From positions 1-64,000 of the forward strand of contig PALM01000045.1 of the NCBI GenBank assembly GCA_002706365.1: 64,000 nucleotides of DNA, read 5' to 3'. The notes under the pieces were generated by a model. It saw nothing but the letters and a program-made list of their open reading frames with translations, did not search any database and was not told the DNA's origin. Shown here piece by piece: positions 1 through 64,000 of this stretch. The translations under genes and the position numbers were made by a program. The stretch is from Flavobacteriales bacterium (lineage in GTDB: Bacteria > Bacteroidota > Bacteroidia > Flavobacteriales_E > Vicingaceae). The first letter of the stretch is position 1. Every line of letters starts with the position of its first letter.

Positions 1-722
1 GATCTCTTCAAACCCTTATCAAACTTGAGAGAGGTGAGAGTTTTGAAGAAGAGGAGTCTGCAGAAGATATTTTTGCAAGCCTAAATCTCACCGACAGAGT
101 TCCAGTTGAAGAGGAAGGCAGTATTCTGATGGATCATGAATACGACGGCATTAGGGAGCTAGATAACAATCTTCCCCCTTGGTGGAAATATATGTTCTAT
201 GCGACCATCATCTTTGCAGTGATCTATTTGATTCGTTTTCACATCACTGGCGATGGGCCATCTAGCCACGAAGAATACATGGCTCAAGTTGAAGAAGCAA
301 TAGCCTTAAAAGCTGAGTTAATGGCCGACGCTACTGAGAATATTACCGAAGAGAATGTGCTCTATGTTGTAGATGCACCATCGTTGGAAAAAGGAGCTGC
401 AATCTTTAAAGGAAATTGTGCTACATGTCATGGCCAACTAGGAGAAGGTGGTGCAGGACCAAACCTTACCGACCAATATTGGTTGCACGGTGGTAGCATC
501 AAAAATGTATTCTCTACCATCAAATACGGTGTGCCAGCTAAAGGTATGATCGCATGGGAGTCTCAATTCACTCCTAAGCAAATGCAATCGGTAGCTAGCT
601 ACATCCTAAGCCTTCAAGGCAGCAACCCACCAAATGGAAAAGCTCCTGAAGGGCAGATCTATGTTGAAGAGGTTGAGTCTGAAGATGGTGATACCACTAC
701 AGTAGTTGTAGAAGTGGAATAA
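1..722 (+). CDS. ccoP: cbb3-type cytochrome c oxidase subunit III (CcoP), 5'-truncated by window edge
   Basis: Membrane-bound c-type cytochrome subunit that feeds electrons to the cbb3 high-affinity terminal oxidase. The frame is open from base 3 to the stop at 720-722, and the residues before the ATG at 129 continue the acidic linker usual in Bacteroidota CcoP, so the true start lies upstream of the window and ATG 129 is internal. After that come the N-terminal cbb3 signature (YDGIRELDNNLPPWW), one membrane helix, and a cytochrome c domain with one CATCH heme motif at bases 417-431 and a candidate axial Met in KGMIAWE. Only one CxxCH is visible here; a second could lie only in the missing part. 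ccoG follows 17 bases downstream, consistent with one operon. Confidence 0.93.
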   Translation, partial: SLQTLIKLERGESFEEEESAEDIFASLNLTDRVPVEEEGSILMDHEYDGIRELDNNLPPWWKYMFYATIIFAVIYLIRFHITGDGPSSHEEYMAQVEEAIALKAELMADATENITEENVLYVVDAPSLEKGAAIFKGNCATCHGQLGEGGAGPNLTDQYWLHGGSIKNVFSTIKYGVPAKGMIAWESQFTPKQMQSVASYILSLQGSNPPNGKAPEGQIYVEEVESEDGDTTTVVVEVE

Positions 723-739
723 TAAACACAGCAAATACT

Positions 740-2161
740 ATGAGCGAAGAAAAAGCTCAAATGGATCAAAGCTTTCGCGACTCCATCGCTACGGTCGATG
801 AGGAGGGAAAGAGAAGTTGGATATTCCCCAAAAAACCGAGCGGGAAATACTACAATGCCCGTACTTGGGTAAGCGTATTCCTCTTGGCTCTACTCTTCTC
901 TGGTCCCTTCTTGCGCATTGATGGAAAGCCACTGCTGATGATCAACATACTTGAAAGGAAGTTCATTCTTTTCGGACAAGTATTCTGGCCTCAAGACTTC
1001 TACATCTTCGTATTGATCATGCTGGCCGGCATACTTTTCATTGTGCTGTTTACAGTAGTTTTTGGTCGATTATTCTGCGGTTGGGTTTGTCCGCAAACCA
1101 TTTTCATGGAAATGGTATTTCGAAAGATCGAATATTGGATCGATGGGGATTTTAAACAACAGCAACGTCTTAAGAAGCAGAAATGGGATGGGGAAAAGAT
1201 CCGAAAAAGAGTAGCTAAGCACAGTATATTCTTTGGAATCTCTTTCCTGATCTCTAACACCTTTTTGGCCTACATCATTGGTTCTGATGCCCTTATTGAG
1301 ATCATAACAGACAATCCTGCAGAGCATATTGGAGGCCTTATTTCTATCTTGATCTTTACCACTGTATTCTATTTTGTATTCAGCTGGTTCAGAGAGCAAG
1401 TTTGTCTGGTTGCTTGTCCTTACGGAAGACTTCAAGGGGTTATGTTGGATCGAAACTCTCTTGTTGTAGCCTACGACTACATCCGAGGAGAGAAAAGAGC
1501 TAAATTCAAAAAGAATGAAGATCGTAGCGCCACGGATAAAGGAGATTGTATCGATTGTAAACAATGCGTGCATGTTTGTCCGACCGGAATCGACATCCGA
1601 AACGGCACCCAACTGGAATGTGTGAACTGTACGGCTTGTATTGATGCCTGTGATCATATGATGGAAAGCGTTGGACTTCCAAAAGGCCTAATCCGCTTCG
1701 ATTCTGAAGAAGGTATCGTCACTAGGAAAAAGAAGATTTTCACTACTAGAAGTATTGCCTATTCTGGAGTCTTGGTGGTTTTGCTAGGGGTAATTAGCCT
1801 TTTCTTGATGAGTAGAACCGATGTGGATGCCAGCATTTTGAAGACTCCCGGACAGAAATATCAAAAGCGCGGCGACGACTTGATCAGCAATCTCTACAAT
1901 TATAAGATCATCAATAAAACCTTCGAGGAGGTTCCGGTGAGGTTAGAACTATTGGAAATAGAAGGTGAGATCGAATTCATTGGTGGAAATGAACCATTAA
2001 TTCCCGCCGAAGGAATGGCAGAGGGCAGCTTCTTTCTAATCATCAATAAAGATCAACTGAGTGATCGAAACTCAAAGATCAAAGTAGGGGTGTATAATGA
2101 GGAGGGAGAATTAATAGAAACTGTAAAAACGGCGTTTTTGGCGCCGATTAAACCAAAATAA
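740..2161 (+). CDS. ccoG: cbb3 oxidase assembly protein CcoG (FixG/RdxA family)
   Basis: Polyferredoxin-like membrane protein needed for maturation of cbb3 oxidase, probably in copper handling (family knowledge). The 473 aa product has membrane segments near residues 42-60, 86-110, 160-180, 195-215 and 340-360. The conserved GRLFCGWVCPQ stretch lies near residue 110. A double ferredoxin domain follows: CIDCKQCVHVCP and then CVNCTACIDACD, about residues 268-305, each able to hold a 4Fe-4S cluster. The C-terminal part is the periplasmic Ig-like domain usual in the family. The stop overlaps the ccoH start by one base (TAATG), which suggests translational coupling. Confidence 0.95.
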   Translation: MSEEKAQMDQSFRDSIATVDEEGKRSWIFPKKPSGKYYNARTWVSVFLLALLFSGPFLRIDGKPLLMINILERKFILFGQVFWPQDFYIFVLIMLAGILFIVLFTVVFGRLFCGWVCPQTIFMEMVFRKIEYWIDGDFKQQQRLKKQKWDGEKIRKRVAKHSIFFGISFLISNTFLAYIIGSDALIEIITDNPAEHIGGLISILIFTTVFYFVFSWFREQVCLVACPYGRLQGVMLDRNSLVVAYDYIRGEKRAKFKKNEDRSATDKGDCIDCKQCVHVCPTGIDIRNGTQLECVNCTACIDACDHMMESVGLPKGLIRFDSEEGIVTRKKKIFTTRSIAYSGVLVVLLGVISLFLMSRTDVDASILKTPGQKYQKRGDDLISNLYNYKIINKTFEEVPVRLELLEIEGEIEFIGGNEPLIPAEGMAEGSFFLIINKDQLSDRNSKIKVGVYNEEGELIETVKTAFLAPIKPK

Positions 2162-2604
2162 TGATGAAGTCGAATTGGGGAAACTGGATTGCCTTTGCAT
2201 ACACCGCTTTTGTGTTGCTGATCATCTTCATGGTCTACATGACCTTTGGAGAGAAATGGGATCTGGTGAGCGAGAACTATTATGAGCAGGAGATCAAGTA
2301 TCAAGAGAAGATCGATCAAAAGAGCGCTGCCCTAGCTGATCAGATCAAACCTCAGCTTTCTATTGATGGGAAAAATCTGCTAGTGAGCATCCCTTTCGAG
2401 AATGATAGTGTGGAGAAAAAGATCAGTGGTCAGATCAACTTCTTCAGACCTTCTGATGCGAGCAAGGACTTTACAGTTGACTTCAATGATGAACACATTT
2501 CAGTTGCCCTAGATCGCTTTAGTAAAGGAAAGTACACCGCTAAAGTGAACTGGAGTATTGAAGGAGTAGACTATTATAACGAACAAGTATTAATTATTCC
2601 CTAA
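2161..2604 (+). CDS. ccoH: FixH/CcoH family protein
   Basis: Small single-span membrane protein of the FixH/CcoH family, an assembly or stability factor of the cbb3 oxidase. The 147 aa sequence has one hydrophobic helix at about residues 8-28 (WIAFAYTAFVLLIIFMVYMTF) followed by a soluble extracytoplasmic domain, the layout expected for the family. The start is ATG 2161 or the next codon, ATG 2164; both are in frame. The upstream and downstream stops overlap neighbouring starts by one base, so the gene sits in a tightly packed run. Assignment rests on topology, the family-like ENYYEQEIKYQ segment after the helix, and position. Confidence 0.85.
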   Translation: MMKSNWGNWIAFAYTAFVLLIIFMVYMTFGEKWDLVSENYYEQEIKYQEKIDQKSAALADQIKPQLSIDGKNLLVSIPFENDSVEKKISGQINFFRPSDASKDFTVDFNDEHISVALDRFSKGKYTAKVNWSIEGVDYYNEQVLIIP

Positions 2605-3299
2605 TGGAATATTGGATGGCAATAAGTATTGGATTATTGGGCAGCCTGCACTGTGTTGGCATGTGTGGCCCAATAGCTCTTGCTTTGCCATTGGATAGAA
2701 GCAGTCAGTGGAAAGTTTTTGGTGGGAATGCCGTATATAGTCTAGGTCGCTTAAGCTCGTATTTTCTGCTGGGCTTGTTGTTTGGATTGCTTGGAAGTGG
2801 ATTTCAGCTGTTTGGGATCCAACAATACTTATCGATCATTATTGGAGTAGGAATAATTCTGGGTGTTCTTCTTCATAAGAATTACTTCAAATTGAAGCTC
2901 CCTTCTTTCTACTTGAGCTTTGTAAATGGCATAAAAACAGCCCTTGCCAAGGCCTTTCAGCGAAAGTCGATGATGAATCTGATGAGCATAGGCTTCATTA
3001 ATGGCTTTCTGCCATGCGGTTTGGTCTACATGGCTATTGCCGGATCAGTTAGTATGGCTAGTCCATTGGAAGGTGGTTTTTTTATGATGCTCTTTGGTCT
3101 GGGAACTTTACCCCTTATGTGGGCTGTAGCCATTTTTGGTAGTCGGCTTTCCCAATTGTACTCGAGAAGAATCAAACAACTGATCCCAGTTTTTTTATTG
3201 TTACTAGGTGTCCTTTTCATTTTGAGAGGAGCAAACCTGGGTATTCCATATATAAGTCCACTTGTGGTGGAGAATACGAATAATTTAAACTGTCATTGA
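2604..3299 (+). CDS. Sulfite exporter TauE/SafE (DsbD_2-like) family membrane protein
   Basis: Polytopic membrane protein of 231 aa with about six helices. It carries HCVGMCGPIALAL near the N-terminus and FINGFLPCGLVYMAIAG in the middle, the paired Cys motifs of the DsbD_2/UreH-like transmembrane family often labelled TauE/SafE. The conserved cysteines and the placement directly after ccoH (one-base overlap) point to a role in copper or thiol handling for cbb3 oxidase assembly rather than sulfite export; that is inference from context. The C-terminus ends in NCH, a possible extra metal ligand. It may be the last oxidase-related gene of this operon. Confidence 0.8.
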   Translation: MEYWMAISIGLLGSLHCVGMCGPIALALPLDRSSQWKVFGGNAVYSLGRLSSYFLLGLLFGLLGSGFQLFGIQQYLSIIIGVGIILGVLLHKNYFKLKLPSFYLSFVNGIKTALAKAFQRKSMMNLMSIGFINGFLPCGLVYMAIAGSVSMASPLEGGFFMMLFGLGTLPLMWAVAIFGSRLSQLYSRRIKQLIPVFLLLLGVLFILRGANLGIPYISPLVVENTNNLNCH

Positions 3300-3300
3300 T

Positions 3301-4545
3301 ATGAGATGGAATGCAATGAGTGCAGAAGAAGTCAATGAGCGAATCAACCAAGCCATTGAAGCCAATAACAATTATGGTCAGGGCGACATTCTAGGGCCTC
3401 CTGGCACTTATTTGGATCGAGAAGAGTTTAGACCCGATGCTCCCTTTCTAGATACTGCTCCCTTTCTAAAAACCCTGATCAACAATCCTAACCACATTGG
3501 ATGCCATACATTGGGCAAAGAAAGTTCACCCATATTCAAAGGAACCCAAGAAATTGAAAGAGAACTGATCGAGCTCTGTGCCGAAGAGATCTTTCAGGCA
3601 GATCGCAAGAGTATTGATGGATATGTGGCCAGTGGTGGAACAGAAGCCAATATTGAAGCCATGTGGATCTATCGCAACTATTTTTCGCAGGAATACAATG
3701 CGAAGGACGATCAAATAGGGGTGCTATTTTCAGAGGATACCCATTACTCCATCACCAAGGCTTGCAATCTTTTGAGAATTAAGCCATTCATGTTAGGTGT
3801 TGATCAAAATGAAAGGAATATCCTACTCTCATCGCTCAATGATGCCCTGGCAAGAGCTAAAAATGAAGGAATAAAGTACTTCATTGTGATCATCAATCTT
3901 TCTACTACCATGTTTGGATCAGTCGATGAGATTGAGCCCATTGTGGAAGTTATGGAGAAGAATCAATTGACCTATAAGCTTCATTTAGATGCCGCTTTTG
4001 GTGGATTTATCTACCCATTCAGCAACCCAAATTCCAACCATCATTTTGGAAACCCAAAGGTGAGTTCCATCTCTATCGACGGACATAAAATGCTTCAGAC
4101 TCCATACGGAACCGGGATGTTCCTTATTCGCAAGGGCTTTATGAAATATGTGAGTAATGAGCAAGCACAGTATGTGCCGGGTTTGGATTATACCCTTTGT
4201 GGGAGTAGAAGCGGAGCCAATGCTGTGGTGATGTGGATGGTATTAATGCGTTATGGATCCAAAGGCATGAAGCAGAAGATCACAGAATTGCTCAATCGTA
4301 CCGACTACTGCTGCAAGGCATTGGAAGAAATGGGAATCTCTTATTTCAGGAATCCATACATCAATATCATCGCCATTAAAGCAGAACAAATTCCAGCAGA
4401 GATCGCCCATAAATATGAACTGGTTGCCGATTCATACGAAAGACCTGCACGCTGGTTCAAGATCGTGGTGATGGATCATGTGGATTACAAGACCCTAGAC
4501 AAATTCCTAAATGAAGTTCGCATAGAGCGATATCAGACAAATTAA
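3301..4545 (+). CDS. Pyridoxal-phosphate-dependent group II decarboxylase-like protein
   Basis: PLP enzyme of the fold-type I decarboxylase family (glutamate/tyrosine/aromatic amino acid decarboxylase relatives), 414 aa. Visible motifs are GGTEANIEAMW (phosphate binding), HLDAAFGGF (Asp to the pyridine nitrogen and stacking region) and SIDGHKM, where K263 is the Schiff-base lysine. The length is shorter than classical 470-500 aa group II enzymes and close to MfnA-like forms. The substrate cannot be read from the sequence. It starts one base after the preceding stop and lies before an ALDH7 gene; a shared role in amino acid catabolism is possible, but the second gene seems to have its own promoter. 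Confidence 0.82.
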   Translation: MRWNAMSAEEVNERINQAIEANNNYGQGDILGPPGTYLDREEFRPDAPFLDTAPFLKTLINNPNHIGCHTLGKESSPIFKGTQEIERELIELCAEEIFQADRKSIDGYVASGGTEANIEAMWIYRNYFSQEYNAKDDQIGVLFSEDTHYSITKACNLLRIKPFMLGVDQNERNILLSSLNDALARAKNEGIKYFIVIINLSTTMFGSVDEIEPIVEVMEKNQLTYKLHLDAAFGGFIYPFSNPNSNHHFGNPKVSSISIDGHKMLQTPYGTGMFLIRKGFMKYVSNEQAQYVPGLDYTLCGSRSGANAVVMWMVLMRYGSKGMKQKITELLNRTDYCCKALEEMGISYFRNPYINIIAIKAEQIPAEIAHKYELVADSYERPARWFKIVVMDHVDYKTLDKFLNEVRIERYQTN

Positions 4546-4625
4546 GGCCGAGCTTAGGTTTGTAGAGTTGAGCAAAATCATCTGAAATTAAGCTCATTAA
4601 GTCGGTTTATCCTTTTCGATAATAT

Positions 4626-4633
4626 TACTTTTG
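4626..4633 (+). promoter_or_regulatory. -7 box of the aldehyde dehydrogenase promoter
   Basis: TACTTTTG matches the Bacteroidota primary-sigma -7 consensus TAnnTTTG and ends 18 bases before ATG 4652. A weak TTTA lies about 16 bases upstream (4606-4609), so the -33 element is poor. Transcription would begin near 4640, which makes the upstream in-frame TTG at 4631 unusable and supports ATG 4652 as the start. Confidence 0.5.
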
Positions 4634-4651
4634 ACAAAACTCAAATTGCAG

Positions 4652-6187
4652 ATGCTCAGTACAGAAAAACTACTCTCGGAACTCAATCTTAAAGCAGAAA
4701 ACAACGGCACCTTTGCCGGAAATAAATCCATCCCTTCTAAAGGAGAAATGCTTGAATCCAGCTCTCCGGTTGACGGCAAATTGATTGCCAAAGTAAGCGC
4801 TACGGATCGAGCAGCTTACGACCAAACCTTAGAACTAGCAGCAAAAGCTCAAGAAGAGTGGCGAAAAGTAACCGCTCCAAAAAGGGGCGAGATCGTTCGT
4901 CAGTTTGGAGAATTGTTGAGAGAAAAGAAGGCTGAGCTCGGTCAGTTGGTTTCCTACGAAATGGGAAAATCCTATCAAGAAGGATTGGGTGAGGTTCAGG
5001 AAATGATCGACATCTGCGATTTTGCCGTAGGACTATCACGACAGCTGCACGGCTTCACCATGCACTCTGAGCGCCCATTGCACAGAATGTACGAGCAATA
5101 TCATCCCCTGGGAATAGTGGGAATCATTTCTGCCTTTAATTTCCCGGTTGCTGTTTGGTGCTGGAATACAGCGCTAGCGTGGGTTTGCGGAGATGCCTGT
5201 GTATGGAAGCCATCTGAAAAGACCCCATTGTGCGGAGTGGCTTGTCAGAACCTGATAGTTGAAGTATTAGAAAAGAACAATATGCCAACGGCCATTTCTT
5301 GCTTGATCAATGGAGGTAAAGAAGTCGGAGAATGGATGAGCACAGATGATCGAATTCCACTCGTTTCTGCTACTGGTTCTATTAGAATGGGTAAGCAAGT
5401 AGCAGTAAAGGTTGCTGAGCGATTAGGAAAGAGTTTGCTTGAGCTTGGCGGAAACAATGCGGTGATCCTTACCCCAAGCACTGACCTAAAAATGGCTGTT
5501 CCGGCCTTGGTATTTGGAGCAGTGGGGACTTGCGGACAAAGATGTACCTCTACCAGAAGGCTGATCATTCACGACAGCATTTACGATCAGGTAAAAGATG
5601 CATTGGTAAAAGCCTATGAGCAGCTGAGCATTGGAGATCCATTGGATGAGAGTAATCACATGGGACCGTTGATCGATCAAGATGCGGTTAGGAATTACGA
5701 GAATGCACTTAAAGAAATTGAAAGATCAGGAGGCACTCTGCTCAATGAAGGCGGACAATTGGAGGGCAGTGGCTATGAATCCGGCTGCTATGTAAAGCCC
5801 GTAATTGCCGAAGTAAAGAATGAATGGGAGATCGTTCAAGAAGAGACCTTTGCCCCTATTCTCTATTTGATCAAGTACAGCGAATTAGATGAGGCCATTG
5901 CCATGCAGAATGGTGTGAAACAAGGACTGTCATCAGCCATGATGACCAGCAATATGAAAGATATGGAGCGCTTCTTATCGGCTGAAGGATCAGATTGCGG
6001 TATTGCCAATGTGAACATCGGGACTTCCGGAGCGGAGATCGGTGGAGCCTTTGGTGGTGAGAAAGAGACTGGAGGCGGTAGAGAGTCTGGTTCAGATGCT
6101 TGGAAGATCTATATGCGCCGACAGACCAACACCATCAATTACGGTGATGAGCTTCCATTAGCTCAAGGCATTAAATTCCATATTTAG
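4652..6187 (+). CDS. amaB: ALDH7-family aldehyde dehydrogenase (L-aminoadipate-semialdehyde / piperideine-6-carboxylate dehydrogenase)
   Basis: NAD-dependent oxidation of 2-aminoadipate 6-semialdehyde to 2-aminoadipate, the antiquitin/AmaB step of lysine catabolism, is the best-supported reaction for this subfamily. The 511 aa protein shows FNFPVAVWCWN and CVWKPSEKTPL (cofactor and substrate region), LLELGGNNAVI with the general-base Glu, and GTCGQRCTSTRR with catalytic Cys298. The near-invariant ALDH7 C-terminal block (GAEIGGAFGGEKETGGGRE, then SGSDAWK) distinguishes it from other ALDH classes. ATG 4652 is preferred over TTG 4631 because a -7 box overlaps the TTG. Its 3' end overlaps the convergent amidotransferase gene by four bases. 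Confidence 0.88.
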   Translation: MLSTEKLLSELNLKAENNGTFAGNKSIPSKGEMLESSSPVDGKLIAKVSATDRAAYDQTLELAAKAQEEWRKVTAPKRGEIVRQFGELLREKKAELGQLVSYEMGKSYQEGLGEVQEMIDICDFAVGLSRQLHGFTMHSERPLHRMYEQYHPLGIVGIISAFNFPVAVWCWNTALAWVCGDACVWKPSEKTPLCGVACQNLIVEVLEKNNMPTAISCLINGGKEVGEWMSTDDRIPLVSATGSIRMGKQVAVKVAERLGKSLLELGGNNAVILTPSTDLKMAVPALVFGAVGTCGQRCTSTRRLIIHDSIYDQVKDALVKAYEQLSIGDPLDESNHMGPLIDQDAVRNYENALKEIERSGGTLLNEGGQLEGSGYESGCYVKPVIAEVKNEWEIVQEETFAPILYLIKYSELDEAIAMQNGVKQGLSSAMMTSNMKDMERFLSAEGSDCGIANVNIGTSGAEIGGAFGGEKETGGGRESGSDAWKIYMRRQTNTINYGDELPLAQGIKFHI

Positions 6188-6750
6188 GAATTCAGCCAAT
6201 TGGCGATCATTTGCTTGCCGTGTTCTGAGAGGATGCTTTCAGGGTGGAATTGAACTGCGGAGATATCCTTTTTCAGATGACGAATGCCCATGATCTCGTC
6301 TTTTTCATCTTTAGAGGTAATTGATATTTCTTGATTGATCGACTTTGAATCAACCACCCAGGAATGGTAACGACCGACCTTGAATTTCTGAGCTAATCCT
6401 TGGAACAAGGGCTCATCAGCATCCAGAATTTCAATAGTTGTGGCTTGTCCGTGAACCACGGTCTCCAGCTGTTTCAGCTTCATCCCAAAGACTTCAGCCA
6501 AGGCCTGCTGTCCAAGGCAAATACCCAAGACCTTCTTATGCAGATTCGCTTGAATGAAGTCGACCAGCTGTCCTGATTCCTTGGGTAAGCCCGGTCCGGG
6601 GGAGATCACAATATGGGTGTAGTCTGAAGTATCTACCCCTTCGATTTCATCATTCCTAAGCACCTCCACTTTCGTATCCGAAGCCTCTTCCAAATAATGA
6701 AGGAGGTTATAGGTAAAGGAATCGTAGTTGTCGATAAGGAGGATGTTCAT
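6184..6750 (-). CDS. pabA: Aminodeoxychorismate/anthranilate synthase glutamine amidotransferase component II
   Basis: Class I glutamine amidotransferase that supplies ammonia to a chorismate-using partner for folate (PabB) or tryptophan (TrpE) synthesis. At 188 aa it has the usual length. The N-terminus ILLIDNYDSFTYNL, oxyanion region SPGPGLP, nucleophile C78 in GICLGQQ, and H169/E171 in FHPESI complete the catalytic triad. It is a lone gene: no trpE, trpD or pabB adjoins it, so PabA and TrpG (often one shared protein) cannot be separated here. The only link to folate is folB 1.7 kb away on the same strand. It is convergent with the aldehyde dehydrogenase gene. Confidence 0.9.
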   Translation of the reverse strand: MNILLIDNYDSFTYNLLHYLEEASDTKVEVLRNDEIEGVDTSDYTHIVISPGPGLPKESGQLVDFIQANLHKKVLGICLGQQALAEVFGMKLKQLETVVHGQATTIEILDADEPLFQGLAQKFKVGRYHSWVVDSKSINQEISITSKDEKDEIMGIRHLKKDISAVQFHPESILSEHGKQMIANWLNS

Positions 6751-7000
6751 TTTGGATACGTGGGTGATTTGGGTTGATGTAGATGAAAGAGCAAAGATAA
6801 AAGAGAAAAGACAGGAGTAGATGTGTAAAATGAAAGTTCGGAGTATGGAGAAAGGAGTAAGGCTCCGGGCAATTATGAATCATAAATCAATACGCTTACT
6901 TCATACTCCAGGCTCCAAACTCCAGAATAAGATATAAGAGTTTCGGAAGTGAAGAGTACTTAAAGTGCAGCTAAAGTGCCTAAAGTTTAGGATTCCAGCA

Positions 7001-7023
7001 CCGCAGGATTTGCAATCCTGCGG
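7001..7023. repeat. Palindrome CCGCAGGATT-TGC-AATCCTGCGG
   Basis: Perfect 10-base arms around the spacer TGC. The same palindrome with spacer GCA, which is the reverse complement, occurs at 8098-8118. The two copies lie in opposite orientation on either side of the secreted-protein gene 7260-8006. Confidence 0.85.
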
Positions 7024-7039
7024 AAAGGCCTTTTTTAAT

Positions 7040-7056
7040 GGCCGATTGCCGATAGT
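7040..7056 (+). repeat. Short direct repeat GGCCGATTGCCGATAGT, copy 1
   Basis: Matches 8076-8092 at 16 of 17 positions in the same orientation. Each copy lies next to one copy of the GCAGGATT palindrome, but on the opposite side of it. Confidence 0.75.
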
Positions 7057-7093
7057 CGATGGCCGAGCTTTTAAGAACACCACTTGAATCGCT

Positions 7094-7116
7094 CGCGCGG
7101 ACATGCTGTCCGTGCG
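7094..7116. repeat. Hairpin with TGC loop
   Basis: Ten-base arms (7094-7103 and 7107-7116, core CGGACA/TGTCCG) with one G-T pair, enclosing the triplet TGC. The spacer triplet is the same as in the 7001-7023 palindrome. Confidence 0.7.
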
Positions 7117-7137
7117 AAAGTTTCTTCAAACACCAGC

Positions 7138-7158
7138 GGATTGGCCTTCGGCCCATCC
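7138..7158 (+). repeat. GGATTGGC...GCCCATCC hairpin repeat, copy 1
   Basis: Arms GGATTGGCC and GGCCCATCC with a three-base loop TTC. All pair except the fifth base of the left arm (T opposite C); the same mismatch is present in the copies at 8172-8223 and 18479-18527. It is followed by GAAATGGTTTAAA; copy 2 is followed by the related TGAAAGGTTTAAA. Confidence 0.75.
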
Positions 7159-7259
7159 GAAATGGTTTAAAACAATTTTTTGCTTCTTTTGCGTCAGATA
7201 AAACTTCAATCATGAGACCAAGCTTATTACTTTCAGCTATTAGCCAAACTAATTTCAAA

Positions 7260-8006
7260 ATGACATTCAAGACAGTTCTTGCCTTTATAGGCATTACAAT
7301 ATTTACTTCTAGTTCAATTTTCGCACAAGGTCAATGCAATCCATATTTCCATTTGGAAAAAGGTGTGACATGGACTACAGAATATAAAACTTCAATGTCC
7401 AATAAGAAAGGAAAGGTTAGAGATTTCAATTTGAAGAAGTCTTACGAAGTAGACAAAGTAAAGGAAGAGGATGGTATTACAATCTTTGAACTAACCGTCC
7501 GCACCTTTACCGCTAATGGCAAACGAGTTATGCTCACAAGCAAAGATCAACTATATTGTAAGGATGGAGACTATTTAGTGAGTGTTTTAACTTATATGAC
7601 GAGTCCATATGAGCATGGAGAAAAGAAATCTGCTGATCTAGCATTAAAGGGCATTACCATACCTTCAAATTTGGATGAAGTATCTGAATTTGATGATGTA
7701 ACAACGGAATTTGAATATAAGGTCTATAATCCAAGAGTGGTAAAGACTCCAATGAAACTGGAGATAACTGATAGAAAAGTTGAAGGTAAAGAAGAGATCA
7801 CTACTGCGCTTGGCACCTTTACAGCCTATAAAATAACAAGCACCGTTGTGCTTGAAAATTTAGATGCAGGTCCAATGCCAGGTGGACCTATGAAAATCGT
7901 TGAGTACATTGTACCAAAGTATGGTATCATAAGAAAGGAAGTCTATAACAACAAAGGGGAATTAGCTTCTACCGAAGAAATTACGGAATTTGAATTGCCA
8001 AATTAA
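7260..8006 (+). CDS. Secreted protein of unknown function (TapB/DUF3108-like)
   Basis: 248 aa protein exported by a signal peptide: MTFKTVLAFIGITIFTSSS then a cleavage region ending in FAQG. The mature part is predicted beta-rich, beginning CNPYFHLEKGVTWTTEY and ending in a segment (GTFTAYKITSTV, then VEYIVPKYGIIRKE) that resembles the DUF3108/TapB-like group of Bacteroidota periplasmic proteins. This is a weak family guess from the GTFxxxK...YxxxxGIIR pattern. ATG 7260 is chosen because it gives a normal signal peptide; the open frame extends upstream to 7059 but only through repeats. The gene stands alone between two repeat clusters, so its function cannot be inferred from neighbours. Confidence 0.75.
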   Translation: MTFKTVLAFIGITIFTSSSIFAQGQCNPYFHLEKGVTWTTEYKTSMSNKKGKVRDFNLKKSYEVDKVKEEDGITIFELTVRTFTANGKRVMLTSKDQLYCKDGDYLVSVLTYMTSPYEHGEKKSADLALKGITIPSNLDEVSEFDDVTTEFEYKVYNPRVVKTPMKLEITDRKVEGKEEITTALGTFTAYKITSTVVLENLDAGPMPGGPMKIVEYIVPKYGIIRKEVYNNKGELASTEEITEFELPN

Positions 8007-8075
8007 TCCTGTAAGGCAACCTTATTCTAAAACCCAAACTTGAAGTCGCAAATTGCGATCTCAATTCGTTTAAAA

Positions 8076-8092
8076 GGCCGATGGCCGATAGT
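8076..8092 (+). repeat. Short direct repeat GGCCGATGGCCGATAGT, copy 2
   Basis: Sixteen of 17 bases match 7040-7056. It lies just upstream of the second GCAGGATT palindrome. Confidence 0.75.
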
Positions 8093-8097
8093 TATTA

Positions 8098-8118
8098 CGC
8101 AGGATTGCAAATCCTGCG
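8098..8118. repeat. Palindrome CGCAGGATT-GCA-AATCCTGCG
   Basis: Perfect nine-base arms with spacer GCA: the inverted counterpart of the 7001-7023 palindrome, about 1.1 kb away. Confidence 0.85.
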
Positions 8119-8171
8119 ATGCAGTCATTGTCTAACCTCTAGATTCTAGACTCTAGGTTCTCAACAAAAAG

Positions 8172-8223
8172 GGATTGGCGCTTCTCCTGCTTCACTCCGT
8201 TTCGCTTAGTTCAGCGCCCATCC
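8172..8223 (+). repeat. GGATTGGC...GCCCATCC hairpin repeat, copy 2
   Basis: Arms GGATTGGCGC (8172-8181) and GCGCCCATCC (8214-8223) with a variable 32-base interior. The T-C mismatch is at the same place as in copies 1 and 3. It is followed by TGAAAGGTTTAAA, resembling the sequence after copy 1. Confidence 0.75.
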
Positions 8224-8243
8224 TGAAAGGTTTAAATCATCTC

Positions 8244-8374
8244 CAAGCCTAAAAAAGCTCCATGAAGCAGAGCTTCATGCTTGCTTTTTTGTTTCCGTCC
8301 CCTGCTTATAAGCGAGCTTAACGCGGGGACTGGAAACAAAAAAGCCCACCTTTCGATGGGCTTTTTTAGGCTTG
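8244..8374 (-). repeat. Nested palindromic element downstream of tRNA-Cys
   Basis: Outer perfect 15-base inverted repeat (8244-8258 and 8360-8374; AAGCCTAAAAAAGC against GCTTTTTTAGGCTT plus one pair). Inside are three hairpins: CATGAAGC-AGA-GCTTCATG (8261-8279); a 20-pair stem 8283-8302 with 8325-8345, interrupted by one unpaired T (8331), whose loop holds GCTTATAAGCGAGCTT; and the terminator hairpin 8338-8367, which shares its A/T-rich arms with both others. Four AAAAAAGC/GCTTTTTT segments can pair in two alternative ways. The tRNA-Arg locus has the same architecture at 18547-18655. Confidence 0.8.
8338..8367 (-). terminator. Rho-independent terminator of tRNA-Cys
   Basis: Read on the minus strand: AAAAAAGCCCA, loop of eight, TGGGCTTTTTT. 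It starts eight bases after the tRNA end. The flanking A and T runs make it usable from both sides, so it could also stop transcripts coming from the secreted-protein gene. Confidence 0.8.
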
Positions 8375-8445
8375 AGGTCACGAGCGGATTCGAACCGCTG
8401 TAGATGGTTTTGCAGACCACTGCCTAACCACTCGGCCACGTGACC
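8375..8445 (-). tRNA. tRNA-Cys (anticodon GCA)
   Basis: 71 bases. Acceptor GGTCACG (8445-8439) pairs fully with CGTGACC (8382-8376). The D arm carries GAGTGGTTAGGC, the anticodon loop reads CTGCAAA with anticodon GCA, and the T arm holds GGTTCGAATCC. The discriminator is T, as expected for tRNA-Cys, and CCA is not encoded. Confidence 0.97.
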
Positions 8446-8453
8446 AGAAGGGG

Positions 8454-8461
8454 CAAAAGTA
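8454..8461 (-). promoter_or_regulatory. -7 box of the tRNA-Cys promoter
   Basis: On the minus strand the sequence is TACTTTTG, matching TAnnTTTG, eight bases before the mature 5' end. No clear TTTG is found at the -33 position. Confidence 0.55.
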
Positions 8462-8487
8462 ATTAAATCCCCTAATTTATTTAGGCT

Positions 8488-8853
8488 TTAGCGGCTTTCT
8501 TCTATTTGAATTGCTACACTCTTTAGATCTTCCCGAATTGGAGGGTTTAACTTCTGGATCTTTAGGCTCACAGATTGGGCCAAAGGATGTGCTTTGAAGA
8601 TGCCTTTTACTATTCTTCCGCCTAGATGTTCAAGCAGTTTTGAGGCATCTTGATTCTCCTTCTTGATCAATCCGATCAGCTCCACATAATTCAAAGTCCC
8701 GCCGATCTTATCACTGTCAATTGCTTCACTAAAATCAGTGGAAACCTCTAGATCGAACTGAAAAAAGGTGCCGTTTAGGCGCTCTTCTTCATTGGTCCCA
8801 TGATACCCAAATAGCTTTAGCTCATTTACCGAAACTATGTGCTTTTTCCCCAT
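8488..8853 (-). CDS. folB: Dihydroneopterin aldolase
   Basis: Folate biosynthesis: retro-aldol cleavage of 7,8-dihydroneopterin to 6-hydroxymethyldihydropterin and glycolaldehyde. The 121 aa protein has the family length and shows VNELKLFGYHGTNEEER near the N-terminus (the conserved FGYHG-x-EE block), LNYVELIGLIKKE in the middle and a C-terminal KIQKLNPPI corresponding to the catalytic K-x-xPP region. Its ATG overlaps the gltX stop (TAATG), so it is probably translated from the gltX message. Confidence 0.93.
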   Translation of the reverse strand: MGKKHIVSVNELKLFGYHGTNEEERLNGTFFQFDLEVSTDFSEAIDSDKIGGTLNYVELIGLIKKENQDASKLLEHLGGRIVKGIFKAHPLAQSVSLKIQKLNPPIREDLKSVAIQIEESR

Positions 8854-10400
8854 TAGGACGGTAGCTTTTGCATGCTATCCTTCATGCGGTTCAGACATTC
8901 TTCTTTCCCTAGAAGTTCAGCAATTTCAAAAAGAGATGGCCCCATTCCGGTTCCGCTTAAAAGCAATCTGAAAGGAGGAAGAATGGCTCCAAAACCTACT
9001 CCTTTTTCTTCCATAAAACTCTTTATAGCCGATTCAATGTTAGCTGCTTTGAAGTCGCTAATGCCTTCAAGAACTGATATCCACTCTTGCATCAATGCCG
9101 GAGTATCTGCTTTCCATTTCTTACTTACAGTCTTTTCATCATAAGATTTTGGAGCTTCGAAGAAATAATAACCTTCTTCTGGAATATCCTTCAAAAAGAC
9201 CGCTCTCTCCTTCATCATTCCGCAAACAGCAGCTAAGTAGTCCTTGCCTTTAGCTCTTGCTTTTTCGTCGAGATCTTCTCTCTCCAACAAAGCTTCAGCG
9301 ATCTCTGAATTGTCCTTTTCTTTCAAATATTGCTGATTGAACCAACGTGCCTTTTCAGGATCGTATTTAGCACCTGCCTTTCCAACTCTTTCAAGACTGA
9401 ATTCCTGAACCAGCTCTTCCAGACTAAAGATCTCTTGATTGGTTCCCGGATTCCATCCCAGTAGCGACAAGATGTTTACAAATGCTTCAGGGAAATATCC
9501 TTTTTCACGGTATCCCGATGAAATATCTCCCGTACTTGGATCTTTCCACTCCAATGGGAATACTGGAAATCCTAAACGATCTCCATCTCGCTTGCTCAAC
9601 TTTCCGTTTCCATCTGGCTTAAGTAGCAATGGCAAGTGCGCAAATTGTGGCATTTCATCTTCCCAGCCCAAGTATCTGTATAACAAAACATGCAATGGTG
9701 CTGATGGCAACCACTCCTCTCCCCTGATCACATGCGTGATCTTCATCATATGATCATCTACTATATTCGCCAGGTGATAAGTTGGCATTCCATCGCTTTT
9801 GTAAAGCACTTTATCGTCGAGATTAGAAGAATGCACCATTACCCATCCTCTAATCTTATCTTCGAATTTGATCTCCTCATTTCTAGGGATCTTGATCCTG
9901 ATCACATAAGGGTCCCCATTCTCAATTCGCTCTTTTACCTCATCTGCCGGAAGTGAAGTTGAATTCTTCATTCTTCCTCTGGTAATGGCATTGTATTGAG
10001 GTGCAGCAACTCCGGCCTTTTTGAGATCTTCTCTCATTTTGTCGAGCTCTTCTGGAGTGTCAAATGCATAATATGCCTTGTCCTCTGCGACCAATTTCTC
10101 CGCATACTCACGATAAAAACCTAAGTCCTTTCGTTCTGATTGCTTGTACGGACCAAAATCACCGCAATAACCCTGACCCTCATTTGGCAAGATCCCACAC
10201 CATTCCAACGACTCTCTTATATAGTCTTCAGCTCCTTCCACATAGCGCGTTTGGTCGGTGTCCTCTATTCTCAAAATAAAATCTCCACCTTGCTTCTTTG
10301 CAAAAAGGTAATTGTATAGCGCAGTACGAACCCCGCCCATATGCAATGGACCGGTTGGACTAGGTGCAAATCGAACTCTTACTTTTCTATCTTCAGTCAT
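8853..10400 (-). CDS. gltX: Glutamate--tRNA ligase
   Basis: Class I aminoacyl-tRNA synthetase charging tRNA-Glu. The 515 aa protein shows FAPSPTGPLHMGGVRTALYN, whose HMGG corresponds to the HIGH motif, at residues 11-30, and the KMSKS-like KLSKRDG near residue 268. The Rossmann and stem-contact domains are followed by the helical anticodon-binding C-terminus of the bacterial discriminating form. A -7 box TAACTTTG lies 19-26 bases upstream of the start on this strand, and folB overlaps the end. tRNA-Cys further downstream has its own promoter. Confidence 0.97.
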   Translation of the reverse strand: MTEDRKVRVRFAPSPTGPLHMGGVRTALYNYLFAKKQGGDFILRIEDTDQTRYVEGAEDYIRESLEWCGILPNEGQGYCGDFGPYKQSERKDLGFYREYAEKLVAEDKAYYAFDTPEELDKMREDLKKAGVAAPQYNAITRGRMKNSTSLPADEVKERIENGDPYVIRIKIPRNEEIKFEDKIRGWVMVHSSNLDDKVLYKSDGMPTYHLANIVDDHMMKITHVIRGEEWLPSAPLHVLLYRYLGWEDEMPQFAHLPLLLKPDGNGKLSKRDGDRLGFPVFPLEWKDPSTGDISSGYREKGYFPEAFVNILSLLGWNPGTNQEIFSLEELVQEFSLERVGKAGAKYDPEKARWFNQQYLKEKDNSEIAEALLEREDLDEKARAKGKDYLAAVCGMMKERAVFLKDIPEEGYYFFEAPKSYDEKTVSKKWKADTPALMQEWISVLEGISDFKAANIESAIKSFMEEKGVGFGAILPPFRLLLSGTGMGPSLFEIAELLGKEECLNRMKDSMQKLPS

Positions 10401-10418
10401 GCCTCAATTTTGGGAGCA

Positions 10419-10426
10419 CAAAGTTA
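10419..10426 (-). promoter_or_regulatory. -7 box of the gltX-folB promoter
   Basis: Minus-strand TAACTTTG, 18 bases before the gltX ATG, in the 101-base divergent spacer. The -33 element is not clear. Confidence 0.5.
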
Positions 10427-10449
10427 AAAGATATCGGGCTTCTTTTCAC

Positions 10450-10457
10450 TATGTTTG
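10450..10457 (+). promoter_or_regulatory. -7 box of the divergent methyltransferase promoter
   Basis: TATGTTTG matches TAnnTTTG and lies 44 bases before ATG 10502. Together with the gltX box it gives a back-to-back promoter pair. Confidence 0.4.
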
Positions 10458-10501
10458 CTGGAAATCAATAGGAAAAGGCCAATCTGCTTTTTCATCTCCA
10501 A

Positions 10502-11365
10502 ATGAATCTCTTCGCCAACACCAAAGGATTAGATTATGAATTGCTTGATTCAGGCAATGGCAGGAAGCTTGAACGTTTTGGGACTTACATTCTAGATCGA
10601 CCAGAAGTAGAAGCATATAGCTCGAAAAAACAACCTGAGATTTGGTTTCAAGCAGATTATAGATTCGAGCAAACCTCTCCTTCTTCCGGAACTTGGCATT
10701 ACAATGATGCCTTATCTGATAATTGGTTGATCGATTATAAGGTTGGCAACAAATCCCTCAAATTCAAGCTAGAACTGAGCAAATTCAAGCATATTGGTTT
10801 ATTCCCAGAGCAAGCCGAGAATTGGAGATATCTTCATGATGCAATCCAAAAGATTGATGATTGTCGCTTCCTCAACTTGTTTGCCTATACCTCTGCAGCA
10901 AGTATTGTAGCTGCTTCGGCTGGTGCCGATGTGACTAATGTAGAGGCCTTAAAGCAACTTAGCAATTGGTCGAAGGACAATGCCTCTTTAAACAAGATAG
11001 AAAATGTACGCTGGTTAGTAGAAGATGCTCGAAGCTTTGTAAAAAGGGCGATCAGAAGAGGTGATAAATTCAACGGAGTCATTTTGGACCCTCCTGCCTT
11101 TGGACATGGAAGCAAGGGTAAACGCTGGATTCTTGAAAGACATTTGGAAGAACTGATTGAGGATGTAAGTAAGATTTTGGTACCAAAAGAATTCTTTGTG
11201 ATCATCAATACATATTCTCCAAAATTGCCTGAAAAAGCGCTGCTAGAAATTCTGCAAGAGCACCTTCCTGGAAATTCTAAGATCAAGATAGATCAATTGA
11301 GTCTCAAGAATGAATCTGGAGCTTCTTTTACCACTGGAAATCTTGCTAGAATAACTTCTTTATAA
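10502..11365 (+). CDS. Class I SAM-dependent rRNA methyltransferase (RlmI/RlmK-like, COG1092)
   Basis: Likely 23S rRNA cytosine-C5 or related base methyltransferase acting on nascent ribosomes. The 287 aa product has the SAM-binding motif LNLFAYTSAASIVAASAGA near residue 124, an acidic residue after it in TNVEALKQ, and motif IV LDPPAFGHG around residue 196, whose DPPxF form is typical of RlmI/RlmK and RsmC-type enzymes. The catalytic-loop Cys of true m5C enzymes is not evident after the DPP motif, so the exact target is uncertain. It lacks the N-terminal PUA domain of RlmI, consistent with its short length. Confidence 0.82.
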   Translation: MNLFANTKGLDYELLDSGNGRKLERFGTYILDRPEVEAYSSKKQPEIWFQADYRFEQTSPSSGTWHYNDALSDNWLIDYKVGNKSLKFKLELSKFKHIGLFPEQAENWRYLHDAIQKIDDCRFLNLFAYTSAASIVAASAGADVTNVEALKQLSNWSKDNASLNKIENVRWLVEDARSFVKRAIRRGDKFNGVILDPPAFGHGSKGKRWILERHLEELIEDVSKILVPKEFFVIINTYSPKLPEKALLEILQEHLPGNSKIKIDQLSLKNESGASFTTGNLARITSL

Positions 11366-11417
11366 AGCCGTTCATTATTTAGTAACTTTAAACACCAATT
11401 TTCACGGTGGGAGTTTT

Positions 11418-14400
11418 ATGCAGACAAGCTTTGAAGAGATCATAGAGAAACTGGACGCCTTCATCAGAAAGTTTTACCTAAACGAAATGCTGAAGGGCTT
11501 GATCTATTTTTTGAGCTTGGCAATACTTATCTCCCTTTCTGTGCTCACACTAGAGCACTTTGGAAAATTCAATAGTCAGACTCGCACCATCCTTTTTTAC
11601 GGCTCCATTATTTCGCTTCTGATCATCCTTTTTCGATTGATCATTCTTCCACTTTTGAGCTATTTGAAGATTGGCAAAACCCTCAGCCACGAGCAAGCTG
11701 CTGATGTGGTTGGAAAGCATTTTGGGGAAGTTTCAGATAAGCTGAAGAACTTACTTCAATTGCAGGAAAAGATCAGTCAGTCGGAATCGAATTTATTATT
11801 GGCGAGTATAGATCAGAAAGTAGATCAATTAAAGCCCATTCCTTTTAGTTTGGCGATCGACCTCTCTCAAAATCGCAAATACTTGAAGTATGTGGGAGTC
11901 CCACTCGGCATATTTCTGCTTGTGTATTTGATCGAGCCGAGCCTGATCTCAGAATCAAGTAATAGATTGATCGCTCACAATCAAGAGATCATTCCTCAAG
12001 CTCCATATGAGCTGGATATTAGCAATGAGAAACTACAGGCTTTCAAGAACGAGGATTTTAGACTGGAGGTTAAGGCCAGTGGCAGGGAAATTCCCGCTCA
12101 ACTCATGGTTGTGATCGAAGGGGAGGACTATTTAATGCGCCAATCTGATTTTGGTGAGTATCAACATTCATTCAAGAACGTTCAGTCTACATTCAATTTC
12201 CATTTAACAGATGGGGAATTTAGAAGTCCGACCTATGAAATTGAGGTGATCACCCCTCCTAGTCTGATCGAATTCAAAGTAGAGGCTACATATCCAAGAT
12301 ACTTGAATCGCAAGGCAGAGACTTTCAGCAATACGGGCGACATAATGATCCCGGAAGGCAGTCGCCTTAGATGGGTAATAAATACTGAAGCCACCTCAAA
12401 GGTGAATTTTCTGGCTGTAGATTCAAGCTATGAGTTCGTGCCTTCAGCAGAAAACGAATATAGCTACAGCGATTATTTTAAGAGAAGTCAGAAATACGGC
12501 ATTCGCTTGCTCAATGAGGAGATTTCTCTAGCCGACACAGTCAACTACACCCTGAACGTCATTCCCGACCTTAGACCGCAGATAAAACTGCTTCCCGTGG
12601 ATGATAGCAGCAGCTACCAGAGTTTATTTTTCGAAGGTAGTATCAAAGACGATTATGGCTTCTCTGCATTATATTTTCATTTTAGAAAAGTCTCTAAAAA
12701 AGGCTCACCTTCTGATTATCAGAGAGTTGAAATACCAATTAATCTTCAAATCACCCAAAGTAGGTATTACTACAATTGGGATTTAAGTCCTTTAAAGCTT
12801 CAAGCTGGAGAAGAAGCTGAGTATTATTTCGAGGTATGGGATAATGATGGAGTGAATGGTAGAAAATCGGCACAGACCGCCAAACTCAGATTTAGCACTC
12901 CTGATAATAATGCTTTGAAGAAAAAGAATCGCGAAAGCAATGAAGACATTAAAGATGAGCTGGAGAAGAATATCGAACTCAGTAAGCAGATCAATAAGGA
13001 ACTTGCCGACTTAAAAGAAAAGATCTTCAATAAAAAAGAGATTGGCTATCAGGAGAAAAAGCAATTAGAGAAACTGCTCGACAAGCAAAAGCAATTGAAG
13101 TCATCTGTAGAAAAGCTCCAAAAGCAACAGAAGTCGAACAACCAATTGGAGAAACAATTTGGCGAGCAGAATGAGGAGTTGGTTGAAAAGCAAAGACAAT
13201 TGGAAGAGCTCTTTGAGAAGGTGATGAGCGAAGAGATGAAGAAGACAATGGAGGAGTTGGAGAAGCTCATGGAAAAATTTGAAAAAGATAAGCTTCAAAA
13301 TGCCTTGGAAAAACTTGAGATGGATAATGAGCAATTGGAGCAGGAGCTCGACAGAAATCTGGAGCTGTTCAAGCAATTAGAAGTAGAGAAAGAGTTAGCC
13401 GAGGCCATAGAAAAGTTAGAGGAGATCAAAAAGAAGCAGGAAGAAGTGAAGGAGAAGACTGCCGAGAAGAAATCAGATAAGGAAGAGCTTCAAAAAGAAC
13501 AGGAGGAATTGAATAAGGAGTTTGAGGAATTGGATAAGGATCTCGACGAATTGGAGAAGAAGAATGAAGAGTTGGAGAATCCAAATAAGATTGAGAAAAC
13601 TCAGTCATTGGAAGACCAGATCAAGGAAGATATGAAAAAGAGCTTGGAGGAAATGTCAAAAAACAACAGCTCCAAGTCGCAGGAAAGTCAGCAAGATTCT
13701 GAACAGGGAATGCAAGAGCTTTCGGAAAAACTACAGAACTCACAAATGCAAATGCAATCGGCTCAAGCCGCAGAAAATCTAGAAGATCTGAGAGCATTAT
13801 TGGAAAATCTTATCACCTTATCTTTTGATCAGGAAGATTTGATGGAGGAACTAAGAGGCATTGAAAGAGATGATCCAAGATATGTGGAACTAGGTCAGCA
13901 ACAAAGAAAGCTACAAGATGATTCACAGATCATCAAAGATTCGCTTTATGCCTTAAGTAAACGTGTAATGATGCTTGAGCCTATTGTTAATCGAGAGATC
14001 AGTGCAATCAATTACAATATGGAAAAGGCGATTGAGAACCTTGGAGAAAGAAACACTCCACAGGCAAATAGTCGTCAACAATTAGCGATGACTTCGATCA
14101 ATAACTTAGCTTTGATACTTGATGAAGCTGTGCAAAGTATGCAATCACAAATGCAGAATCCGGGTGGAAGTTGTGACAAGCCAGGCTCAGGCAACCCAAA
14201 ACCTGGAGATGGAAATAAACCGGGAAATTTGAAAGGCTTGCAGCAGCAATTGAACAAGCAATTAGAATCGCTAAAGAAACAAATGGAAGGTGGTAAACAG
14301 CCAGGAGAGAAAGGCAAAAATGGAATGCCATCAGGAATGAGTAAAGAGCTAGCCCAAATGGCAGCGAAGCAAGCTGCTATTAGACGTTCTTTGGAGCAAT

Positions 14401-14768
14401 TGCAAGAGCAAATTGGCGAAGGTCAAGGACAGGATGGAGGAACGGGTGAATTAAAAAGGCTTGCAGAGTTGATGGAACAAACAGAAACTGACTTGGTGAA
14501 TAAGAGCATTACAAATGAAACTTTGCTAAGACAACAAGAGATTCTAAGTCGCCTTTTACAATCCGAAAAAGCACAGAGAGAAAGAGAAAAAGAAGAGCGA
14601 AGAGAGTCGCGAGAATTTACAGATGAAATAAACCGAAACCCTAACTCATTTTTGGAGTATAATAGACGAAAAGAACGAGAAATAGAGTTGTTGCAAACTT
14701 TGCCTCCATCTTTCAGTCCATTCTACAAAGGAAAGGTTACTGAATACTTCAACAAGATTGAACAATGA
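11418..14768 (+). CDS. DUF4175 family large membrane coiled-coil protein
   Basis: 1116 aa Bacteroidota protein of unknown function. It has membrane helices at about residues 27-46, 57-79 and 155-173, then a beta-rich extracytoplasmic region (residues 180-480). A very long charged coiled coil (about 500-770, dominated by E, K, L and Q) follows, then a helical region, a Gly/Pro/Lys linker near 910-935, and a Gln-rich C-terminus. The DUF4175 assignment comes from this layout and the conserved neighbourhood: an anti-sigma-type ATPase, ybeY and mnmG follow directly, an order common in the phylum. Its stop overlaps the next start by four bases (ATGA). Long A/G-rich codon runs give the coiled-coil region a skewed composition. 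Confidence 0.82.
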   Translation: MQTSFEEIIEKLDAFIRKFYLNEMLKGLIYFLSLAILISLSVLTLEHFGKFNSQTRTILFYGSIISLLIILFRLIILPLLSYLKIGKTLSHEQAADVVGKHFGEVSDKLKNLLQLQEKISQSESNLLLASIDQKVDQLKPIPFSLAIDLSQNRKYLKYVGVPLGIFLLVYLIEPSLISESSNRLIAHNQEIIPQAPYELDISNEKLQAFKNEDFRLEVKASGREIPAQLMVVIEGEDYLMRQSDFGEYQHSFKNVQSTFNFHLTDGEFRSPTYEIEVITPPSLIEFKVEATYPRYLNRKAETFSNTGDIMIPEGSRLRWVINTEATSKVNFLAVDSSYEFVPSAENEYSYSDYFKRSQKYGIRLLNEEISLADTVNYTLNVIPDLRPQIKLLPVDDSSSYQSLFFEGSIKDDYGFSALYFHFRKVSKKGSPSDYQRVEIPINLQITQSRYYYNWDLSPLKLQAGEEAEYYFEVWDNDGVNGRKSAQTAKLRFSTPDNNALKKKNRESNEDIKDELEKNIELSKQINKELADLKEKIFNKKEIGYQEKKQLEKLLDKQKQLKSSVEKLQKQQKSNNQLEKQFGEQNEELVEKQRQLEELFEKVMSEEMKKTMEELEKLMEKFEKDKLQNALEKLEMDNEQLEQELDRNLELFKQLEVEKELAEAIEKLEEIKKKQEEVKEKTAEKKSDKEELQKEQEELNKEFEELDKDLDELEKKNEELENPNKIEKTQSLEDQIKEDMKKSLEEMSKNNSSKSQESQQDSEQGMQELSEKLQNSQMQMQSAQAAENLEDLRALLENLITLSFDQEDLMEELRGIERDDPRYVELGQQQRKLQDDSQIIKDSLYALSKRVMMLEPIVNREISAINYNMEKAIENLGERNTPQANSRQQLAMTSINNLALILDEAVQSMQSQMQNPGGSCDKPGSGNPKPGDGNKPGNLKGLQQQLNKQLESLKKQMEGGKQPGEKGKNGMPSGMSKELAQMAAKQAAIRRSLEQLQEQIGEGQGQDGGTGELKRLAELMEQTETDLVNKSITNETLLRQQEILSRLLQSEKAQREREKEERRESREFTDEINRNPNSFLEYNRRKEREIELLQTLPPSFSPFYKGKVTEYFNKIEQ

Positions 14769-15178
14769 TGTCAAGCGCCCAAATTCAAAAATATCAACTT
14801 GAGTCGGAGATAGATTCTTTGGCAAAGGTGGAGACCATTGTAGACGAACTCAAGGAGCAATTTCAAATTCCAGAAGATATTTACGGAAATATTCTAGTTG
14901 CCATAACAGAAGCCGTAAATAATGCAATTCGTCACGGAAACAAATTAGACCCAGAAAAAAAAGTAGACTTCTCATTTGAATACACAGAGAAAGAATACCT
15001 ATTCAAGATTCAAGATAAGGGTTCAGGATTTGATCCGACATCAATTCCTGACCCAACACTTCCAGAGAACCTCGACAAACCAGATGGGCGAGGTATTTTT
15101 ATTATGACTAACCTCTCCGATGAGGTGAAGTTTGAAGATGATGGAAGAAGAGTAGAAATTGCATTTCATCGCTCATAG
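14765..15178 (+). CDS. ATP-binding protein of the RsbW/SpoIIAB (HATPase) type
   Basis: 137 aa GHKL ATPase alone, without a phospho-acceptor domain, as in anti-sigma-factor serine kinases such as RsbW. The N box is EAVNNAIRHGNK (residues 48-59), the G1 box DKGSGFDP and the G2 box PDGRGIFIM. The start is ATG 14765 or the adjacent ATG 14768. No anti-anti-sigma (STAS) partner is in the window, although a SpoIIE-type phosphatase is encoded at 58390-60180. It overlaps the DUF4175 gene by four bases, so co-translation is likely. Confidence 0.88.
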   Translation: MMSSAQIQKYQLESEIDSLAKVETIVDELKEQFQIPEDIYGNILVAITEAVNNAIRHGNKLDPEKKVDFSFEYTEKEYLFKIQDKGSGFDPTSIPDPTLPENLDKPDGRGIFIMTNLSDEVKFEDDGRRVEIAFHRS

Positions 15179-15184
15179 TACATT

Positions 15185-15637
15185 ATGAAATCAAGAAGTC
15201 CAATACACTTTCATTCAGAGGAGGTGGATTTCTCTCTTTCAAATCAAGAAGAACATATTTCCTGGATTCAGAATGTAATTGATCAAGAATCCAAAAAAGT
15301 TGGGGAACTGAACTTCATTTTCTGTTCAGACGACTACCTCCTGACTATAAATCAAGAATACCTCAAGCACGATTACTATACAGATATCATCACCTTTAAT
15401 TACAATGAAGAAGATGCAATATCTGGCGACATCTTTATAAGTATTGATAGAATTACTGAGAATGCTAAAGAACGAGCCATCCCTTTCGAAATCGAGCTCG
15501 AACGCGTAATGATACATGGCGTGCTCCATTTGATCGGCTATGACGACAAAGAGCCTGAAAGTCAAGCAACCATGCGGGCTAAAGAGGATTTTTGCCTAAC
15601 TTTGCACCCCCTTAGAAATAAGGATAGTTCCACGTGA
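15185..15637 (+). CDS. ybeY: Endoribonuclease YbeY (rRNA maturation RNase)
   Basis: Zinc metalloenzyme for 16S rRNA 3'-end maturation and ribosome quality control. The 150 aa length is normal. The metal site HGVLHLIGYDD (H-x3-H-x5-D type) is present near residue 110, preceded by the family segment DYYTDIITFNYN. The TGA stop (15635-15637) lies inside a parS-like sequence, so that site is partly coding. It sits six bases after the ATPase gene and just before mnmG. Confidence 0.95.
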   Translation: MKSRSPIHFHSEEVDFSLSNQEEHISWIQNVIDQESKKVGELNFIFCSDDYLLTINQEYLKHDYYTDIITFNYNEEDAISGDIFISIDRITENAKERAIPFEIELERVMIHGVLHLIGYDDKEPESQATMRAKEDFCLTLHPLRNKDSST

Positions 15638-15641
15638 AACA
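15626..15641. promoter_or_regulatory. parS-like ParB binding site, one mismatch
   Basis: AGTTCCACGTGAAACA differs from the ParB consensus TGTTNCACGTGAAACA only at the first base. It overlaps the end of ybeY and ends seven bases before the mnmG start. Its partner at 17515 matches exactly. Confidence 0.7.
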
Positions 15642-15648
15642 AAAGCAT

Positions 15649-17511
15649 ATGAATAAAGAGTACGATGTAATAGTTGTTGGAGGAGGCCATGCCGGCTGCG
15701 AAGCAACTGCTGCTGCAGCTAATTCAGGCTCTTCTGTACTGCTTATCACCATGAATATGGGCACTATTGCTCAGATGTCGTGCAATCCAGCTATGGGTGG
15801 TGTTGCAAAAGGACAAATAGTACGTGAAATAGACGCCATGGGTGGCTATAGTGGTATTGTAGCAGATAAAACTGCCATACAGTTCAGAATGCTAAACCTT
15901 TCTAAAGGACCGGCGATGTGGAGCCCCAGAGTGCAAAGTGATCGCTGGCTATTTGCACAAGAATGGCGTTTAATGTTGGAGCAAACTCAAGGAGTTGATT
16001 TCTGGCAAGACACCGTTAATGAAGTTGTAGTTGAAAAAGGAAAAGCCGTAGGAGTTAAAACTTCTATGGGATTAGAATTTAGATCCAAAGCTGTTGTACT
16101 TACAAATGGCACCTTTTTAAATGGCTTAATTCACGTTGGACAAAAGCAGTTTGGTGGAGGTAGAGCAGGAGAGAGAAATGTAACCGGTTTAACTGAGCAA
16201 ATGATCGATCTAGGTTTTGATCATGGTAGAATGAAGACCGGAACTCCTCCAAGAGTGGATGCCAGATCTTTGGATTTTTCTGTAATGGAAGAGCAAAAAG
16301 GAGACGAATTCCCTTCTACTTTTTCATTCTCTGGAACCAAGCCTTTAAAAGAGCAGCGTAGTTGTCATATCACATATACTAACACAACTGTTCATGAAAT
16401 TCTGAAAGAAGGTCTAGATAGATCGCCAATGTTTAGTGGTGCAATTGAAGGCACGGGTCCAAGATATTGTCCTTCAATTGAAGAGAAGATCGATCGCTTT
16501 TCCGATAAAGACAGACATCAAATATTTGTCGAGCCGGAAGGCTGGAATACTGTAGAAGTTTATGTGAATGGATTTAGCACTTCATTGCCTTTAGACATTC
16601 AAGAAAAAGCAATCCACCAAGTAAAAGGATTCGAAAAAGCAAAGCTTTTTAGACCGGGATATGCTATTGAATACGATTACTTCCCACCCACACAATTAAA
16701 GCACAGTCTTGAAACTAAATTGATCGACTCTCTATATTTCGCTGGTCAGATCAATGGCACAACTGGATATGAAGAGGCGGGAGCGCAAGGGTTAATGGCC
16801 GGACTAAATGCCAGTTTAAAAGTTCAAGAAAAAGAAAGTTTAACCCTAGGGAGAGACCAAGCTTATATAGGTGTGCTTATAGACGACCTGATTACAAAAG
16901 GGACTAAAGAACCTTATCGGATGTTTACCTCTAGAGCGGAATACAGAATTCTGCTTAGACAGGATAATGCCGATATAAGGCTAACAGAATTGTCGAACAA
17001 TATTGGGTTGGCAAGTCATGAAAGATTGCAAAAGGTGATCGACAAGCAAGCAGAAACGGATCGACTTTTAAAAGAACTTAACGAAACTTCAATTGAGCCA
17101 GAAATCGTAAATGATTATCTGGAAGAACAAAAAACTGCTAAACTAAAGCAGAAAGTAAAGCTATCTTCTTTGATCGCAAGACCCCAATTGAGTCTTGATG
17201 GGATTTCAAAAATGGAGGAATTTACTCCTATAAAATTCAATGAATATTCCAAAGAATCTATCGAGCAAGCCGAGATTAAAATCAAATATCAAGGCTATAT
17301 CGATAGAGAAAAGGAGATGGCCGAAAAGCAAAAAAGATTGGAAGGCTTAAAAATCAAAGAAGACTTCGACTATCACAAACTCCAATCGCTCTCATCTGAA
17401 GCAAAAGAAAAACTCAGCAAACTTCGTCCGGCCACAATTGGTCAAGCTGCAAGAATAAGCGGTGTATCCCCTTCAGACATTTCAGTTCTTCTTATCCACA
17501 TGGGAAGATAA
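15649..17511 (+). CDS. mnmG: tRNA uridine-5-carboxymethylaminomethyl modification enzyme MnmG (GidA)
   Basis: FAD-dependent enzyme that with MnmE modifies wobble uridine-34 of several tRNAs. From ATG 15649 the product is 620 aa, the usual size. The N-terminus YDVIVVGGGHAGCEA is the dinucleotide fold; SCNPAMGGVAKGQIVREIDAMGG, split over residues near 45-70, is the family signature; GTFLNGLIHVG and the TGTPPRVD block follow. The C-terminal helical tRNA-binding domain is complete. The alternative GTG 15634 lies inside the parS-like core and adds only five residues, so ATG 15649 is preferred. A parS-like site lies on each side. Confidence 0.97.
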   Translation: MNKEYDVIVVGGGHAGCEATAAAANSGSSVLLITMNMGTIAQMSCNPAMGGVAKGQIVREIDAMGGYSGIVADKTAIQFRMLNLSKGPAMWSPRVQSDRWLFAQEWRLMLEQTQGVDFWQDTVNEVVVEKGKAVGVKTSMGLEFRSKAVVLTNGTFLNGLIHVGQKQFGGGRAGERNVTGLTEQMIDLGFDHGRMKTGTPPRVDARSLDFSVMEEQKGDEFPSTFSFSGTKPLKEQRSCHITYTNTTVHEILKEGLDRSPMFSGAIEGTGPRYCPSIEEKIDRFSDKDRHQIFVEPEGWNTVEVYVNGFSTSLPLDIQEKAIHQVKGFEKAKLFRPGYAIEYDYFPPTQLKHSLETKLIDSLYFAGQINGTTGYEEAGAQGLMAGLNASLKVQEKESLTLGRDQAYIGVLIDDLITKGTKEPYRMFTSRAEYRILLRQDNADIRLTELSNNIGLASHERLQKVIDKQAETDRLLKELNETSIEPEIVNDYLEEQKTAKLKQKVKLSSLIARPQLSLDGISKMEEFTPIKFNEYSKESIEQAEIKIKYQGYIDREKEMAEKQKRLEGLKIKEDFDYHKLQSLSSEAKEKLSKLRPATIGQAARISGVSPSDISVLLIHMGR

Positions 17512-17514
17512 TAT

Positions 17515-17530
17515 TGTTCCACGTGAAACA
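17515..17530. promoter_or_regulatory. parS centromere-like ParB binding site, exact consensus
   Basis: TGTTCCACGTGAAACA matches the bacterial parS consensus TGTTNCACGTGAAACA at every defined position. It lies in the 28-base gap between mnmG and the next gene. Known parS sites cluster near the replication origin, and mnmG (gidA) is an origin-proximal gene in many bacteria. Confidence 0.85.
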
Positions 17531-17539
17531 TTTCAATAA

Positions 17540-18430
17540 ATGAAGCAGATCTCAAACTGCCCAGTATGCAATTCTTCCGATTTCAATCCATTCATCACTT
17601 GTGAAGATTTCACAGTTAGTCATGAAGAATTCAAAATTGTAGAATGCAATTCCTGCAATTTTAGATTTACAAATCCAATTCCGGAATTAGATAAGCTCGG
17701 AGATTATTATGAGTCGGAAGATTATATTTCTCACAGTAACACCTCAAAAGATCTAATTAGTAAAATATATCAGCAAGCAAGAAAAGGCGCAATAAAAAAG
17801 AAGCACCAATTAGTGAGCTCTAGAGTTTCTGGAAGTGACTGGCTAGATATTGGATGCGGAACTGGTGACTTTATGCACTACTGTAAGTCTAATAATCTGA
17901 ATATCAGAGGGATAGAACCATCTGATAAAGCGAGAGAGTTTGGAATTAAAGAATTTGGGCTAGAAATCTTTCCCGAAAGTAAGTTAGATGAATTTTCTCC
18001 TGAAAGCTTTGATGCCATTACGATGTGGCATGTTTTGGAGCATGTATATCCCCTTCAGAATCGCGTAAAAAAAATCCTCTCGCTACTTAGGCCGAATGGC
18101 GTAGCCTTTATAGCCGTTCCAAATTGCAATTCTTTGGATGCAAATATCTATAAAGAACATTGGGCGGCATTTGATGTGCCCAGACACCTTTATCATTTTC
18201 GTCAGGACCAAATGAAACAGCTTTGGGAAATGAATGGTGGAAAAGTTGAGGAAGTTCTTCCAATGAAACTCGATTCATATTATGTGAGTCTGCTCAGCGA
18301 AAAATATAAGGGCTCCGGAATCATGTCGTATCCAAAAGCATTCATCAATGGGCTAAGATCAAATCACGCTGCTGTAAAAAGTGGAGAGTGGTCTTCATTG
18401 ATTTATGTGGTGAGGAAGTCCGTTGCCTGA
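17540..18430 (+). CDS. Class I SAM-dependent methyltransferase with N-terminal zinc ribbon
   Basis: 296 aa. The N-terminus has two Cys pairs (C7-x2-C10 and C36-x2-C39, in CPVC and CNSC), a zinc-ribbon layout. The methyltransferase core follows with motif I WLDIGCGTGDF near residue 101, an acidic motif II in IRGIEPSD, motif IV DAITMWHVLEHV and a post-motif region VAFIAVPNCNS. This zinc-ribbon plus methyltransferase arrangement occurs in sugar and small-molecule methyltransferases; the substrate cannot be told. It is followed by repeats and convergent tRNA-Arg, and it lies directly after the parS site. Confidence 0.85.
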   Translation: MKQISNCPVCNSSDFNPFITCEDFTVSHEEFKIVECNSCNFRFTNPIPELDKLGDYYESEDYISHSNTSKDLISKIYQQARKGAIKKKHQLVSSRVSGSDWLDIGCGTGDFMHYCKSNNLNIRGIEPSDKAREFGIKEFGLEIFPESKLDEFSPESFDAITMWHVLEHVYPLQNRVKKILSLLRPNGVAFIAVPNCNSLDANIYKEHWAAFDVPRHLYHFRQDQMKQLWEMNGGKVEEVLPMKLDSYYVSLLSEKYKGSGIMSYPKAFINGLRSNHAAVKSGEWSSLIYVVRKSVA

Positions 18431-18437
18431 GGTGGTT

Positions 18438-18454
18438 CCTGAGCCTGTCGAAGG
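18438..18454. repeat. Short repeat-like sequence CCTGAGCCTGTCGAAGG
   Basis: Found eight bases after the methyltransferase stop. From general memory this sequence type recurs between genes in many bacterial genomes; only one copy is visible here, so its repeat status is inferred. Confidence 0.35.
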
Positions 18455-18478
18455 AGGATTCGAAGGCAGCGATAAATC

Positions 18479-18527
18479 GGATTGGCTAACTCCTACGCTA
18501 AAGCTTCGGAGTTCGAGTCGCCCATCC
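18479..18527 (+). repeat. GGATTGGC...GCCCATCC hairpin repeat, copy 3
   Basis: Outer arms GGATTGGC (18479-18486) and GCCCATCC (18520-18527) with the same T-C mismatch as copies 1 and 2. An inner perfect stem AACTCC/GGAGTT (18488-18493, 18508-18513) follows. It lies immediately outside the nested element of tRNA-Arg, as copy 2 does at tRNA-Cys. Confidence 0.75.
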
Positions 18528-18546
18528 TTCCTTGACGAAGGTCAAA

Positions 18547-18655
18547 ATACAATCCCGCATACTTCGTATGCTGGTCTTTTTTGCTTTTACCGCTTATGAA
18601 AGCGAGCTTTCACCGCTAAAAAGCAAAAAATCCCGCTCTCTGAGCGGGATTGTAT
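18547..18655 (-). repeat. Nested palindromic element downstream of tRNA-Arg
   Basis: Outer perfect 12-base inverted repeat ATACAATCCCGC (18547-18558) and GCGGGATTGTAT (18644-18655). Inside are hairpin GCATAC-TTC-GTATGC (18557-18571); a stem TTTTTTGCTTTT (18577-18588) with AAAAGCAAAAAA (18619-18630), enclosing CGCTTATGAAAGCGAGCTTT with its own TGAAAGC/GCTTTCA stem; and the terminator. The layout and the core GCTTAT..AAGCGAGCTT match the element at 8244-8374, while outer arms and hairpin sequences differ. Confidence 0.8.
18625..18650 (-). terminator. Rho-independent terminator of tRNA-Arg
   Basis: Minus strand: ATCCCGC, loop of seven, GCGGGAT followed by a T run. It begins about 12 bases after the tRNA 3' end. 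Its 5' arm also forms the right outer arm of the nested element. Confidence 0.8.
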
Positions 18656-18661
18656 CCTCTG

Positions 18662-18735
18662 CGACTCCGGAAGGATTCGAACCCTCAACCCTCAGAGCCG
18701 AAATCTGATGTTCTATCCAGTTGAACTACGGAGCC
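18662..18735 (-). tRNA. tRNA-Arg (anticodon TCG)
   Basis: 74 bases. Acceptor GGCTCCG (18735-18729) pairs with CGGAGTC (18669-18663), including one G-T pair. The D arm has GTTC...GAAC, the anticodon stem TCAGA/TCTGA encloses the loop TTTCGGC with anticodon TCG, and the T arm contains GGTTCGAATCC. The discriminator is G and CCA is not encoded. Confidence 0.95.
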
Positions 18736-18745
18736 AAATAGACAG

Positions 18746-18753
18746 CAAATATA
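18746..18753 (-). promoter_or_regulatory. -7 box of the tRNA-Arg promoter
   Basis: On the minus strand the sequence is TATATTTG, an exact TAnnTTTG, ten bases upstream of the mature tRNA 5' end. Confidence 0.55.
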
Positions 18754-18800
18754 GGTCTATCGCCAGCAATAAATGGATAAATTTGGAGTTATTGAAGTCC

Positions 18801-21107
18801 ATGAAAAGATTCCATAGCCTCTTTATCTGTCTACTATTACCCCTTTATGCTTTTTCACAATTGAAGCCAATTGGAAGTTGGACCGAACATCTTCCCTTTA
18901 AAAAAGGAAGAGCCCTTGATTTGAATGGTGATTTAGTTTATGCTGGTACAACTACCGGACTATTCACATTTAACTCCTCCGATAATTCAATTAGCCGGTA
19001 CAGCACTGTAAATCGATTGAATGAGATCAATATCAATGCCCTTGAGTATTCCACTGCTGCAGAAGCATTGGTTATTGTCTACAACAACCTCAACATTGAT
19101 GTTTTAAGATCCAGCACAACGGTAAACATTCCTTCTATTAGGGATGCTAGCTTGCAGAACAAATTCCTGAACTCATTATATATTAAAGATGAGTTTGCAT
19201 ACTTGTCTACCGGATTTGGAATTGTAAAACTCAATATTGAAAGATCCGAGATTTCAGAAACCTATCAGTTTGCTCCAGGAGGCGGTGCCATAAATGTGAA
19301 CGCTACTCTCCTAGATGACAATTTCATTTATGCAGCAACCGACCAAGGTTTGTTCTATGCAGATCTGAATTCAAACCTTCTAGATTTCAACTCTTGGCTA
19401 AGTCTCCCTCAACAAATAAATAATATCATTGACCTTTTTAGCTTGGGGAATGAAACCTATGTGGTAGCAGATCGCGCGACTTCAGATACCATATTTAGGC
19501 TAGATAACACCACACTTGTTCCTGAACTAGCTTTATCGGGAAAGAACTATCTGGATAATGACACAGATGAAGACAGACTTCTTGTTGCATATGCATCAGA
19601 TGTAAGTATCTACGATGCCCAGCTTCAAAGCATCTCATCCTTCACTGCACCTCTGAGCAACCTTCAAGATATCAAATTCAACAGCAGTAAAGTCTATATA
19701 CTAAACAACTTTGATCCGCTTTTGGAATATAACTACCAAGGCGACAGAACAAACTTTATAAAGCCCAAAGGCCCCTTTGAAGAAAACATCTTCGATATGC
19801 AAGTTGAAGATGGAGTGCTATGGGGTGTTTCGGGTGGCTACGACCCTGGCCTGAACAATCAGTTTAGAGGTACTAGGATTTATCGCTTCGAAAATGGTGA
19901 ATGGCTTAGTTATATCGATTTTTCTGAACCTTCTCTTAACGGAACATTCGACGTGATGAGTGTAAATATTCGCGAAGGGAACCCCAATGAAGTATACTTT
20001 GGTAGCTGGGGTACAGGCTTGCTAGAATTCAAGAACAACACCCCCTTCACGCTATACGACGAAACAAACTCGATCTTAAAAGATAGAACCCTCTGGGCCG
20101 GATGGTGCGGAGTAGGTGAAACTATATTTGACGAGAGAGGTAACCTCTGGATTGTGAATTCCTATACTTCTTCCTTGTTAAGTGTGAGAACGCCATCAAA
20201 TAATTGGTCGCAATTCGCATTTGGCGGACTGGCCTCCGGAGAGGAAACTCCGGCAACTGAAATTAGAATTAGCGACGCCGGACTGATTTGGCTTGCACTG
20301 CCAAGAGATAACCACATTTTAGTTTTTGATTACAATCAAACCTTGGGCAACCCCACTGATGACAGAACATACATCTTCAAACAAGGTGTTGGAGCGGGAA
20401 ACCTTCCTGGAATCCGTGGAATAACAATGGAGTTCGATCTAGATAACCAACTGTGGGTAGGAACTTCAGATGGAATTGCCGTGAAGTTTAATCCGGATAA
20501 TGTATTTGAGGAAAATATCAATCAAAGAGACTTTGAAAGAATTCTTATCGACGATGGAGAGAATGTGGAAATCCTCTTAGCAGGAACAGAAATTAGCGAT
20601 ATCGAAATTGATGGGGCAAATAGAAAATGGGTAGCAACAAACGGCTCTGGTGTATTCTTACTTTCTCCAGATGGAAAAGAAGTCCTCTCTCAATTCACTA
20701 CTGATAACAGTCCATTGTTTTCTGATAACATCATCTCTATTGCCATAGACGACCAAAGTGGGGAGGTCTACTTTTCAACCGCAAGCGGCCTGATCTCATA
20801 TCGATCAGATGTGGTAAGTGGAAATGAAAGCATGTCAGAAGTAAAAGTCTTCCCTAATCCTGTGCGTGAGACTTATAACGGACCAATTGCCATAGATGGA
20901 TTATTGGATCAAACCACTGTTAAGATCACTGATATTAATGGTCGTCTTATCAATGAAGTTGAATCTACTGGGGGAAGAGCCTTGTGGAACGGTAGAAATT
21001 TTGAAGGAGATCGAGTTAGTACTGGAGTATATCTAGTATTTGCCAGCGGTACCACAGAGGAAGATAATTTACGAACCGCTATTGGTAAGATCCTCTTTAT
21101 TCGCTAG
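18801..21107 (+). CDS. porZ: PorZ-like type IX secretion-associated beta-propeller protein with C-terminal sorting domain
   Basis: Exported 768 aa protein: signal peptide MKRFHSLFICLLLPLYAFSQ, then two-component-regulator-type propeller repeats (repeated GLFTF, GLFYADL, LWVGTSDGIAVKFN, KWVATNGSGVFLL), and a C-terminal type A sorting domain from VKVFPNPV to the end (about the last 80 residues). In PorZ two beta-propellers carry a C-terminal domain, and the protein delivers anionic LPS for the type IX secretion sortase. The early LKPIGSWTEHLPF and RLNEININAL segments resemble PorZ N-terminal propellers. The start is ATG 18801; upstream in-frame codons run through tRNA-Arg. Identity as PorZ itself is likely but not proven. 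Confidence 0.78.
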   Translation: MKRFHSLFICLLLPLYAFSQLKPIGSWTEHLPFKKGRALDLNGDLVYAGTTTGLFTFNSSDNSISRYSTVNRLNEININALEYSTAAEALVIVYNNLNIDVLRSSTTVNIPSIRDASLQNKFLNSLYIKDEFAYLSTGFGIVKLNIERSEISETYQFAPGGGAINVNATLLDDNFIYAATDQGLFYADLNSNLLDFNSWLSLPQQINNIIDLFSLGNETYVVADRATSDTIFRLDNTTLVPELALSGKNYLDNDTDEDRLLVAYASDVSIYDAQLQSISSFTAPLSNLQDIKFNSSKVYILNNFDPLLEYNYQGDRTNFIKPKGPFEENIFDMQVEDGVLWGVSGGYDPGLNNQFRGTRIYRFENGEWLSYIDFSEPSLNGTFDVMSVNIREGNPNEVYFGSWGTGLLEFKNNTPFTLYDETNSILKDRTLWAGWCGVGETIFDERGNLWIVNSYTSSLLSVRTPSNNWSQFAFGGLASGEETPATEIRISDAGLIWLALPRDNHILVFDYNQTLGNPTDDRTYIFKQGVGAGNLPGIRGITMEFDLDNQLWVGTSDGIAVKFNPDNVFEENINQRDFERILIDDGENVEILLAGTEISDIEIDGANRKWVATNGSGVFLLSPDGKEVLSQFTTDNSPLFSDNIISIAIDDQSGEVYFSTASGLISYRSDVVSGNESMSEVKVFPNPVRETYNGPIAIDGLLDQTTVKITDINGRLINEVESTGGRALWNGRNFEGDRVSTGVYLVFASGTTEEDNLRTAIGKILFIR

Positions 21108-21110
21108 CAT

Positions 21111-21749
21111 ATGTCTGACCGAATTCAGGCAATTGTATTATCCAAAGTAGAATATGGCGACAAAACGCTTATAATTGATCTCTACGGACTCCAATCTGGG
21201 AGATTTGCCGCCAGCACCTATTCCACAAAAAAGAGCAAGAATCGCTTTTATTTTAGCCCTCTGATGCTTTTAGAGTTAGAGGTCTTCACCTCCAAGAAGG
21301 CAAAGCTGAAAAAGATCAAGGAGGTAAAAAGTGCATTACCCATTCAAATGGCCGTGAACTCTGCAGAAATCAATGCATATAGATACTTCATTGCAGAATT
21401 TCTTCAGAAAACACTACCTCTTGAGAACCCAGACTCTCAGCTCTTTCAATTCCTGCTAAATACTATTGCAGAGCTTTACGAAGAGAATCTATCGGCAAAT
21501 TTCATTCATCAGTTCTTAGAGAAATTATCTCCCTATTTAGGATTAGATCTTCAAGAAATAAAGCAGCAAGGCGGAAGTCCTTCAGATTATGACTTGGATT
21601 TTAGTCAAGGGGATTGGGAAAACTTCATCGGCGACAAAAGACTGTCGGCAAAAGAGAGACTGAGCCTACTCATTCAATTCTACGCTCAACATTTTGATGG
21701 AGTGAAACACTTGAAATCGAGAAGTATCCTTGCAGAAGTTTTTGCCTAA
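21111..21749 (+). CDS. recO: DNA repair protein RecO
   Basis: Recombination mediator that loads RecA on SSB-coated DNA with RecR (RecFOR pathway). The N-terminus (AIVLSKVEYGDKTLIIDLYG) is the OB-fold start typical of RecO. The mid region with AEINAYRYFIAEFLQKTLP is the helical domain. The 212 aa length is short compared with the 240 aa of many RecO proteins and the four-Cys zinc site is absent, both common in Bacteroidota. It follows the PorZ-like gene by three bases, suggesting one transcript. Confidence 0.88.
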   Translation: MSDRIQAIVLSKVEYGDKTLIIDLYGLQSGRFAASTYSTKKSKNRFYFSPLMLLELEVFTSKKAKLKKIKEVKSALPIQMAVNSAEINAYRYFIAEFLQKTLPLENPDSQLFQFLLNTIAELYEENLSANFIHQFLEKLSPYLGLDLQEIKQQGGSPSDYDLDFSQGDWENFIGDKRLSAKERLSLLIQFYAQHFDGVKHLKSRSILAEVFA

Positions 21750-21755
21750 TGATAA

Positions 21756-22769
21756 TTAGGCCTCTGTTTGACTTAGCTTAAAGGTCTTGATGATTGCCTC
21801 CAACTCTCTCACATATTCTCGCTTTGTGAACTTTGGAGCGTAAACAAATCCATCGAGATGAATCACCTTCTGGTTCTCTTCATCAATAACCGTAGTGTGA
21901 ATAAAGGGGCCTCCCATAAAATCATTCTCCATATGCCATAATGCGCGGTACTCTTTGGCATACAATCCATTCAGATTGATCTCCTTGCTATACACTGGAA
22001 GCTCGTCATACACTTTCATATATGAATTCTCTCTTGCTCCTTCTACAAAGACTTTTGTCTTTTGGTCTCTATTCTCGATCATTGCTGAGTCGCTAAACAC
22101 CCCGCTGCTAGAGTAGGGCTGAGAATAGATCAGCAAGCCTTGAATGATTTGATGATCCCCGATTTTCTTTTCTTTTTTAAGCCAAAGCGTGCTACTATCT
22201 CCACTCATCTTAATAAAGGCTGGTGGAATACTTATTGATATACCAAACTGTTCCTCAACTTCAGCCATAAGGTCGCTTTGCAACTGATTATTATACTGCT
22301 TTTGAAGGCGCTTGACTTCTTCCTGATTATAATAATCTCTTATTCCTTCTACATTCTTATCTAGAATGCGCAATGCCGACTCTTTTGAATTTGCATAGAT
22401 ATTTATGAGCAATTGATCAGACGCCCAGACATCGCGATCGATCTTGATCTTATTTTGATTCGACTTTTCAATAGAAACCTTAAAGAGGTTACGACTTCTT
22501 TTTAAAATGGATTTGAAGTTCTCTGTGTTTACAGTAGACATCCTAAAGAGCGGCTCTGATTGAGGAGTTCCTTCCACTTCAGCCTGAAAGATCTCTCTGA
22601 TCTTTTCACCGACTACTCCATTTTCATAGGAAGTGTCTAAAACAACCAATACCTCTCCATATTTCCCTGCACTTGAAGGTAAAGAGTCGGAATTGAGTTT
22701 ATCGCCCATTTCACAGGCCGATAAGATTATGGCTAAAACCAGAGAATAGAAAAGTGTATTTCTAACCAA
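21756..22769 (-). CDS. DUF4837 family lipoprotein
   Basis: 337 aa Bacteroidota protein of unknown role. It has a lipoprotein signal (LVLAIILSAC, lipidated Cys19), then a domain beginning GKYGEVLVVLD and continuing with LFRMSTVNTENFKSILKRSRN, both recurrent in DUF4837. The C-terminal half contains KEYRALWHMENDFMGGPFI. The start overlaps the transglycosylase stop by eight bases, so it is the downstream partner in that operon. A cell-envelope role is inferred from lipidation and the partner. It is convergent with recO. Confidence 0.85.
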   Translation of the reverse strand: MVRNTLFYSLVLAIILSACEMGDKLNSDSLPSSAGKYGEVLVVLDTSYENGVVGEKIREIFQAEVEGTPQSEPLFRMSTVNTENFKSILKRSRNLFKVSIEKSNQNKIKIDRDVWASDQLLINIYANSKESALRILDKNVEGIRDYYNQEEVKRLQKQYNNQLQSDLMAEVEEQFGISISIPPAFIKMSGDSSTLWLKKEKKIGDHQIIQGLLIYSQPYSSSGVFSDSAMIENRDQKTKVFVEGARENSYMKVYDELPVYSKEINLNGLYAKEYRALWHMENDFMGGPFIHTTVIDEENQKVIHLDGFVYAPKFTKREYVRELEAIIKTFKLSQTEA

Positions 22770-24252
22770 TCTGCTTGATTTTTACCTGCATTCCAGGCTT
22801 GAGTCTCTTGAAATTCATCCCTGAATTCAGTCGTTTCAGGTCGTTTACAGTGATGTCGTCGTAGTACTTCGCAATATCCCAAAGCGTATCCCCACTCTTA
22901 ACCGTATGGAATTGATACTTGCCATTATCCGCAACCTTAGTCTCGGTTTTAGTTTCCTCTGGTTTCTTCGTGACTGTATTATCAGCTTTCGGTGCCGAGC
23001 CGGAAGTATAGATGATCAATTTATCACCGGGGTTGATTCGACTAGAATACAGATTGTTCCATTGCATGATGTTTCTTACGCTTACTCTGTATTTGTTAGC
23101 TATATAACCCAAAAACTCACCACTTCTCACATAATGTGTTATCGATGGAGGTAGCTCTGGCTCATTCTTCTTACCAGCGATACTATCTTCAATCTCCTTT
23201 CTCCTGATCTCAGCATAGATCGACTCTTCATTACATAAGTAAACGCCCAGTTTTTCTGTGGGCAAACACAGGGTTCTTGTTCCTTTCTCTTGAGGGATGA
23301 AATCCAGTTTATACTGTGGATTGTAGAAAGAGATGTCATCTTCAGAAATTTCTAGTATCTCAGAAAGCTTATCAAATCCTATCGCTTTTGTAAGCATGAT
23401 GGTATCTGTATGGAAAAGCTCTTCTTTTATCTGCTTGGGATATAAATTGTGCTCTTCAGGATACTGCATCATGTAGTTTACAGCAATAAATGCCGGAACG
23501 TATCCTCTAGTTTCTCTAGGTAGATAGGCTCTGATCTTCCAATAGTCCTTTATTCCGCCAGACCTTCTAATCGCTTTATTCACATTCCCAGGCCCACTAT
23601 TATAGGCTGCAAGAACCAAACTCCAATCACCATACATGGAATAGAGGTCGCTCATATACTCACAAGCTGCTCTAGTAGCCTTGATGGGGTCCATTCGTTC
23701 ATCGTAATAGGATGTTACTTTCAAGCCATACATCCTGCCTGTGCTATACATGAACTGCCATAATCCCTGAGCTCCAACTCTAGATCTAGCAGAAGGACTT
23801 AAAGCAGACTCAACAACTGCGAGATATTTCAATTCCAATGGCAATTGATACTCATCAAGTGTTTCCTCTATCATTGGGAAATAACGAGGAGCAAGTGCCA
23901 ATACGTTACGACTTAGATCCCTCTTCTTATTTACATAGAGGTTTATAAATGCTTTAGTATAATCATTGTACCTGAGGTCGAATGGAGTTTGAGCATCAAG
24001 CTCAGCCAATCTGATTTGAAGAAGCGAATCGTTCAATTCGGGAATACTGTCTTGAGCTAAATCCCCAATAGTGTCTTCTGCAAACTGAAAACTACTGTAG
24101 TAACGATCCGACATAAGTTTGTCGATCATTTGAAGTACAGCATCGTCATCTGCTAGGGTAAGGCTTGTATCCTTTTTCTCCTTTTCCGTATCTCCGGCCC
24201 ATAGTTGGAAAACCAAGCCAAATGACAATAATAAAATTGATATCGTTCTCAT
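22762..24252 (-). CDS. MltD-like lytic transglycosylase with two LysM domains
   Basis: Periplasmic peptidoglycan lyase that cleaves the MurNAc-GlcNAc bond to give 1,6-anhydro ends. The 496 aa protein has a signal peptide (residues 1-20) and an SLT domain from about 125 to 270 with catalytic E148 in VVESALSPSARS. The conserved GAQGLWQFM, AACEYMSDL and AAYNSGPGNVNKAI follow. Two LysM repeats (about residues 365-412 and 446-494) bind glycan. The DUF4837 lipoprotein gene overlaps its end. The next upstream gene on this strand, gatA, ends 90 bases away. Confidence 0.93.
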   Translation of the reverse strand: MRTISILLLSFGLVFQLWAGDTEKEKKDTSLTLADDDAVLQMIDKLMSDRYYSSFQFAEDTIGDLAQDSIPELNDSLLQIRLAELDAQTPFDLRYNDYTKAFINLYVNKKRDLSRNVLALAPRYFPMIEETLDEYQLPLELKYLAVVESALSPSARSRVGAQGLWQFMYSTGRMYGLKVTSYYDERMDPIKATRAACEYMSDLYSMYGDWSLVLAAYNSGPGNVNKAIRRSGGIKDYWKIRAYLPRETRGYVPAFIAVNYMMQYPEEHNLYPKQIKEELFHTDTIMLTKAIGFDKLSEILEISEDDISFYNPQYKLDFIPQEKGTRTLCLPTEKLGVYLCNEESIYAEIRRKEIEDSIAGKKNEPELPPSITHYVRSGEFLGYIANKYRVSVRNIMQWNNLYSSRINPGDKLIIYTSGSAPKADNTVTKKPEETKTETKVADNGKYQFHTVKSGDTLWDIAKYYDDITVNDLKRLNSGMNFKRLKPGMQVKIKQIG

Positions 24253-24342
24253 AATTGAAAATTACACTCCCCATTAAACGTAAAAGCTAATGGAGATGTT
24301 GCTAATTCTACGAATTTCTGCTTTTAGCCCGACTTATTTAAG

Positions 24343-25791
24343 TTAGGCCAAGTCTTTTTTCAAATGGTAATTGTGAAGTAATTCGGCCGAAAATTGCAAA
24401 AGCTCTGCCTCATTAAAGTCTTTACCCATCAATTGAACCCCTACAGGCATGCCAGCAGATTCTGCTAAAGGCAGGGATATAGCGGGCTGACCGGTTAAGT
24501 TAGCTTGTACTGTGAATATATCCTCCAAATACATTTTAATAGGATCCTCCACCTGAGAACCTAGTTCAAAAGCAGCGTGTGGGGTAGATGGAGATATAAT
24601 GAAGTCGTAATCCTTCAAAATGGCTTCCGTTCTTTCCTTTACAAGTCTTCTAACCTTCTGAGCTTTGGAAAAATAAGCATCGTAATAACCCTCACTAAGC
24701 ACATATGTGCCCAGCATTATTCTTCTCTTAACCTCCTTACCAAATCCTTCAGACCTAGATTTCACATAGGTAGTGTAGAGGTCTGTGGCTTTATCACTTC
24801 TATATCCAAAGTGAATGCCATCATATCTAGCCAGGTTTGAAGAGGCTTCTGCCGTTGTGAGAACCTGATAAACTGGTATCAATTGCTCCAATAGGTCGAA
24901 CTTGCATTCTTCAACTACATGGCCTTCTGATCGAAGTCCATCTATAATCTCTTCTGTTCTTTTCTTCACCTCAGGATCCAGTCCTTCGTGGTTCAAATGT
25001 GAATCTAAATAGGCTATTCTCTTCTTGCCTTTCTTATCCTTTAGCAAATCAGAGTAGGAGGGGACATCACTCTTTGAGCAAGTGCTATCATATTCGTCTC
25101 CTCCAGCCATTATTTCCATAACCAGAGCAATGTCTTCAATGGAATTAGAGATTGGTCCAAATTGATCGAAAGATGATGCATAGGCGATCAAGCCATGGCG
25201 CGAAACTCTTCCATATGTAGGTTTAAGTCCAATAGTGCCGGTAAAAGATGCTGGTTGTCTAATAGACCCTCCGGTATCTGAACCCAAAGAAAGATGGCAT
25301 AGACCTGCTGCAACAGATGCGGAAGCGCCTCCAGAAGACCCTCCTGGAGTTGTTTTGGTGTTGTGTGGGTTCTTTACATTTCCAAAATAGGAGTTCTCAT
25401 TCGAAGACCCCATGGCAAACTCATCGCAATTGGTTCTTCCAATAATTATTGCATCTTCTGCAAGAAGTCTTTCTACCACAGTGGAAGAAAAAAGCGATTC
25501 GAAGCCTTCTAGAATATGAGAGGATGCGGATATCTTATGGCCCTTATAGCAAATGTTGTCCTTAATGGAAATGACCATTCCGGCTAAACGACCAATTTCT
25601 TCGCCTTTTGAAAGCTTTTCATCGATCTCTTTGGCTTTCGCCAATGCAGATTCACCAAAAACTTCCAGAAAAACATTTAATTCAGCATGCTTTTCAATTC
25701 GTTCAATGAAATGATTGACAAGCTCAACTGCAGAAATATCAGAATTGAGTAAAGCTTCTCTTGAATTAGAGAATGCATCGATTTTGCTCAA
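24343..25791 (-). CDS. gatA: Asp-tRNA(Asn)/Glu-tRNA(Gln) amidotransferase subunit A
   Basis: Amidase subunit of GatCAB, which converts mischarged Glu-tRNA-Gln and Asp-tRNA-Asn. The 482 aa protein shows the Ser-cisSer-Lys catalytic set: K77 in ISIKDNI, S152 in TPGGSSGGASASV and S176 in GSDTGGSIRQPA. gatB and gatC are not adjacent, so the complex is encoded at separate loci. It starts 11 bases after the tatA stop, an unusual but apparently transcriptionally linked pair. Confidence 0.96.
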   Translation of the reverse strand: MSKIDAFSNSREALLNSDISAVELVNHFIERIEKHAELNVFLEVFGESALAKAKEIDEKLSKGEEIGRLAGMVISIKDNICYKGHKISASSHILEGFESLFSSTVVERLLAEDAIIIGRTNCDEFAMGSSNENSYFGNVKNPHNTKTTPGGSSGGASASVAAGLCHLSLGSDTGGSIRQPASFTGTIGLKPTYGRVSRHGLIAYASSFDQFGPISNSIEDIALVMEIMAGGDEYDSTCSKSDVPSYSDLLKDKKGKKRIAYLDSHLNHEGLDPEVKKRTEEIIDGLRSEGHVVEECKFDLLEQLIPVYQVLTTAEASSNLARYDGIHFGYRSDKATDLYTTYVKSRSEGFGKEVKRRIMLGTYVLSEGYYDAYFSKAQKVRRLVKERTEAILKDYDFIISPSTPHAAFELGSQVEDPIKMYLEDIFTVQANLTGQPAISLPLAESAGMPVGVQLMGKDFNEAELLQFSAELLHNYHLKKDLA

Positions 25792-25802
25792 GGGAATTAA
25801 GT

Positions 25803-26003
25803 TTAGGATTTAGAATCTTTTTCTTCTTTCTCTCCTTTTTCGTCGTTATTGGCGGCGTCTTTGAACTCCTTAATGCCTTTTCCAACTCCTTTCATAAGCT
25901 CCGGAATTTTCTTAGCTCCAAAAAGAAGTACGATCAATACAACGATAATGATGATCTGCTGAGGGCCGATCATTCCGGCTTTTACAAGACTTGCGAGCTC
26001 CAT
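25803..26003 (-). CDS. tatA: Sec-independent translocase subunit TatA/TatE
   Basis: 66 aa single-span component of the twin-arginine translocase. Hydrophobic helix PQQIIIIVVLIVLLFG (about residues 14-30), then the FGAKKIPELMKGVGKGIKEF amphipathic helix and a charged, acidic-lysine tail, exactly the TatA pattern. tatC is not in the window. It lies directly upstream of gatA on the minus strand and divergent from the FAD oxidoreductase gene. Confidence 0.93.
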   Translation of the reverse strand: MELASLVKAGMIGPQQIIIIVVLIVLLFGAKKIPELMKGVGKGIKEFKDAANNDEKGEKEEKDSKS

Positions 26004-26019
26004 AAGCTTAGATTTACAG

Positions 26020-26027
26020 CAAAATTA
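26020..26027 (-). promoter_or_regulatory. -7 box of the tatA-gatA promoter
   Basis: Minus-strand TAATTTTG, matching TAnnTTTG, 16 bases upstream of the tatA ATG. No strong -33 TTTG was seen. Confidence 0.5.
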
Positions 26028-26045
26028 GGCATTTTGAACTCATAC

Positions 26046-26078
26046 TTTGTTCGTTTGTCTAGCTTAAGGATATTTTTG
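26046..26078 (+). promoter_or_regulatory. Promoter of the FAD oxidoreductase gene
   Basis: TTTG (26046-26049), a 21-base spacer, then TATTTTTG (26071-26078), a complete Bacteroidota -33/-7 pair. The ATG follows six bases after the -7 box, so the transcript would have almost no leader. Confidence 0.55.
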
Positions 26079-26084
26079 TAGCAT

Positions 26085-27119
26085 ATGAAGGAGGTGGAAT
26101 ATTTGATTGTTGGGCAAGGTATCGCCGGAAGTGTGCTTGCATATCAGCTAGAGCAAAGGAAAAAGAGCTTTTGTATCATTGATCGCGGACATAAAAACTC
26201 AGCCTCATATGTAGCTGCGGGAGTGATCAACCCCTTGGTTCTGAAAAGAATGACCTTGAGTTGGAGGGCCGGTGAATTCATGGCCTATATGCATGATTTC
26301 TACCTAAAGCTAGACGATTACATCGGAATCAAATCATACCACCGCACTCCTTTGAATAAGCTAATTCACTCAAAAGAGGAGATCGACTTCTGGAAACAGC
26401 GGTGGAAAATAGCAGAGCTCGACGACTTTGCTGATTACGAATTGAAAGAGTTTGAGCTTTCTGAATTCAAAGAAAAATTCATTTTAGGCACTGTTAAAGA
26501 GACCGCCTGGATCGACCTGAAGCTATTGTTGTCAGAAATGAGGACTAAATTAAAGTCGGAAGGAAAGCTAGTGCAAGAAGATTTCGACCACATGGCTCTT
26601 GAAAACCACGAATATAAAGGCATTGCTTTCGATAATATCGTTTTTTGTGAAGGTTCTGCCTGTACTTCAAACCCTTTCTTCGACAATTTGCCTTTCGATT
26701 TGAATAGGGGCGACTTACTTACGATCAGGGCTCCTAAACTAGAACTAGCTGAGATCTACAAAAAAAAGGTCTTTATAATCCCATTGGGGAATGATCTCTT
26801 TAGAATTGGCGCTACCTATCAGAAAAGACATGAAAAGGAGTATTTGCCGAATGAAAAACGAAGTGAATTACTCAAGAATTTTGAAGACATCTTCAATTGC
26901 GAATATGAAGTTGTAGAACAAGAGAGCGGAGTTCGACCAACTGTGAAAGACAGAAGACCTCTTGTTGGAAGACACCTGCTGCTCAATAACTTCTATCTAT
27001 TGAATGGCCTTGGTTCAAGAGGATGTTTGATGTCTCCTTTGCTATCAGAAGAGCTAATAGATCATATTGAAAATGGGAAGGAGCTGAGTAAGGATGTTCA
27101 GTTAGATCGCTTTTCTTAA
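26085..27119 (+). CDS. NAD(P)/FAD-dependent oxidoreductase (DAO family)
   Basis: 344 aa flavoprotein. The N-terminal ADP-binding fold is YLIVGQGIAGSVLAYQLEQ with an acidic end in FCIIDRG. The GVINPLVLKRMTLSW segment and the late SGVRPTVKDRRPLVGRH plus LNGLGSRGCLMSPLL block are typical of D-amino-acid-oxidase-like enzymes close to ThiO or the MnmC C-terminal domain. The substrate is not evident and there are no thi genes nearby. It stands alone with its own promoter and converges with the response-regulator gene, overlapping it by four bases. Confidence 0.82.
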   Translation: MKEVEYLIVGQGIAGSVLAYQLEQRKKSFCIIDRGHKNSASYVAAGVINPLVLKRMTLSWRAGEFMAYMHDFYLKLDDYIGIKSYHRTPLNKLIHSKEEIDFWKQRWKIAELDDFADYELKEFELSEFKEKFILGTVKETAWIDLKLLLSEMRTKLKSEGKLVQEDFDHMALENHEYKGIAFDNIVFCEGSACTSNPFFDNLPFDLNRGDLLTIRAPKLELAEIYKKKVFIIPLGNDLFRIGATYQKRHEKEYLPNEKRSELLKNFEDIFNCEYEVVEQESGVRPTVKDRRPLVGRHLLLNNFYLLNGLGSRGCLMSPLLSEELIDHIENGKELSKDVQLDRFS

Positions 27120-27868
27120 GCCAGGTTTAGCTTTTTGAAAAGGTCGTCTTTATAAGATCCTCCAATAGGAATCTTCTTGTCGCTTTCTTCTAATACCACA
27201 ACTGCGCTTTCGATCGACTTGATCTTTTTTAGATTGAGGATGTATGAACGATGGACTCTCATAAAAGACTCTTCTGGAAGTTTCTTTTCAATGTCTTTCA
27301 TTGTGGAGTGAATGGTGTATTTATCCTCCGAAGTGTGGATAATCACATAATCCTTGAGTGCTTCAACGAATAGGATATTGTCGTTTTGAACTTTAACAAG
27401 TCTGGAGTTTGATTTAACGTAAATAAACTCCTTGCTCAGTGGGGATGCTGCATTGATCTTACTTCCTTCAACTCCCGCTAACTTTTCCTTTTCCTTCTTG
27501 AACTTATAAAGCGCCATTTCAATAGAAGTTCTTAGGTCTATTTCTTTGAATGGCTTGATCACATAACCATATGGTTCGGTGATCTTCGCTTTGCTAATGG
27601 TCTTTTCGTCTGCGTATGCTGTGAGAAATACAACTGGAATATCAAATCTTTCCTTGATCTTAGTAGATACATCTATACCCGTCATATCTCCTGCAAGCAT
27701 GATATCCATAAGAACAAGATCTGGTTGTTCTTCTTCAATGGCTGGAATCACTTTCTCTCCTTTTGAAAGAGTTCCCAATACCTCATAGCCTATTTTCTTA
27801 AGACAAACCTCAATGTCTTTGGCTACGATAGCCTCATCCTCTACTACAAGTATCTTTTTCTTTGACAT
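27116..27868 (-). CDS. LytTR-family response regulator
   Basis: 250 aa. Receiver domain (residues 5-120) with acidic pocket E10/D11, phospho-acceptor D55 in LVLMDIML and K105 in VIKPFK, then a LytTR DNA-binding domain (about 150-248, including FMRVHRSYILNL and KKIPIGGSYKD). The upstream multi-PAS kinase ends three bases before this start and is surely the partner. LytTR regulators bind pairs of short direct repeats; none were identified in this window. Confidence 0.95.
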   Translation of the reverse strand: MSKKKILVVEDEAIVAKDIEVCLKKIGYEVLGTLSKGEKVIPAIEEEQPDLVLMDIMLAGDMTGIDVSTKIKERFDIPVVFLTAYADEKTISKAKITEPYGYVIKPFKEIDLRTSIEMALYKFKKEKEKLAGVEGSKINAASPLSKEFIYVKSNSRLVKVQNDNILFVEALKDYVIIHTSEDKYTIHSTMKDIEKKLPEESFMRVHRSYILNLKKIKSIESAVVVLEESDKKIPIGGSYKDDLFKKLNLA

Positions 27869-27870
27869 GG

Positions 27871-30800
27871 CTAATCTGTTTTTGAGAAGATAATATCAAA
27901 TCGGCTTCCTTTGCCCTTGGTAAGTTTTACCTCCCCTTCAAGCTGTTCTGTTAAGGTGTGGACCAATTGTAATCCTAAGGTTTCTGTTTTAGATATGTTA
28001 ATACTTTCATCAATTCCAAGCCCGTCATCCTGTACCGAAAGGGTGACCAGTTTATCTTCATTTTCCACTAAAGATACTGTAATCTTCCCTCTATCCCTGC
28101 CTTTAAAGGCATATTTAAGGGAGTTCGAAATTAGTTCATTTAAAATAAGTCCGCAAGGGATAGCGCTGTCTAAATTTAGGTAGACTTCATCTAAATTGAA
28201 GACCATCTCAATATCCACATCTCCCGCTTCATAGGTACTTATCAAGCTTCTAGCGAGGTTTTCTACATAATCCGAAAACTTTAGTTTAGAAAAATCCTTG
28301 GTTCTATATAGCCTTTCATGAATAAAAGCCATTGATTTGATCCTATTCTGGCTTTCCATTAGGATGTTATGAACCTTTTCATCCTGAATATAAGACGACT
28401 GCAGACTGAGTATGCTGGAAATTACCTGCATATTGTTCTTCACGCGATGATGTACTTCTTTCAGTAGGATTTCTTTCTCTTGTAAAGAGTTAACAAGATT
28501 TTGCTCTGATAGCTTCTTAGCTGTAATATCATGTCCAATTCCAGATACCTCTTCAATCTTATCTGATTCAAAGTTGATTGGATTGAGGTAGAAGTCGCGA
28601 TAGTAGATGTTCCCATTAATATCCTTTCTCTTTATTTCAAAATTGGTTGGCTCTCCATTGAAAACTTTATCAAACTTTTCTTTCCAGAAGTTCTTGGTTT
28701 TTTCTACACTCTCGGGAGTTGAATATGGAAAAATATCAAAGAACTTAAGTTTATCCTTGAGGTCTAAACCAAGGTAGTTTTTGAGATCGGATTTGAATAC
28801 ATGATTGTAAGAAGTTATATCATAATCTCTATTCACAGTGAAAAAGAAATGAGAACTACTTTCGATCACCGCATTGAGCTTAGCAGCTTGTTGGTTGATC
28901 TCTACCTCTTTCTGTTTGATATCAGTTATATCTTTAGATACACCCATAATTCCCAACTTGATACCTTCAGAATTATAGAGGTAGCTCAATGAAAAGTATG
29001 AGGGGAAATTGCTCTCATCAGATCTTTGCAATTGCACCTCTCCGCTAAAAGAATTTTCCTTTTCCAACTGATTGAAAACCTCTTCTGCTTTGCTCTTACT
29101 GCTAAAAATAAATTTGAGTGGTTTATTTAATATCTCATCTGTTTTAACCTTCAATTCCTTTTGAGCAGCCCCATTAAGCTTGTTGATCTTTCCTTCTAAG
29201 TCTGTTGTAAAAATCATATCAAGGGAGCTTTCAATAATGCCCTCCATATAGGATTGGGCATCGATCAACTTTTTCTGGGCTTCTTCCTTTTCCGCAAGTT
29301 CTGCTTGCAGGATCTTATTGAAAGTTTCGGTGACTTTTATCTTTTCTTGGGCCTTTTCTGCTTTATGTCGGTCTGAAATATCAATAACAGATAGCTGCAT
29401 TGCCTTTTTCTCGTCAAATAATATTTGAGAAGCACTTATTTCAACCTCCAATTGATGTTGATCATCTTTACCTAATGACAATTCCTTTAACTCTGAGATT
29501 CTTCCTGCACTAACTTCTTCGAATAATCTTCGCAACTCTTGCACCTGACTCTCTCCAGTAATCTCATCGATCTTTTTGCCGTATATCTCAGATGGTCGTT
29601 CGTAATTAAAAATATTTGCAGCTTTGATGTTGCTGAAAACGATCTCCTCACTCTCGGTAATAATCAAGATTCCAAAGGAAGAATGATCTACTAATTGCTG
29701 GTATTTCTGTTGACTCAGTTTAAGTTGTTCCTGGGTTTTTGTCAGCTCAGATATATCGATCAAATTCCCTTCATAATACTCTCCAGACTCAGATTTGATC
29801 TTGGATACATTGGCCAATACGTCTAATACTTCCCCATTACTTCTTTTAAGCTTCAACTGCCATCCTTCTATAAAGCCTTTCTCATCTATCATTTCAAGCA
29901 TTCTTTGCCTATCCTCTGGATTGACATAGAAGTTTGGGGCTTTAATTTTCTGTTTGATCATGTCTAGAGACTCAAAACCAAACATCCTTGCAAAGGCATC
30001 ATTACATTCTAAGACCGTTCCATCCTTATCTGTTCTATATACACCAGCCAGATTCCTTTCAAAAAGGTCTCTATATCTCTTTTCCTTCTTTTCCAATTCA
30101 TCTCGGTAAGCGTATGATTCGGAAATATCTCTTCCCGTAATCATCATCACCGTTTTAGAACGATAAATACCCTTTTTGATATTCATCTCTTTTGGAAAAA
30201 TAGTACCGTCCTTTTTCCTACTCCAAAAGAGTATATTAAGATCCTTATTATTAACCATGACTTCTATAGCCATTTGATTCATTTTTTCCAGGTCATTCCT
30301 TCCTGGAGCTGCAAGAATAGTAGGATCTGATTCCATCAATTCCTTCTTGCTATATCCATAAGTATCTAATACCGCTTGATTGATATCCACAAACTTATTT
30401 TGCTCGTCGATGAGATAGAGTAATTCAGATGAATTATTAAACAACTCTCTATAGCTTATCTCAGATTCTTCAAGCTCTTTTTGTCGTTCTAGAAGCTTCC
30501 TTTTCATGAATCTTCTAGAAAAGGTAATGGCTAAACCATTGAGAAAAACCAATAAGAAGGAAGCATTGAGCAAGAGGAAAGAAACCTTTAATTCATCAAG
30601 CCACAATGCGGTTAATAACACAGCTGCATAGATAACTCCACTAAAGATCAGATACTGATTTATCCTGTTTTGAGCGAAGCTCACAAAAGCATAGATGAAT
30701 AAAAAGGCGAAGAAATAAGATTGCTCATAATGATTCTCAACAGGGGGGATTAGCACTACAAACAAAGCAATGGTGTAGAGAATTAGTGCTCCTTTTTTTA

Positions 30801-31020
30801 TGGCACCATTGCTCAAATTAAATATGAAAGTCGCAATGTAAAAAAGTAAAAAGATGGTACTTAATAAAAAGCCATCTTGCTTTTCATATTCTTCAAAACC
30901 AAAATTTGTAAGTCCTAGAGAAAATAGGTTAGTAAGTACACACGCTATAATCAGCTCCAGTCTTAATAGACCCTTAGAAGTAATTCTCCAATCAGTTGGA
31001 ATGAAACTGAAAATCCCCAT
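27871..31020 (-). CDS. Multi-PAS sensor histidine kinase (HisKA_2 type)
   Basis: 1049 aa membrane sensor. A hydrophobic N-terminus (about residues 18-172, six or more helices) is followed by five PAS/PAC units at roughly 190-310, 315-435, 440-560, 590-715 and 720-850. The kinase core has EVHHRVKNNMQVISSILSLQ, the HisKA_2 acceptor with its first His in HHRVKNN. The HATPase domain ends the protein (NELISNSLKYAF, DDGLGIDE, LGLQLVHTL). HisKA_2 kinases often pair with LytTR or PhyR-like regulators; here the LytTR gene follows at once. The signal is unknown. No residues that would clearly mark heme or flavin binding in the PAS units were seen. Confidence 0.94.
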   Translation of the reverse strand: MGIFSFIPTDWRITSKGLLRLELIIACVLTNLFSLGLTNFGFEEYEKQDGFLLSTIFLLFYIATFIFNLSNGAIKKGALILYTIALFVVLIPPVENHYEQSYFFAFLFIYAFVSFAQNRINQYLIFSGVIYAAVLLTALWLDELKVSFLLLNASFLLVFLNGLAITFSRRFMKRKLLERQKELEESEISYRELFNNSSELLYLIDEQNKFVDINQAVLDTYGYSKKELMESDPTILAAPGRNDLEKMNQMAIEVMVNNKDLNILFWSRKKDGTIFPKEMNIKKGIYRSKTVMMITGRDISESYAYRDELEKKEKRYRDLFERNLAGVYRTDKDGTVLECNDAFARMFGFESLDMIKQKIKAPNFYVNPEDRQRMLEMIDEKGFIEGWQLKLKRSNGEVLDVLANVSKIKSESGEYYEGNLIDISELTKTQEQLKLSQQKYQQLVDHSSFGILIITESEEIVFSNIKAANIFNYERPSEIYGKKIDEITGESQVQELRRLFEEVSAGRISELKELSLGKDDQHQLEVEISASQILFDEKKAMQLSVIDISDRHKAEKAQEKIKVTETFNKILQAELAEKEEAQKKLIDAQSYMEGIIESSLDMIFTTDLEGKINKLNGAAQKELKVKTDEILNKPLKFIFSSKSKAEEVFNQLEKENSFSGEVQLQRSDESNFPSYFSLSYLYNSEGIKLGIMGVSKDITDIKQKEVEINQQAAKLNAVIESSSHFFFTVNRDYDITSYNHVFKSDLKNYLGLDLKDKLKFFDIFPYSTPESVEKTKNFWKEKFDKVFNGEPTNFEIKRKDINGNIYYRDFYLNPINFESDKIEEVSGIGHDITAKKLSEQNLVNSLQEKEILLKEVHHRVKNNMQVISSILSLQSSYIQDEKVHNILMESQNRIKSMAFIHERLYRTKDFSKLKFSDYVENLARSLISTYEAGDVDIEMVFNLDEVYLNLDSAIPCGLILNELISNSLKYAFKGRDRGKITVSLVENEDKLVTLSVQDDGLGIDESINISKTETLGLQLVHTLTEQLEGEVKLTKGKGSRFDIIFSKTD

Positions 31021-31053
31021 GCGATAAAAGTATAAAAAGGAATCTCAGTATTC

Positions 31054-32583
31054 TCAGTTTGTGTTTAGCTTAAACTTCTCACCATTTACTTTCTTCTCCT
31101 CTCCATCTTTGTAGGTGATACTTAGGTATTCAACACCATTATCATCATACCATTTCCATCTACCATCTTTTACACCAAAAGAATATTCTTCTTTCCTGAT
31201 CAATACGCCTTTCTCATTGTAATATTTATGTTCTCCATGAGGTCTTCCACTTTCATACATCCCTTTAAAGGATACTTTTCCATTTGGATATTGATGTTCC
31301 CAGTATCCATTCCTTTCTCCGTATAAATATTTACCAATCTCTTGATGATCATTCAATTGATAGAACCACTCTCCTTCCTTTTCTCCATCTAAGAATTCAC
31401 CCTTTGTAATTATAGTTGAATCCAAACCGTACTCAACAAGCAATCCATCCTCTATTCCCCTCAAGAATTCCTCTGTTCTGAGAATACTTCCATTTTCATA
31501 ATACCAGATCCATTCACCTGTAAATCTTCCAGCTTGATCGTAATATCCTTCTTGCTCTACTTCACCAGAACTGAAATAATAGACCCATTTACCATATTTT
31601 TCACCTGCTCGATAAGTCCCTTTTGATTTTAATTTTCCATCTAAATAGTATGTTTCCCAATCTCCTCTTCTTACACCGGCTCTATCAATGATACCTTTGG
31701 CAATCAAATAGTCGTTCTTCCATATTTCTGCACTTTGAACCTCTCCTTCACGATCGTAAAATTGAGCAACACCATCCTTCTCATCTGCAAGATTATAGGT
31801 GGTTGTCGACTTTACACTTCCATCTTCATAGTAAGTGTATCTTATCTCAAAATCAGCTTCATTCTCCTCTTCTGATCGCTGCTCTCCTTTGAGGAATAAC
31901 TCTGCTCCTTCTAACTTTCCTTGCGGACTATATTCTTTAACGTATCCATTCAGTTTATCATCCTTATACCTTTTCTCTGTTTTCAACCTTCCATTTGGAT
32001 AATACTCTTTCCACAATCCTTGCTTCAATCCATCTGCATCTTTCTGATTTACTTTTTCCCTTGCGGCGACAAAACCTTTTTTATAGGTTACTATTTCAAC
32101 TAACCTACCATCCTTGGCATAGAATCTCGCTATTCCATCCTTTACTCCTTCTTGATAGGGAATTGTAGCCTTGATCAATGAATCAGATGAATCTGGATAG
32201 AATTGAGTTTGAACTCCAATTTGTACACCTGCTTCAAATATTGATAATTCAGCAAGATGGCAATCTTCATAAAGTTCAGTTCTTCCGTCCTTTTTGCCAG
32301 CTTTATAAGTAATGAGCTGCGATAAATTCCCCTTTTCGTCATAGAATTTCCAAGGTCCATCCAAAAGAAAATCCTTTCTGTTTCCTTCAGATTTTCTCAA
32401 CTGATTCGGATAATAAGTGATCCAATATCCATTTGGTTTTCCATCTTCCAAATAGCCTTCGCTGGATAATTCACCACTTTCGTAGTAATAAGCTTTATAA
32501 TCTTGCCGACTGGAATCCACGAATTGGGCCGACAAAAAAATCGGAAGCGAAAAAAGAAAAAATATGAGGGTTCTTAACAACAC
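31054..32583 (-). CDS. Secreted YwqK/MORN-like repeat protein
   Basis: 509 aa exported protein: signal peptide MLLRTLIFFLFSLPIFLSAQ, then more than a dozen units of 20-25 residues built on G-x-W-x-x-YY-x-NG-x-L-x-x-E-G-x-Y-x-x-G-x-x-x-G. These are the YwqK-type repeats related to MORN, which form an elongated beta structure. Function is unknown; such proteins are abundant in Bacteroidota, where the label antitoxin is historical and not supported here. It lies 34 bases upstream of the kinase gene on the same strand, which may mean joint transcription and a role in sensing at the surface. Confidence 0.85.
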   Translation of the reverse strand: MLLRTLIFFLFSLPIFLSAQFVDSSRQDYKAYYYESGELSSEGYLEDGKPNGYWITYYPNQLRKSEGNRKDFLLDGPWKFYDEKGNLSQLITYKAGKKDGRTELYEDCHLAELSIFEAGVQIGVQTQFYPDSSDSLIKATIPYQEGVKDGIARFYAKDGRLVEIVTYKKGFVAAREKVNQKDADGLKQGLWKEYYPNGRLKTEKRYKDDKLNGYVKEYSPQGKLEGAELFLKGEQRSEEENEADFEIRYTYYEDGSVKSTTTYNLADEKDGVAQFYDREGEVQSAEIWKNDYLIAKGIIDRAGVRRGDWETYYLDGKLKSKGTYRAGEKYGKWVYYFSSGEVEQEGYYDQAGRFTGEWIWYYENGSILRTEEFLRGIEDGLLVEYGLDSTIITKGEFLDGEKEGEWFYQLNDHQEIGKYLYGERNGYWEHQYPNGKVSFKGMYESGRPHGEHKYYNEKGVLIRKEEYSFGVKDGRWKWYDDNGVEYLSITYKDGEEKKVNGEKFKLNTN

Positions 32584-32993
32584 TATATAATAATATAGAT
32601 TTTTAAAAAATTTAAATAAAATATGTTACTACTATTAGGGTGTTGATACTGTTCAAACAATGATTACATATTCTTTGCAAATATGATTTATTAAATAACT
32701 ATAACACCTTTTCAACAAGAAAAGTGCACTATAAAGACTGTCTTTTCTGATTAAACAAATCATATTAACATCACTGTATAAACTTTTACATGCAAAACTT
32801 TTGCCAGAATTTAGATCTAAAATGAATCATTATATGTTCAGAAAAGGGTGATAGTTTTGCATAGATTTATTTGTGTACCGTTCATAAAAGTCTATTTGAT
32901 ATTTATTTTGATATGAGCAAGCTTTGTTCTCAAAAGTTATGCTGATATGATTTACTTTATTGACACACATTATTAACATTGAATTAACAGCAT
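32584..32993. other. AT-rich divergent regulatory spacer
   Basis: About 410 bases between the YwqK-repeat gene and rpiB, noticeably richer in A and T than surrounding DNA. No protein frame or RNA gene is supported. It contains a perfect interrupted inverted repeat ATGCAAAACT (32790-32799) and AGTTTTGCAT (32853-32862). TAGTTTTG at 32852-32859, a TAnnTTTG match, overlaps the right arm. A promoter for rpiB 140 bases away is possible, but the -33 element is not clear. Confidence 0.5.
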
Positions 32994-33422
32994 ATGAAAG
33001 TTGCAATTGGCGGTGATCATGCCGGATATAAGTTAAAGGAAAAATTAAAGGATTTTATTTCAGAATTAGGACATGATGTAAAAGATTTTGGTCCCTCTTC
33101 TGAAGAAAGTTGTGATTATCCCGACATAGCTCACCCTATAGCTAAATCAGTGAAATCAGGTGAAAACAATTTAGGTATTGCAATTTGTGGTAGTGCTAAT
33201 GGTATTAATATGACGCTAAACAAGCATGCGGGTATTCGATCTGCAATTGCTTGGAATAATGAACTAGCCTCTTTGGCTCGTCAACATAACGATGCAAATA
33301 TCTTGGCTTTACCGGCAAGGTTCATAGATATAGATACAGCTAAAGAAGCAGTTAAAACTTTCCTTGAAACAGAATTTGAAGGTGGGCGTCACCAAAGAAG
33401 AGTAGATAAAATAGATTTATAA
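32994..33422 (+). CDS. rpiB: Ribose 5-phosphate isomerase B
   Basis: Interconverts ribose 5-phosphate and ribulose 5-phosphate in the pentose phosphate pathway. The 142 aa length is normal. GGDHAGYKLKEKL at the N-terminus binds phosphate, ICGSANGINMTLNK carries the catalytic Cys, and SLARQHNDANILALPARF holds the conserved RxHNDANVL-type block. The M28 peptidase gene follows 26 bases later and may be cotranscribed. Confidence 0.96.
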   Translation: MKVAIGGDHAGYKLKEKLKDFISELGHDVKDFGPSSEESCDYPDIAHPIAKSVKSGENNLGIAICGSANGINMTLNKHAGIRSAIAWNNELASLARQHNDANILALPARFIDIDTAKEAVKTFLETEFEGGRHQRRVDKIDL

Positions 33423-33448
33423 TAATAGAATTAATTAGAAGATATAAG

Positions 33449-34915
33449 ATGAAGAAAGCCATATTTATTGCAGGCCTCATAGGTTTTTGCTCCCTTACAA
33501 ATGCTCAGGAATTTGATTCAGTAGCTTATCGCTTTGCCAATGATATTGATAAAGCGACGATCGAAAAGCATTTGAGAGTTATTGCCTCAGACGAATATGA
33601 GGGAAGAGAAACAGGAAAAGAAGGGCAGAAGAAAACCATGGAATACCTTATCAAGGAATTCAAATCCTATGGTATTGAAGATGTAAAAGGCATGAATTTC
33701 AAACAAGCTTTTCCCTTGATCGAACAAGAGAATAGCAATGTGACTTTAAATATCAATGGTGTTGAGCTCATTCAGTTTGAAGATTTCTTGCTTCGCCCAT
33801 TCTTCGTTTCAAATCAAAACATTCGTGCTGAGCTTAATTATTATAATGGACAGGAAGATATTGAAGGAATAGACTTCTTTATCTGGGACAATGATGATGA
33901 GTCTAGTGAATCATTGAATAAGCAAGCAAAAAAAATAAAGGAAAGTAAGGCTAGATTGGTGCTTTTTTACGACTCAACCCTAAATGAGAAACTTGAAAAG
34001 TATGAACACTACTTCAAGAAAAGCAGAACTAAATTAGCCACAGATGAGGCAAAAGCACAGACTTTGACCATTGCCCTTACTGAAACTGGATTGAGCAAAC
34101 TTTTCAATGCTGCTAATATCAAACCTGATAAACTAGAAAAAAAGGGAGCATCACTATTTGAAAAGGCTTTCCCGCTTCAAATTGACCTGAACATTGATAA
34201 ACCAAACAATGAAATAAGTGGGGAAAATGTACTTGCATTCATTCCAGGAAAATCAAAAAAGGATGAGATCATTGTAATTACTGCGCACTATGATCATTTA
34301 GGTACTGATGGTGAACTAGTCTTTAATGGTGCCGACGATGATGGGACTGGAACGGTTAGTCTTTTGGAAATTGCGCAGTCATTTATGTTGGCGGCTAAAG
34401 AAGGTTACAGACCGGAAAGAAGCATTTTGATCATGCCAGTTTCCGGAGAAGAGAAAGGACTTTTGGGTTCTAGATACTATACCGAAAATCCTGTTTTCCC
34501 ACTCGAGAACACCGTGGCTAATCTGAACATCGATATGATCGGAAGATATGATGAACATCACACTACCGATAGTAATTATGTATATCTAATTGGATCTGAT
34601 AAACTTAGTACCGAACTTCATAATCTTAGTGAAGAGGTTAACAAGACTTACTCAAAATTCAATATCGACTACAGATTCAATGATGAGAACGATCCAAATA
34701 GATTCTACTACAGATCCGATCACTACAATTTTGCAAAGAACAATGTACCGGTGATTTTCTACTTCAGTGGAGTTCACGAAGACTATCACAAATCAACAGA
34801 TACTGTAGAGAAGATCGACTTTGACAAGACCAGCCGAATCGCACGTCTAGTATTCTTAACAGCCTGGGAGATAGCGAATAGAGAAGAGAGGATTAAACTG
34901 GATGAAGAACTTTAG
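33449..34915 (+). CDS. Secreted M28-family zinc aminopeptidase
   Basis: 488 aa exported metallopeptidase: signal peptide MKKAIFIAGLIGFCSLTNAQ, a PA-like insert (about residues 95-235), then the M28 core with the co-catalytic zinc ligands in TAHYDHLG, GADDDGTG, GEEKGLLGS (EE with catalytic Glu), NIDMIGR and a late HEDYHKSTDT. No type IX sorting domain is seen, so a periplasmic or outer-membrane location is likely. It overlaps the convergent TlpA-like gene by four bases. Confidence 0.92.
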   Translation: MKKAIFIAGLIGFCSLTNAQEFDSVAYRFANDIDKATIEKHLRVIASDEYEGRETGKEGQKKTMEYLIKEFKSYGIEDVKGMNFKQAFPLIEQENSNVTLNINGVELIQFEDFLLRPFFVSNQNIRAELNYYNGQEDIEGIDFFIWDNDDESSESLNKQAKKIKESKARLVLFYDSTLNEKLEKYEHYFKKSRTKLATDEAKAQTLTIALTETGLSKLFNAANIKPDKLEKKGASLFEKAFPLQIDLNIDKPNNEISGENVLAFIPGKSKKDEIIVITAHYDHLGTDGELVFNGADDDGTGTVSLLEIAQSFMLAAKEGYRPERSILIMPVSGEEKGLLGSRYYTENPVFPLENTVANLNIDMIGRYDEHHTTDSNYVYLIGSDKLSTELHNLSEEVNKTYSKFNIDYRFNDENDPNRFYYRSDHYNFAKNNVPVIFYFSGVHEDYHKSTDTVEKIDFDKTSRIARLVFLTAWEIANREERIKLDEEL

Positions 34916-36174
34916 TCTTCAGCTAAGAGCTCTTCTATAAAGCTTTCGGTTTCTGCTCTATATGCGTCGTAGTACTCACCGGTTCCAGGACCGTAGAAGC
35001 CGGTATGTATTCTTCTAACTCTATTTTCTTTGTCGAGAAAGAGTGTAGTTGGATATGACATGATCTTATCTAACATAGGAAAGATGTTTCTAGGATGTTG
35101 ATCGCGATTATATCCAGCAAGAAGAATTGGATAGCTTAAGTTTTCTTTTTCAGATAACCTTTGAAGATTGTTAATTGCTTGCACCTCACTGCGAGTTCTT
35201 TCAAAAGCAAGAGCAATGATCTCCAAGCCATTCTCAGCATATTTGTCGTAAAGAGAGTTGAAATAGCGACTCTCATCTAAACAGTTTGGACACCAGCTAC
35301 CCATGATCTGAATGATCTTTACTTTGTTTTGAAATCTCGAATCGCCCAAGCTTAAAACTTCTCCATTTGAATTGGGAAGACTAAAGCTGATTGCAGAGCT
35401 ATCAGTCAAGGATGTAAGAGAATCGGGATCCCTTAATTCAAAATCCGAGTTCTGCCTTGCTACCCAATTCTCTCGATGATGAATTCCCGAAATAAAAACA
35501 CCTTCCAAAGTGCTGTCTTTTATGCCCGCAGAGAAATAGAAAGCATGCGAGCCATCAAAAGTTGAGAGGAAGAGGGAATCGCCGATTACTCTACCTTCTA
35601 AATAGCGATAATCTCCCGTTTCGGTGGCAAAAGTTCCTTTAACCCAATCGCCATCCTGCTCAAAGAGACCAATTGCCTTATAAGCACCATCTTCATTTGG
35701 ACTAAATTCTACTTCATACTTTGAGTGCAGTTTATATGGGATCTTATTCGTTTGAGAAAAGCCCTTGAAACGCGAATCCTTTGTTGTAGTTGCCCACACA
35801 TCAATGATGTAATCGTCTGATTTGTAATAATTTATCCAATGTCCGCTTAAGCTATCGGCCGCGTGAACCTTCAAGAAGAACTCCGATTCAAAAACCGGCA
35901 TTTTGAATTGTATGGAATCTTTGAATACCCTAACTCCATCAATATTTATTCTCTCTTCTGCATTGCTGATCAAAATGCTATACTCTCCTTCTTGCTCATT
36001 CAACTCAAAACTGAAGGGCAATACAACGCCCTTGAGCTGCATATTCATGAGCCACTTGCCAGTTTGAGGCTTGAGGAGTTTCTTTGAATCTTCAGATGAG
36101 GCGCAGCTAAAAAGGAAGAGAGAAATTAGGAATGTAAGAGGGAATATAGATTTAATCTTCAGTCGGTTCGTCAT
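34912..36174 (-). CDS. TlpA-like thioredoxin-fold lipoprotein
   Basis: 420 aa lipoprotein with a signal ending in ISLFLFSC (Cys24). The N-terminal two thirds is a beta-rich domain (GKWLMNMQLKGVVLPFSFELN onward), related to the accessory domains of Bacteroidota TlpA-type proteins. The C-terminal thioredoxin domain has the redox motif WCPNC at about residues 294-298 and the cis-Pro region in YPTTLFLD. It probably acts as a periplasmic thiol-disulfide oxidoreductase, with substrates unknown. The start overlaps the DUF502 gene by 23 bases. Confidence 0.87.
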   Translation of the reverse strand: MTNRLKIKSIFPLTFLISLFLFSCASSEDSKKLLKPQTGKWLMNMQLKGVVLPFSFELNEQEGEYSILISNAEERINIDGVRVFKDSIQFKMPVFESEFFLKVHAADSLSGHWINYYKSDDYIIDVWATTTKDSRFKGFSQTNKIPYKLHSKYEVEFSPNEDGAYKAIGLFEQDGDWVKGTFATETGDYRYLEGRVIGDSLFLSTFDGSHAFYFSAGIKDSTLEGVFISGIHHRENWVARQNSDFELRDPDSLTSLTDSSAISFSLPNSNGEVLSLGDSRFQNKVKIIQIMGSWCPNCLDESRYFNSLYDKYAENGLEIIALAFERTRSEVQAINNLQRLSEKENLSYPILLAGYNRDQHPRNIFPMLDKIMSYPTTLFLDKENRVRRIHTGFYGPGTGEYYDAYRAETESFIEELLAED

Positions 36175-36787
36175 TTTGATTCTCTTTGTTTTGTTCTAGT
36201 TCAACTTTCTTATCCTTCGACTTAACTTCAGCTACACCACCGGAAATCACCATTTTCATTACATCGGCAGATGAAGCATTAAGTGGGGTTACATTTTCCT
36301 TTGGAACAATAAGTAACTGACCAGAGATCGCATATGAAAAAGGCAAGTAAACAGCTACTCTGTCATCACTGATATTGAGCTCTGAAAGATCGTCTTTCGT
36401 TACAAATCCAATCCGTTCAATATCATCTCCTACCTTTACTAAGACGGGCTTTTTAAACTGTCTTTTCTTCCCCACAAATGCATTCATCATATCCTTCAGA
36501 GAGGTATAAATGATCTTGATCAATGGGGTGTTCTCAATAGTCCGTTCAAATGGCCTTAAATAGTTTACAAAAAAGTGAGTACCCAAGAAGCCAACCAGGG
36601 TTACCACCACAAAGAGGATGATTATGCCAAGCCCTGGAATATCCAAATTTATCAAGCTATCCAACTCTGTAACCAACCAAAAGATCACATAGATGGTAGC
36701 CGTAATTGGCACCAAATAGAATAACCCCTGCAGGAAATATTTAGCAATTAGTTTATAAATGCGGGTTTGGTCTCTTTTCTTACTCAT
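36152..36787 (-). CDS. DUF502 family membrane protein
   Basis: 211 aa protein with two membrane helices (about residues 14-35 and 52-75) and the conserved segments LVPITATIYVIFWL, NTPLIKIIYTSLKDMMNAFVG and VAVYLPFSYAISGQLLIVPKENVTPL that mark DUF502. The C-terminal 35 residues are charged and low in complexity. Function is unknown. It overlaps the TlpA-like gene downstream. Confidence 0.9.
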   Translation of the reverse strand: MSKKRDQTRIYKLIAKYFLQGLFYLVPITATIYVIFWLVTELDSLINLDIPGLGIIILFVVVTLVGFLGTHFFVNYLRPFERTIENTPLIKIIYTSLKDMMNAFVGKKRQFKKPVLVKVGDDIERIGFVTKDDLSELNISDDRVAVYLPFSYAISGQLLIVPKENVTPLNASSADVMKMVISGGVAEVKSKDKKVELEQNKENQNDEPTED

Positions 36788-36806
36788 TAAGGGTCAAATT
36801 ACAATG

Positions 36807-37163
36807 CTAATCTAGGGGTAAAAAGGGCTCTCGTTGCTTTTTAGGCAAAGAACTTACAATGAGATTATAGCTGTCTTTGGTTAGGCGAAAAATAAACTCA
36901 GCCTTTAAGCTGCCTCTTGGATCTACTGAATTCCAATGCTCCTTGTTCATATGGTATCCAGGAGTTATTTCCGCATGTCGCTCTCTAAGCTCGATCGCCT
37001 TTTCAGGATCCGACTTCAGATTGATCCTTTCAAAGGTTTTTATATCGCATAGGGAAAACATTTTACCCCCGACCTTGAAAACCAACACATCGGGTCCAAA
37101 AGGAGTGCTTTCTGTGCATCCTATTAAAGAGAGACAGAAGTCTCTATATTCCTCAATATTCAT
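36807..37163 (-). CDS. MmcQ/YjbR family protein
   Basis: 118 aa CyaY-like-fold protein of the MmcQ/YjbR group, often described as double-wing DNA-binding but without a settled function. Family marks: an N-terminal IEEYRDFCLSLIGCTESTPFG, the FKVGGKMFSLCD strand pair, the EITPGYHMNKEHWNSVD block and a C-terminal SYNLIVSSLPKKQR. Its ATG overlaps the serine hydrolase stop by four bases, so the two are coupled. Confidence 0.92.
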   Translation of the reverse strand: MNIEEYRDFCLSLIGCTESTPFGPDVLVFKVGGKMFSLCDIKTFERINLKSDPEKAIELRERHAEITPGYHMNKEHWNSVDPRGSLKAEFIFRLTKDSYNLIVSSLPKKQREPFLPLD

Positions 37164-38335
37164 TGGGATTCTAAGTATAATCTGTGGGCAATAGCCAGGT
37201 ATTCGTAAAGGTCTGAAGGCACTTTTACACCTTTTTCAGGATCTCTTTTATGCCCCAATCTGACCAGAACCACATCCCAGTCAGGAATGAAGACAATATA
37301 CTGACCTTGAATCCCTCTGGCGTATCTCACACCTACACCTTCAAAGTCGGCCAGCCACCATTGCAGTGCATAATGTTTTGTGATTTCGCCACTTTCATCG
37401 GCTAGGTTAACAGGCTTAAATGCGTCTTTAATATATGTAGTATCTAATAACTGTTCATTGCCCCATTGCCCATCCTGCAGCATCAATTTCCCGATTCTAG
37501 CAAAGTCTCGAGCGTTGCTATAGAAGCAACAATATGCTTTTTCAAGCCCATCCTTTTCTGCGATAGTCCACAGGGCATCCTTAGAGGCTCCTATTTTTGT
37601 CCATACCTTCTCAGAGAAGAATTCTGATAGGTTTTTACCGCAGGCTTCTTTAATGATAAACGAAAGGATCAAAGTATTGCCACCTTGATATTTCCACACC
37701 TCTCCACTAGGATGAATTGCCTGCTTCGATAGCGTGAGTTCTTTAAGTTCCTTACCGTAATAGGTTTTGGCCATAAAACCGAATGGGTCTCCATAGCTCT
37801 CCCCAAAGTCCACTCCGGAACTCATTTGCAAGAGATGTCTTATCGTGATATTTTCAAGTTCAGAGTTTTGAAGCTCCGGTAAGAACTCTGATGCTTTTTG
37901 ATCCAGGGATTGTATACAGCCGTCTTGCAGAGCTGCACCTATGGCAACGGAAACAAGGCTTTTGGCTACAGAAAATGAATTTGAGTATGAGTCTGAAGAA
38001 AAATCTTCCCAATAGCGCTCAAGTCGGATAGTGTCTGATTTGATCAAAAGAAAGGCAGTGGATTCCCACTTCTCCAAGACCTCTTCTTCCTCTTCTGTAA
38101 GATTGAAGTCCATCTTTGGATCCATATTCCAAGGTCTATGTCGATCGGCTTTCACCAATCTATTCTCAAACTTACTATGATCAACTATAGTAGGGCCACT
38201 TTCCCCTTCTAAATAAGTGCTGCTAACAGCCTTTATCAGATATGAATAATCCGTAAAGGAAAGTATGAGCGCAACAATCCCAATTGAGATAAGAAGAGAG
38301 AGTAAAAAACGAAGGATAAATCGAATGAACTTCAC
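37160..38335 (-). CDS. Beta-lactamase-class serine hydrolase
   Basis: 391 aa member of the class C beta-lactamase/penicillin-binding-like family. An N-terminal membrane anchor covers residues 8-28. The nucleophile motif is S122-V-A-K125 in SFSVAKSLVS, a YSN triad occurs near residue 273, and the later GIQGQYIVFIPDWDVVLVRLGHKR is the family's C-terminal block. Likely an extracytoplasmic esterase or peptidase rather than a resistance enzyme. The following YjbR-like gene overlaps the stop. Confidence 0.88.
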   Translation of the reverse strand: MKFIRFILRFLLSLLISIGIVALILSFTDYSYLIKAVSSTYLEGESGPTIVDHSKFENRLVKADRHRPWNMDPKMDFNLTEEEEEVLEKWESTAFLLIKSDTIRLERYWEDFSSDSYSNSFSVAKSLVSVAIGAALQDGCIQSLDQKASEFLPELQNSELENITIRHLLQMSSGVDFGESYGDPFGFMAKTYYGKELKELTLSKQAIHPSGEVWKYQGGNTLILSFIIKEACGKNLSEFFSEKVWTKIGASKDALWTIAEKDGLEKAYCCFYSNARDFARIGKLMLQDGQWGNEQLLDTTYIKDAFKPVNLADESGEITKHYALQWWLADFEGVGVRYARGIQGQYIVFIPDWDVVLVRLGHKRDPEKGVKVPSDLYEYLAIAHRLYLESQ

Positions 38336-38358
38336 CGTTTAAAGGTAAGGAAGATTCA

Positions 38359-39360
38359 TTAGTCCAAGCCGGCGAGCATGTTTTTCAAACCCGTGATCAC
38401 ATTCACCTCAACCGAGTCGATATCTTTTGCTGCTGCAATGTAATATGAGCACCAATCTCCAAGATGGATCAAGTAAAGACTTTTAGCTAGGAAGGAATCC
38501 CCTTCAGCTATTACCTCTTTGATGTTTGAAGTGTAGTTGGAGATTACCTCTTGGTTATAAGAGATCCTTTCTTTGTTTCGATAATAATCATCATCGGATC
38601 TGAAGAATACCACTGCTAGATTTTCATCTTTATTCTTCCAACCTACTAATTCATTGTGGTTCATTTCGGGAATTACATGATGCCAACAAAGGATCTTAGA
38701 ATTCTCATTAAGCTGCTGACGAAAACGGACCAAGATCCCTTCCCATCTGCTTTCTCCGTAAAGAACAGGCATTTTACCATTTAAAAATTTCGCCAGATCT
38801 TTTGCAGAATCTTGAATTTGAGCTTCTTTGGCATCAATGGATGCAATACCTTTTTCCAGATCGTGAATGAATTGAGAGCTAATTAGATTGTAGTTGCTTA
38901 AACAAAAAAGTAGTTGAGGAAATGCCAGACCGAAAGCAGCTCTAGGAGGCAAGCCACCAGGGATGATCAAATGGTTGTGGCCTTTTGATTTAGCGAACTC
39001 TTCGAATTTACCACCTGAAGTGATAATTGCAATTTCTGCTCCTTTTTCAATAGCCTGCTTATATAGGCTAACAGTTTCTTCGGTATTTCCGGAATATGAA
39101 CAGCAAATAACCAGACTGTTTGAGTCAACGAATTTTGGCAGGTGATACCCCTTCAAGCTAGTGAAAGGCACCTTTAATTCATTTTCCACTAGTTTGCTAA
39201 CTATGCTACCGCCAATTCCCGAACCACCTAGTCCGCAAACAACCACATTGCGAATCTCATTCTTAGCTGAAGAGAAATTGCTTTGTTTTCCGATCTCAAT
39301 GGCTTCTTTTAGATGTCGACTAAACGACTCAATAAGCCCTTTCATGTATTCATTCTCCAT
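38359..39360 (-). CDS. Bifunctional phosphoglucose/phosphomannose isomerase
   Basis: Archaeal-type SIS-domain isomerase that interconverts fructose 6-phosphate with glucose 6-phosphate and mannose 6-phosphate. From ATG 39360 the protein is 333 aa. VVCGLGGSGIGGSIVS and CCSYSGNTEETVSLY are the sugar-phosphate binding loops of the first SIS domain. The second SIS domain contains EMNHNELVGW with the catalytic His. Met codons at 39390 (less likely) and 39345 (equally possible) are alternatives. It diverges from lysS. Confidence 0.88.
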   Translation of the reverse strand: MENEYMKGLIESFSRHLKEAIEIGKQSNFSSAKNEIRNVVVCGLGGSGIGGSIVSKLVENELKVPFTSLKGYHLPKFVDSNSLVICCSYSGNTEETVSLYKQAIEKGAEIAIITSGGKFEEFAKSKGHNHLIIPGGLPPRAAFGLAFPQLLFCLSNYNLISSQFIHDLEKGIASIDAKEAQIQDSAKDLAKFLNGKMPVLYGESRWEGILVRFRQQLNENSKILCWHHVIPEMNHNELVGWKNKDENLAVVFFRSDDDYYRNKERISYNQEVISNYTSNIKEVIAEGDSFLAKSLYLIHLGDWCSYYIAAAKDIDSVEVNVITGLKNMLAGLD

Positions 39361-39442
39361 AAGGCCTACAAATAAAAGAAAAAATGCCATAATTTGAATG
39401 CTATATTGTAAGCTGCTGATTAAAGAATTCTTAGCATAATCT

Positions 39443-39450
39443 TATCTTTG
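39443..39450 (+). promoter_or_regulatory. -7 box of the lysS promoter
   Basis: TATCTTTG matches TAnnTTTG, 20 bases before the lysS ATG. Confidence 0.5.
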
Positions 39451-39451
39451 C

Positions 39452-39468
39452 GGCCTAATTTTCAGGCC
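39452..39468 (+). promoter_or_regulatory. Small hairpin in the lysS leader
   Basis: GGCCT (39452-39456) and AGGCC (39464-39468) form a five-pair stem with a seven-base loop, ending two bases before the start codon. It would occupy nearly the whole short leader and could limit ribosome access; this is inference. Confidence 0.4.
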
Positions 39469-39470
39469 CT

Positions 39471-41180
39471 ATGAGTAGAGTATTGAGCGAGCAAGAGATC
39501 AATCGGCGAGAAGCCCTTTCAGAATTGAGAAAGAAGGGAATCAACCCTTTTCCTCCAGAGGAATTTGAAAGGACACATAATAGTGTATCTGCTGTAGAAG
39601 AGTTCCAGAAGGATGAATCTGCCGATATCCAGGTAAAGCTTGCCGGTAGAATCATGAGCAGAAGGATCATGGGTAAAGCCTCTTTTGCTGAGCTTCAAGA
39701 TCAACATGGGAAGATCCAATTGTACTTCAATAGAGACGAGATCTGTCCGGGAGAAGATAAAAGCCTCTACAATGATGTCTTTAAAAAGCTTCTAGATCGA
39801 GGTGATTTTGTCGGGGTAGAAGGGAAGGTCTTTAGAACTCAAGTAGGAGAGATCTCTGTTGATGTAAAATCATTCAAGATTCTCAGTAAGGCTCTTCGCC
39901 CATTGCCAACAGTGAAGACTGATGAAGAAGGAAATAAGCACGACGCTTTTACCGACCCTGAGCAGCGATACCGTCAGCGATATGTGGATTTGATCGTAAA
40001 CCCTGAGGTGAGAGACACTTTTGTGAAGCGCACCAAAGTGATCAATTCCATGCGTGAGTTTTTCAATAAGAAAGGATACCTAGAGGTAGAAACGCCTATT
40101 CTACAACCTATTCCGGGAGGTGCAGCAGCACGACCGTTCATTACACATCACAACAGCCTCAATACCGACCTCTACTTGAGAATTGCCAATGAGCTTTACC
40201 TAAAGAGATTGATCGTTGGGGGTTATGAAGGAGTGTATGAATTTGCGAAGGACTTCAGGAATGAAGGTATGGATCGCACTCACAATCCCGAGTTTACCGT
40301 AATGGAGATCTATGTGGCCTATAAAGACTACCACTGGATGATGAAGTTTACAGAGGAGCTTTTGGAAAAGGTGTGTATGGATGTGAATGGTTCTTCCAAG
40401 GTTGAGTTTCAAGGACAGCAGATCGACTTCAAAGCGCCTTATCGCAAGGTACCGATCTTTGAAGCTATTGAAGAGCATACAGGTCACGACCTCACCGAAA
40501 AGAATGAAGATGAAATCAGAACCATCTGCGAAGAATTGAAGGTTGAGGTTGATGAAAGTATGGGCAGAGGAAAAATGATTGATGAGATCTTTGGAGAATA
40601 CTGTGAGAAGAATTTCATTCAGCCAACATTTATCACTGATTACCCAGTTGAGATGTCGCCATTGTGTAAGAAACACCGTGACAATCCGAATCTAACCGAG
40701 CGATTCGAGCTTATGGTGAATGGGAAGGAAGTAGCGAATGCATATACTGAGCTCAATGATCCGATTGATCAGTTAGAGCGTTTTCAAGACCAATTGAAAC
40801 TCTCTGAAAAAGGAGATGATGAGGCTATGTTCATTGATCATGACTTTGTAAGAGCATTGGAATATGGTATGCCTCCAACTTCTGGAATGGGTATTGGCAT
40901 CGATCGTTTGGTGATGTTCCTCACCAATAATGTATCTATTCAAGAAGTGCTGTTTTTCCCGCAGATGAAGCCTGAAGCGAAGAAAATTGAGCTGAGTGAT
41001 TCTGAGAAAGTCATTTTTGAGATCCTAAAATCTGCCAATGAAATAGACCTTTCAGAGTTGAAAGAAAAGGCCGGCCTGAGCAATAAGCAGTGGGACAAAG
41101 GAATGAAGGGCTTGAATAAAAAGCATTTGGCTGAAGTTCGAGTGGAAGGGGATTTCAAAAAGGTAGTACTAAAAGGGTAA
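39471..41180 (+). CDS. lysS: Lysine--tRNA ligase (class II)
   Basis: Charges tRNA-Lys. The 569 aa protein has an OB-fold anticodon domain (about residues 50-165; [21 protein letters not shown]) and a class II core with motif 2 [17 protein letters not shown] and motif 3 [13 protein letters not shown]. About 65 residues follow the usual end, with a helix-turn-helix-like shape ([20 protein letters not shown], then [13 protein letters not shown]). This extra tail occurs in Bacteroidota LysS. A -7 box and a small leader hairpin precede the gene. Confidence 0.97.
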
Positions 41181-41193
41181 TCACAAGGCTACA

Positions 41194-42159
41194 TCAATGT
41201 AGTCGATATCTAAATTTAGTGTATTGAGTTTTCCCGCTAGCATCATATACATCTATCCTTTTAAGTAAACCTTTCTTATTGTAGAGGTATTCAGTTCTTC
41301 TTTCTACACCAGAGTTAATTACATTCCAATACTTTCTGATTGGTTCCTTTGAAAAGTAATCAAACCGCCATTCAGTTATTGCCCAAAGACTATCAGGTTC
41401 ATCATCGAACCTAAGTTCTGTTTTAATTAAACCATCATCAGAATACTTGAACTCTTGTCGATATAAAAAAGATTCATCCATATAATGAATGGCTTCTATT
41501 TCTCTTCCTGACGTATCGTAATAGATAGAATCAATGGTGCTGTAATAATCATTACCCGTGTATACGGTATCATAAGTAACCCTTGGACGGCCAGTTTCAA
41601 TTGAGCTCTTAATTTCACGTGCAATTCTCAAGTTTTCTAGGTAATGATTTGTGACTGTCTGGCTTGTATCATCATTATAATACTCGTATTCTATTTCTAA
41701 ATATAGAGTGTCATTTTTATAGGTATAGTTAATCTCTTCTGCAAGGTGATGCTTTTTGTTTTTATGATATTGCCACACTTTTTGAGAAATCAGCTGATTC
41801 TTTTCATTGTATTCATTGTATGTAACCGTATTCAATCTCTTTGGGTAAGTCCCACTATAAGAAGTATAGCCAATTATGCTGCTATCTTCACTCCACTTTA
41901 CTTCTACTTTACCCCACCGTTCTCCATATTCACCTATTTCTATTTCATTTCCTTCTCTATCATACACGCGATAATCTCCTTTGAATTTTCTGGTTCTCCA
42001 AGTTGAATTTTCCCAATCTTGGAATAACTTATCCTTATAAACATATGTATTAGATGTTCTCTTTTTGACTGCAGGGGGGTAGGGGTAGTAGCTACAAGAG
42101 AATAAAGAGACAGTGACTAGAATCATCACAAAAATCAAAAAGAATAGAGAGTGCTTCAT
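41194..42159 (-). CDS. Hypothetical lipoprotein
   Basis: Not recognised. From ATG 42157-42159 the product begins MKHSLFFLIFVMILVTVSLFSC, a lipoprotein signal; an upstream in-frame Met (42207) would disrupt it. The mature 300 residues are very rich in Tyr, Thr, Asp and Asn. They show repeated short strands such as NEYNEKNQLISQKVWQY, YYDTSGREIEAIHYM and YNKKGLLKRIDVYDASGKTQ, which resemble RHS/YD-type repeats. Surface exposure is plausible. It begins one base after the stop of the upstream hypothetical gene, so the two form an operon. Confidence 0.7.
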   Translation of the reverse strand: MKHSLFFLIFVMILVTVSLFSCSYYPYPPAVKKRTSNTYVYKDKLFQDWENSTWRTRKFKGDYRVYDREGNEIEIGEYGERWGKVEVKWSEDSSIIGYTSYSGTYPKRLNTVTYNEYNEKNQLISQKVWQYHKNKKHHLAEEINYTYKNDTLYLEIEYEYYNDDTSQTVTNHYLENLRIAREIKSSIETGRPRVTYDTVYTGNDYYSTIDSIYYDTSGREIEAIHYMDESFLYRQEFKYSDDGLIKTELRFDDEPDSLWAITEWRFDYFSKEPIRKYWNVINSGVERRTEYLYNKKGLLKRIDVYDASGKTQYTKFRYRLH

Positions 42160-42160
42160 T

Positions 42161-43213
42161 TTAAGACATCCAAGTTGTAATTCTATAAAGGAAGAGCTTC
42201 CTTCCATTTATTAATTTAATACGATAATGACTACCACCTCCGGCTAAAGGTCCATATTGACACCCAACGTCTAAAAAACCCTCATTGCCATTGATGAATA
42301 GGAACTTCCAACATGACTTATCATTACTATATCTTTCGAAAAAATTCTTTAGCTCAGGATCAGACAATTCATTCAAATCCTTTAATGAATTGACTTTTTC
42401 TTCCAGAATAATTTCCGTAGTGTCAAAAGCCGGGCCTTCAAAGTCCCTAAAGAAGTCGTTTTTAAGATATATATGAGAATCTTCTGAAGATTTTGAATAC
42501 TCAGACAAAAATGAATTGTGATATTCCATTTTTAGGAAGTTATAATGGGCACTTCTAACTTCTTTTAATGCAAGTAGATATTGATTGCAATTTTCATTTG
42601 CCCGAATAAAGTTAGTTGTTAAGAGCTCTTTTTTACGATTGCTTGTTTCTAATAATCCTATCTCATAATCTGATTTATACTCAATGACTTTGCTTTTCCA
42701 TAACTCATAATACTTGATAAGTATCTCTTCTGTATTCACTGTTTTGTATTTCAGAAGTATAAACAAGGAGTTTTCTCTCAATTTTGGTAGGCAGCAACCA
42801 TATTGTAAAGGAATTTCACTAGAGTATGCATTATACTTTCTTTGGTAATACTTATTGATAATTTCCCCTATATCAATAAGGTCAGTTTCTATATTTACAG
42901 CAAAGTCGATCAAAAAACTCTCAATTTCATAAGAGTCTTCATTCTCTAGAATATCTTTAAATAATTCAATAGAGGAATTTGTATCTAGTAGCCATACAGG
43001 AATCCCTCGAGTGGATTGAAGGGCAGAATCTAGCCCATAATCATTTGAAATCTCTAGGATCTCTTCTGTTGTAACTATATTAAGCTCTTGTGCACTTAAA
43101 TTGCTTAGAAATAACAAACAGTTGATAGCAATTAGAAGCGGTTTAATTAGGAGTGGCTGCTTACTCCATTTTTGATGAACACTTGATGGTATTATATGAT
43201 GAGAGTTCTTCAT
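42161..43213 (-). CDS. Hypothetical secreted protein
   Basis: Not recognised. 350 aa with a positively charged start and a signal segment LLIKPLLIAINCLLFLSNLSAQ (residues about 22-43). The mature part is acidic and probably alpha-helical, with Leu/Glu/Tyr-rich stretches and a Cys pair in QYGCCLPKL. No catalytic motif or sorting domain is visible. Its base composition is more AT-rich than that of lysS or gpsA. It is transcribed with the downstream lipoprotein gene, one base apart. Confidence 0.65.
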   Translation of the reverse strand: MKNSHHIIPSSVHQKWSKQPLLIKPLLIAINCLLFLSNLSAQELNIVTTEEILEISNDYGLDSALQSTRGIPVWLLDTNSSIELFKDILENEDSYEIESFLIDFAVNIETDLIDIGEIINKYYQRKYNAYSSEIPLQYGCCLPKLRENSLFILLKYKTVNTEEILIKYYELWKSKVIEYKSDYEIGLLETSNRKKELLTTNFIRANENCNQYLLALKEVRSAHYNFLKMEYHNSFLSEYSKSSEDSHIYLKNDFFRDFEGPAFDTTEIILEEKVNSLKDLNELSDPELKNFFERYSNDKSCWKFLFINGNEGFLDVGCQYGPLAGGGSHYRIKLINGRKLFLYRITTWMS

Positions 43214-43457
43214 TTTGCTCTGCCAGTTGCAAATTAAACATCAGCCCTTGATGACATAATTGGAAATTGGATAAGTTTGATTCTATAATAAGACACAAGT
43301 TATTAATTCTTATTGCCTGAACTTTCAACTGATCGAATATATAAGCCATGAAAAAGCATCCATTTTGATCAGCAGTGTTATTATTATTTCAAAGTAAGGG
43401 CTATCAACAATACGGCTAAAGTAGTTTTTGTAACTTAGAATTCCTCAAACCACAACC

Positions 43458-44456
43458 TTGAGCAAAAAAAAAGAAGTTTCTGTCATAGGCGGAGGTAGCT
43501 GGGCTACCGCAATCGTCAAAATGCTTTGTAACAACGCAGACCTTGTGCATTGGTGGATGCGTGATGCCGACAAAGCGAACTATATCAATAAGTACTATCA
43601 CAACCCCAGATATCTTTCGGCGGTTCAGTTTGAAAAGGATAAGATTCGCGTAAGCAACGATCTTGAAGATGTGATCAGCTCTGCAGAAACTGTGGTTATT
43701 GCCACTCCTTCGGCCTTCTTAATGGATGTGTTTGGTGATCGCGATAATAATGACTTGAAAGACAAGATCGTGGTTTCTGCGGTGAAGGGTATTGTGCCCG
43801 AAGTGCATCAAATTCCCGCTCGTTTCTTCCACAAAAGATTTGGAACTCCATACGATAGGATTGTCATGATATCCGGACCTTGTCATGCAGAGGAAGTTGC
43901 TCTTGAGCGACTATCATACCTTACCATTGCTTGTCAGGATGAAGATATTGCCCAGGATTTTGCAGATCGATTGGAGTGCAGATATATCAAGACCAGTGTT
44001 TCTGATGATCTGTTCGGAACCGAGATCTCTGCCATCTTGAAGAATATCTATTCAGTAGCATCCGGGATTTACAATGGCTTGGGATATGGCGACAACTTTC
44101 AAGCGGTTCTAATATCCAATGCCATCCAAGAAATTGAACACTTCGTAGACGCTTTGAATCCAATTCACAGAGATGTGAAGTCATCGGCTTATCTGGGCGA
44201 CCTTATGGTAACAGCATACTCTCAATTTAGTAGGAACAGGACATTTGGAAGCATGGTGGGTAAGGGATATTCTGTGATGTCGGCACAAATGGAAATGAAC
44301 ATGACTGCCGAAGGTTATTATGCCGCAAAGAGCATTATGAAGATCAATGAAAAGTACGAGGTTGATATTCCGATAGCCACTGCGGTATACCGCATTTTGT
44401 ACGAGAAGATATCTCCGGCGGTAGAGATGAGAATACTCGCAGATAAGCTCACTTAA
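43458..44456 (+). CDS. gpsA: NAD(P)H-dependent glycerol-3-phosphate dehydrogenase
   Basis: Reduces dihydroxyacetone phosphate to sn-glycerol 3-phosphate for phospholipid synthesis. The 332 aa protein starts at TTG 43458, followed by a Lys-rich start and the dinucleotide motif VIGGGSWATAIVKML. VVSAVKGIVPE with the catalytic Lys, ISGPCHAEEVALERLSYLTI and the C-terminal NIYSVASGIYNGLGYGDN are all present. No ATG fits upstream of the Rossmann strand. The stop is directly abutted by the convergent uvrC stop. Confidence 0.94.
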   Translation: MSKKKEVSVIGGGSWATAIVKMLCNNADLVHWWMRDADKANYINKYYHNPRYLSAVQFEKDKIRVSNDLEDVISSAETVVIATPSAFLMDVFGDRDNNDLKDKIVVSAVKGIVPEVHQIPARFFHKRFGTPYDRIVMISGPCHAEEVALERLSYLTIACQDEDIAQDFADRLECRYIKTSVSDDLFGTEISAILKNIYSVASGIYNGLGYGDNFQAVLISNAIQEIEHFVDALNPIHRDVKSSAYLGDLMVTAYSQFSRNRTFGSMVGKGYSVMSAQMEMNMTAEGYYAAKSIMKINEKYEVDIPIATAVYRILYEKISPAVEMRILADKLT

Positions 44457-46253
44457 TTAGCGGAAGTAATCGTAGACTGCTTTCGCTCTGCTTGGCGGCA
44501 GAACTACCTTTAATTCATCAAGACTTGCTTCTTTAATTCGCTTTACCGATTTAAAATGCGACAATAACTCTTGAGTTGAATTCGCACCAATTCCTTTGAT
44601 CTCAGACAGCTCGGTTTTGATGCTAGATGCCGACCTTTTGTTTCTATGATGCTTGATTCCAAAGCGGTGAGCTTCATTTCTAAGGTGCTGGATCACCTTC
44701 AAACTTTCGCTTTTCTTATCCAGAAATAGCGGATACTTATCTCCTGGATAGAAGATCTCTTCCAACCTTTTGGCGATTCCAATTATTGGAATCTTGCCTC
44801 TTAGTCCTAATCTCTCTAGGCTCTTTAGAGCTGAACCTAATTGACCTTTTCCACCATCTATTACAATGAGCTTGGGCAGGTCTTCTCCCTCTTCTAGCAG
44901 TCGCTTGTATCTTCTGTGAACCACTTCTTCCATTGAGGCGAAGTCGTCTGGACCTTCAACCGTTTTTATATTGTAATGGCGGTATTCCTTTTTGGATGGT
45001 TTCGCATCTCTAAAAACTACGCAAGCAGCCACTGGATTACTTCCTTGTATGTTTGAATTGTCGAAACATTCGATGTGGTCGGGGATCTCATTCAATCGCA
45101 GATCCTTTTTGAGGCCTTCCAGAATGCGGGTTGTATGTCTTTCGGGATCTCTTTTTAGTTCTTGCTTTCGCCTTTCAAGCATGAAGTATTTTGCATTGCG
45201 TTCAGATAGTTCAAGCAGCCGTTTCTTGTCGCCCCGCTGAGGTTGATGAAAGTGAATACCCTCAATTTCAAAGTCGGGAAGAAAAGGAACCAAAACCTCT
45301 TTTGAGGTGCTGTTAAAGCGACTTCTCATCTCTGTGATGGCCATTTCAAGAAGCTCTGCATTGCTTTCATCCAGCTTTTTCTTCATTTCTAAAGTGTGGG
45401 CCTGGATAATTGCGCCACTATTTACCTTCATATAATTCACATAAGCCAAATCGTTTTCAGTGACCATACTGAATACATCAACATTGTGAATAGAAGGGTT
45501 AACCACAGTAGATTTTGCCTGGAATTTTTCAATGGCTTCGATCTTATTTTGCAGTTCGGCCGCTCTTTCAAACTCTAAGTTTTCCGAAGCTTGTTTAATG
45601 TCTGTCTTCAATCTTTTCTTCACCTCATTCACATCTCCTTTGATGATCTTTCGGATCTCATCGATATGCTGGTGATATTCTTCTGCGATTTGCAGTCCTT
45701 CACAAGGGGCTTTGCAGTTTCCTATGTGGAATTCTAGACATCTCTTGAACTTACCAGCTTGTATGTTTTCTTCAGAGAGTAAATAGGAACAGGTTCTCAA
45801 CTTGTAGGTCTTTCTAACCAGGTCGAGAATGGTGTTCATGATCTTCACTGAGGCATATGGACCATAATATTCAGAGCCATCTTCTATTAAAGTTCTGGTC
45901 TTGAATACTCTGGGAAAGCGCTCCTTTTTAATGCAGATCCAAGGGTAGGTCTTATCGTCTTTTAACATCACATTATAGCGCGGCTGATGCTTCTTGATCA
46001 GGCTGTTCTCTAATAGCAATGCATCAAGTTCGGTCTCTGTGATGATGTATTTGATGTCGGCTATCTTGCTCACCATCAATCGAGTACGACCGCTTTTTGA
46101 ACTGTCGTTCGTGAAGTAAGAAGACACCCGATTCTTCAGGTTTTTGGCCTTTCCTATATAAAGGTACCTTTGCTCTTTATCGAAGTATTGGTAAATTCCT
46201 GCTTTGTTAGGCGCAGCCTGAATCTTTTGACGAATATGATCGAAGGAAGGCAT
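44457..46253 (-). CDS. uvrC: UvrABC nucleotide excision repair nuclease subunit C
   Basis: Makes both incisions around bulky DNA lesions. The 598 aa protein has the GIY-YIG nuclease (NKAGIYQYFDKEQRYLYIG, residues 16-34), a UVR motif (ENLEFERAAELQNKIEAIEKF near 215-235), the RNase H-like C-terminal nuclease with FDNSNIQGSNPVA and VIDGGKGQLGSA, and a tandem helix-hairpin-helix end (IKGIGANSTQELLSHF). Its promoter -7 box lies only four bases from the ATG. It sits head to head with the CarH-like regulator, next to the light-response cluster that also holds a photolyase. Confidence 0.96.
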   Translation of the reverse strand: MPSFDHIRQKIQAAPNKAGIYQYFDKEQRYLYIGKAKNLKNRVSSYFTNDSSKSGRTRLMVSKIADIKYIITETELDALLLENSLIKKHQPRYNVMLKDDKTYPWICIKKERFPRVFKTRTLIEDGSEYYGPYASVKIMNTILDLVRKTYKLRTCSYLLSEENIQAGKFKRCLEFHIGNCKAPCEGLQIAEEYHQHIDEIRKIIKGDVNEVKKRLKTDIKQASENLEFERAAELQNKIEAIEKFQAKSTVVNPSIHNVDVFSMVTENDLAYVNYMKVNSGAIIQAHTLEMKKKLDESNAELLEMAITEMRSRFNSTSKEVLVPFLPDFEIEGIHFHQPQRGDKKRLLELSERNAKYFMLERRKQELKRDPERHTTRILEGLKKDLRLNEIPDHIECFDNSNIQGSNPVAACVVFRDAKPSKKEYRHYNIKTVEGPDDFASMEEVVHRRYKRLLEEGEDLPKLIVIDGGKGQLGSALKSLERLGLRGKIPIIGIAKRLEEIFYPGDKYPLFLDKKSESLKVIQHLRNEAHRFGIKHHRNKRSASSIKTELSEIKGIGANSTQELLSHFKSVKRIKEASLDELKVVLPPSRAKAVYDYFR

Positions 46254-46257
46254 AAGG

Positions 46258-46265
46258 CAAAATTA
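46258..46265 (-). promoter_or_regulatory. -7 box close to the uvrC start
   Basis: Minus-strand TAATTTTG matches TAnnTTTG but ends only four bases before the ATG, so transcription from it would give a leaderless or nearly leaderless message. Confidence 0.4.
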
Positions 46266-46337
46266 CGCAGCAAAGTTTCACCATAAGTCGAACATTTTTA
46301 GTTCATTAGCGTTGTTAGATAATATCAAGCTTTAATA

Positions 46338-47207
46338 ATGGGAAAGTACTCAATCAAGGAGTTGGAAAGTTTGTCGGGAATTAAAGCGCATACCCTGCGA
46401 ATCTGGGAGAAAAGATTTAATCTTCTCAATCCGGAACGAACAGACACCAACATAAGATATTATTCTGATGAGGATCTAAGGAAGATTCTCAACGTTTCGT
46501 TATTGACGACGAATGGAGTGCGTATTTCTGAGGTTGCTTCATTTAGCGATGAGGAATTGAAGAATGCTGTTCTCGAGATCAATGATGAAGATGTCTTGAA
46601 TCGAAAAAGAGTGAATGACCTCATCATGGTCATGAGCGATTTCGACGAGTCTAGATTCCATAAGCTTTTCAACAAATACGTGAAGGAACTAGGTTTTGAA
46701 AAGGCCTTTACCGATGTTATTCACCCCTACCTCGAAAAAGTAGGGATTCTTTGGCTTTCCGGAGAAATTCAAGCTACACAAGAGCACTTAGTTACAAGCC
46801 TGATCCGATCCAAACTAATAGCCGAAATTGAAGCTATTGATTTCCCATGCGAAGCAAAGAAATCTGCCTTACTTTTTCTTCCAGAAGGAGAGTTTCATGA
46901 GTTAGGTCTCTTATTCTTCAACTATCTGTTGAGGAAAGCAGGTGTTAAAGTATACTATCTAGGGCAATCTACACCAGTTTCACAAACCGTTGAATTTGTG
47001 AATTCATGTCAGCCAGACTTGGTGCTTACTTATAGCATCATAAAAAGCAAAAGGGATATTGAAGAGTTTTTAGAGCAGCTAGAGTACTGCAAATGCAAGA
47101 AAACTGTCTATGTTGAGAACAAGCATCAGTCTTACTTAAAGATCAATTATCCCGCTCATATTAGTAAGGTGAACAATTACAAGGAAATTCTTTCCCACCT
47201 CAACTAA
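46338..47207 (+). CDS. CarH/LitR-type MerR-family B12-dependent photoreceptor regulator
   Basis: 289 aa. MerR winged helix at residues 4-72 (YSIKELESLSGIKAHTLRIWEKRF; IRYYSDEDL), a helical bundle with the CarH-type cap motif W139-x9-E149-H150, and a cobalamin-binding domain with E185-x-H187-x2-G190, in which H187 is the expected lower axial ligand. In CarH these residues hold adenosylcobalamin: the dark tetramer represses and light breaks the Co-C bond, releasing DNA. The combination predicts a working light sensor. It is directly upstream of an ECF sigma gene whose promoter has a MerR-like 19-base spacer with a palindrome. The next genes are crtI and crtB. Confidence 0.9.
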   Translation: MGKYSIKELESLSGIKAHTLRIWEKRFNLLNPERTDTNIRYYSDEDLRKILNVSLLTTNGVRISEVASFSDEELKNAVLEINDEDVLNRKRVNDLIMVMSDFDESRFHKLFNKYVKELGFEKAFTDVIHPYLEKVGILWLSGEIQATQEHLVTSLIRSKLIAEIEAIDFPCEAKKSALLFLPEGEFHELGLLFFNYLLRKAGVKVYYLGQSTPVSQTVEFVNSCQPDLVLTYSIIKSKRDIEEFLEQLEYCKCKKTVYVENKHQSYLKINYPAHISKVNNYKEILSHLN

Positions 47208-47277
47208 GGATTATGTCCTCAAAATCAATCACTTAAATCTTTGTTTAAGAAATATTATAAAAAAACAAACAAAAATA

Positions 47278-47308
47278 TTTGCATGTATATACATATTGTT
47301 TAACTTTG
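47278..47308 (+). promoter_or_regulatory. Sigma-factor/carotenoid operon promoter
   Basis: TTTG (47278-47281), a 19-base spacer and TAACTTTG (47301-47308), a good Bacteroidota promoter. ATG follows 25 bases later. A 19-base spacer filled by an operator is the hallmark of MerR-controlled promoters. Arms GTTTAAC (47298-47304) and GTTAAAC (47319-47325) form an additional inverted repeat around the likely start point. Confidence 0.65.
47283..47294. promoter_or_regulatory. Candidate CarH operator (palindrome ATGTATATACAT)
   Basis: Perfect 12-base palindrome inside the spacer of the promoter at 47278-47308, between the CarH-like gene and the ECF sigma gene. Position and symmetry suit a dimeric MerR-fold protein. 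Binding is inferred, not shown. Confidence 0.6.
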
Positions 47309-47333
47309 GGTCAAATCAGTTAAACATAAAATC

Positions 47334-47837
47334 ATGACTGCAATAGAATTTAACCAGCAATTACTCTCTTATCAAAACCCACTGAAGTATTTCGCATTAA
47401 AGTTAACTGCAGATAATGAAGATGCAGAAGACTTACTGCAAGAGACTTTTCTAAAGGCTCTGAAATACAAGGATAAGTTTCAAGAAAAGACAAACCTTAA
47501 AGCATGGCTCTATACTATAATGAAGAACACCTTCATTAATAATTATAGAAGAGCGGTGAGAAAAAGAACGATCATCGACAATACAGCAGATGATTACTTT
47601 GTGAATTCAACTAAAAAGGAGTCACCGATTTCTCCGGTTTCTGAATACAACTATAAAGAGATCGTAAAAACGATTGATGAATTGAACGACGAGTGCAGAA
47701 TTCCATTTAAGATGCACAATGAAGGATACAAGTACAAAGAGATCGCGGATGAACTAGACATGCCAATTGGCACTGTTAAGAGTAGAATTTTTCTCGCGAG
47801 AAAAAAATTGACTTCTGCGCTTAAAGATTACGCTTAA
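47334..47837 (+). CDS. ECF-type RNA polymerase sigma factor
   Basis: 167 aa sigma-70-family factor. Region 2 contains LKLTADNEDAEDLLQETFLKALKYKDKF and LKAWLYTIMKNTFINNYRR (residues 22-76). Region 4 is IADELDMPIGTVKSRIFLARKKL (about 137-160). No anti-sigma gene follows, so control is probably at transcription by the adjacent CarH-like repressor. Sigma factors in this position are found beside carotenoid genes in several Bacteroidota. It would drive crtI-crtB and perhaps the photolyase. Confidence 0.93.
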   Translation: MTAIEFNQQLLSYQNPLKYFALKLTADNEDAEDLLQETFLKALKYKDKFQEKTNLKAWLYTIMKNTFINNYRRAVRKRTIIDNTADDYFVNSTKKESPISPVSEYNYKEIVKTIDELNDECRIPFKMHNEGYKYKEIADELDMPIGTVKSRIFLARKKLTSALKDYA

Positions 47838-47846
47838 ATTTCAAGC

Positions 47847-49313
47847 GTGGAAAAAAGAATAATCGTCATTGGATCCGGTTTTGCTTCAATGGCAGCTGCT
47901 ACCAGTTTAGCTGATAAAGGATATAAGGTAGTAGTTCTAGAAAAAAATGATCAGGCCGGAGGAAGAGCTAGACAATTCAAAACCTCCGGCTTTACTTTTG
48001 ACATGGGTCCAAGTTGGTACTGGATGCCAGATGTGTTTGAAAACTACTTTCAAAAGTTTGGCAAGGAGATCAAAGAGCACTACCAATTAGATCGCTTGGA
48101 TCCTTCCTATAAGATATTCTTTGAAGATGAGGAATGGAATATTCCCGCGAATCTAGAAGAACTCAAAGCAGATTTCGAGAAAAGAGAAAAAGGAAGTGCG
48201 GTAAAGCTCGATAAGTTCCTCAAGGAGGCAGAGTACAAATACCGTGTGGGCATGGACGATCTAGTCCATAAACCAAGCAGATCCATTTTGGAATTTGCCA
48301 ATTGGAAAGTGATTTCTGGTGTCTTTAAAATGCAATTATTCAGGTCGCTGTCTGCACATGTAAAGCATTATTTCAAAGACGATAAGATTCGTCAACTATT
48401 GGAGTTTCCAGTCTTGTTTCTAGGCGCGGAACCTTCAAAAACGCCAGCTTTATACAGCCTTATGAACTATGCAGATATCGTTCTGGGAACTTGGTATCCT
48501 CAAGGTGGCATGCATGAGATCGTAAAAGCCATGAAGAAATTGGCCGAAGATAAAGGGGTTGAATTTCGCATGCAATCTGAGGTCAAAGGCTTCGAAATTG
48601 AAGACTCAAAGATCATTGCAGCCAGAACAGATTCCGGTAATATAGAGGCAGATATTTTTGTTTCAGGAGCAGATTACCATCATACCGAAGAATTATTGGG
48701 AGATGATTTTCGCAATTATGATGAGCAATATTGGGACAGCAGGAAAATGGCTCCTTCCTCATTGTTGTTTTACCTAGGAATAGATAGAAAAGTCGATAAC
48801 CTTCTACATCACAACCTCTTTTTTGATGAGGATTTCGATCAACATGCCAAAGAAATCTACGATCAGCCTGATTGGCCAAGCAAACCTCTTTTCTATGTAT
48901 CTGCTCCATCTAAAACAGATAAAACGGTCGCTCCGGAAGGATGCGAGAATCTGTTTCTGCTCATGCCCGTAGCTCCTAATTTGAAGGATGATGAAAGTAT
49001 GCGAGAGAAATACTACGAAATGATGATGGATCGATTGGAAGCACGTTGCGGACATAAGATCAGAGAGCATGTGATCTATAAAAGGTCATATGCACACAGT
49101 GATTTCAAATCCGACTATCATGCATATAAAGGCAATGCATATGGCTTGGCAAACACGCTTAGACAAACGGCTATTCTTAAGCCATCTCTCAAGAGTAAGA
49201 AGCTCAAGAATTTCTATTATACAGGTCAGTTAACCACCCCAGGCCCTGGTGTTCCACCATCATTGATATCAGGCCAGGTTGTGGCAAAAGAAGTAATTAA
49301 ACAGCTATCTTAG
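47847..49313 (+). CDS. crtI: Phytoene desaturase
   Basis: FAD-dependent carotenoid desaturase converting phytoene towards lycopene. The 488 aa protein starts at GTG 47847 with IIVIGSGFASMAAATSLADKGYKVVVLEK (ADP-binding fold), then QAGGRARQF and FDMGPSWYWMPDVFENYF, and ends with the CrtI signature FYYTGQLTTPGPGVPPSLISG. No ATG start fits before the Rossmann strand. It lies nine bases after the sigma gene and four bases before crtB. Confidence 0.95.
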   Translation: MEKRIIVIGSGFASMAAATSLADKGYKVVVLEKNDQAGGRARQFKTSGFTFDMGPSWYWMPDVFENYFQKFGKEIKEHYQLDRLDPSYKIFFEDEEWNIPANLEELKADFEKREKGSAVKLDKFLKEAEYKYRVGMDDLVHKPSRSILEFANWKVISGVFKMQLFRSLSAHVKHYFKDDKIRQLLEFPVLFLGAEPSKTPALYSLMNYADIVLGTWYPQGGMHEIVKAMKKLAEDKGVEFRMQSEVKGFEIEDSKIIAARTDSGNIEADIFVSGADYHHTEELLGDDFRNYDEQYWDSRKMAPSSLLFYLGIDRKVDNLLHHNLFFDEDFDQHAKEIYDQPDWPSKPLFYVSAPSKTDKTVAPEGCENLFLLMPVAPNLKDDESMREKYYEMMMDRLEARCGHKIREHVIYKRSYAHSDFKSDYHAYKGNAYGLANTLRQTAILKPSLKSKKLKNFYYTGQLTTPGPGVPPSLISGQVVAKEVIKQLS

Positions 49314-49317
49314 TGGC

Positions 49318-50154
49318 ATGGAGCAACTGTTTCTCAAAGCTTCCCTGATTAGCAGTCGGGCATTTACCAATACCTACAGTACTTCCTTTTCCCTTGGAAT
49401 CAAAGCACTGGATAAATCCATTCATGAGGCAATATATGCCATTTATGGTTTTGTGAGGGTGGCAGATGAGATCGTTGACACCTTTCACGACCAAAACAAA
49501 GAAAAGCTCATTCATGAGTTCCAAAACGATACATTCAAAGCCATAAATGATGGCTTTAGCACCAATGCTATACTACATAGCTTTCAATGGGCAGTGAATC
49601 ACTATGGGATCGATCACAATCATATCACTGCTTTCTTCGATAGCATGATCATGGATCTGCATAAGACCTCATACAATCGAGAAGAGTATGAGAAATACAT
49701 TTATGGCTCTGCAGAAGTTGTGGGCTTGATGTGTTTGAAAGTCTTTTGTCACCCAAACGATGAGCAATATAAAGCGCTGATTCCACCAGCCAGAAAGCTC
49801 GGATCGGCATTTCAAAAGATCAACTTCCTTCGCGATCTCAAAGCCGATTACTTTGATAAGGGGAGAATGTACTTTCCCAATCTGAGCATTGAAGAATTCA
49901 ATGCAACAACTAAGAAAACGATTGAAGCAGAACTTGAAGATGAGTTTGCCGAGGCATTCAAGGGCATCAAAAAGCTGCCCTCAAACTGTAAATTTGGAGT
50001 TTACACGGCTTACACCTACTACCTAGAGCTCTTCAAGAAGATTCGCAAGAAAGATGCAGAGCTTATCAAGAATGAAAGAGTGAGAATCCCCGACCGCATG
50101 AAGAATTGGCTATTATTGAGGTCAATACTGCGTTACAAGCTAGGATTGATCTAA
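49318..50154 (+). CDS. crtB: Phytoene synthase
   Basis: Condenses two geranylgeranyl diphosphates to phytoene (squalene/phytoene synthase family). 278 aa. The two Asp-rich Mg-binding motifs are VRVADEIVDTFHD (residues about 42-54) and INFLRDLKADYFDKGRMYFP (about 168-187). It immediately follows crtI, as in most carotenoid clusters. No lycopene cyclase or hydroxylase gene follows here, so later steps are encoded elsewhere or lycopene is the end product. Confidence 0.95.
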   Translation: MEQLFLKASLISSRAFTNTYSTSFSLGIKALDKSIHEAIYAIYGFVRVADEIVDTFHDQNKEKLIHEFQNDTFKAINDGFSTNAILHSFQWAVNHYGIDHNHITAFFDSMIMDLHKTSYNREEYEKYIYGSAEVVGLMCLKVFCHPNDEQYKALIPPARKLGSAFQKINFLRDLKADYFDKGRMYFPNLSIEEFNATTKKTIEAELEDEFAEAFKGIKKLPSNCKFGVYTAYTYYLELFKKIRKKDAELIKNERVRIPDRMKNWLLLRSILRYKLGLI

Positions 50155-50201
50155 AAATCCTAAAACTATAAATCCCTTAGCGTGTTCTAAAAACAAAAAA
50201 G

Positions 50202-50888
50202 ATGAAGAACATTCTTATTGTAGGAGCAAGTAGTGGAATAGGGAAAGAAATTGCCAAACAATTTTTGAATTTAGAAGATTACAATCTAATTCTAGCCTCA
50301 CGTTCAAAACCTGACTTAGAAGGAGATTTCCAATATCGTGAATTGGATGTTATGGGAGAGGTAGACTTGGATCTTCCGGATGAACTTCACGGATTGGTTT
50401 ACGCTCCAGGCTCCATAAACCTCAAGCCTTTTCACCGACTTAATGAAGAGGATTTTTTGAATGATTTTCAATTGAATACAATTGGGGCTGTAAAGGTAAT
50501 TCAGACGGCACTGAAGTCTTTGAAAAACTCAAAGAATGCATCCATAGTGCTCTTTAGTACAGTGGCTGTCGGTAATGGATTGAGCTTCCACACGAGTGTA
50601 TCTTCAGCAAAAGGGGCTCTAGAAGGTTTGGGCAGAGCACTATCAGCAGAGCTTGCTCCGCACATTCGAGTGAATATGATTGCGCCTTCATTGACAGATA
50701 CTCCTCTAGCAGAAAGACTGCTTTCATCAGACGAAAAGCGCAAAGCAAACGCAGAGCGCCATCCGCTTAAGAAAATTGGGACTACTTCAGATATTGCAAA
50801 TGCCGCCAGATATTTGCTAACTGATGAGTCGGCTTGGACAACAGGTCAAACCTTAACTATTGATGGAGGACTCAGCGTAATTCGATAA
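50202..50888 (+). CDS. SDR-family protein lacking the catalytic tyrosine
   Basis: 228 aa short-chain dehydrogenase fold: ILIVGASSGIGKEIAKQFL (cofactor glycines), an NAG-like segment reduced to YAPGSI, and IRVNMIAPSLTDTPLAERLL near the end. Where the YxxxK active site is expected the sequence reads HTSVSSAKGALEGLGRAL: the Lys is present, but the residue four before it is Val, not Tyr. The fold and nucleotide site seem intact, so it may bind a dinucleotide without classical oxidoreductase activity. It lies between crtB and the photolyase gene, two bases from the latter, and is probably part of the same light-response operon. Confidence 0.85.
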   Translation: MKNILIVGASSGIGKEIAKQFLNLEDYNLILASRSKPDLEGDFQYRELDVMGEVDLDLPDELHGLVYAPGSINLKPFHRLNEEDFLNDFQLNTIGAVKVIQTALKSLKNSKNASIVLFSTVAVGNGLSFHTSVSSAKGALEGLGRALSAELAPHIRVNMIAPSLTDTPLAERLLSSDEKRKANAERHPLKKIGTTSDIANAARYLLTDESAWTTGQTLTIDGGLSVIR

Positions 50889-50889
50889 A

Positions 50890-52197
50890 ATGAGCAAAGA
50901 AAAAGTAAGCGTCTTTTGGTTTCGTAGAGACCTTAGGTTAGACGATAATGTGGGTTTGTATGAAGCACTGAATGGAGAGTTCCCTGTACTTCCAATCTTC
51001 ATTTTCGATAGGAACATTCTCGATGATCTTGAAGATAAAGACGATGCCAGACTCAGCTTTATCCACAAACAGCTAGAAGGAATCCAAAGCGAACTAAAAG
51101 GCAAAGGCAGCTCCATACACACATACTATGGACAGCCAATAGAGGTTTTCAAGAAGCTGAGGGATGAATATGAAATTCAAAGCGTTTACGCCAATGAAGA
51201 TTATGAGCCATATGCTCTCCAAAGGGATGAAGAAGTTAGTCAACTCCTAAAGACGAATGGAATTGAATTAAATCTTTACAAAGACCAAGTAATCTTTGCA
51301 AAGGATGAGGTTGTAAAAGACGATGGAGATCCCTATCTGGTATATACACCCTACAGCAAGAAATGGTTGAGTAATCTCAGAGAAGAAGATCTCGAAAGTA
51401 AATCTTCAGCGCTCTATTTTGAGAATTGGGTCCAAACAACTAAAGGAAAGATCATTCCGCTAGAAGAAATGGGCTTTGTGAAAAGTGAGATCGAAATACC
51501 AAATGCAACATTGTCCGACCACACGCTTGAGATCTATCATAAAGAGAGGGATTATCCTGCAAAAGACAGCACTTCCAGACTGGGGATTCACCTTAGGTTC
51601 GGTACTGTGAGTATTAGAAAGATTGCCAGACATGCTCAAGAGATCAGTGAGGTATTCCTCAAAGAGCTTATCTGGAGAGAGTTTTACATGATGATCCTCT
51701 ATAACTTCCCCGAAGTAGTAGAAAACAACTTCAAATCCAAATACGACAGTCTGAAATGGAGGAATAATGAAGCGGATTTTGAGAAATGGAAGCAAGGAAA
51801 AACAGGATTCCCATTGGTTGATGCAGGCATGCGACAACTCAACAAAACCGGCTTTATGCACAATAGGATCCGCATGCTTGTGGCCAGTTTTCTAACCAAA
51901 CACCTTTTAATAGATTGGAGGTGGGGAGAGGCCTATTTTGCGTCTAAACTTCTAGATTATGAATTGGCTTCCAATAATGGGAATTGGCAGTGGGCTGCTG
52001 GAACGGGTGTTGATGCTCAGCCCTATTTCAGGATCTTCAATCCCCATAGTCAGATAAAGAAATTCGACCCAAAAGAGCAGTATATCAAGCGATGGGTGCC
52101 TGAATTCAATACTCCTTCATATGCAGGAGAAATGCTAGAACATAAAGCTGCGCGAGAGCGCGCATTGGAAGCATTTAAAGAGGCGGCAAACAATTAA
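50890..52197 (+). CDS. phrB: Deoxyribodipyrimidine photolyase / cryptochrome family protein
   Basis: Blue-light flavoenzyme repairing cyclobutane pyrimidine dimers. The 435 aa protein starts VSVFWFRRDLRLDDNVGLYEAL (alpha/beta antenna domain) and has the FAD-binding helical domain in its C-terminal half: EVFLKELIWREFYMMIL, GFPLVDAGMRQLNKTGFMHNR and NNGNWQWAAGTGVDAQPYFR. These are the class I CPD-photolyase signatures; a 6-4 photolyase or cryptochrome role is less likely but not excluded. It starts one base after the SDR stop. Confidence 0.93.
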   Translation: MSKEKVSVFWFRRDLRLDDNVGLYEALNGEFPVLPIFIFDRNILDDLEDKDDARLSFIHKQLEGIQSELKGKGSSIHTYYGQPIEVFKKLRDEYEIQSVYANEDYEPYALQRDEEVSQLLKTNGIELNLYKDQVIFAKDEVVKDDGDPYLVYTPYSKKWLSNLREEDLESKSSALYFENWVQTTKGKIIPLEEMGFVKSEIEIPNATLSDHTLEIYHKERDYPAKDSTSRLGIHLRFGTVSIRKIARHAQEISEVFLKELIWREFYMMILYNFPEVVENNFKSKYDSLKWRNNEADFEKWKQGKTGFPLVDAGMRQLNKTGFMHNRIRMLVASFLTKHLLIDWRWGEAYFASKLLDYELASNNGNWQWAAGTGVDAQPYFRIFNPHSQIKKFDPKEQYIKRWVPEFNTPSYAGEMLEHKAARERALEAFKEAANN

Positions 52198-52237
52198 TTA
52201 CCTAGAGCGTATAGCTTGAAATGTCTAACTTTAGGAT

Positions 52238-53932
52238 ATGAAAATCAGGCTATTCCAATTCTTGATTGCCCTTGCGATTACTCCACTTTATGTAGATGCT
52301 CAGATCTTTTCTGAGGATTTCAATAGTGGTGTTTCATTCTCGAATTGGACGCTGATCAATCAAGACGGTTTAACGCCGGCTAACAATGTAAGTCAGTTCA
52401 CAGATGCCTGGGTTCTCACAAGAGACTCCTCCTTCAGCGATTCTTGCGCATCTAGCACATCTTGGTATTCTCCTTCAGGACAAGCAGACGACTGGTTGAT
52501 CTCCCCGGCGATACAATTGGGGAATAGCAGCATACTATCCTGGGATGCTCAAGCACAAGACAATCGATTTCCCGATGGTTATGAGGTGAGAATATCTACC
52601 GGACAACCTACATTGGCCGACTTCAACTTAAATCCTGCGATCTTTCAAACTACTGCTGAAAATCCAAACTGGACGAGAAGGAGCATAAACCTTCAAGCGC
52701 AAGGATACAGCAACCAGACTGTGTATTTGGCCTGGCGAAATAATTCAAATGACCAATACATTCTTAATGTCGACAACATTAGAGTTGATACCATTAGTGG
52801 AAGTGATGCGAATCTATTCACCGCATTAAATGTGATTGATGAATTCTGGCAGGTGCCGATCTTACATGCAGATACCATCAATTTTGCATCTGCAATTGAA
52901 AATGTAGGAGCTGATACACTCTTTAATCTCACAACAGTTTATGAGGTATACAGAAATGGGAACCTTATTCTTATAGATTCAATGCCAGTTCTGCCATTTT
53001 TGGCTCCGGCTGATACTGCAGTAATGATGGCCACTAGTGGTTATCTTCCAAGAATCGGCGGCGATTTTTATGTGAGGTATTACCCTTCTTTCTCAGCTAT
53101 TGATGTTGATTCTTCAAACAACTTCTATATAAGTGATACGATCACGATTAGCGATTCTACCTATGCTCGTGATAATGGCATACCCATAGGGGCATTGGGA
53201 ATTGGCTCTGGAGTTACTGGTGAACTCGGAACCATGTACAGTCTGAGTATGAATGATACACTAACCTCAGTAAGTATATACATCGCTAACACAAATAGTG
53301 GGATGACGGGTCAGCCGATTAGTGTGAACATTAGAAATTTCACTTCACTTCCAGGAGCTATCATCGCAAGTTCAGACACGATAACCTATACTGCAGCGGG
53401 AGCATCATGGGTGACTTTCGACTTTGCCAATTCAGGGGGATATATTCCACTATCAGCTGGTAATTTCTTTATTGGAGTAGTGGAACCCGACACTAACTTA
53501 ACATTAGGAGTGAGCTCTAGAACCATCACACCAAATGTGAACTATCTCGACTTCCCAGGGAATCCACAAAATGGATGGACTACCCTAGACGGATTCAATA
53601 TCTTCCGTTGTTTAATGATCAGAGCTAATTTTTCCCCAGTCAGTATTCCGGTTTCTGTACCATCAGTTCAATCTGAGCGAAAATTGGCAATGGAAGTATA
53701 TCCAAACCCTTCTTCCGATGGGAGATTCTATTTGAATGGCTTGAACTTTAATAGTCCGAATGCGAGTATTTCAGTATACAGTCTCAGCGGGGAACGCATC
53801 ACCGATCTGCAAATCCAGAATGTGGGGAACAATAGAAAGCAGATCGACCTTAGTAAGCATGCAAATGGCTTGTATTTCTTAAGGGTTGATGTTGACGGAC
53901 AGAGCATGATCAAGAAATTGATCCTGCATTAA
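52238..53932 (+). CDS. Type IX-secreted protein with choice-of-anchor J-like domain
   Basis: 564 aa surface or extracellular protein. Signal peptide MKIRLFQFLIALAITPLYVDAQ, then an anchor-J-type jelly-roll (EDFNSGVSFSNWTLIN; DDWLISPAIQLGNSSILSW; NVDNIRVD). A CARDB-like middle region follows, then a second beta-sandwich, and a type A sorting domain from MEVYPNPSSDGRFYLNGL to the end (VDVDGQSMIKKLILH). The domain set suggests an adhesive or glycan-binding role. It is downstream of the photolyase, but a TAACTTTA sequence shortly before the start hints at separate transcription. Confidence 0.87.
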   Translation: MKIRLFQFLIALAITPLYVDAQIFSEDFNSGVSFSNWTLINQDGLTPANNVSQFTDAWVLTRDSSFSDSCASSTSWYSPSGQADDWLISPAIQLGNSSILSWDAQAQDNRFPDGYEVRISTGQPTLADFNLNPAIFQTTAENPNWTRRSINLQAQGYSNQTVYLAWRNNSNDQYILNVDNIRVDTISGSDANLFTALNVIDEFWQVPILHADTINFASAIENVGADTLFNLTTVYEVYRNGNLILIDSMPVLPFLAPADTAVMMATSGYLPRIGGDFYVRYYPSFSAIDVDSSNNFYISDTITISDSTYARDNGIPIGALGIGSGVTGELGTMYSLSMNDTLTSVSIYIANTNSGMTGQPISVNIRNFTSLPGAIIASSDTITYTAAGASWVTFDFANSGGYIPLSAGNFFIGVVEPDTNLTLGVSSRTITPNVNYLDFPGNPQNGWTTLDGFNIFRCLMIRANFSPVSIPVSVPSVQSERKLAMEVYPNPSSDGRFYLNGLNFNSPNASISVYSLSGERITDLQIQNVGNNRKQIDLSKHANGLYFLRVDVDGQSMIKKLILH

Positions 53933-53936
53933 TGAA

Positions 53937-54395
53937 TCAGGCTTCTCCAAAAAGCTCTTTCACCTTCTTTTCTCGATAATCGAATATCTTCTTAAGCTGG
54001 GGCTTCACTAAAAAAGGCTGTGTAATTCTACCTAGAATTCCCAATGGGGGAGCATAATAGATCTTATCAGTCATTAATGTACCACCTTCAACTTTTTTGA
54101 AGTGATGTTCATGATGCCAGATCTTGTAAGGTCCAACTCTTTGTTCATCAATGAAGTAGCGTCCCTTTTCAACAAAGGTGATCTCAGTTACCCATTTCAC
54201 TTTAATTCCAAGTATCGGTCGAACTGTATAAGTGATAAACATTCCCTGATACATCTTGCCAACTTCTGTATTCGAAGTGATGACAAAATCCATTTCCTTC
54301 GGAGTGATCTTCGACAGATTCGCCGGACTTGAGAAGAATTCCCAGCACTCTTCAATGCTGGCAGGGACAATTATTTCTTTTTCTAAGTAGTACAT
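53937..54395 (-). CDS. SRPBCC-family (START-like) protein
   Basis: 152 aa from ATG 54393-54395, beginning YYLEKEIIVPASIEECWEFFSSPANLSKITP, the standard opening of SRPBCC ligand-binding proteins. Later IKVKWVTEITFVEKGRYF and the HHEHHFKK block fit the cyclase/CDP-paratose-epimerase-associated SRPBCC subgroup. An in-frame Met at 54467 would extend across the divergent gene start and is unlikely. It diverges from an SDR gene, a pairing often seen for this subgroup in Bacteroidota; it probably binds a hydrophobic ligand. Confidence 0.85.
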   Translation of the reverse strand: MYYLEKEIIVPASIEECWEFFSSPANLSKITPKEMDFVITSNTEVGKMYQGMFITYTVRPILGIKVKWVTEITFVEKGRYFIDEQRVGPYKIWHHEHHFKKVEGGTLMTDKIYYAPPLGILGRITQPFLVKPQLKKIFDYREKKVKELFGEA

Positions 54396-54441
54396 ATGTT
54401 GTAGATTAGGAACAAGCAATGAATAGGCTTGTTTTCTAAGT

Positions 54442-55929
54442 ATGAAAATTTTACTCAGCGGAGCCAACGGCTATATTGGGAAAAGGCTAATACCTGTATT
54501 GATCGATGAAGGTCATGAGATAATTGCATTGGTTCGTGATAGAGCTACTTTGCATCTATCTGATGAGGAAAAGGAGAAAGTAAAGGTTTATGAAGCCGAT
54601 TTTCTAAACCCCAATAGTCTTGAAGGACTGCCAATAGAGATTGATGTAGCCTTCTATCTTATGCATGCACTTTCCAATAATGCAGGGGAGATCTCTACTA
54701 TGGAAAGGCAGATCGCTGAGAACTTTGTGGACTACATCGACCATACAGAAGCAAAGCAGATCATTTATTTGGGTGGGATTAGCAATGATGATCATTTGTC
54801 AAAGCATCTATCCTCACGCCTATTAACGGAAGAGTTACTATCAGAATCCAAAGTACCACTTACCGTCTTGAGGGCTGCTATAATAATTGGTTCTGGAGGC
54901 GCCTCTTTTGAGATCATTCGAGACTTGGTTGAGAAACTGCCGGTAATGGTTACTCCAAAATGGCTCAACACCAAATGTCAGCCTATTGGTATTCGCAATG
55001 TGATCAACTATCTATCTGCTTCAGTGGGAAATGAAGCCCTATATGGTAAAACATTTGATATTGGTGGGCCTGAGGTCTTGACCTATAAAGAAATGCTACT
55101 ACAATTTGCCGAGGTAAGGGGAATGAAAAGATATATTGGCACTCTGCCGGTAATGACACCGAGATTATCTTCCTATTGGCTGTATTTTGTCACTTCTACC
55201 TCTTATCGAATAGCGGTGAATCTCGTCGACAGTATGAAGAATGAGGTTATTGTGAAGAAGAAGGGAATCCGAGAGATCATTCCTCAAGATCTGATGTCTT
55301 ACAAAGATTCAGTGAAACTCGCATTCAAGAGAATTGAGCAGAATATGGTAGTCTCTTCATGGACAGACACTCAGCTGAATCATCCTTCGCAGAGAAGTTT
55401 GAACCACTATATCCAAGTACCGCAAAACGGAACATTCAAAGATCAAAAAAGCATCGAATTCCCAGCAGATGAAGAGCAAAGAGTGATCGATAATATCTGG
55501 TCAATTGGTGGAGAACGCGGCTGGTATTATGGAAATTGGCTGTGGAAGATCAGAGGGTATATCGACAAGCTTTTTGGAGGTGTGGGATTGAGAAGAGGAA
55601 GAAGGAGTCCGGATCAGATATACAATGGAGATTCACTTGATTTTTGGAGGGTCTTATTAGCCGATCAGCAGGGCAAGAGGCTCTTGTTGTTTGCTGAAAT
55701 GAAGCTTCCGGGAGATGCATGGCTGGAATTCAAGATCGAATCTTTGGAAAATGGGAATAGCAAGCTAAGCCAAACAGCTACTTTTAGACCAAAAGGCTTG
55801 AATGGACGCCTTTATTGGTGGAGTGTGATGCCATTTCACCTCTTTGTATTCAAGAATATGATAAGGAGTATAGCGAATTACGGTAGAAAAGAACCCCTAA
55901 GCTCTCAAGTACTCAATGCGGGGAATTGA
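54442..55929 (+). CDS. NAD(P)-binding SDR protein with DUF2867 C-terminal domain
   Basis: 495 aa. An extended-type SDR N-terminus (KILLSGANGYIGKRLIPVLIDEGHEIIALVR) covers about residues 1-300, including GGISNDDHLSKHL and the FDIGGPEVLTYKEML segment usual in this group. The C-terminal 190 residues, with NIWSIGGERGWYYGNWLWK, GLRRGRRSPDQIYNGDSLDFW and LNGRLYWWSVMPFH, are the DUF2867 (SRPBCC-fold) domain. The substrate is unknown. Divergent from a free SRPBCC gene 46 bases away, suggesting related functions. Its last 33 bases overlap the convergent ABC transporter gene. Confidence 0.88.
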   Translation: MKILLSGANGYIGKRLIPVLIDEGHEIIALVRDRATLHLSDEEKEKVKVYEADFLNPNSLEGLPIEIDVAFYLMHALSNNAGEISTMERQIAENFVDYIDHTEAKQIIYLGGISNDDHLSKHLSSRLLTEELLSESKVPLTVLRAAIIIGSGGASFEIIRDLVEKLPVMVTPKWLNTKCQPIGIRNVINYLSASVGNEALYGKTFDIGGPEVLTYKEMLLQFAEVRGMKRYIGTLPVMTPRLSSYWLYFVTSTSYRIAVNLVDSMKNEVIVKKKGIREIIPQDLMSYKDSVKLAFKRIEQNMVVSSWTDTQLNHPSQRSLNHYIQVPQNGTFKDQKSIEFPADEEQRVIDNIWSIGGERGWYYGNWLWKIRGYIDKLFGGVGLRRGRRSPDQIYNGDSLDFWRVLLADQQGKRLLLFAEMKLPGDAWLEFKIESLENGNSKLSQTATFRPKGLNGRLYWWSVMPFHLFVFKNMIRSIANYGRKEPLSSQVLNAGN

Positions 55930-57633
55930 AGCCAAGAGTTTCTGTGTATAAGGATGCTTAGGGTTGTTATAAAGCGCATCAGCTTCACCCTCTTCAACGA
56001 TCTTTCCATTGTTCATTACCATTACCCTATCAGACATATATTTGATCACAGAGAGGTCGTGAGAGATAAAAATATAGGTAAAGCCATGTTTCTCTTTGAG
56101 CTCATTGAGCAAGTTCAACACCTGTGCCTGAACAGAAACATCCAAGGCAGATACTGATTCATCGCAAATGATGAACTCAGGAGATAAGGCAAGCGCTCTT
56201 GCAATGCAAACCCTTTGTCTTTGTCCGCCCGAAAACTCATGCGGATATCTCCTAAAATGATCAGCATGCAAACCAACAGTTTCCATTAGGTCAACAGCCA
56301 TTTCTTTGCGTTCATTGGCACTTTTACCGATTCCATGAACCATCATAGGCTCAACAATAGCATTTCCTATAGTCATTCGAGGATTCAGAGAAGAGTAAGG
56401 GTCTTGAAAGATGATCTGCATTTGCTTGCGGTAATTCCTCATCTCACTTTCAGGAATGCCCACCAACTGATTCCCTTTGAAGAATACGCTGCCTTCAGTA
56501 GGAGGCACCAATTGTAAAATACTTCTTCCCAAGGTTGTTTTGCCACAACCAGATTCACCAACCAGCCCAAGTGTCTCACCTTTCTTGACCTCAAAACTTA
56601 CATCATCAACAGCCCTAACATGATCAACGGTCTTCCTAAAAATTCCTTTTTGAATTGGGAAGTAGGTTTTTAAGGATTCCACCTTTAGGATCTGGTCTGC
56701 ATCATGCACTTTCTTCAATGCCGACTCTCTTTCGGCCGCACTTACTTTTAATTCTCCTAATTTACTATCGTAGTTGGGGTCTTTGAGGAAGTCGGCGACT
56801 GTAGGTAATTTCTTTAGACGATAGTTTTCTGGTGGCCTACATGCAATCAAGCCTTTAGTGTAAGGGTCGCTGGCATTGAGAAAGATATCTTTTGCGCTGC
56901 TTTCTTCTACTTTCTTACCCGCTTGCATTACGGCAATGCGATCTGCGATTTGGGATACTACGCCAAGATCATGAGAAATGAAGATCACACTCATATTTCT
57001 ATCCTTCTGCAATTGGGAGATCAATTTTAGGATCTCATTTTGGACGGTTACATCAAGTGCAGTTGTAGGTTCATCGGCAATCAAAAGCTTGGGTTCACAG
57101 CACATAGCCATAGCTATCATTACCCTTTGTTTTTGTCCGCCAGAAAGCTGGTGAGGGTAGGAGGAGTATATGTTTTCTGCTCGAGGTAGCTTAACCTCAT
57201 TGAACCACTCTATAGTTTTCTCCTTTGCTTCAGCCTTGCTCATTCCCTTATGCAATCTGAGGGCTTCGGCAACCTGTTCACCACATTTGATCACAGGGTT
57301 TAGAGAGCTCATAGGCTCTTGAAAGATCATCGCGATCTCTTTTCCTCTAATTTTTTGAAGTTGATTTTCTTTAGCACCTACTATTTCGAACTTTTCACCA
57401 TTCCCAAAATAGCTGATACTTCCCTGGCTGATCACAGAAGATTTGGGAAGTAAACCTAATAGGCTTAAGCTGCTAATGGACTTGCCGGAACCAGATTCAC
57501 CAACCACTCCTAAGCATTCCCCTTCGGCAATATTGAGATTTAAACCATGAACAACTCCATTCACTGATTTGCCTTCGCGAAAACCAATGTGCAGATCTTT
57601 GATCTCAATTAGATTCTTTACTTGCTCACTCAT
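55897..57633 (-). CDS. Peptide-type ABC transporter ATP-binding protein with two fused nucleotide-binding domains
   Basis: 578 aa with two complete ABC ATPases of the Dpp/Opp class in one chain. Domain 1 (about residues 5-260): Walker A GESGSGKS, signature LSGGQKQR, Walker B LLIADEPTTALD. Domain 2 (about 315-575): GESGCGKT, FSGGQRQR, FIICDESVSALDV; note Cys-Asp-Glu-Ser instead of the common CDEP. This corresponds to fused DppD-DppF as in YejF or GsiA. No permease or binding-protein gene is near, so it works with components encoded elsewhere. It overlaps the exonuclease gene by four bases. Confidence 0.94.
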   Translation of the reverse strand: MSEQVKNLIEIKDLHIGFREGKSVNGVVHGLNLNIAEGECLGVVGESGSGKSISSLSLLGLLPKSSVISQGSISYFGNGEKFEIVGAKENQLQKIRGKEIAMIFQEPMSSLNPVIKCGEQVAEALRLHKGMSKAEAKEKTIEWFNEVKLPRAENIYSSYPHQLSGGQKQRVMIAMAMCCEPKLLIADEPTTALDVTVQNEILKLISQLQKDRNMSVIFISHDLGVVSQIADRIAVMQAGKKVEESSAKDIFLNASDPYTKGLIACRPPENYRLKKLPTVADFLKDPNYDSKLGELKVSAAERESALKKVHDADQILKVESLKTYFPIQKGIFRKTVDHVRAVDDVSFEVKKGETLGLVGESGCGKTTLGRSILQLVPPTEGSVFFKGNQLVGIPESEMRNYRKQMQIIFQDPYSSLNPRMTIGNAIVEPMMVHGIGKSANERKEMAVDLMETVGLHADHFRRYPHEFSGGQRQRVCIARALALSPEFIICDESVSALDVSVQAQVLNLLNELKEKHGFTYIFISHDLSVIKYMSDRVMVMNNGKIVEEGEADALYNNPKHPYTQKLLASIPRIEYLRA

Positions 57634-58352
57634 TCAACTCGTATGATTTCATTGGCTTCTATGGGATCTTCTCCCATAAATTTCAAGAGCAGTTGGGCTA
57701 CTGCTAGAGTATCCTCCTGACAATATTCGCTAATTCTTTTGAGATCCTTTTCCTTATAGAATACTTCAGCCACCTGACTACCATCCATATCCGATTTTGG
57801 TGAGGCAATTCCAAAAAGCCTACAGAGAAGCTTAAGAGAGGTATAATGCTTGTAATCGCCAAATTTCCACAACTGCATAGTGTCGAGATGCTGAACTTCC
57901 CAGGGTTTTCTTCCGGCGATATCTAACAAATAGGGCAATTCAATACCGTGAATTAGCATTCTTCTAGCCAGAAAAGGGAAGTCGAACTCCTTTCCATTAT
58001 GCGCACAAAGAAGATGGTCTTGGTCTTTGTTGAATCGAATAAGTAGGCTCGCAGTCTTTTCTAAAACCTCTTTTTCATCTTCCCCATATATACTCGTGAG
58101 TCTAAACTCCTTAGTTCCTTCCCTAAAGTGCAGATAGCCTAAAGAAGCACAGATCACTTTGCCAAATTCTGCATAGATGCCGGCGCGTTTATAGAGGCTT
58201 TCAGCATCCTCCTCTTCAGCTTTAGAGAGAAAGCTTGCCTTTCTATCCCACAATGCTTTCCATTCATCATCTAGAGAAGAAAAATCCTCTATTGCCGGAA
58301 CGGTTTCAATGTCAATGAAGAGGATTTTTCTTAGGTCAAGATGCTTGAGCAT
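57630..58352 (-). CDS. DEDD-type 3'-5' exonuclease (predicted PolB-like)
   Basis: 240 aa RNase H-like exonuclease. Exo I motif ILFIDIETVPA (residues 11-21), Exo II HNGKEFDFPFLARRML and Exo III EYCQEDTLAVAQLLL, giving the DEDD metal ligands D, E, D and D; the segment CQEDTLA suggests the DEDDy/DnaQ-like predicted 3'-5' exonuclease of the PolB group. The substrate is unknown. The stop overlaps the ABC ATPase start by four bases, so both are on one transcript. Confidence 0.87.
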   Translation of the reverse strand: MLKHLDLRKILFIDIETVPAIEDFSSLDDEWKALWDRKASFLSKAEEEDAESLYKRAGIYAEFGKVICASLGYLHFREGTKEFRLTSIYGEDEKEVLEKTASLLIRFNKDQDHLLCAHNGKEFDFPFLARRMLIHGIELPYLLDIAGRKPWEVQHLDTMQLWKFGDYKHYTSLKLLCRLFGIASPKSDMDGSQVAEVFYKEKDLKRISEYCQEDTLAVAQLLLKFMGEDPIEANEIIRVE

Positions 58353-58389
58353 AGTGTTTGTTGAAGGCCTACTAAACTAAGTTAGTCAA

Positions 58390-60180
58390 TTATACTCTAA
58401 CGCCCATTACCAGAATGTCATCCACCTGTTCTTCATCTCTCATCCAGTTATAGAGACTATCAAGAAGCTTGTTCTTTTGTTGAGAGGGTTTTTCATGCTC
58501 ATTTTCGATCAGCAGTTCTCGAAATCTTCTATACATGAACTTTTTACCCCTTGGTCCACCAAATTGATCGGCATAACCATCTGAGAAAATATAGACCTGG
58601 TCGCCTTTCTTCAGTTTGATCTTGTTGTTGGTGAAAGTCTTCTTTTTGTTATCTAAATAGGAGCCTATTGGAAACTTGTCGGCCTTATATTGGATCAATT
58701 CTCCTTCTCTAAGAAGATATAGCGGGTTGAATGCCCCTGCATACTCAAGTTCCTTACTGTTTTTATTAAGTGCGCAGATAGCGATATCCATTCCATCTCT
58801 GCTTGTAGAGTCTACATCACTTTGTCGCAAAGTCTCTGTTACACCCCTATTCAGCTGATTGAGGATATCTGCAGGACTAGAGCCAGCTGTAGTAGCAATT
58901 GCTTGTTTGAGTTGATTGTAGCCTACTATAGACATGAATGCTCCTGGGACTCCATGTCCGGTGCAATCTACTGCTGCGAAGAACACCTTATCTGCTGTTT
59001 CAGCCATCCAATAAAAATCGCCACTCACTATGTCCTTCGGTCTGTATAGAATGAATGAGTCGGGCAGTAGCTTCTGTACATAGCCATCCGGTGGTAGAAT
59101 AGCCTCCTGTATCCTCTTAGCATACTTTATACTATCTGTAACCTGTACAAAATACTCTTCGATTTGAGTACGTTGTTCTTCAATCTCTTCTTTCTGTGCG
59201 ACTACTTCTGCAGTTCGCTGACGCACTTTCTCTTCAAGGATTCTCTCATTTTCCGCCAGATCATCGCGCATCTTTAACAAAGCATGACCTAAAGAATCTT
59301 TACTGCTAAGCGGATCGTAGTCTTTGTCGAAATTGCCTGCCCCAACTGCATTTGCAAAGTCCTTTGTCCTTCTCATCCCCGTAACCACATTGTTCATTGC
59401 GGCAGTCATTTCTCCAATTTCGTCCTGCCCCTCATCCATTTTTCTTGAGGGGAACACACCTTTACCCAATTTAACAGCAACTTTTTTAAGTCGTTTTATG
59501 GGCTCTACAATAGTCTTGGTGGTGTATATAGCAATGGCAATTCCAATGATGATCAGTGCCATCCCTAAGTACTTCACAAGAATCTCCAAGTTTCGGAAAG
59601 AGTTGAATATATCTACTGTATCTGCCTCGGCTATTTCTTTCTGAGTATTGATAAGATTATCTAATTGATCAGTCACCTTAGAAGTTAGTATATAGATATC
59701 TCCACCTTCTTCAATACTTGTATGTGCGTTTAGAATCGCGAAAGGGTTTTCCTCGTAGTCTTCGAAGGTCTGCAGCATATCAATCACATCAATGCTCTGT
59801 TGATAGAAAAGCAATTCTATGGTTTCAAATAGATGAACCAATGAGTCTTGCTGAGCTTTATCCCAATTGACAGAGATATCTTCAATTCTCTTTTTGATTT
59901 GTGGGTATCCTTCACTTCTGAAGTCGAGCAAACGCTGTTTATCGCCATGTGCCTTGAACTCAGTTCTCCAGGTTTCAAGATATAATCTAGATTCTAGAAT
60001 GTCATATTTTAGCTCTTGCAATACCTTTACAGATGGGACGTTGACGGTATTGATCTCATCGTTGATCCTCTTGCTTTCTTGAAGCGTGAGGTAGGTAGCT
60101 ACGAAGACAATTAATGTAAGAAAGATTAGGATACCAAAGCCGGTACCTATCTTCTTACCGATTGTAAACCTGATTTTCAT
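58390..60180 (-). CDS. Membrane SpoIIE-type PP2C phosphatase with HAMP domain
   Basis: 596 aa. Membrane helices at about residues 12-33 and 203-224 enclose a helical periplasmic sensor domain resembling a chemoreceptor four-helix bundle. HAMP (about 225-280) is followed by a coiled-coil linker ENERILEEKVRQRTAEVVAQ and the SpoIIE phosphatase domain (about 355-596: IVSGDFYWMAE, AAVDCTGHGVPGAFMS, SDGYADQFGG). Such enzymes dephosphorylate STAS anti-sigma antagonists. The likely operon on this strand is YfiR, TPR protein, then this gene. A possible functional partner, an RsbW-type ATPase, is encoded at 14765-15178. Confidence 0.92.
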   Translation of the reverse strand: MKIRFTIGKKIGTGFGILIFLTLIVFVATYLTLQESKRINDEINTVNVPSVKVLQELKYDILESRLYLETWRTEFKAHGDKQRLLDFRSEGYPQIKKRIEDISVNWDKAQQDSLVHLFETIELLFYQQSIDVIDMLQTFEDYEENPFAILNAHTSIEEGGDIYILTSKVTDQLDNLINTQKEIAEADTVDIFNSFRNLEILVKYLGMALIIIGIAIAIYTTKTIVEPIKRLKKVAVKLGKGVFPSRKMDEGQDEIGEMTAAMNNVVTGMRRTKDFANAVGAGNFDKDYDPLSSKDSLGHALLKMRDDLAENERILEEKVRQRTAEVVAQKEEIEEQRTQIEEYFVQVTDSIKYAKRIQEAILPPDGYVQKLLPDSFILYRPKDIVSGDFYWMAETADKVFFAAVDCTGHGVPGAFMSIVGYNQLKQAIATTAGSSPADILNQLNRGVTETLRQSDVDSTSRDGMDIAICALNKNSKELEYAGAFNPLYLLREGELIQYKADKFPIGSYLDNKKKTFTNNKIKLKKGDQVYIFSDGYADQFGGPRGKKFMYRRFRELLIENEHEKPSQQKNKLLDSLYNWMRDEEQVDDILVMGVRV

Positions 60181-60219
60181 GAAATGAGAGATTGGTTGCG
60201 AACCTAATAATTTGGAGGT

Positions 60220-61116
60220 TTATCCTCCTTCTGTCCCGCTCTGCTCTTGGTCGAGTTGATCGAGTTCATTCTTATACCTTTCAGACTTGTCGAGTTCGTT
60301 CAAACTGAAGTAGATACCTTGTAAGCCAGTAAGCGTTTCCCTTCTTTGAGGATTAAGCTCGTAAGCCTTTAACATAAATGGCAATGATTTTTTAAAGAGT
60401 ACCACTATACGATCTTGCAATTCATTGAGCTGTTCTAGATCCAATCCATAGTCCATTGCATTCACAATATCTACACCTTGATTGTAGAATAGGATACCCA
60501 TATTGTAGTTTGCGCTGATATTGTTTGAATCGATTGCGAGAACTTCATTGTATAGGGAAATGATCTTTGTGTAATATTCCTCGGCATTCACGGAATCTGC
60601 TTGCACCAAATTATTGTAAATGGTAGCCAAGGCAAGGTTGAATTGAATGTCTTTTTCCTGAAAATTCGTATTCGGATAGGCCGTTGAGGTAATTTCCTTG
60701 TAAAAGTTATAATTGGTGATGGCTTTCTTGTAATGCTCAGGGTTCAAAGTAGCTGCAGCGTGGTTGTATACTGTTTCAGCCAGATATTTAAGATTCATCC
60801 TAGAGCTTTCAGAGTAGGTGCCATCTGGTTCTAGTTCCAATGATGTTTTGAAGCTCTCTACGGCAACTACTCTATAAGGAGATTGCACATTTTCAGCTTC
60901 TCGCTCCTTGAATAACTCTTTGTAGACATATCCTTTATAATAGTAGGTAGAAGCCTTATCGGTAAACAGACTATCATCGTTGGTTGAATCTATTAACTCC
61001 TTTGCCTTATCTAACTCTCCTTCTTTAAGGAATCGAACGGCATTGGTTAATTTGTTCTGTGCCTGAGTAGAAATGGCCAGAATCATCAATGGTAATATGT
61101 AGAGTAATCTTTTCAA
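60220..61116 (-). CDS. Exported TPR-like repeat protein
   Basis: 298 aa with signal peptide MKRLLYILPLMILAISTQA and helical repeats over the mature length, among them LTNAVRFLKEGELDKAKELID, FNLALATIYNNLVQADSVNAEEYYTK and NISANYNMGILFYNQGV, which fit the TPR pattern with some degenerate units. No catalytic motif. It lies one base after the YfiR-like gene and 39 bases before the phosphatase gene, so a scaffold role in that signalling unit is likely. Confidence 0.82.
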   Translation of the reverse strand: MKRLLYILPLMILAISTQAQNKLTNAVRFLKEGELDKAKELIDSTNDDSLFTDKASTYYYKGYVYKELFKEREAENVQSPYRVVAVESFKTSLELEPDGTYSESSRMNLKYLAETVYNHAAATLNPEHYKKAITNYNFYKEITSTAYPNTNFQEKDIQFNLALATIYNNLVQADSVNAEEYYTKIISLYNEVLAIDSNNISANYNMGILFYNQGVDIVNAMDYGLDLEQLNELQDRIVVLFKKSLPFMLKAYELNPQRRETLTGLQGIYFSLNELDKSERYKNELDQLDQEQSGTEGG

Positions 61117-61117
61117 A

Positions 61118-61654
61118 TCAGTTGACTAATACGGCTAATTGTTCCAGCACACTCGCAACCTTCAAGTCACGGCTTTCTAAATTTGATTTATTGAGTTCAT
61201 ATTTCTGGCGATTGCCTTGAACTATAAAGTTGATAGCGGCTCCTTTTCTAGCTAGGCCCGGTGCTTCGGTTATGATCAATGTGCTTTTCCCATCTAGGTT
61301 TTCCAGTGCCTGGCTTAGCTGATCTGTGCTATCTTCAGGGATATAAAGTATGTGAGGATTTCCCACATTGCCCGGACTGTCGATTTTATAAACGGAAAAG
61401 CTTTGATTGCTAATTTTCTTCACTCTCGACATCTTGGTGAGCTCGTCATAAATCGCCTGATTATCACCTAAAATATTAATAGTAATCTCACCGGAATTGT
61501 ATTCTTTAGGCCACTCTATATACTTCATGAAGTTATAGATGAATACAGCCTTTATCTTGGCGTTTGTGTCAAATTTTTGACTGGAAACACCAGGATGGAA
61601 TGCAGTAAGCATGGGCACGATTGCTACCAAAAATATGCTAATAATTCGTTTCAA
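61118..61654 (-). CDS. YfiR family periplasmic protein
   Basis: 178 aa exported protein: signal peptide MKRIISIFLVAIVPMLTAFHPG, then the YfiR core KAVFIYNFMKYIEWPKEYNSGEITINILGDN and a C-terminal RKGAAINFIVQGNRQKYELN. In Pseudomonas, YfiR is a redox-sensitive periplasmic repressor of the diguanylate cyclase YfiN. Here no GGDEF gene adjoins; instead a TPR protein and a membrane SpoIIE phosphatase follow, so the sensor may feed a different output. The cysteines that control YfiR activity in Pseudomonas are absent from this sequence. Confidence 0.88.
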   Translation of the reverse strand: MKRIISIFLVAIVPMLTAFHPGVSSQKFDTNAKIKAVFIYNFMKYIEWPKEYNSGEITINILGDNQAIYDELTKMSRVKKISNQSFSVYKIDSPGNVGNPHILYIPEDSTDQLSQALENLDGKSTLIITEAPGLARKGAAINFIVQGNRQKYELNKSNLESRDLKVASVLEQLAVLVN

Positions 61655-61739
61655 AAGCTTGTCATCTAGGGTTATAAAAGTAATAAACTTTTAGATTTCT
61701 AAGTATTGGTAGGCGATTCACGATAAGTATCATATCGGA

Positions 61740-62123
61740 TTATTTCTTTCTAGTGTTAAAGAGGTTCTTCTTTTTCCTTCCAGAACTTCTTCCAGACCCT
61801 CCTTTTGCTCTGCTGCCCGAACTCTTAATTCTTCCTCTAGAAACCTTCCTTTTCATATTGAAAGTTCTACCCGGTTTTTTGCCTCTTCTTGCCTTGCCGC
61901 TATGTTTCTTCTTTTTGAAAAGGCGCAGTTTCTTTCGCTTACTCTTTGCCAACTTGGCTTTAGCCCTTCCCTGAAAAGGATTTACCCTACTGAAAATAGT
62001 AGAACTTCTGTACTTTCCAGAAGGTGCTGAAGTTCTCTTCGATCTTGAGGTTGGAGCCTTGTAAGGGCTGCTGCAAGATAGGAGCACTAAAAGAATAGAA
62101 AGTATTGTAAGAATTCTCTTCAA
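61740..62123 (-). CDS. Highly basic small lipoprotein of unknown function
   Basis: Not recognised. With TTG at 62121-62123 as start the product is 127 aa and opens KRILTILSILLVLLSC, a perfect lipoprotein signal resembling the MKRI/MKRL starts of its two downstream neighbours. The in-frame ATG at 62159 adds 12 residues before the signal. The mature part after the Cys is 110 residues long with 42 Lys or Arg and no Asp or Glu, rich also in Ser and Gly. Such charge suggests binding of nucleic acid, teichoic-like or anionic LPS polymers. A lipid anchor on a histone-tail-like sequence is odd. Confidence 0.68.
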   Translation of the reverse strand: MKRILTILSILLVLLSCSSPYKAPTSRSKRTSAPSGKYRSSTIFSRVNPFQGRAKAKLAKSKRKKLRLFKKKKHSGKARRGKKPGRTFNMKRKVSRGRIKSSGSRAKGGSGRSSGRKKKNLFNTRKK

Positions 62124-62180
62124 GCGGTAGGCTTTTTTTTCGAGCTGCAAAGCTACCAAAAGCGTGCCGTAAACTCGCGC

Positions 62181-63005
62181 TTATTCATCTATAACCAAAA
62201 GAGGAATTTCTGTCCTGAACGAAAGCTTATTGGTAATGGATTTATTGAAGATGCGTTCGAACAAACTGTGCTTTCTAGATAGCATCGCAACTAGATCAGG
62301 TTTTTTTTCATTGATATATTCGCTTAAACCATCAATGATATCTTCATTTGAAGTAAAATGAATTGAAGTGGGTATGTCCCCAGCCATTTCTTCCAATAGG
62401 GCTGCTTGCTTGGTTTTCTCTTCGGAGAAGCTTTCATCTTGCTTCCGCACTACATTGACAAACTCAATTGGAGCGCCGGTTATTTTCGCCAATTTGAACA
62501 GTACATTTAACCTCTCAGGGGAATTGACCTTTAGAAGATCGGTTGCCATGGCAATTTTGTTGATCTTCACTTCTTCAGCATTTTCGGGAATAGCAAGTAC
62601 AGGACAATGGGTGGTTTGAATAACCTCTAGGGTATTGCTACCGATGAACATTTCCTTAATACTAGAAGCGCCTTTGGTTCCCATTACGATCATATTGGTG
62701 CTGCAATCATTCGCTACTTTAGGAATAAGAGGGACAAAACTTCCCACTCTAGAATCAATATTGATCTTAAGATCCTTATATCTATCATCGGCAAGAATTC
62801 TCTTCTTGATCTTCTCCAATTCTTCTAAAGAGTCCTTGCGCATTCGATCTTGCATAGACATGATCAAATTAGACTTTGAATAGGGTAGTTTGTAAGAATT
62901 GAACAAAGTTATGTCGGCCTTGAACAAGCGCGCCATTTCCACTGCGTATGGCAAAGCCATTTCAGAATTGAGGGAAAAGTCTGTTGGGTAGAGGATATGC
63001 TTCAT
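62181..63005 (-). CDS. Universal stress protein with two Usp domains
   Basis: 274 aa. Domain 1 (residues 1-140) starts HILYPTDFSLNSEMALPYAVEMARLF and ends with the nucleotide-binding VMGTKGASSIKEMFIGSNTLEVI (G-2x-G-9x-G pattern). Domain 2 (about 145-274) starts INKIAMATDLLKVNSPERLNVL, but its C-terminal loop (AMLSRKHSLFERIFNKSITNKL) lacks that glycine pattern, so only the first half is likely to bind ATP. Tandem Usp proteins of this size are common in Bacteroidota. A monocistronic gene close to a two-component system. Confidence 0.92.
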   Translation of the reverse strand: MKHILYPTDFSLNSEMALPYAVEMARLFKADITLFNSYKLPYSKSNLIMSMQDRMRKDSLEELEKIKKRILADDRYKDLKINIDSRVGSFVPLIPKVANDCSTNMIVMGTKGASSIKEMFIGSNTLEVIQTTHCPVLAIPENAEEVKINKIAMATDLLKVNSPERLNVLFKLAKITGAPIEFVNVVRKQDESFSEEKTKQAALLEEMAGDIPTSIHFTSNEDIIDGLSEYINEKKPDLVAMLSRKHSLFERIFNKSITNKLSFRTEIPLLVIDE

Positions 63006-63053
63006 GCTCAGTAGTCTCTACCAAATATATAAAAACTCAGTCGAAAGCTTCAA

Positions 63054-63746
63054 TCAGTCTACCAATAATTTAAAGCCCTTGCCATGACTGTTAATTATCT
63101 GAATATCAGGGTCTTCCTTGAAAATTTTTCTAAGCTTGGTAACGTATACATCCATACTTCTCGAATTGAAATAGTTGTCGTCTCCCCAAATAAGATTCAA
63201 TGCATCATTCCGATCAACCACTTCTCCCATATACATACAAAGCAATTTCAACAGTTCATTTTCCTTTGAAGTCAACTTCTTGCTCTCCTCGCCTTTTTCA
63301 ATAATTCGTTTGTCGGGGAAGAATTTATAGTCCTTGATATTAAATTCCTTTTTCTGAGAAAGAGCTACTTTCATTTCATCAACCCTTCGCATAATTGCTT
63401 CAATTCTCATCAAAAGCACCTCCATGCTAAATGGCTTAGTGATGTAATCATCCGCACCTGACTTAAAGCCTTCTTTTACATCTTCTTCCATGCTTTTGGC
63501 TGTGAGGAATATGATTGGAGTTTTCGACGACTGCTGTCGGATCTCCTTAGCCAGTGTAAAGCCGTCTTTCTTGGGCATCATTACATCCAAAAGGCAGATG
63601 TCGTACTCATCTTCAGTAAAAGCTTTGAAGCCACTCTCTCCGTCACTTACCCACTTTACTTTCATATCCTTTATACGCAGGTAGTCTGTGAGCATTCTTC
63701 CAAGATTCTCATCATCTTCTACTACCAAAATATTCAACTGTTCCAT
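63054..63746 (-). CDS. OmpR-family response regulator
   Basis: 230 aa. Receiver domain with E10/D11/D12 acidic pocket, phospho-acceptor D54 in DICLLDVMMP and K104 in YITKPFS, then a winged-helix DNA-binding domain (about residues 130-228: KLTSKENELLKLLCMYMGEVV; NSRSMDVYVTKLRKIF; SHGKGFKLLVD). The kinase gene ends four bases upstream on the same strand. The downstream Usp gene, 48 bases away, may be a target or simply a neighbour. Confidence 0.96.
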   Translation of the reverse strand: MEQLNILVVEDDENLGRMLTDYLRIKDMKVKWVSDGESGFKAFTEDEYDICLLDVMMPKKDGFTLAKEIRQQSSKTPIIFLTAKSMEEDVKEGFKSGADDYITKPFSMEVLLMRIEAIMRRVDEMKVALSQKKEFNIKDYKFFPDKRIIEKGEESKKLTSKENELLKLLCMYMGEVVDRNDALNLIWGDDNYFNSRSMDVYVTKLRKIFKEDPDIQIINSHGKGFKLLVD

Positions 63747-63750
63747 TTCT

Positions 63751-64000
63751 TTAAGGTGTTGTTTTTTTGAATCGAAGGCTTATTTCAGTGCCTTCTCCTT
63801 GCTTACTTTTTAGTTCCACTTCTCCATCAAAATGATCCATCATTCTCTTTACATAGCTAAGGCCAAGTCCAAAGCCTTTCACTTCGTGAATGTTGCCTGT
63901 AGAGACGCGGTAAAATTTATCGAAAATTCGTTTTTGATCATCTTTGCTAATACCAATACCACGGTCTTTGATGATTAACTCAAAGCCTTCAGGAGTGTTC
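63751..64000 (-). CDS. Sensor histidine kinase, C-terminal part (continues beyond window)
   Basis: A minus-strand frame without start runs from the right window edge to the TAA at 63753-63751 (complement of TTA). The 82 visible residues are the end of a HATPase domain: IIKDRGIGISKDDQKRIFDKF (G1 box DRGIGI), then KGFGLGLSYVKRMMDHFDG (G2 box GFGLGLS) and EGTEISLRF. It is transcribed before the OmpR-type regulator, its evident partner. The sensor and phospho-acceptor regions lie outside the window. Confidence 0.92.
   Translation of the reverse strand, partial: NTPEGFELIIKDRGIGISKDDQKRIFDKFYRVSTGNIHEVKGFGLGLSYVKRMMDHFDGEVELKSKQGEGTEISLRFKKTTP

Follow-up and report, generated by a model that had tools for sequence, protein, structure and literature searches.

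A promoter of the Bacteroidota housekeeping type, upstream of an ECF sigma factor gene and carotenoid genes, probably carries two kinds of repressor site, a paired CarH-type operator and a MarR-type box, by which its activity would be gated by two signals. The promoter lies in a window of 64,000 nucleotides (the whole stretch of DNA that was analysed), which is part of a 3.0-Mb genome (G000:C45) whose closest named relatives are Vicingaceae and other Flavobacteriales. The sequences of both kinds of site, their conservation, their spacing, the targets that they share and the association of the operator with carH were all observed here, and the coordinates of the features are given in Table 1.

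Table 1. Genes and promoter elements of the ECF sigma-carotenoid locus in the window
Feature	Position	Strand	Basis or remark
CarH/LitR-like regulator gene, 289 aa	46338..47207	+	MerR HTH + B12-binding_2 + B12-binding
O1, upstream candidate CarH-type operator, TTGTTTAA-N16-ACAAACAA	47241..47272	.	2 mismatches; 55 bp from O2
-33 element, TTTG	47278..47281	+	read from sequence; consensus in PMC6847099 (available part)
Spacer, 19 bases	47282-47300	+	read from sequence
TGTATATACA, core of 12-bp palindrome, in promoter spacer	47284..47293	.	probable MarR-type operator box
O2, candidate CarH-type operator, TTGTTTAA-N16-TTAAACAT	47296..47327	.	1 mismatch; covers -7 box and predicted start
-7 element, TAACTTTG	47301..47308	+	read from sequence; geometry in PMC6847099 (available part)
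ECF sigma factor gene, 167 aa	47334..47837	+	Pfam Sigma70_r2, r4_2; first gene of predicted controlled operon
crtI-like phytoene desaturase gene	47847..49313	+	Pfam Amino_oxidase 8.2e-32
crtB-like phytoene synthase gene	49318..50154	+	Pfam SQS_PSY 9.4e-45
Short-chain dehydrogenase (SDR) gene, co-directional	50202..50888	+	Pfam adh_short_C2 6.5e-38
Cryptochrome/photolyase gene, co-directional	50890..52197	+	Pfam FAD_binding_7 2.5e-75, DNA_photolyase 6.1e-41

The genes are arranged on the plus strand in the order of a gene with MerR-HTH and B12 domains, ECF sigma, crtI-like, crtB-like, SDR and cryptochrome/photolyase; the third of these was taken by us to be crtI from its context. The product of the first gene has the composition of CarH/LitR proteins, a MerR-type HTH followed by B12-binding domains (PF13411, 1.6e-16; PF02607, 8e-08; PF02310, 2.5e-05, the last with a score of 24.5, under the model cut-off of 32.1). 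Its closest solved structure was that of T. thermophilus CarH (E = 1.4e-21), and in the alignment with this protein the cobalamin motifs W-x9-EH and E/D-x-H-x-x-G were present. All elements pointed out in the initial annotation were found, letter for letter, in the 126-bp gap that separates the carH-like and ECF sigma genes. That annotation had regarded them as an operator for the adjacent CarH-like gene; the gap does hold an operator region, most likely for the CarH-like protein, but the target is the downstream ECF/crt genes, since the CarH-like gene lies upstream of the promoter on the same strand and the promoter drives the ECF/crt operon, not the CarH-like gene.

Primary-sigma promoters of Bacteroidota carry TTTG and TAnnTTTG (TAHHTTTG) at -33/-7; the -7 box occupies -12 to -5, and transcription starts 4–5 nt beyond it (PMC6847099; this paper and the others cited below were available in part, and statements resting on them are limited to those parts). 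Both elements were found in the gap upstream of the ECF gene, as had been read initially, and from the box geometry the start is predicted at approximately 47313, 4 nt past the -7 box. With this start TTTG falls at -35 to -32, its usual place, so that the 19-base spacer is normal for Bacteroidota, and the earlier argument that it is a sign of MerR-type control, which needs a lengthened spacer, therefore fails. A scan with a generic sigma-70 model was uninformative (9 sites vs 5.2 expected).

The operator consensus is TTGTTTAA-N16-TTAAACAA. O2 extends from about -17 to +15 relative to the predicted start, and inside it lies the inverted repeat GTTTAAC (47298-47304)/GTTAAAC (47319-47325) that had been noticed around the expected start; this repeat proved to be real and part of a conserved operator. 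DNA upstream of ECF genes was collected from 17 of the 18 loci of the family (orthologues of the ECF sigma gene were present in 18 of 46 family genomes; L019 starts inside the gene) and from 79 of 80 further Bacteroidota loci (L032 was left out, its contig starting in the gene), and removal of 9 near-duplicates gave 87 non-redundant regions. The inverted pair GTTTA..TAAAC occurred at offset 23 in 61 of these, compared with 0.1 expected from 20 dinucleotide shuffles, and at offset 24 in 14, a set that may overlap the former. With at most 2 mismatches, TTGTTTAA-N16/17-TTAAACAA was present in 77 of the 87 regions (0–2 in ten mononucleotide shuffles). On visual inspection, the half-site overlapped by the -7 box is the left one in most of L003-L013 and the right one in L014-L017; since the half-site spacing is constant though this overlap shifts, the operator is conserved independently of the promoter box. 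The genome of the window contains only 4 sites at ≤2 mismatches, namely O1, O2 and two that precede a DUF4397 gene and a fasciclin gene, respectively, and at ≤3 mismatches its 36 sites were not above the controls (62 for the reversed pattern, 35 for wrong spacing; off-spacing controls in the operator search were N14 and N16-17). Known CarH sites share a TnnACA core (PMC9304148, section 8), which the half-site TAAACA fits, and in the window this core was found as TAAACA at 47321 and TGTTTA at 47297 and 47242. Direct TnnACA repeats at offset 21 were also enriched (26 of 87 regions vs 1.25 expected), probably because TTTG of the -7 box runs into TTAAACAA.

At least two operator copies at ≤3 mismatches were present in 61 of the 87 regions. 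Among 53 neighbouring pairs 30–100 bp apart, 24 were spaced at 41.5–46 bp, 8 at 53–55, the class to which O1 and O2 belong, 13 at 63–65 and 8 elsewhere, and the steps between the classes equal one helical turn. In the other loci of the family 15 of 20 pairs were spaced at 42–45 bp, and both the 42–45 and the 53–55 class were seen within this one family. In Marinoscillum furvescens DSM 4134 (L073), a cultured relative whose layout is the same, two sites are spaced at 44.5 bp. As the spacing classes largely follow clades, these counts represent few independent events, and a formal p-value overstates the evidence. We tentatively consider, at somewhat short of even chances, that Bacteroidota CarH has an operator grammar of its own, in which inverted TGTTTA-N18-TAAACA sites are paired with their centres whole helical turns apart (~44, 54 and 64 bp), which would imply cooperative looping or clamping of two dimers on one face, and in which, in one genus group, a MarR box between the pair would make a light-AND-redox gate on the ECF-carotenoid operon.

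The distribution of the operator points to the B12-type CarH/LitR-like protein as the one that would bind it and, rather than its own gene, would repress the ECF-sigma/crtI/crtB operon. The operator was found in 57 of 60 regions whose locus includes CarH and in 10 of 27 whose locus lacks it, and in these 10 CarH may be encoded elsewhere or past the contig end. Exact sites numbered 67 in 32 carH-positive family genomes vs 8 in 14 negative ones, and strict-form sites 29 vs 2, where some of the negative genomes are incomplete and G031 was scored positive on a fragment. All 15 intact family carH loci examined had an operator site at ≤2 mismatches, and most of them are without an ECF orthologue. 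In family genomes, 53 of 65 distinct exact sites were located upstream of a gene and 11 inside genes; 38 of the 53 stood at genes for ECF, crtI, carH, cryptochrome, fasciclin, DUF4397, PTPS/amine oxidase, SRPBCC, SDR or DUF2867, a set of names partly drawn from the operator-bearing loci themselves, and 15 of the 65 precede genes beyond this set. By comparison, 11 of 13 off-spacing control sites were inside genes and 0 of 13 at the named targets. Because several of the comparison proteins came from site-bearing loci, the fair target count is smaller (with the window proteins except ECF: cryptochrome 4, crtI 4, carH without crtI 3, DUF2867 1).

Several loci are worth recording individually. L189 (G031:C420:20000-26000) has decayed carH and ECF remnants upstream of crtI/crtB and has lost the operator, and represents a natural knock-out of the CarH/operator module. 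A secreted-looking DUF4397-repeat protein is encoded by one of the commonest operator neighbours (G000:C22:73123-73154, L130, and many family loci). In G029, which has three carH homologues and nine exact operator sites, the most among the 46 family genomes, one CarH-type operator (L201) lies between divergent genes for 6-pyruvoyl-tetrahydropterin synthase and an amine oxidase, a pair possibly for a photolyase cofactor. Two ECF genes of Spirosoma (L091, L092) have the operator pattern, and the CarH motif was absent from the fetched loci; their regulator may be encoded elsewhere. Whether the CarH wing (TNIRYY or GGTRIY) co-varies with the operator was tested, and the idea was rejected, as both GG-type loci also have a site.

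The perfect 12-bp palindrome ATGTATATACAT described in the spacer was confirmed at 47283-47294. Most likely, judging from where else its core TGTATATACA recurs, it is a box separate from the CarH operator and serves as the operator of an autoregulated MarR-type repressor. The core occupies about -29 to -20 relative to the predicted start, and TGTAnnnACA was seen in this position in 9 of 9 related ECF promoters, with flanks and middle varying (in most of the nine the middle is degenerate), and 13 bp before TGTTTA in 8 of 8 aligned promoters, plus L011 by eye. With a profile built from the other promoters, the 10-bp box scored 8.0–15.9 in L003-L011 (shuffled 95% level 6.4, 99% level 13.2). The looser TGT-N4-ACA occurred in 13 of 16 family regions vs 1.9 expected, and as TGTnnnnACA it also matches TGTTTAAACA in L017. 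Outside the ECF promoters, TGTATATACA was present exactly in 19 of 30 yceI upstream regions, seven genomes without detected carH among them (G010, G012, G017, G018, G019, G025 and G044). The tandem form TGTnnnnACA-N5-TGTATATACA gave 40 matches in 26 of 46 genomes (reversed control, 0). In addition to those at yceI, these include L259 and L260, at a gene of the MarR family, and L281, L282, L287 and L288, where the match lies between genes for MarR and pirin. Among 30 MarR genes the start was located for 21 (not for the other 9), and 20 of these 21, the one at G000:C22:45289-45732 in the window's own genome included, had TGTnnnnACA within 110 bp upstream; in the latter, TGTTTGTACA-ATAGA-TGTATCTACA directly precedes the -7 box TATATTTG. 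The same box is thus found at the regulator's own promoter, as in a MarR-type operator. It was absent from three g11 yceI promoters (L239, L247, L250) and from the promoter of a same-genus MarR gene (L294). The ECF promoters have one copy of the box, 7 bp upstream of the -7 box, and the yceI promoters usually have it in tandem, directly adjoining the -7 box. The notion that TGTATATACA is an auto-promoter of the ECF sigma factor was discarded, as the box also occurs at yceI in genomes without an ECF orthologue.

These distributions bear on other ways of reading the promoter. A chance origin of the palindrome within an AT-rich spacer is unlikely. It is true that perfect 12-bp palindromes in general are no more frequent than expected by chance (25 in 64 kb; 13–30 in ten shuffles), and that the exact word, with one copy in the window and two in the 3.0-Mb genome, is expected about 0.7 times per genome by an estimate from base composition, so that its rarity alone proves nothing; chance, however, does not account for the constant offset in all nine related promoters despite variable middle and flanks, for box scores above the shuffled 95% level or for the excess of TGT-N4-ACA. 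We give similarly little credence to the box being a third contact of a CarH oligomer. TATACA at 47288 fits the TnnACA core and CarH operators are described as plastic (PMC9304148), yet in the aligned promoters the T and A required by TnnACA or TGTnnA (columns -9 and -8) are not conserved, whereas TGTA and ACA are, and in genomes lacking carH the box is found by itself at other genes. The most far-fetched is the reading of the initial annotation, in which the palindrome in a long spacer is the site of a MerR-type protein that twists the promoter as MerR activators do, and we consider it very improbable. The palindrome and the 19-base spacer are truly present, and MerR activators do use 19-bp spacers (PMC9478572), but TTTG-N19-TAnnTTTG is normal in Bacteroidota and not lengthened, proteins related to CarH are repressors according to PMC9304148 and PMC6739363, and the box is common to the MarR gene's and yceI promoters, also where carH was not detected, which also tells against the palindrome as a CarH site.

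As for the inverted repeat, the TTGTTTAA operator could be genuine and yet be the site of a different light-regulon regulator, such as one of the CRP/FNR type like Thermus LdrP (cited within PMC7064467). The regions that keep the operator with no CarH in the locus would agree with this, but the tight association with carH, also where the ECF gene is absent, and the loss of the operator along with carH in G031 make it rather doubtful, and we consider the CarH-like protein to be the more likely one to bind it.

For a promoter with both a CarH-type operator pair and a MarR-type box, we infer the following with regard to the binding proteins, repression, light response and MarR signal. In the dark, the B12-loaded CarH-like protein would occupy O1 and O2 and block RNA polymerase; in the light it would be released, by which the ECF sigma, crtI and crtB genes, and perhaps the SDR and cryptochrome genes, would be turned on. 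The TGTATATACA box would be held by the autoregulated MarR-family repressor, which would also serve yceI, pirin and nitroreductase genes, so the ligand of MarR would also have to clear -29 to -20, and this second gate probably responds to redox or electrophiles. The ECF product may widen the response, as LitS does (PMC12705666).

The CarH/LitR B12 photoreceptor-repressors of Thermus, Bacillus megaterium and Myxococcales resemble the present system in the MerR HTH and B12 domains, W-x9-EH and E-x-H-x-x-G motifs, the TnnACA half-site core and an operator overlapping the promoter of the carotenoid operon. Known sites of the CarH tetramer are tandem 11-bp direct repeats (PMC9304148, section 8), whereas here inverted half-sites lie 24 bp apart and are doubled; three tandem 11-bp direct repeats, the canonical CarH operator, were found in 0 of the 87 regions. 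In Myxococcus xanthus, the CarA operator likewise has a pair of inverted repeats close to the promoter, to which two dimers bind cooperatively (PMC9304148); it measures about 55 bp in all, while the repeats found here are 32 bp each and as a pair extend over 87 bp, a comparison of layout and not of sequence. Class II LitR proteins of Pseudomonas, PplR1/PmlR2, also have sites made of two TnnACA-like words, which overlap a light promoter (PMC9758184), but their consensus T(G/A)TACA-N12-TGTA(C/T)A was present in 0 of the 87 regions. In Corynebacterium, the light-induced carotenoid promoter is similarly under MarR-type control, by CrtR, although CarH/LitR is absent there and the site has a TTAA motif with no inverted repeat found, according to the available part of PMC6739363.

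LitS of Streptomyces is labelled an ECF-type sigma factor. The LitR-LitS system is alike in that a B12 MerR-type regulator is placed over an ECF-type sigma gene serving crt genes; sigma-LitS transcribes a separate crtE promoter (PMC12705666), whereas here the ECF and crt genes apparently form one operon and CarH-type sites stand directly at many target genes. Light-induced pigment has been reported in a member of Bacteroidota, Chryseobacterium lacus, its mechanism being called unknown in the available part of PMC7064467, and in the open-licence literature we found no description of a CarH/LitR operator in Bacteroidota or of the MarR/yceI box. A phylum-wide operator of fixed spacing would add a further CarH operator architecture and give a sequence test for light regulons in common aquatic Bacteroidota, and with the MarR box in the same promoter as a two-signal gate, pigment making may answer to two signals.

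Elsewhere in the genome of the window (G000:C18, L001 339-2142), yceI is divergent from a gene that we take to be DNA polymerase IV-like, and TGTTGAACAA repeats lie between the two.
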